Assembly (NCBI RefSeq): GCF_000003605.2
Contig: NW_003148769.1
Location: forward strand, 807,446 to 833,232
Direction: 5' to 3'
Source: Saccoglossus kowalevskii
Lineage: Eukaryota; Hemichordata; Enteropneusta; Harrimaniidae
DNA: 25,787 nucleotides
In this document: in pieces, positions 1-25,787 of the stretch
Layout: every line of letters starts with the position of its first letter
Position numbering within the stretch: the first letter of the stretch is position 1
Translations under genes and position numbers: made by a program
Notes under the pieces: model-generated
The model's input: the letters and a program-made list of their open reading frames with translations, nothing else
Databases searched by the model: none
Told to the model about the DNA's origin: nothing

Positions 1-64
1 AAGTGTACTTGCAAGCTTCAGTAAAACTTGGGAAAAATAAATTCCCACACGTATATTGAGGCTG

Positions 65-345
65 TTTTCTGGGCCATTATATTTAGAGACATGAACAAAA
101 ATACTGGTCATTTTATGTATGTAATGAAAAATAAAATGACCATTATACTGCCCATCAAAAAAAAAAAATGTTCATCAACTCCATCATTTAAAAAGCAATT
201 GTAATTATTCTGACCAGTATAAAAAACATGGGTCATTAAAACCGCCATTTTAAAAACACTGGTAAATATTTTGGCCACCTAAAAAATTCTGGTCAATACT
301 CTGGCCATTAAGAAAATAGTGGCCATTATAATGGCCAGAAGTGAC
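65..345. repeat. Degenerate tandem array, GGCCATTA / GGTCATT words
   Basis: The motif CTGGTCAT or TGGCCATTA recurs about every 25-40 bases with A-rich spacers. It appears near 70, 105, 135, 210, 230, 275, 291, 303, 322 and 333, sometimes as its reverse complement. The units are too diverged to give a single period by eye. It looks like an old satellite-like array. Confidence 0.5.
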
Positions 346-504
346 TTTTTAAAGGGGTCTGAGGGGTGTAAAAACAGTGTTAAAGTGAAATGAAGAATTA
401 TTATAACCTTCTCACTAACCTAAAAGCACAAATAAATATTCAAAAGTTTTGAAAATTAAAACTTTCCGAAACGCGACGGAATTTCCGAAAGTAATCCGGA
501 CGCT

Positions 505-583
505 GTTTCACTGGATTTTATTTTCACTGAAACATGCCATCAGCGAATATTAATTCTAATCGAAAATAAAGTATTCTACAGTA
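505..583. mobile_element. MITE 'TACTGTA' fragment (right half)
   Basis: The block TGGATTTTATTTTCACTGAA followed by CAGCGAA, AAAATAAAGTA and ending CTACAGTA matches the right half of the two full copies at 10481-10696 and 11624-11836. The left half is missing or unrecognisable. Confidence 0.55.
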
Positions 584-946
584 CATAGTTTTATAAGTAC
601 CTATTAGTGTATAAAGTGAAATGGATTCATATGATCTTGAAACTTTGGAAAAATCTACATATAATAAATAGACTGAATTGGTCTGAAGTATGCACAAGTG
701 TGTTTCCATAGTAATGCCCTAAGTCAATCACAGAATTCTGGACCGACTGCATAGTTAATTATAGATTCACCAGCTCATTCTTGAGTGTACTTGGTATAGC
801 TAAATTCCAGGATTTATTGAACAACATATAATTATCTTGCTGACATTTTTTTTTATTTTTGTCCAAAACTTTCTAAAATGGTGTGCAACTACTTTGAGAT
901 ATAAAATACTGTTTTTTGTAAACAATGTTTGTTTCATGACTTGCAG

Positions 947-1075
947 GTGCTAACCCAGGAGGGTGTTACACTTCCAATGGCGACTGTCAGCAGCTTTGTT
1001 TTGGGAGACCAGACAATAGCTTTCATTGTGCTTGTGCGACAGGAACTTTGCTGAATGATGGTAAAAGCTGCGGAG
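947..1075 (+). CDS. LRP exon 1: EGF-like domain before the propeller
   Basis: The acceptor is TTGCAG ending at 946 and the donor is GTAATT at 1076; both borders are phase 1. The 43-residue module has six cysteines in EGF spacing, with the cores [14 protein letters not shown] and CACATG and ending in DGKSC. The NDGKSC end is the usual class of EGF module next to YWTD propellers in LRP proteins. Seen: six cysteines and a symmetrical exon. Known: such EGF modules pack against the neighbouring propeller and help set the pH-dependent shape of the ectodomain. The consensus calcium-binding EGF start (DxDE) is absent, so it is probably a non-calcium EGF. The preceding exon is outside the window or is not recognisable in the first 946 bases. 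Confidence 0.88.
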
Positions 1076-4000
1076 GTAATTTTAATTTTGATCAAAGATA
1101 TTCAATTTTGATTTGTAGTATCAAAGATTTCAAATTATGTTAGGTGATATCAAATTTGATCAAAGATTTAAAATTTTGATCAGTAGTATCAAATATTTCA
1201 AATTTTATATCAACGGTGTCAAATTTGATCAAAGATTTCAAATTTTGATCAGTGTGGTATCAAATTTGATCATCAAAGATTTCAAATCCAATTTCAACCA
1301 AATAGATCATTGATGGTGAATTATTGTTAAAGCAATTAACAATGGCTTTGATCATAAGAGGAAGCTCACGATTATGTTGCCTTTTCAGATGTTGATGCTT
1401 TCCTGCTCCTTGCCAATGAAGGTCAGGTTCGGAGTTTGCACTTTGATGCCACAGATCATTCTCAGCCAAGGCCACCTATGACTGTTCCTGGCCGCACTTA
1501 TAGTTTGGATTTTGACTACCAAGAAAAGCTGTTGTTCTACACAGAAATATTTACCAGTTCTGTTCGATATCGTGCATTGGATGACCCAAGTAGTGACCCT
1601 GTGATTGTAACAGACGAAGGTCAGTTCAGTCTCGTTAATGTTCATTTGTGTTTTTTTTTGAAAGGAATTGTGAAATATGTTTTGAGTTGTTTAATTTTCT
1701 TGTATGATTCAGAAATAAACTTTTCACATCTTGATTTTTAATATGTGTTTATTTGTGTTTTTGCACAACAGTAACTGTACCACACTAATTTTGTGACTGA
1801 ATGCAAATTTATTGTTTACTTTTGAAGTCAAACAAATTTGATATATATTCTGTATAAAAATGCTTTAATCCTTGAATGCCAGAATTTTTGCATTTTACCC
1901 ATTTTTAGCTCTGCTGTCGACTTTGTCAAGCGGAGCTTGTCAGTCCGGTGTCGTTTGTGTCAACTTTTTCACTTTTTCAACTTCTTCTTGAAAACTGAAT
2001 GCTTTGATACTTGATATTTTTGATAATTTTTGAACCAAATAGACATAATTTTCTATTAGCTGCAGTTCTGAAATATAACATACATGTATAATTTTATGAA
2101 TGGTATTAAATGCTAACATTGGCATTTAATGGGTTTATTTTGCGAAACATGTTTTTTTAAATTTACACGTCAGATAAGAAATCAATAAACCTCTTCATGA
2201 GTACGAAGTTGATGAGTTGCATAAAACAATCTCAAGAAAGCTAAATGTAGGTTTTAACCTAAACCCTTTTGTCATTTTTCGTGCATTTAAGCCTGTATCA
2301 TGTCGATATTTCTTCAAAGATTTTGATCGAAACACATAGCTAATGGGAAATTAATATGCTTGTTTGTTTCAAAATTAACCAAAAATTTTTAGAAAAAATG
2401 CATAAAATTTGATGGAAACAGTTATGTTATTTGAAAAGATTATTATATATTATATATCAATATCTTTTGACCCTTGATCTTGCCTGTAATAATAATATAC
2501 ACTACAGGTAAGGTGTAATGCTTACCGTTGTCGTTGTTGTCGTTGTTAACAATTAACTGTATCCATGATATATCTTTTTTTAATCTTCAGATGTGAACAT
2601 GCTGTCTGGCATTGCTTTTGACTGGGTTAACAAAAAGATATATGTGACTGACTTGTTATCATCAATTATTTTCGCAATTAACATGGATGGCACTGACAGA
2701 ATGACAATAATTAATAATGCTAACAATCCAAGAGGAATCATCGTGGACCCATGTAAGGGGTATGTACATTGATTTGATAATTGTATCAATTTTGTGGAAA
2801 TTTGTAGTCGCTGTTCGCACAAAGTCAGAAACAGAGACTTAAACTTGATCTTGGATATGCCTGAATGGTCATTTTCAAATGTTACACATTACATGTACAT
2901 TATGCATCTAGGGATACATATGCATTTAAATTTTGATATTATTCGAGATGGCTGAATGGTAGCCATGTTTGTGCTATGAATTCTTCATCAAGCATTGCTG
3001 TCATACTTAAACCAGATCTCAGTTATGAATGGCAGAATCTTATTCAATGCAAGAATATACATGTACATTATGGGAGCTTCATGCATGTCATTTTGTTTTG
3101 CAGATTATATTAAAACGAATGCTGTTCCTGAATCGTATTTCTGAAATGTCTGTAAAATGACATTCAAACATACACATTTGGGAATACGTAATCATGCATG
3201 TTACATTCGTTTTGTGATCAGATTCATGATGCCCAAGTGTTGGTCATTTTAGTGCTAAAAATTAATTAAATCAAGCATTTTTGTCATTCTGGCCATGTAT
3301 AAATAGACTACATTTAAACTTTCGACATTATGGAACCTTGATGCATGTCACTTTGTTTTGCTGATCATATTAAAAATAGCCGACAGAAGGCCATTTTGTT
3401 AATAATTGCTGATGTGGAGTCATATCTTCGACTTGTCTTGATCATTCATGTTCAAACTTTACACATACATCATATATCACGCCTCACTTGTACACATGCA
3501 TTTGTTTCACAATCCAATTAAAAACGCCAGAATGGTGACCACATTATTATTCAGGTTCTGATTCAAAATGGCTGACTGACAGTTTTGTTTACTGCTGCAT
3601 AACAAACACTGTCATGCTGACTGACAGTTTTGTTTACTGCTGCATAACAAACACTGTCACGTCAATTTTGACTTGTGATTTGAATGAATTATGTTGCTGG
3701 AAAGTTTTCTTCATTCTTTGCAGGCAGATTTATTGGATTAGCCGGGGGCAGCTTTCTCTGATAGAGCGTTCAACAATGTCCGGCAACTATCGAGAACAGT
3801 TTGTATCTACAGATATTGGATCTCCAGGTGGTTTGACTATAGACTATGATGAAAATAAATTATATTGGTGCGACAATGAGCGGTAAGTGTTGAAAGTAGA
3901 AACATTAAATGTCAAAGTCTTGATGATCCATGTAGTTAACCTCTTACACAGTGTTATGTATATGTATGTTCTGTACGATATTTGTGATTGGTCAATTATT

Positions 4001-7000
4001 GAAATTTTAATATCATGCATCTATTTTCGAACCATCTTGATTACATCGTAATTGCAACTTGTATGTTATTTAAGAAATGGCTGATGTTACCAATTCAGAC
4101 TTTATTCTGCTTTATAACCTGCTTTCAACCTGTAATGATAATATGAGGTTATTACGAGGATACTGCAAATCATGCACGAAGACATCACAGCGGTAGTATC
4201 GATCGATGTGCAACGGAGGTCGATGCAGCAGCGGTACTGTCTTGAGTGCATACTTTTCGGTATCCTTGTAATAACCTTATTATTGCTGGGAAAGGATTGA
4301 CCATCTTTGTTATTAGTTCAAGAGAATGTTCTGCTTGGAATGTGTCTGAACCCCTCATTTAATATGCAAGAATGTAGGAATGTACAACGAAATTGGTTTT
4401 CTGGAATAAATTGCAGTGTATTTTATTTATGAATGGTCAAAAAGTGCATAGAGATTTTATGAAAATGTGTGGATGTTAACAGAATAATATTGTTTGGTCA
4501 CAGTTGCGCAATAAATAATGGACTATTTTGGGCGTAGCTATAAAATGTGTCACCAAAGTACTCACACGTGTGCATGATTTAAAGAGTTTGTGCTGTGAAG
4601 AAACACCATCGAAAAATAAGTATTGTGTAATTTTTAGTGAGAATGTATTCAAATAGATTTATGTTTATGAATCATGTTTCTTTTCAAAGTGTATTTATAT
4701 AATAAAAATTGTTTATGAAAATGTTTTTTATACTTTTTCGATGGATTGAATTTACAAATGCTGAGTTATTTTGTTATACCATCACTCGGATTATGTGGTA
4801 CGAATTTCTGATAGTTTAGGCTTTGTGTGATAAGCTTTGTGGGCTGCTCTTTCAAGTGTCCATGTCCACCAGTAAAAGTTTTCCCGTTCGTACATATTTC
4901 GAAAGTTGTGAAATTATGTTACTGTTTTGGCATTATACGACTTGCGGTGTTTGTAAACTTTAGTCGAACTGTAGTAGTGTGTAAATCTGCCACAACGTGG
5001 AATTGCCATCGTCTCCTGTTCACCAACTCATTTAAATACGTTTGTGCCTTCACGAGGACTGAGTGATTTCCATTTACTTCGTCTTTTATATATCAACTGT
5101 ATTAGCTTCCTTCGAACTTCCTATTGCCATTGGGAGTGTTTCTACTACACTCGGCGGTGTAGTGCGTATCGATCTTCTTGTATATAATTATATATTTTAT
5201 GAAACGCACCCGAACCCGGAAACCGAAGGCAAATCAGGTTGGTCTCGTCACGTAATTTCTTACCTTGTTCTTGACCGCAGTACGCTTGGCAATGAACTTC
5301 CACATACATGTACCCATGCTTATGGAAATAGTGCATCATGGGTAATACTGTATTGATAGAGGTGAAACAAACATGGCTGCCATAATGTCTGTTGTTTGAC
5401 TACATCGCTCGTGTTTCTCTTCTTGTCTTAAAGTTTTCTGTTTTCTTTTTTAGCTCCGTGTCGACATTGTCGAGCGGAGCTTATCATATGAGTAATTGTT
5501 CGTCGTCGTCTGTGTCAATGTTTTACTTTTTTGACTTCTTCTTGAAAATTACAAGCCTTAATGCTTTGATACTTGGTGTATATGTACCTTGGGTAGACCT
5601 CTCTTAGATTTGTTCATTTCATGATGATATCTTCAATATCTTCATTTTTGGTAAAAAGTGATATTTTCAAGTTCTTGTTAAAAACCGCAAGTCCAATTGC
5701 TTTGATATTACATATATAGATACTACATTTGGACCTCTCTCAGAATTGTTCATTTCGTGATGATATCTTTAATTCTCTAATTTTAGTGATTATTTTTGTA
5801 ATTTTTGGTAAAAAGTTATATTTTCGACTTCTGGAAATGAAATGTCCAATGCTAACAGTGGAGCTATCTCAGTCGACAAGCTGCTTGTTTAAAATTGATT
5901 TGTTTGTTATATCCTAAGCTTCTTTTGGAAGAATTGTGTGTTATTTAAAATAAATACATCAAATATGTTTACATTCAGTGCTAAAATCTTTTCAAAATGT
6001 TAAAATAATGAAAAAGTAGATCCTGTGGTAGGAAACATAGATGTGAATCGTTGATTCAACGTATAATGCGCTCACTTCTTCGCCTAGTTTTCTTCGTTCG
6101 TCTGCTATGCCACGTGGGGAAGGTTTTACCACACGTCCATGCAAAGCTGGGGAAGGTTGGGAAAAAGTTGGCAAACAACAAAATCGATAGGTAAAAAGAT
6201 GTTTAGATAATTTTCTCAAACATAAAATGCAAGCTGACGTGATTTTAAAATAAATTTCATACATTTTACATGAGTCTCTCTCGCATACATGTAGCAATGA
6301 TCCAATGCATCTACTTCCTTGGGGAACCCTTTTGTTGCCATGGGTAACCACTGCCACGCCGCTTGAGGCACCCCACGACAACGCGAATGTGCTCATGGCA
6401 AAGCAAAAAGTAGATCTGGTCATTATTATTCAAATTAGCCTGTGACAGAGTCTAGTTGCAGCTCTCTGTGGCTCACTAGGCCAGGTCATAAGCTCAAAGA
6501 CTCTGCAAAGGAGAGTGGTGCACATCATACATATTTTTTTTTTTGAAGAAGAAGAAGAAGAAGAAGAAGAAGAAGAAGCGGAAGAGCGGCTATTTTTTTG
6601 TTCATGTCCATGACTATTCTTTCCTTATATATCGCTAGATTCAGTTGAGAGTTTGCAATTAAGTACTATACTCATAAGTTGTTCCATAGGTTGTGTGATG
6701 TTGTGTGACTTGATCAAATTTACACCCACACTTCTGAACTGCTGCTAGTACAGAACAGGGACTTATCATTTTCAGTGCGTGTTGATTTAGTTTTCAGCAA
6801 TGTATATTTTATTGCCTTTCAGAAATAAAATTGAGAGAATTAACATTGATGGGAGCAATCGTGAAGTTGTCATCAGTCATTCGATACTCTCCCATGGCAT
6901 GACCTTATATGGTAATTATATCTATTGGACCGATGTGGAGTTAATGGCTGTCTTTAAAGCCGAAAAGCATACCGGTGCTGGAGAGGTCACATTAGTTCAG

Positions 7001-10000
7001 GGACTTTCGAACATGCCCATGGATATACATGCTTATGCTGAAGATCGCCAACAATGTGAGTTCAACAGTTTATTGGAAATAAGTTTAATGTTAATGTATT
7101 CTGATGTAGTTTATTACAATTTATCAGTAAAAAGCTGTTCATGGTACAGCTCAAATTGTTCCTCTTGAAAGCATTTATAGAGCTTTAAACCCCAAATCTG
7201 GCGACTACAATGGTCTGAATTTGCATGCTTTCTGTGGGGGGGGGGGGGGGGTAAAGTGTGCTACATTCTGTCTTATTTCAAACCCTAAAGTCTAAAGTTA
7301 TTAAAAACAGAAGTGGATCTTTGTAAATCCGTTCTTTTCATTTACGGCAGCTAAGGAAGTTCAATCACCCGACCAATTAGAAAGCTGATATTATTTGTGC
7401 AAATTTTGATTTTCAAATATGTCATGATAGTCACATGACTAAAATAAAGCTTATGAATGATTTACAACTTTAAAGGTGCGTTTTCACAAATTTTTCATCC
7501 TTGCTTTGACTGTATTATCATAGTTGAAGGGAAAGATATATGGAAGGAAAATGTCTGTCCTTGTTGTCGTTGATGTTGTTGTCAATATTGTTGTTAATCT
7601 AGCGTAAATTTTTTTCTTGTGATTACAATATAATAGTTTTTAGCAATTCTTTTCAAAACTTTGATGTGGTATTAAACAGTGTTAGATCTCAGCCAAGTTC
7701 AATGTTATGTACTGTAGAAACAAGTATTTAATTTCGCAGTTTTGAGCTGTCCAAGTATTTCGCAGTGTTTAACTATCGCGGATTGTCGCAAAATAAAATG
7801 AAGGGTCACACCACATGAAGTAGTCAGTCAATGTCTTGTGCAGCTTCTAATGGAATGGTTATTTCATGCACGCCTACCACTATTACACAACAACTATTTG
7901 CAGTTCATTGCAGTCTATTTACTGTATTCTTTATTTTAAATACTAAGTGAATAATGTTTCCAGACGGACTAGGAAGTTATACAAAAAGTATCATCCCTTA
8001 GAAAACAAGTGTTTGCCGTACGATCAGGGAAAAATGTCCATATATGTATAACCAACATCGTTTTGACCGTTTTGGCCATATGAATTGATTAATTTCACCT
8101 GGTAACAAAAAATACTCAGCATATTTAATGTAATATGCATTTATTTTTAGCTGCGCTGTTGACTTTGTCAAGCAGAGCTTATCATATGAGTGATTGTCCG
8201 CTGACATCCATGTCAACGTTTTCGACTTCTTTTTGCAAACTGCAAGCCTGAATGAATGCTTTGATACTTGGTATATATGTACCTTGGGTAAACCTCTCTT
8301 AGATTTGTTCAATTCATGATGTTATCTTCAATTCTCTAATTTTGCTGAATATTTTTGTCATTTTTGGTAAAAAGTGATATTTTCAACTTCTTGTTAAAAA
8401 CCGCAAGTCCAATTGCTTTGATATTACATATATAGGTACTACATGTGGACCTCTCTCAGATTTGTTCATTTTGTGGTGATATCTTTAATTCTCTAATTTT
8501 GGTAAATATTTTTGTGATTTTTGGTAAAAAGTGATATTTTCGACTTCTTGTTGAAAACCGCAAGTCCAATTGCTTTGATATATTATACATATAGGTACTA
8601 CATGTGGACCTCTCTCAGATTTGTTCATTTTCTAATGATATCTTCTCTTCTTTAATTGCCATGTGCATTGCTAACAGCGGAGCTATCTCAGCCAACAGGC
8701 TGCTTGTTCATTTTGTGGTGATATCTTTAATTCTCTAATTTTGGTAAATATTTTTTGTGATTTTTGGTAAAAAATGATATTTTTGACTTCTTGTGAAAAA
8801 CCACAAGTCCAAGTGCTTTGGACTCATCGCGAAATTAAAACCACACGAATAATTTCTACTTCTACAGTACTAGATACTGGTGCCTATGTAAGTTAAAATT
8901 GTCAAGTGCTTACAATCAGTCAAACAATTCATTTCTGATCATTTTCAATCTTGGAAATCTTAACATTCACTATAAAATATCAAAGTTCATTTGTGGTATA
9001 ATTAGCATGTAAAATTTTCAGGTAAAAAAATAGATATATGGACGAAAAAATGTCTGTCCTAGTTGATTGTGTTTCAATGATGTTGTTAATCTAGCGTAAA
9101 TTTTGTTCTTGTGGTTACAATATAATAGTTTATAGCCATTCAAAATAGATACATGTACGTATAAAGTATTTTTCCTGCCGAAAGTCTAGCCTGAATTTTT
9201 CGGCAAAATTTTGCTTTATAATACTATTTAGGAACTTTTATGCATTTTCATAATATATTATTTGGATAATCGCATAACAACAAGTTTAGTTTGTGGTCAG
9301 CCTGAATTCTCATTCATTATTTAATAAATTAATTCTTAATAAACAAGGTTGTAATAATTATACTATGTTTTACTTCGTGAAATACCGAGCCAAATTTAGG
9401 TATGTGTTTACCAAGCGAGTACAAAAATGATCAAGGTTTCTATAGTTTTGCTATGTTTTATCTTATTTATAGGTAACACAACTGTATGTGATATCTACAA
9501 TGGTGGCTGTAGCCATATCTGTACGCCAGCGCCAAATCTGGCCACAGAGTGCTCGTGTCCAGACGGGGAGAACCTTAAAATTGCTAATAATGGAAGAATG
9601 TGTGTTCGTAAGTTATCACATTTTTTTTCTCTGATTGTTCTTACTGATTTTTGACATTTTTCGGCTGTTCTTCAATTGTAATTTTAACGTGTTAAATAAA
9701 TTGATCCATAAATCAGTAGTTAGTGTGTCGTAATGTGTCGCTAAGTCATGAAATGAAATATTCCATGTCTAGTATCATAAATATCATCCAAATTGGAAGT
9801 GACCGAAAATGTATAAGAACTGGACTGCTATTTATCGTACACTATTTGATGACATTCTAAGATGCCGAAAACACAATCACAACCAAATCTTTGAAATACT
9901 TGGTAATATTGCAAACAACTGTTCACCTTACTAATACCATAATTGTAGCAGTTGGTATATGGCACACACTACATGTCAAAGGCTGCAAATAAAATATATC

Positions 10001-13000
10001 CCATAATACTGCTTAAAGGGGCGATGTTCATTGCGCCGTGTCCTGTTCGATATGAGACTCATGGTGACGTATGCAATGCATGCAATGCATGTAAAAGTAC
10101 ATTGTTTGTTTACAAGAAATTCACACGCGTATGTTCATCAAAATAAATTAGGAATTTATAAACATGGTTCTGGCAATATTGAAGAAGTTGGTAATTCTGA
10201 TTTTATAGTATTATTAAATATAAAATATTTGAAATACAACCATGGCATCTATTCAAAACTATTGACTTGAAAAAGAGAGGAAGGGAAACTGCTTTTAAAA
10301 ATTATTTTTGAAACATTGATTTTTTTTATCTGATTTTTTGATATTATGTAGAACAGGGTGAAAGTCTGTTCAGACTTTTAAGTTTAAATTCAGTGCAAAC
10401 ATGTAGACTACCATATTGTGTCAATGACTTAATTTTATTCAGCCCTTAAGATTACCACCAACCATGAGTTATAGATATAATACTGTAAAATACTTTATTT
10501 CAGCTCGAATTAATTTTCTTAGAAAACTTTTTGGGCGTTTTGTAGGAAATTTATTTTCCCTGATTTTTGATGAGTTGAAGGTGAAAAATAAGAAAAAGAT
10601 CATATTCACTAGATTTTATTTTCACTGAATCATCTCTTCAGCGAAAATATCGGTAGCGAAAATTAATTCCAAGCGAAAATAAAGTAATTTACAGTAATAT
10701 GACACAATATAGGTGAGAGCACTCATAGTTTACATGTGCTAACAATTGAATTTGTTTTTTGGATCAATTGAAACACTAGTTCTACATGTGTGTTTTTTTT
10801 GTTTTTTTGCAGCTGTTGATTCAAACTGTGAAGAGGATTTCACATGTGTCAATACTGGCCGTTGTATTTCAATGCGTTGGGTCTGCGATATTGACAACGA
10901 TTGCGGTGATTCGTCAGACGAGGCAGATTTCATGTGCTGTAAGCTTAATACTACGCTACATTTTTGGAAAATTTTATAAAATATTAGTAATTGCTGTTTC
11001 CTTAAATGTTGTATTATAACAGGTGAACATGATTTGTCCGTTTATGTCATGTGACTATCATGTGACTATGTTCCCTCACTTCCATGATCTAATAGATCAG
11101 CATGTACATCTACTTAATAATTAATCAGTGTTATTGTGTACATCTAGAACAGTACCTCTGTATTGTAGTGTGCCATAGTTTTTCAGTATTCAATGGAGTA
11201 TCTGCATACTACTTTATTAGAAAACTCCAAATATGAAACGATTACGTAGTAATTACAAGATGGTGGACATTTTTGAAAACAAAGTTCAGTTCAAAGCTGA
11301 GTTCTGATCTTCACATAGCAGTCGGTTGAATTGGGAAGATGTATAATTATATTATAATAATTTACACATGTAAGGTTATTACAAGGATTCTGCAAAGTAT
11401 GCACTCAGATAGTACACAATCACGTCGTCCATTGCGATGCATCAGTCCTTTGAGGCTGTGCATTAGTTGATATACTCTTGCTGTTCTGTCCTTTGTACAA
11501 ACTTTGCAATATTCTCAAACCTGATTGGTTGATAACCATCACATGACATAGATATAATTGGTAAATTCTCAGTGTGTTTTCTCTCATTTTCATGCATTTT
11601 CGAAATCAGGAAAACATCTGTAATACTGTGAAATACTATATTTTAGCTGGAAATAATGTTTGCTGAAAAGACATTTTTGGTGCCTTGTATGGAATTTATT
11701 TTCACTGATTTTTTGACAAGTTGAATGTAAAATATAGGAAAAAAGGTATATTCGCTGGATTTTATTTTCACTGAATCATTCCTTCAGCGAAAATAGCAAA
11801 AATTAATTTCAAGCAAAAATAAAGTTTTCTTCTGTACCTTAATTAAAATACTTCCATCCAGTTTTTTGTCTGATGTATAATAATGAGAATTATGTCACTC
11901 CTGCTTGGATCAAATAACAAACCTGCATTATAGTTTCACTGATTTACAGTATTTTTTTCTTGTGACTTTTTTTATTCACAGTTGAACATACATGCAGGCA
12001 AACTGATTTTACTTGCAATAATGGCCGCTGTATCTTTCTCAGCTGGAGGTGCGATTACGATGACGATTGTCGAGATGGCAGTGATGAAATTGATTGCCGT
12101 AAGTTGATCTACATTCTAATGTTGATGTCGTTACTGATTCTTGATTTCATCAACTATTGAGAATTAACATTACATGTATACTATTTTAATTAATATTTTA
12201 CAACCTCTTAATGTAGAACTCTAATCATGAATGGGAATACCCAGAATTCATTCATTTTTCAATCAATTGTACTTCTGGGCAATATAAGGATATTGATTTA
12301 AAAAAAGTTGGGGGTCACCACCTTAATTTTTGGAAGAATGATAGTTGTATTTTAGTGGATAATGGCCATTTTGACAGTATTGTAATGCTTTTACCACAGC
12401 TTCCTATGGTGGAGATAATATATCATATCTTAAATTATTTCGTTATAATTGTGCTCTATTAAACAGAGCGATTTTTAAAAAAATGTTAGGACAATCTCAA
12501 ATACAATGTATGTCACTGGAACACAAAATTTTATTTAATGGTATCATGACAAAATTTTATTTAATGGTATCACGGAACATTGACTTCATGATTTTACACA
12601 ATAAACTAATAAACACTGTCATGTGATTTCTAAAAAGTTTTGAGGGGCTTATACCTTAAGTTCTTGACCAGTTGGCACTGAAATAGCATATGATGTACCC
12701 ATAATGCAATGCATTTCATATAAGAGATGCCACCATATTGGTACATGGAATGAGACCACAATTCAACTTCCTGTTTTCATGACCCTCACAAAATTCTACA
12801 GCATGTTTGCAATTTGACATGAACATGAGTTTTGCTCAAAACAGTATTATTGTTTATTTTTACATTCTTTGGGAATGTAACTAGACCTAGGACCTATAAT
12901 CATTTGGCTCAACAATTTAGGTGATATTGGATCAAACATTGACTTTGTAGCGTATTTGAATTGTATTGGTCCTGTATTGTGTATTACTGGTGCAGAATAT

Positions 13001-16000
13001 ATAGACGTGGTGTCGTCTATGATCACGAGACTTTGAAAAAAATATGAATAATAGACTAGCGAGTTGGGTGGGTAGGTCTTGCCTACTGGTCAGCTGTCCT
13101 TGCGTAATCCCATGGTAATACACTGAAAAAGTAATGTGATGAAACAGAATATTTTGCCAACTACGTATCAAGAGATCAGTTTTTGGGTGTTCTTAGAATG
13201 GCCAGATTCCAGACTAGTACAGAATGCGGTGACCATTTATTATATTTTTTCTCTGCAGCGTTCCCTACTTGTGACCCAATCAATGATTTTACATGTGCTA
13301 ATAGTCGATGTATCAGTAAGGACGATGTCTGTGATGGTCATGACGATTGTCGAGATGGACAACAATCAGATGAGCGAGATTGTCGTAAGTCTCACATTCT
13401 CCCACGTTCTTGCAATAGATCTAATTGATCAGATTGGCACTTGCTATTTTAGTTAAATTTGTACTTGTTTAGCTTTGTGGATTGTTTTGCATTGAATTAT
13501 GTTTAGATAAACATTGTGATCAATCATTTAGTTTACTTCAATCGCTCACAAACATTGGGAAATGTTGTTATATAGTAGGCTTACTCAGGAATGCAAACAC
13601 CCAAAATCTGCCCATGAGCCTTTGCGTTTTTATCTTGTGTTGTTATCATCGCTTGGAACTCAATTCCTGCGCATGCGCATGTGATGATCCTCTCGCTTTA
13701 ATTTGAATTTCTTTCAAATAGATGTTCTATTTGAATTTCTTGTAAAATTCAATGCGGCCACCTGTTCCACTGTATACTGTGAGTCGACATCAGCTTTCGG
13801 CAAATTGTGTATGCTGTTGATTTTGAAACATTAGCTTTGAAATTTCAGTAAATGAGACTTTTCAAATGTAAAACATGGAACTTCGCCATGCATGTTTGAT
13901 ATTCATACTGATAGTGATGTCCACTTGGTTACGCAAAGTTTCAAAACTGATAACAATTGTGCCAATATCTAGTTAAACTTCAATGCAAAATGGACAAATA
14001 AATTCAGACTAGTGTAAATTGATATTATATATATTATATAATTCTTTTCTGTTTCTACCTTATACTATGTTTTTTTTGTACTTTCGTAAATAGACCCTTC
14101 AATTGTTTTGCGATACGTGAGAAATCAGGCGTGTAAGTCTCAGATAAACTATTTTTGTTTTTTGCCTGATGTCGTTTGTTTCTGTTTTTCACATAATACT
14201 GAAAAATACACTCATTTGCCATTTGTGAGTTCTAAATAGTAAAAACTAATTCGTAAGTAATTCTCAAAGTGTTTCATTTGAACTAATGATTAACAAATTT
14301 CTATTAAATTTGTATCCCTCGAAAGTACGAAAATGTGTGACATTTTGAAGGTCATCCATTACTAAGATCAGTTCATATTTACAAAAAAAAATAGTGTGCA
14401 TAGATTTGGGTTTTTGAATTTTGCTAACAGTCTAAAATCGCATGTTTGGTTTGGTAAAATAAAGGAAATGTTTTTTTATTGACAGAGTGTATCTATTATT
14501 TGCTGTTGAGTTTGCACTGGAGACTCCTATAATGTCTTTGTGATGAAGCTATGCAAAATGAACTGAACACCTATACAATATACCAAACACCTGTACAATA
14601 TACTGAACACCTATACAATATACTGAACACCAGTACAATATACTGAACACCAGTACAATATACTGAACACCTATACAATATACTGAACACTATACAATAT
14701 AATATACTGAACACTATACAATATAATATACTGAACACCTATACAATATACTGGACACCTGTACAATATACTGAACACCTGTACAATATACTGAGCACCT
14801 GTACAATATACTGAGCACCTGTACAATATACTGAGCACCTGTACATTTTGCCGAACACCTGTACAATATACTGAACACCTGTACAATATACTGAACACCT
14901 GTACAATATACTGAGCACCTGTACATTTTGCCGAACACCTGTACAATATACTGAACACCTGTACAATATACTGAACACCTGTACAATATGCCGAACACCT
15001 GTACAATATGCCGAACACATGTACAATATGCCGAACACCTGTACAATATGCCGAACACCTGTACAATATGCCGAACACCTGTACAATATGCCGAACACCT
15101 GTACAATATACTGAACACCTGTACAATATACTGAACACCTGTACAATATACCGAACACATGTACAATATGCCGAACACATGTACAATATGCCGAACACCT
15201 GTACAATATGCCGAACACCTGTACAATATACTGAACACCTATAAAATAAGAAATTATTATTGTTACATTAGTATATATCTGAAGACAAATATGTCTTAAT
15301 CTCCTCTACACTTATTACTTTCTCATTTCTCTTCTTCTTTGTATATTGAGAATATTTAATCAACTGGCTTTTGTTTTTTTTATAGCTGGACGTACATGCG
15401 CACCGGGTTACCACCAGTGCGAAAGCTCAACATTGTGCCTACCACGCCGTTGGTTGTGTGATGGAGACAATGACTGTGGAGACATGTCTGATGAAAGCAC
15501 AACTTTCTGTTGTATGTACATATATTGATTTCCTTGTCAAATTTTGTTTCTTCAAACTATACTATGACATGCTGAGTTGGTGATGAAAACGAATGATGTA
15601 TTTCTATCCTAATAATACTCAGAATAAATAAACCGTGGAATGTCGGAACACAATGAAGGGGTTCCACAACAGAATCAGGAATGTACCCTGAGACAAACAC
15701 TGACCTTTTTTTTTTTTTACAGACTTTCTCATGTGCAGTTTAGTATTTTATGTAAATTTGTCTTGTCAATTTTTGGTCATCTTTGTAGTTTATGTGTCTT
15801 TAAAGTGCCTGTGCAATGCCCACCCTCACGTTTCCTATTTCAGATCTGTGTCCCACTGAAATGGGCAGTTATTGTTTTTTTTGCTGAAAATGATTACTCG
15901 TATCCAAGTAAATTTGGAATATTTCTCGTGTTGTAGCCACGCCCACCTATCCTGAAACGGTCGACTGTTTCCGGATTCCCGATTCTCGCCGAAAGTGCAC

Positions 16001-19000
16001 CACCAAATGATAAAAATGTGAGAGGAAGTCATACCCCCGAGCCGTGATAACACTGGTCATTCAGTATAGTTTTAAACGATATACATTTTTCGGTTGGCGT
16101 TTTTTCTTTTTTTTTGTCTATTTTATTTTTTTTGAGAGAGTTTTCAGATGTTGTGTTGTGGGCAGTTGCAGTGAAACGTATAGTCATAGTGTATGTATTC
16201 ACACGTTTCTAATCGATCCGAAGGTGCGACATCAGTGGACGAAAGCCACTTAACCTCAGATTCTTTTTTTTTGTGTGGAAAAACTGTCCTTGTCCATGAA
16301 AAAAAAAAAAACTATGTTTAAAGAGAAACACCTACAACGTAAACCTGGCACAACACTTTTGAAAGAAATAGATTTCGAACCAGCCCATGATCACCGAGGC
16401 GGATTTTAGAAGAGACGTCCGGCAAGTGTTTCAAATGAGTTGACTTTTTTTGCGATCGTGATTATAGTTTTATAGAGATCATTCAGTAAAAGGTAGTAAT
16501 AATTTTGACAGTGATACGAAAACGAAGCGTCGGACAAACAGGAAATTACACAGCCCTTACACACTGCTAATTGTTTTCATTTTCGAAGGCTAAAAGTTTC
16601 TGAATTGCTTGGTGATTGGTGTTGAATGTCGAATTCACACCTCTGTTCTTTTTTTTTATCTCCGTCCTTGCAGCTTGATCTGCGTAATAATTTATGAAAT
16701 AAGAATCCGGGCTTGGTCAATGTGTTTCCACCAAAGTTTTAATATGATGTTATAATTATGACAATCACGCCATGGATCACGCTAACTCGAATCCACTCTC
16801 AATTTATCTGTAGGTGTGTCGATCTCGATTATTTTTGTTATCCAATTAAACGCCGCTTTTAACAAACTTGCCCTCGTCGTGACCCGACGCGTTCACCTAT
16901 TTCAACAAAATGTAAATTTATTTCCACGCAACTGTCATTTATTTAGTAACTGTGATTTGTCGTTTTTCACTATAGTCTAATGTTTAGAATGTAAAATTAT
17001 GTTCTCTTTTATTTTAATTTTAAAAGTTTTACACAGACGATCGATGAAATAAAACAGTGTAGTGACGTGCTTAGTAACCTGCTAAATAACGAGATAATTC
17101 CGACGTCAAATTCTATTGTGTTCAGCGACAGTGTACAAACGTGCGCCGGTGTCGGTGACAATCACGGTGACCATCACGGTGACCAGCTACACCAGAACGG
17201 ACATATTTCGCATCTAACTCAACCCCATGCAACAAAAATTGATACTATGTGTTCATTATGGTCTATTCTTCCTCGACGAACAAGTACATATTAAAGTGAC
17301 AATTTAGTCAAAGAAGAGAAAACTGCACAAGAAATTTGCCTTATTTACACGTATCGGCAATGCAAGCTGCCATGCGACTTCCCCTTCTGACGTCACAAGG
17401 GGAATTTCTGTATGCAAATGAGAAGCTAATGAGGAGCCTCGTTTTAAAATACACAAAAATAAAGTTGCCGTAGACTGAGTTTAAAACACATTTTTTCACT
17501 TAAAAAAAATTATTTATGCTTAGAAACATAAAAATTAATAATATTTATGTATCAATGGATAATGTTAGGCGTGAAAATAGCAGCACAGGCACTTTAAATG
17601 GATTTTTTTACCCTTTGAGCGTGAAAGTCAACTTTTTACCATCACAAAATTTATTGTACTCCATGATATGTTTGCATTTTTTTCCAAGTTTTGTTACCTG
17701 GTGCACCCGACAAGAGCGGGTCAACAGAATTCTCAATTCGTTTCATTTTAAAAAATAAACCGGAACAAAAACGTACACAATTTTTCAAACTTGAGGTTTG
17801 TACAAATCTAACGTAATCGATCTTTATAGTTGACGTGTTAAAGGCTGGATAATAACGTAGTCATGCAATTCAGACATTGAACTTCACTTGGGCCTGAACG
17901 ATTGCGCTCCCACTCTCACATTGTTGTATACATAATAACCAGGGATTCATTGGAAAACAAAGAGGATTTCGTTGAGGTATTTTACGAATCCTGTTCTTTT
18001 TTTTTTTTTTTCAGTTGGAATACCTTGTAATAGTGGTGATTTCCGATGTGTTACCAGCGGACGTTGTATTCCCCCGTACTGGCATTGTGACGGCGATAAT
18101 GACTGTAGGGACATGTCAGATGAGCCTAGCAGCTGTGGTATGTTGATCAATACATTGGTGGATTTATTCACCGCTGATAGATTAATGGGGAAATATAAAA
18201 TAATATTTTAAATTTTTTGAATATTTTAACACATTGTCAACTTATCCACGGTAGCTTTCAGCATGCAAACTTTTACTTGGACAATTTTTTTTCCCCAATT
18301 CAGATAGAGAAAAGTTTTCTTTTTAGTTCTTACAGAGACAAATTTCACAAATGCGAGTCTGAAAAAATGTGTTTTTTTTTCTTTATCCTTACAACAGGGA
18401 TTTATAATTTATCTAAGGATGTGGTTTTAAGGTAGTAAGCTACCTTTGAAAAACAATATTACTGGAAATTTAACAAAAATGCATGTTTTGAATAGTTTAC
18501 AATTGTTTCCTTAGCCAGAAACTTTCTATCGTATCTCTAAAATTCTGTTATAAAAATTATATGTAGTGTTATGAGGGCTACATATGACTATAACAAAAAA
18601 TTGGAGAATTTTGAATATTAGTTATCCATGGATAATATAAATTTTGTTTCTGTCCTCACCGTCACAGGTACTGAGGAGTTCACCTGTTTTGGCGATCAGT
18701 TTACTTGTGATAGTGGCCGGTGTATCCCTTTGAACTGGATCTGTGATTCTGATAATGACTGCGGGGACCACTCAGATGAAGATGAAAGACACAATTGTGG
18801 TAAGAATGATTCAAAGAATATCTTTGTAATGCTAAGAGCCAAAACAAGTTCGTGAAATGTCATGTATTGCATCATTACAACCATAGCATCCACAATTATA
18901 ATTATGAAAATATTCACAAGATTGTACTTGATTGGCTAACTAACCCTAACAACTAACATTCTAACCAATCAGAGAGCAGCTTGTTTGTTGACTCAACCGC

Positions 19001-22000
19001 CAGCCACAATAAGTTATGATAACAAGAACTTTTATTAGTCCCCGTTCGGACGAAGTCCGAAAACGGGGACTTTTAATTCGGTCTCCGTCCGTGCATCTGT
19101 GCGTCGGTGCGTCCGTCCGGAGTCATATCTCAGTATCCCTTGGACCGATTCTGTTCATTCTTTGCATGTGCCTAGTACTTTATGTGGGACATATGCACAT
19201 GCAGTGGTTTAGCGATTCGATTCAAAATGGCCGACTGGCAGCAATCTTGTTTTTTGAAAATGTTGTATTTTGGACATGCTTTGTCAGTTGTCATTCAAAC
19301 TTGGTACATAGATTATGTTAGGATACATGTCCATGACGATTTATTTCGCAATTGGATCAAAGATAGTCGACTGGCAGGCATCTTGTTTTGTTTTTTTTAT
19401 GCGGTATCTTGGACGTGCTCTGTCAGTTTTCATTCAAATTTGGCACATACATGTACTTTGTTAGGATGTTAGAATGCATGTCCATGACAATTTGTTTCAA
19501 AATCTGGTCAAGGATGGCAGATTGACAGCCATCTGACTTTTCGGCCTTACTAATATATTTCCACAATTTATGTACCATTTTCATTCATATTTGGCACATA
19601 CATCATACATATCAGTGTGTTTCATAATCAGATCAAAGATTGCTGAACAACGGCTGTTTTTATTTTTGGCCATATTACTACTACAAGAAACACATGTTTT
19701 GATGTAAATAAACAATCTGTTGTATACGCCACTTAGAACTCAAGTTTCAAGGACACCTTCGCGACAACCCCTTAGCTTTAATATGACAAGCACGAAGAGA
19801 ACTTTCAAAAATTTAATGGGGACTGTGTCATTTTCAATGACTTGTTTAATAATAATAATAACTTTATTACTCAACAATTACCATCTGTGGGTAATGTATG
19901 GTAAGAAAAATACAACAATAAAGCGAAAATTACAATAACAATACTATAAACAAAATTACAAACAATAACGTTATTTTTTGTATATTGTTTGTTTTAAGTA
20001 TTTAACTAGTGGAAATCTGTTGTTTGCATATGTTTATAAAATTGTTTATTCTATTCTGTTTATTTATTACCTATGTTACATTCTATAAACAGCAATTTTC
20101 GTTCTTTCTCATAGCGCTCACAGTCTAAAACAACATAGATTTCATTTTCCACTGTTTAATCATTACATTACACTTTCGGCTTCCTTCTTCGTTCTAATTC
20201 AATTTCTAGATTATGGTAACTTATTCTGAATTTTATTAATATTCTTCTCATGCTGAAGTCCTTTATTTCATCTAGGTATTTTTCAGTTTTAAATTGTGTT
20301 TTTGAATAAACTGTATGTTCGTAATTTATTTTCCTCATTTTGATTGTTACTACAACTAACGATTTGATTTTTCCGGGTCTGTTTATATTCATTTGATAGT
20401 TTACTTTCGATATTTTTTGATCCTAATTTAATACAATGCTGCTAATAGTTGTGGTATTAATTAGTATTAGCATTAAGGTGGTTTGAATTTTGCAATACTG
20501 AGCATGTTACTGCACATATATGCAATGCATTATGGGAGATTACCTCCCATTTCATATAACAAAAACTAGTATCACTTCGGAAACTAACTAAATTGTGTGT
20601 ATTTTTTGAATTATTTCCCAAATATTAGTTTTATAATCAATAGTAATATGTATGTAGTATGTCAACAAGCAAAATTGTGAGATATGAATAAATAATCTAA
20701 CCTTAGAAACCATCCTAAAAATGACAATTTTGGCCAGTCCTTGTATCTCAAAAATTCTTCTGATGGCCCTAATTTTGTTTTTTTCGTTTTCGGTATGATA
20801 ATGAAAATATGACGAACTTAATATATAATCTTCTGTTTGACTCAAACCTCTCCTTAACCTTCCACTGTTGTAATGCCTCCCTTTTGGCTTCTGTAGTTGA
20901 GTATTAATATTTGACTAAACTAGCTTCAGTTTTGCATTAAATTTTGCTGCACATGCAGAGATGGTGCAAGCGTGCCCAATAATGCTTACATGCAATGATC
21001 TTGCATGCAATGATCTTGCTTGTATGCACCTTGCATTCTTGATCTGCATGTTGATCTCCGGACAAAAGATGTTTTTTGAACTAAAATAAATATACAAAAT
21101 TAATTCAATTTCACTTTGAAATGTAGTTTTTAAATATGCATAGAGTCAAAGGCACTGTAACAACATTCACTATTTGTAACTGGTTCAATTAGATGATATT
21201 CACAAACATAAATTGTGTTAATTAGTAATGGGTTGAGTGACATTCTGATTAGAATTCTTTTGTAATACTTTTCGAGTTCCCTGTCAACAAAAATATTGCA
21301 GGAAAGTATTCTCATGAGCAAAATAAGAATCTGGTGCAAAGATTCCAAGATTCTTGCTAAAATTCAGGGAAAGTATTAAGTCAGACCAGAAGCTTCTTGC
21401 AAAAATATAAGCCTGAGCTAGGAACATGTATATAACGTTTGCATGGGTAAATACTGACAATGTTATATGTTTGGATAGTTGAAAGAAACTGTGGTCCGGG
21501 ATATTTCACATGTACTGAGCCAATCATTGGAAGAGGTAGATGTATTCCACTCCGATGGTTATGTGATGGAGATGCTGATTGCAATGATGCAGAGGATGAA
21601 GCAAGTTGTGGTATGTATATCGTTGTCTCTAAACTTGTTTTACTGACAAAATTGCCACCATTGACTCCAAGATTGTTTTATTGACAAAATTGCCATCATT
21701 GACTCCAAGATTGTTTTACTGACAAAATTGCCACCATTGACTCCAAGCTTGTTTTATTAACAAAATGGCAACCATTGACTCCAGACTTGTTTTACTGACA
21801 TCCCTATGTATCATTGGAACTTAATTGGGACCTTCCGATCAGCACAAACACCACTTCATAAGCAGACATGATATCCCTAATGTCATTTCTGTTTTTGTTT
21901 TTTTTGTTTTTTTCTCCAGATCATGAAGATTGTGATAACTCTGAATTCACATGTGATAATGGTATTTGTATTCGTGAAATATATAAATGTGACCATGACA

Positions 22001-24151
22001 ACGACTGTGGAGATAACTCTGATGAGCCGCGTAGCTGTGGTGAGTGACCCAAATGTCTACTTTCAGATTACAGTATTCATTATAGCTGACTAGAATTAAA
22101 AAAGTTACATTACTGAAAATCTTAGCAAAAACGTTAAATTAGGTCACACCTCTATCACACATGGAGACAAGACACCCATCTAACCAAACAAAACTTGTGA
22201 TAAGCACAAGTCATGATTGTTCGCATCAAGCATGCTTTGATCGATTTTGTCAAAGATACTTGGTAAAACTGATATATATCATATTTTGTAGTGATTTGAT
22301 TCAAATGGCTGGTTGCCGGCCATGTTTTACTTTTTACGTGCCCTTGATTATTAATTCTTTCACATATCTTGACAGATTGTGTTCAAAATATATATATTCA
22401 TATTTTTTTTATTTCAATAATTATTAATTTAAAAATAAATGGCTTGTTTTGAAAAAAAGCATATAAAGTTGTCATCTGCATTCATTACATGAAATAGTGT
22501 TGTTGTTTTTTATCGATAATTCTTAGGATATCTAGTGTTTTGCTCTTAAAAGATCACTTTGAAAAAGTACCAACAGGGACTGTGATTTTCATTGACTTTT
22601 TTTTTTCTTCAGAATATAGAAGATGCAATAATCAGACCGAGTTTCGTTGCCATAACGCCCGATGCATTCCAAAACAATGGGTGTGTGATGGAGATAATGA
22701 TTGCCAAGATACATCAGATGAACTTCCAAGTTTGTGTGGTAAGTAAAAAAATAGATACTTTGATATTAAAGATGAAATATGAACAAAAATATAAATTTGT
22801 CAACGCTTGATGATCAAATTGCATTGAACTCATCATATACATGTAGTAACATTGTTCTATAAAATACTGTATATTAGTTTGTTAACAAATGCAAAAACAC
22901 AAGTGCGATGATTTTCAAAATTGCATGTACCAAAACAGATTCATTGTTTTGTTGAACAAATACTCAGCTGTGCTTTAAAAAAAAAAATCATTTTCAGGTC
23001 TTGATGAATCGTAATTCAATGTATTCATCAATGTACAACTTTAAATGTTCTCATCTACATTGCATCTTGAATAACTCAGTGCTGGTTTCGATTCTGTCTT
23101 GCTAATTGCAGTGACTGTCATCTACAAAAAAATATACATGTACATAGAAGTTAAAGTGGGAGGGTGCGCACATGCGAGAATTGAGTCCCAAGCGATGATA
23201 ACAACACACGCTAAAAATGCAAAAGGCTCATGGGTAGATGCTTGTTTGTAAACAATGACACGCTATGGCCATCTGACACATGCGCAGGTGGCGACTCCCT
23301 CGCTTTCAATGCTCCACTGCATAACGTTGTAACTGTACCTGTGTGTTAGGGTTGAGAAAACATTAATGTGTACAAGGTGATCTGCAGGGATTTGTTTAAA
23401 CAAGGGAACAGGGGCGCAGCGCCCTCATGCCATGGCCATGCACCTCTTACCCTGGGGAGTAGATCCTGTGGCAACCATAAATTTTTGATTGACCAGGGAT
23501 CACATGTGGCCACAGTCTTCAACTATGACCTGTCTGATAGTAATTTTGGCCCCAAGGTAGCCATAGAATGCTCCATTTTAACTTAGAATTATCAAAAACT
23601 CCACACCCTCGTAGGGAGATCTCCCTCACTTGGTGGCTCCACTGAATTGCAGTGCTCCTTCTTGCAGTTTTTTTCTAGAAAAAAGCCCTGGATCTGTATT
23701 TGCAGAGCTGCTCAATGGGTTTACAGGTGTATTTGTAAATAAGAGAAAAAAAATGACAAAACCAAATGTGTCTGGATTGGACAATGTTTGTGATGATCAA
23801 ATACAATTTATGAACATGAGTGATGTTTATCAGTTTATATCTGCGTTGTATTTGAACGAGATATGTATTGCCTGTACAGTGTATGCTATGTACGTAATGG
23901 CCAAGCACAGGATAGAAAAATGTGCAGTTATATAATGCAGCGTCCTGGGTTTTGAATTAAGTTTTCTTTCACAGTAATTCATGTTTGTAAAGCTAAAGTT
24001 GTTTAATTTCAGATGTTGGATTCTTTTTTTTCAGAGCATCCCCCAGTTGAGTGTCCTGAGTTTCAGTGTGACAATGATCAGTGTATTTCGTTTGATTTGG
24101 TCTGCAATAAACATAATAATTGTGATGATGAATCTGATGAAAGACATTGCA
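947..24151 (+). CDS. LDL receptor-related protein (LRP1/LRP2-type), partial gene, 16 exons
   Basis: Gene-level entry; each exon is listed separately. The exons join as 947-1075, 1389-1619, 2591-2759, 3724-3882, 6823-7055, 9473-9607, 10813-10938, 11982-12098, 13259-13384, 15386-15511, 18015-18137, 18668-18799, 21479-21610, 21920-22039, 22613-22738, 24035-24151. The joined frame is 2,301 nt with no stop. Domain order by residue of the joined product: EGF-like 1-43, six-bladed YWTD propeller 44-307, EGF-like 308-352, ten LDL-receptor class A repeats 353-767. No signal peptide, transmembrane segment or NPxY tail is present, so this is an interior part of a giant type I endocytic receptor. The family takes up lipoproteins, protease complexes and other ligands at the cell surface. 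A ten-repeat cluster after EGF-propeller-EGF fits LRP1 cluster III best, but LRP2 also has clusters of ten or more, and the array may continue past the window. I give no symbol for that reason. Confidence 0.9.
1080..1290. repeat. Intron 1 palindrome-rich tandem repeat (TTTGATCAAA)
   Basis: The decamer palindrome TTTGATCAAA lies at about 1088, 1155 and 1224, with a diverged copy at 1265. The spacing is 67-69 bp, then 41 bp. Between them sit TTTCAAATTTTGATCAG and GTATCAAAT words. The array fills most of the 313-bp intron and starts five bases after the donor. The palindromes would let the transcript or DNA form serial small hairpins. Confidence 0.6.
1389..1619 (+). CDS. LRP exon 2: propeller blades 1-2 (LDLb)
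   Basis: The acceptor is CCTTTTCAG ending at 1388 and the donor is GTCAGT at 1620; both borders are phase 1. The 77 residues open with the blade-1 strand [17 protein letters not shown], the standard lead-in after the EGF module. They continue into a class B repeat with the core [12 protein letters not shown], then [13 protein letters not shown] stands where YWTD is usual, a common substitution in LRP propellers. The exon adjoins exon 1 across a short intron of 313 bp made almost wholly of AT-rich repeats. The stretch [14 protein letters not shown] is a proline-rich loop between the strands. The frame is unambiguous, because the other frames do not give propeller sequence. Confidence 0.9.
1620..2590. 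other. Intron 2 (971 bp)
   Basis: This intron is AT-rich. It holds a 5' fragment of the hairpin-headed family A element near 1904-2030 and a short GTTGTCGTTGTTGTCGTTGTT run near 2526-2547. I see no other gene-like content. Confidence 0.6.
1904..2030 (+). mobile_element. Family A hairpin-headed element, 5' fragment
   Basis: It opens TTTTTAGCTCTGCTGTCGAC, with the complementary arm GTCAAGCGGAGCT (a 5' hairpin), then the family leader with TTTTTCAACTTCTTCTTGAA and GAATGCTTTGATACTTG. Compared with the copies at 5448, 8146 and 24190 it lacks the core units and the 3' end, so it is a truncated or decayed copy. Confidence 0.6.
2591..2759 (+). CDS. LRP exon 3: propeller blade 3 (LDLb)
   Basis: The acceptor is TTTTTTAATCTTCAG ending at 2590 (phase 1) and the donor is GTATGT at 2760 (phase 2), so this exon changes phase. 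It encodes [20 protein letters not shown] followed by [15 protein letters not shown] and NPRGIIVDP. This is a complete class B repeat: the GIAFDW entry strand, YVTD in the YWTD position, the inner strand ending in MDG, and the RGIIVDP hinge into the next blade. The exon ends inside the glycine codon after DPCK. The cysteine in DPCKG sits where LRP1-like propellers often have a hydrophobic or cysteine residue; its partner is not visible here. Confidence 0.9.
2760..3723. other. Intron 3 (964 bp), diverged internal repeats
   Basis: The words GATGCATGTCA(T/C)TTTGTTTTGC occur near 3080 and 3340, each followed by TATTAAAA, and GATGGCTGAATGG or AATGGCTGACTG occur near 2948 and 3568. These resemble the core of the family B element at 19032. 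A perfect-looking 45-bp tandem duplication closes the intron. Confidence 0.5.
3571..3660. repeat. 45-bp tandem duplication (2 copies)
   Basis: Units 3571-3615 and 3616-3660 are identical at 44 of 45 positions (the last base differs). Each starts GCTGACTGACAG and contains ACTGCTGCATAACAAACACT. The near identity shows a recent duplication, 60 bp upstream of the exon 4 acceptor. Confidence 0.85.
3724..3882 (+). CDS. LRP exon 4: propeller blades 4-5 (LDLb)
   Basis: The acceptor is CATTCTTTGCAG ending at 3723 and the donor is GTAAGT at 3883; the borders are phase 2-2. A second AG lies four bases downstream (CAGGCAG), but only the first keeps the frame. The exon encodes [20 protein letters not shown], the fourth blade with YWIS in place of YWTD and the characteristic IERS-MSG inner strand. 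It continues with [18 protein letters not shown], the start of the fifth blade with YWCD. The SPGGLTIDY stretch corresponds to the PNGLAIDY hinge of the family. The final codon is an arginine split CG|A, a frequent intron position in LRP genes. Confidence 0.9.
4146..4277. mobile_element. Foldback MITE 'AGGTTATTAC'
   Basis: The left end reads AGGTTATTACGAGGATACTG. The right end, read on the other strand, gives AGGTTATTACAAGGATACCG and both arms continue into a (C/T)ATGCAC word. The terminal inverted repeats are about 32 bp with a few mismatches and enclose about 70 bp containing two CGATCGATG-like words. A related, more decayed copy lies at 11372-11522. No coding capacity; non-autonomous. Confidence 0.7.
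5448..5891 (+). mobile_element. Family A element (HINE/pearl-like), complete copy
   Basis: The 5' end is TTTTTAGCTCCGTGTCGAC, with the pairing arm GTCGAGCGGAGCT, forming a hairpin. A leader follows, then core segments whose GACTTCTT-type word recurs at 5532, 5668 and 5825 (157 bp between the last two). The 3' end has AACAGTGGAGCT, which pairs with the 5' AGCTCCG arm, then CAGTCGACAAGCTG and CTTGTTT. This matches the layout of non-autonomous Helentrons: subterminal inverted repeats, tandem core, 3' hairpin. No protein is encoded. Assignment to Helentrons is inference. Confidence 0.65.
6545..6578. repeat. (GAA)n microsatellite
   Basis: About eleven uninterrupted GAA triplets, followed by GCGGAAGAGCGG and preceded by a T9-10 run. 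The purine strand is the sense strand of the transcript. Confidence 0.95.
6823..7055 (+). CDS. LRP exon 5: propeller blades 5-6 (LDLb)
   Basis: The acceptor is ATTGCCTTTCAG ending at 6822 (phase 2) and the donor is GTGAGT at 7056 (phase 1). The 77 residues complete blade 5 with [17 protein letters not shown]. Blade 6 follows, with [16 protein letters not shown], the only canonical YWTD in this propeller. The end, [18 protein letters not shown], is the usual closing strand before the next EGF module. With exons 2-4 it makes about 264 residues, the normal size for a six-bladed YWTD propeller. The intron before it is the longest in the gene (2,940 bp). The last base joins the next exon to make a cysteine codon (T|GT). 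Confidence 0.92.
7236..7251. repeat. G16 homopolymer
   Basis: Sixteen consecutive G on the sense strand, flanked by TCTGT and TAAAG. Such runs form G-quadruplexes and are prone to length errors in sequencing, so the exact length is uncertain. Confidence 0.9.
7538..7653. repeat. Direct repeat, copy 1 (partner at 9030-9148)
   Basis: Shared words in order: ATATATGGA, AAAATGTCTGTCCT, GTTGTTAATCTAGCGTAAAT, TTACAATATAATAGTTT. Their order and spacing are kept in both copies with scattered substitutions and a few indels. Confidence 0.7.
8146..8822 (+). mobile_element. Family A element with core sequence repeated beyond its 3' end
   Basis: The 5' hairpin is TTTTTAGCTGCGCTGTTGAC with GTCAAGCAGAGCT. 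The core ACTTC word lies at 8223, 8384 and 8541 (spacings 161 and 157). The 3' end at 8675-8709 has AACAGCGGAGCT, the hairpin CAGCCAACAGGCTG and CTTGTTC. From 8704 the sequence resumes as a nearly exact copy of core sequence from 8462 (offset 242). The join lies within the shared word TTGTTCATTTTGTGG. The second junction is odd and suggests recombination at microhomology. Confidence 0.65.
9030..9148. repeat. Direct repeat, copy 2 (partner at 7538-7653)
   Basis: Same word order as the copy 1.5 kb upstream. The two copies flank the family A element and other sequence, so the block could be a segmental duplication or two insertions of one dispersed repeat. Confidence 0.7.
9473..9607 (+). CDS. 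LRP exon 6: EGF-like domain after the propeller
   Basis: The acceptor is TATTTATAG ending at 9472 and the donor is GTAAGT at 9608; both borders are phase 1. Six EGF cysteines are visible in [13 protein letters not shown], then [10 protein letters not shown] and [12 protein letters not shown] is the hallmark of EGF modules that close LRP propellers. One extra cysteine, made by the exon 5/6 junction, lies five residues before the first EGF cysteine (C-NTTV-C), with an N-glycosylation sequon (NTT) between them. This module links the propeller to the class A array that begins in the next exon. An in-frame ATG at 9427 gives a signal-peptide-like run through the splice acceptor; I consider that a by-product of the T-rich tract. 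Confidence 0.92.
9608..10812. other. Intron 6 (1,205 bp)
   Basis: AT-rich with one full TACTGTA MITE at 10481-10696 and a small palindromic run GCAATGCATGCAATGCATG near 10074. Nothing else is recognisable. Confidence 0.6.
10481..10696. mobile_element. MITE 'TACTGTA', full copy 1 (216 bp)
   Basis: The left end TACTGTAAAATACTTTATTT is matched at the right by AAATAAAGTAATTTACAGTA, its reverse complement with one mismatch (20-bp terminal inverted repeats). Internal words shared with the copies at 11624 and 505: GATTTTATTTTCACTGAATC, TTCAGCGAAAAT, AAAATTAATT. No coding capacity. The superfamily cannot be assigned because the target duplication is unclear. Confidence 0.75.
10813..10938 (+). CDS. 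LRP exon 7: LDL-receptor class A repeat 1
   Basis: The acceptor is TTTTTTTGCAG ending at 10812 and the donor is GTAAGC at 10939; both borders are phase 1 and the exon is 126 nt. Six cysteines in class A spacing run from NC through FTC, GRC, VC and DC to MC. The calcium cage is complete: [16 protein letters not shown] has the tryptophan two residues before cysteine 4, the two cage aspartates and the SDE acidic end. The tryptophan plus acidic cage is the lysine-binding surface used for ligands in this family. The five residues between cysteines 2 and 3 (VNTGR) are one more than the commonest form. Confidence 0.93.
11372..11522. mobile_element. Foldback MITE 'AGGTTATTAC', decayed copy
   Basis: The left end AAGGTTATTACAAGGATTCT and then GCAAAGTATGCAC match the element at 4146. 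The right end, read on the other strand, gives AGGTTTGAGAATATTGCAAAG, so the arms are about 70% complementary. The interior is unlike that of the other copy. Confidence 0.5.
11624..11836. mobile_element. MITE 'TACTGTA', full copy 2 (213 bp)
   Basis: It starts TACTGTGAAATACTATATTT and ends AAAATAAAGTTTTCTTCTGTA. The interior shares GGATTTTATTTTCACTGAATC and CTTCAGCGAAAAT with copy 1, at roughly 75-80% identity by eye. The two copies are in the same orientation in neighbouring introns. Confidence 0.7.
11982..12098 (+). CDS. LRP exon 8: LDL-receptor class A repeat 2
   Basis: The acceptor is TTTTATTCACAG ending at 11981 and the donor is GTAAGT at 12099; both borders are phase 1 and the exon is 117 nt. 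The module is [14 protein letters not shown] followed by [16 protein letters not shown] and DC, with six cysteines. The tryptophan, both cage aspartates and the SDE end are all present, so a normal calcium-binding ligand repeat is expected. FTCNNGRC is close to the family consensus. Of the ten repeats here this is among the shortest and most canonical. Confidence 0.93.
12099..13258. other. Intron 8 (1,160 bp)
   Basis: AT-rich; a 26-bp tandem duplication at 12523-12574 is the only structure found. A stretch near 12700 (CCCATAATGCAATGCAT) is an inverted match to 20523-20537. No gene is seen. Confidence 0.6.
12523..12574. repeat. 26-bp tandem duplication (2 copies)
   Basis: Units 12523-12548 and 12549-12574 both read ACAAAATTTTATTTAATGG then TATCA, differing at one base near the end (TG versus CG). 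Confidence 0.85.
13259..13384 (+). CDS. LRP exon 9: LDL-receptor class A repeat 3, with a two-residue insertion
   Basis: The acceptor is TTTTCTCTGCAG ending at 13258 and the donor is GTAAGT at 13385; both borders are phase 1 and the exon is 126 nt. The module has [16 protein letters not shown], then [19 protein letters not shown], with all six cysteines. Two features set it apart. The aromatic position before cysteine 4 is aspartate (DDVC) instead of tryptophan. The loop between cysteine 5 and SDE is two residues longer than usual because of two CAA codons (GQQSDE). The calcium aspartates themselves are kept. It probably still folds, but it should be a poor lysine-type ligand site. Confidence 0.92.
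13668..13679. promoter_or_regulatory. Perfect NRF-1-type palindrome TGCGCATGCGCA
   Basis: The 12-bp palindrome matches the NRF-1 consensus (YGCGCAYGCGCR) exactly. CpG is rare in the surrounding intron, so two CpGs in 12 bases stand out. Function is not shown; it could mark an intronic enhancer or be chance. Confidence 0.35.
14563..15247. repeat. 20-bp minisatellite, about 34 units
   Basis: The consensus unit is CTGAACACCTGTACAATATA. Variants include CCGAACACCTGTACAATATG, CTGAGCACC and a GTACATTTTG form. The 80-bp block holding GTACATTTTG recurs (14841 and 14921), so a four-unit higher-order repeat has been duplicated. Near 14683-14737 two units are altered to 19-24 bp by a deletion and an extra AATATA. 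Left units carry CTATACAATATA or CCAGTACA; the centre and right favour the CCG...ATG type, with CACATGTAC variants near 15011, 15151 and 15171. On the minus strand the array is open in all three frames because 20 bp gives a 60-bp/20-residue cycle without stops; this is not evidence of a gene. Confidence 0.95.
15386..15511 (+). CDS. LRP exon 10: LDL-receptor class A repeat 4
   Basis: The acceptor is GTTTTTTTTATAG ending at 15385 and the donor is GTATGT at 15512; both borders are phase 1 and the exon is 126 nt. The module reads [18 protein letters not shown], then [16 protein letters not shown] and FC. The usual FxC and NGRC are replaced by HQC and CESSTLC, while the C-terminal calcium cage is fully consensus. 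From memory, the fourth repeat of the vertebrate LRP1 ten-repeat cluster has a similar CExxxLC spacing. This is one of my reasons for leaning to LRP1. The exon starts about 140 bp after the 20-bp minisatellite ends. Confidence 0.93.
16148..16310 (+). pseudogene. THAP-type zinc-finger remnant (frameshifted)
   Basis: After an acceptor-like GAGTTTTCAG ending at 16147 the frame from 16149 reads [12 protein letters not shown], then [19 protein letters not shown], then stops at 16251. This has the THAP signature in order: C-x4-C, an aromatic stretch ending H-x-F, D-P, and the invariant tryptophan five residues later. In the +1 frame straight after, [14 protein letters not shown] resembles the rest of the finger (before the C-x2-H), so a frameshift near 16251 is likely. 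The last C-x2-H is not intact and a stop follows. A functional THAP finger (C2CH, DNA binding) would need all four ligands, so this copy is presumably dead. Confidence 0.5.
17037..17294 (+). other. Possible exon or open frame inside the TTAA element
   Basis: A strong acceptor-like tract (TTTTATTTTAATTTTAAAAGTTTTACACAG without internal AG in its last part) precedes an 85-codon open frame. It begins [16 protein letters not shown] and includes a Gly-Asp-His run ([17 protein letters not shown]) and SHLTQP. The GDxHGD run arises from a short imperfect nucleotide duplication (CACGGTGACCA). I recognise no family. It could be the linker region of the element's protein, or chance. Confidence 0.25.
17381..17402. 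promoter_or_regulatory. 22-bp palindrome centred on a CRE, with octamer nearby
   Basis: CCCCTTCTGACGTCACAAGGGG is symmetrical at all but one base pair step (the C/C at positions 7 and 16). Its centre is the full cyclic-AMP response element TGACGTCA (17388-17395). An exact octamer ATGCAAAT follows at 17412-17419. Both are classic activator sites. They sit about 190 bp inside the right end of the TTAA element and could be its promoter or enhancer, or a captured one. Confidence 0.4.
18015..18137 (+). CDS. LRP exon 11: LDL-receptor class A repeat 5
   Basis: The acceptor is a long T tract ending TTTCAG at 18014 and the donor is GTATGT at 18138; both borders are phase 1 and the exon is 123 nt. The module is [15 protein letters not shown], then [16 protein letters not shown] and SC, with six cysteines. 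The tryptophan, both cage aspartates and SDE are present, so calcium-dependent ligand binding is expected. It follows the 2.5-kb intron 10, which holds the candidate TTAA/THAP transposon, and is separated from exon 12 by only 530 bp. Confidence 0.93.
18138..18667. other. Intron 11 (530 bp)
   Basis: AT-rich; I see no repeat, RNA gene or regulatory site in it. Confidence 0.6.
18668..18799 (+). CDS. LRP exon 12: LDL-receptor class A repeat 6
   Basis: The acceptor is TCACCGTCACAG ending at 18667, a weaker pyrimidine tract than its neighbours. The donor is GTAAGA at 18800; both borders are phase 1 and the exon is 132 nt. The module has [15 protein letters not shown], then [16 protein letters not shown] and a slightly extended end DERHNC. 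All six cysteines, the tryptophan and the calcium ligands are in place. The unusually acidic tail (SDEDERHNC) lies between the calcium cage and cysteine 6. Confidence 0.93.
19032..19847 (+). mobile_element. Family B hairpin-headed element (HINE-like)
   Basis: The 5' end is AGTCCCCGTTCGGAC (19037-19051), and GTCCGAAAACGGGGACT folds back on it as a 15-bp stem with a small bulge. A CGTCCGTCC-rich leader and an imperfect tandem core follow (units of about 130-160 bp containing ATGGC(C/A)GA(C/T)TGGCAG, TTTTCATTCA, TTTGGCACATACAT). The 3' end has GGGGACT (19818-19824), complementary to the 5' AGTCCCC. It is followed by the hairpin GTCATT-TTC-AATGAC and TTGTTT. This is the same plan as family A without sequence similarity at the ends. 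Non-coding and non-autonomous. Confidence 0.6.
19848..20392 (-). mobile_element. LINE 3' remnant, antisense
   Basis: Read on the minus strand, 20392 to 20168 encodes [20 protein letters not shown] and [14 protein letters not shown], then a stop. After a frameshift, about 20150-20085 encodes [19 protein letters not shown]. These align position by position with the sense LINE at 25480-25720. The first CxxC of the zinc knuckle is lost in the frameshift zone. The minus strand then runs through a 3' untranslated region to an AATAAAG signal (complement of 19862-19868) and a (TTA)n tail ending at about 19848, typical of LINE ends. The element is 5' truncated upstream of 20392. Confidence 0.65.
21479..21610 (+). 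CDS. LRP exon 13: LDL-receptor class A repeat 7, with an extended loop
   Basis: The acceptor is TATGTTTGGATAG ending at 21478, with a short pyrimidine tract. The donor is GTATGT at 21611; both borders are phase 1 and the exon is 132 nt. The module begins NCGPGYFTC and has nine residues (TEPIIGRGR) between cysteines 2 and 3, where four or five are usual. It continues [16 protein letters not shown] and SC. The usual SDE is EDE, but both acidic calcium ligands and both cage aspartates remain. The longer loop changes the N-terminal lobe, not the calcium site. A 38-bp tandem repeat begins 20 bp after the donor. Confidence 0.92.
21611..21919. other. Intron 13 (309 bp), half tandem repeat
   Basis: After 20 bases from the donor the intron consists of a 38-bp tandem array up to about 21800. 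Ordinary sequence and the T-rich acceptor tract of exon 14 follow. Confidence 0.7.
21631..21799. repeat. 38-bp tandem repeat, 4.4 copies
   Basis: Units start at 21631, 21669, 21707 and 21745, with a partial unit at 21783-21799. The spacing is exactly 38 bp. The consensus includes CTTGTTTTACTGACAAAATT then GCCACCATTGACTCC. Copies differ at a few bases each. Confidence 0.9.
21920..22039 (+). CDS. LRP exon 14: LDL-receptor class A repeat 8
   Basis: The acceptor is TTTTTTTCTCCAG ending at 21919 and the donor is GTGAGT at 22040; both borders are phase 1 and the exon is 120 nt. The module reads [14 protein letters not shown], then [16 protein letters not shown] and SC. The cage aspartates and SDE are intact. 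Tyrosine replaces tryptophan two residues before cysteine 4, and lysine follows it, so ligand contacts should differ from the tryptophan-bearing repeats. The intron before it is the shortest in the gene, 309 bp, and about half of it is tandem repeat. Confidence 0.93.
22040..22612. other. Intron 14 (573 bp)
   Basis: AT-rich. A stretch near 22245-22330 (TGTCAAAGATACTTGG, TTCAAATGGCTGGTTGCCGGCCATG) resembles the family B core, so it may be a decayed fragment. Nothing else is seen. Confidence 0.5.
22613..22738 (+). CDS. LRP exon 15: LDL-receptor class A repeat 9
   Basis: The acceptor is a T-rich tract ending TTCTTCAG at 22612 and the donor is GTAAGT at 22739; both borders are phase 1 and the exon is 126 nt. 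The module is [15 protein letters not shown], then [16 protein letters not shown] and LC, with six cysteines and a full calcium cage. NQT forms an N-glycosylation sequon in the N-terminal lobe. [10 protein letters not shown] matches the tryptophan-bearing ligand-binding consensus of the family. Confidence 0.93.
22739..24034. other. Intron 15 (1,296 bp)
   Basis: A CpG- and GC-richer patch (about 23150-23480) includes ACATGCGCAGGTGGCGAC and the palindrome-like GGCGCAGCGCC. Two short open frames here (72 and 101 codons) resemble no family. No repeat family recognised elsewhere in the window is present. Confidence 0.5.
24035..24151 (+). CDS. LRP exon 16: LDL-receptor class A repeat 10, altered calcium ligands
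   Basis: The acceptor is TTTTTTTTCAG ending at 24034 and the donor is GTAAGT at 24152; both borders are phase 1 and the exon is 117 nt. A competing AG at 24012 would add 22 nt and break the frame. The module has [12 protein letters not shown], then [18 protein letters not shown], with all six cysteines. Both cage aspartates that normally flank this segment (after cysteine 4 and before cysteine 5) are asparagine, and the tryptophan position is leucine. SDE is retained. Calcium affinity and lysine-type ligand binding are likely reduced. It is the last exon recognisable in the window, and a repeat element begins 43 bp after its donor. Confidence 0.9.
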
Positions 24152-24189
24152 GTAAGTATTTTTTTCTTCTTTGCTATTGGCTTAAATAT

Positions 24190-24948
24190 TTTTTAGCTCC
24201 GCTGTCGACTTTGTCGGGCGAAGCTTATCATATGAGTGATTGTCCGTCGTTCGTGTCAATGTTTTACTTTTTCGACTTCTTCTTGAAAACTACAAGCCTG
24301 AATGCTTTGATACTTGGTGTATATGTACCTTGGGTAGACCTCTCTTAGGTTTGTTCATTTCATGTTGATATCTTCAATTCTCTAATTTTGGTGAATATTT
24401 TTGCCATTTTTGGGAAAAAGTGATATGTTCGACTTCTTGTTAAAAACCAATAGTTCAATTGCTTTGATATTACATATATAGATACTACATGTAGAGATTT
24501 CTCAGATTTGTTCATTTCGTGATGATATCTTCAATTCTCTAATTTTGGTGAATATTTTTGTCATTTTTGGTATAAAGTGATATTTTCAACTTCTTGTTAA
24601 ACACTGTAAGTCCGATTGCTTTGATATTACATATATAGGTACTACATGTGGACCTCTCTCAGATTTGTTCATTTTGTGATATTTTCAATTCTCTAATTTT
24701 GATGAATATTTTTGTAATTTTTGGTAAAAAGTGATATTTTCGACTTCATGTTAAAAACCAATAGCTCAATTGCTTTGATATTACATATATATTTACTACT
24801 GTAACATGTAAACCTTTCTCAGATTTGTTCATTTCGTGATGATATCTTCAATTCTCTAATTTTGGTGAATATTTTTGTCATTTTTGGTAAAAAGTGATAT
24901 TTTCGACTTCTTGTTAAAAACTGCAAGTCCAATTGCTTTGATATTACA
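24190..24948 (+). mobile_element. Family A element, long core array, 3' end missing
   Basis: The 5' hairpin is TTTTTAGCTCCGCTGTCGAC with GTCGGGCGAAGCT. The leader runs CATATGAGTGATTGTCCGTC and TTCGTGTCAATG. The core landmark GACTTC recurs at 24273, 24430, 24587, 24741 and 24904, spacings 157, 157, 154 and 163 bp. The array stops inside a unit at TTTGATATTACATAT (about 24948), where LINE sequence begins. The subterminal AGCGGAGCT and the 3' hairpin are absent, so the 3' part has been lost or lies beyond the LINE. Confidence 0.65.
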
Positions 24949-25777
24949 TATTGCTGAGAAAGCCAGAAGAGCAGAAAAAGCACAAACATCAATATTGAAT
25001 GCTGATAACAACAACACTTCAATCAAAACCAAACTTTTTGAAACCACACAAATTCCAATTTTGACATATGCAGGAGAGGTGTGGGTGGGGCTTGTGCACA
25101 AATAAAAAATGGGATACAACATGTACTGAAAAATTTTACCTCAAATTTTGTAGACATGTTTTAAATGTTATCAACAACACAAGCAACATAGCAGTTAGAA
25201 TGGATTCTGGTAGACTGCCACTTGTCTATTATTTACACTATAAGTCATTTACATATTTCAAACACTTGATTTCATTGAAGGAAGACAATATTGCATACAA
25301 TGCATTGATTGAAATGCAGAATCACACCCAGAATGATCATTGGCTGTCAAGACTAACAAAAATTAAAAAGGAATACAGTATTAACCAAGATGTCACAAAG
25401 TTAAACTTTCTGCAAGTGACTGTCTTGCTATCTTGAAGAAGGACATGCAAAGGGCTGATTCAAAACTCAGAACATATCAGCTTTTCAAAAATGATATAAA
25501 ACAAGAAGTATACATAGATCAGCTTAATGATAGACAAGCAATCAGAATTCTAAGCAAATTGAGACTGAGCAGCCACAAATTACATATAGAAACAGGTAGA
25601 CATACACGACCAAAAACAAATATTGAGAACAGAAAATGCATCAAGTGCCTAGTCATAGAGGATGAAGTGCACTTTATCACAGAATGTGTACTTTATGAAT
25701 CTGAAAGACAGGAATTATATTCCTTGTTTGATAACATCAATGGTATCAAAAACAAGACAAATTTATATGTATTATGA
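24949..25777 (+). pseudogene. LINE (non-LTR retrotransposon) ORF2 C-terminal fragment, frameshifted
   Basis: The first part reads AEKARRAEKAQTSILNA, then LFETTQIPILTYAGEVWVG, the conserved end of LINE reverse transcriptase (thumb region, LTYGxEVW type). A shift to another frame near 25090 gives EKFYLKFCRHVLNV and SNIAVRMDSGRLPL. A second shift near 25430 returns to the first frame with YIDQLNDRQAIRILSKLRLS, then KCIKCLVIEDEVHFITEC, a CCHC knuckle (C-x2-C-x7-H-x4-C). It stops at 25777. Only about the last quarter of an ORF2 is present (5' truncation), and at least two frameshifts make it non-functional. The 3' tail lies beyond the window. Confidence 0.75.
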
Positions 25778-25787
25778 ATGCAAATAC

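Follow-up and report, generated by a model that had tools for sequence, protein, structure and literature searches.

Two partly available papers (PMC9587614 and PMC6004289) supplied our definition of the Kolobok family, as well as the described systems closest to the locus studied here. XKol of Xenopus is a Kolobok element with TTAA duplications, AG termini, and a THAP domain, and its coding sequences of ∼1.8–2.5 kb are given as prospective transposases in the available part of PMC6004289. The same part describes T2-MITE of Xenopus, a non-autonomous element with a TTAA target and AG termini, whose ends read AGGRR and which is presumed to have been moved by a Kolobok transposase. KolobokP, from molluscs and other animals, is assigned to the same superfamily in the available part of PMC9587614; its termini are long direct repeats, and duplications of 3–4 or 4–5 bp lie on either side of the solo repeats.

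We analyzed a 25,787-nucleotide stretch of the Saccoglossus kowalevskii genome (the window), where an initial reading of the sequence (the original prediction) had placed a candidate Kolobok transposon inside a gene. We conclude that the element is very probably a copy of a non-autonomous cut-and-paste transposon of the Kolobok superfamily. It has the TTAA duplication, the AG terminus, and the THAP homology in common with XKol, and one of the Xenopus terminal inverted repeats likewise starts with AGTG (PMC6004289, Table 5, within the part available); however, the family in the window encodes no transposase. In being non-autonomous, with a TTAA target and AG termini, it is like T2-MITE, but its ends are AGTGCCTGTG and it contains a THAP relic. 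Unlike KolobokP, as far as the available text describes it, the element shows no long direct repeat and is flanked by TTAA.

Borders, ends, and copies of the element

To fix the borders, we used 28 copies fetched from the genome, the window's own included (Table 1).

Table 1. Positions in the window of the element, its parts, and the flanking domains of the host gene
Feature	Position	Strand	Basis
Host-gene LDL-receptor class A domain, upstream	15391..15498	+	Pfam PF00057, E 1.8e-12
Left TTAA target-site duplication	15800..15803	none	Window sequence and fetched copies
Element between the TTAA duplications, 1,790 bp	15804..17593	+	28 fetched copies, including the window's own
Left terminal inverted repeat	15804..15814	+	Family-typical 10 bp, AGTGCCTGTG; 11th base pairs through the right-end deletion of the window copy
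THAP relic lacking a start codon; first zinc-finger half	16146..16250	+	Search with the L044 THAP domain; Pfam THAP, E 0.04
Junction of 61-nt deletion; third zinc ligand gone, frame shifted	16245..16246	+	DNA alignment with sister copies
Right terminal inverted repeat	17583..17593	+	First base (17583) supplied by the 6-bp deletion
Right TTAA target-site duplication	17594..17597	none	Window sequence and fetched copies
Host-gene LDL-receptor class A domain, downstream	18023..18136	+	Pfam PF00057, E 6.8e-12

The genome searched was the window's own (572 Mb in 4,830 contigs), with the originally proposed 1,800-bp interval as the query; all copy counts are lower bounds. At least 48 stretches matched when the best 40 of 573 candidates were scored, and 23 stretches, counting the window, were each covered by one alignment from query position 1–3 to 1786–1800 at 85–100% identity. 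The left end, taken as TTAA with the element's first 17 bp, occurred in exact form 163 times genome-wide, and the right end (the undeleted 20 bp plus TTAA) 171 times, with none of either in reversed controls. The copies with shared ends that the original prediction called for therefore exist, and they do not continue past the inverted repeats: the 22 complete copies all stop at the borders, and their flanks differ.

TTAA was found on both sides of 22 of the 28 fetched copies, the window's among them. In four of the other six, one end or both were truncated or altered (L008, L012, L015, and L019; the right-hand TTAA of L015 is internal to the element and was not counted); L021 had TTAG at the left, and L028 ran into N on the left side. 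The termini were of the form 5′-RR...YY-3′ throughout the complete copies, being AG...CT in 21 of the 22 and AA...CT in L003. At non-CpG positions, the 28 copies diverged from their majority sequence by 1.8–5.7%.

The ends of the family read AGTGCCTGTG...CACAGGCACT and match each other over an unbroken 10 bp and at 15 of 17 positions overall. In most other copies the right end is GCAGCCATTTCACAGGCACT-TTAA; relative to these, the window copy is missing six bases, CCATTT, between 17583 and 17584, and its termini are AG...CT with a 10-bp perfect inverted repeat. A perfect 16-bp inverted repeat is indeed present at 15799–15814 and 17583–17598, as originally reported. When set against the other copies, it is the 10-bp terminal repeat plus the TTAA, one base supplied by the deletion, and one outer base matching by chance. 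As an element end, then, the 10-bp repeat stands and the remainder is partly coincidence; similarly, the predicted TTAA borders hold, although the limits had been drawn one base too far out and the length comes to 1,790 bp rather than 1,800 bp.

We also looked for unoccupied sites. When the two flanks of copy L007 were joined, the resulting sequence aligned without interruption to a repeat in L036 (88% identity, 141 of 160 positions), and this repeat holds a single tetramer, TTAC, where L007 is inserted. At least 38 further places in the genome matched the same join in one piece at 89–97% identity (best 40 of 884 candidates scored). L007 lies within a different repeat, and copies of that repeat lacking the insertion continue straight through the position. 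An empty allele of the window copy was not found in the assembly, where its joined flanks matched only the window itself, in two pieces. The proposed check for an empty site thus came out positive for L007 and negative for the window copy.

A non-autonomous piggyBac-type element would also account for the TTAA on both sides of these 22 copies; piggyBac termini start with CCY. The AG...CT ends are of the 5′-RR...YY-3′ type, which the available text of PMC9587614 gives as the mark of Kolobok against piggyBac, and the interior contains a THAP relic, so we consider a piggyBac-type origin improbable. The Kolobok placement, drawn from the TTAA duplications, the AG...CT ends, and the THAP relic, with no transposase core inside, is largely right, and the candidate originally put forward was correctly identified in substance.

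A broken THAP domain

The original prediction included a THAP-type zinc finger within the element. On its own, the window frame (16149–16310) matched Pfam THAP weakly (E 0.04; score 15.1 bits, cut-off 23.9). Two loci fetched by their exact left end, L044 and L034, matched it at E 5.3e-10 and 1.3e-9 over profile positions 1–62 of 87; both keep the zinc finger, the L034 frame with one stop. Among three other decayed frames, L037 reached E 0.02, and L043 and L038 gave no match. The L044 domain resembled the solved THAP domain-containing protein 2 (E 1.4e-5), and it found the window relic at E 1.4e-4, with 66% over query positions 4–40 (best 150 of 291 genome candidates scored).

DNA alignment with the sister copies located the damage: neither the ATGATGG start nor a 61-nt block that carries the third zinc ligand is present in the window family. 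The C2CH signature is consequently not intact, its first zinc pair being kept and its third ligand deleted. The block was absent from all 25 assessable copies of the 28 window-like ones (L016, L020, and L025 were not assessable by the thresholds used), a set found with the window as the query and so biased toward copies sharing its deletion. A wider set comprised 20 loci, of which two were excluded on length once N had been removed, nine fell below the thresholds, and nine were assessable; here the block was absent from five (L031, L039, L041, L046, and L048) and present in four (L034, L037, L043, and L044). We take the window frame to be a genuine but broken relic, judging from these alignments. 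The THAP homology that had been claimed is therefore borne out by the sister copies, and the finger itself is broken.

The THAP frame is still open in several sister copies, as would be expected if selection maintained it because non-autonomous copies produce a DNA-binding repressor from it. We compared 21 THAP-bearing copies with the majority codon over 76 codons and obtained a pN/pS of 1.05 (52 synonymous and 194 non-synonymous changes, 5 of the latter to stops), even though the set, 18 of the 150 places found by the L044 THAP search plus L034, L044, and L051, was picked by protein match and favors preserved frames. At this ratio, the THAP frame is drifting neutrally. Together with the loss of the start codon and third zinc ligand in the window family, this makes a selected repressor very improbable.

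THAP domains are also found in P-type (THAP9-like) elements, and a relic of one of these could show the homology seen in L044 and L034 to Pfam THAP and in L044 to THAP domain-containing protein 2. P elements duplicate 7–8 bp; the 4-bp TTAA duplication and the AG...CT ends leave such an origin hardly credible. We set the piggyBac and P-type identities aside, the termini and the duplication being against them.

In simulations under an order-1 model of the window, with repeat arms within 3 kb, at least one perfect 16-bp inverted repeat arose in 4 of 60 windows (mean 0.083), close to the chance of about 1 in 10 first estimated. The real window holds a second perfect 16-bp pair, A/T-rich, at 17483–17498 and 18360–18375, which straddles the right end of the element and which we take for a chance match; it does not belong to the element. 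Since such repeats do occur by chance, and a second pair exists in the real window, it is the genome copies and not the repeat alone that prove the borders. A chance inverted repeat around a chance reading frame, for which the simulated and second pairs and the E of 0.04 for the window frame alone might speak, has a negligible probability in view of the dispersed genome copies with identical ends and the unoccupied sites for one copy.

Search for a transposase

The majority sequence of the 28 copies contains no open frame longer than 108 aa, and neither the DDE catalytic domain nor the H2CH motif, both of which belong to the Kolobok definition, was found in the element. These results agree with the original remark that no transposase core is recognizable and that the member may be internally deleted; the element is non-autonomous. 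Because a missing transposase domain is expected of a non-autonomous derivative, we filed it as such and not as an autonomous Kolobok.

Elsewhere in the genome, a 595-aa open frame on contig C1243 encodes a Kolobok-like transposase. Scanning 454 aa of it returned PF20700 ‘Mutator’ above the cut-off (E 2.7e-13) and MULE below the cut-off (E 5.5e-4). The contig also has, about 2.9 kb upstream of this frame, a THAP-like frame with an AVP box at its end (by eye) that matched the L050 THAP at E 1e-9. We call the transposase Kolobok-like from this pairing and from its motifs, which we take to resemble those of Kolobok; no model named Kolobok matched it. It had 27 matching stretches on 15 contigs (44 candidates, all scored) and no match at E 1e-3 to any of L001–L051.

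We then asked whether the family ends lie beside it. They were absent from the 3.5–10.7 kb read on each of C1243, C2039, C3427, C3354, C4188, and C4670 (6 of the 15 matching contigs), and likewise from the 3.5–10.7 kb read on the PF20700 contigs C809, C739, and C4619. Among the end matches listed (100 of 163 and 100 of 171, by eye), none was beside a match to the C1243 transposase. The absence of a partner with family ends carries little weight, since several left ends run into long stretches of N.

As a side observation, contig C739 (35 kb; L054, G000:C739:2500-7500) contains head-to-tail PF20700 frames spaced 3.2–4.0 kb apart; tandem arrays are reported for KolobokP in the available text of PMC9587614. 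On C4117 there is another TTAA-flanked element (L049, reverse complement 236–1608), whose 20-bp perfect ends, AGTGTAACTGAATTGGGACA, start with AGTGTAACTG and whose THAP domain (Pfam E 3.8e-13) contains one stop; a single copy of it was read.

Host gene and proposed history

The element, predicted to lie in an LRP intron, is within an intron of an LDL-receptor-type gene: LDL-receptor class A domains are found on both sides of it on the same strand, and its orientation is that of the host gene. The CpG excess originally noted is also real, with 76 CpG in the element, whereas no non-overlapping 1,790-bp stretch of the window had more than 59 (median 31, in steps of 10), and an observed/expected ratio of 1.21 compared with 0.62 in the rest of the window. 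Such an excess would be consistent with an insertion that postdates the decay of CpG in the surrounding gene. Outside the element, a minisatellite at 14562–15248 (34 copies of a 20-bp unit) accounts for the strong GC and AT skew at about 14.5–15.25 kb, and tandem arrays of a similar 157-bp unit occur at two places in the gene, 8292–8657 and 24269–24951.

We propose that the ancestor had AG...CT termini, duplicated its TTAA target on integration, and coded for a THAP-domain transposase, with the THAP part near the left end. In this account, an internal loss removed the catalytic part; the THAP part lost its start codon and then the 61 nt. Dispersed copies have one deletion in common, so the family spread after the loss of the frame and was moved in trans: the transposase of another element must have acted on the shared ends. 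We infer that the transposase of the ancestor was a complete Kolobok one and that the copies were mobilized by a Kolobok enzyme. The copy in the window landed in the LDL-receptor-type intron in the gene's own orientation.

L034, L037, and L051 resemble the window family more closely in the right-hand part than in the main interior stretch. L037 was 79% identical over the left 1.1 kb and 94% over the right 467 bp; the main interior and the right-hand ∼470 bp were 82% and 92% identical in L051, and 81% and 88% in L034. Short interior pieces of L035 reached 94%, so that the contrast between interior and right end is not uniform. A tentative and rather unlikely extension is that this trans-mobilized Kolobok family, perhaps in no repeat library, includes subfamilies with diverged interiors and a more uniform right-hand 470 bp, as if ends had been exchanged by recombination or gene conversion. 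Among the titles and abstract openings listed in literature searches on Kolobok, THAP, and TTAA elements, none described this family.

The family is ordinary in kind and leaves the general picture unchanged. It is a clear example of a non-autonomous transposon in which the part retained from the parent can still be recognized, and the element explains the CpG-rich block in the intron of the LDL-receptor-type gene.
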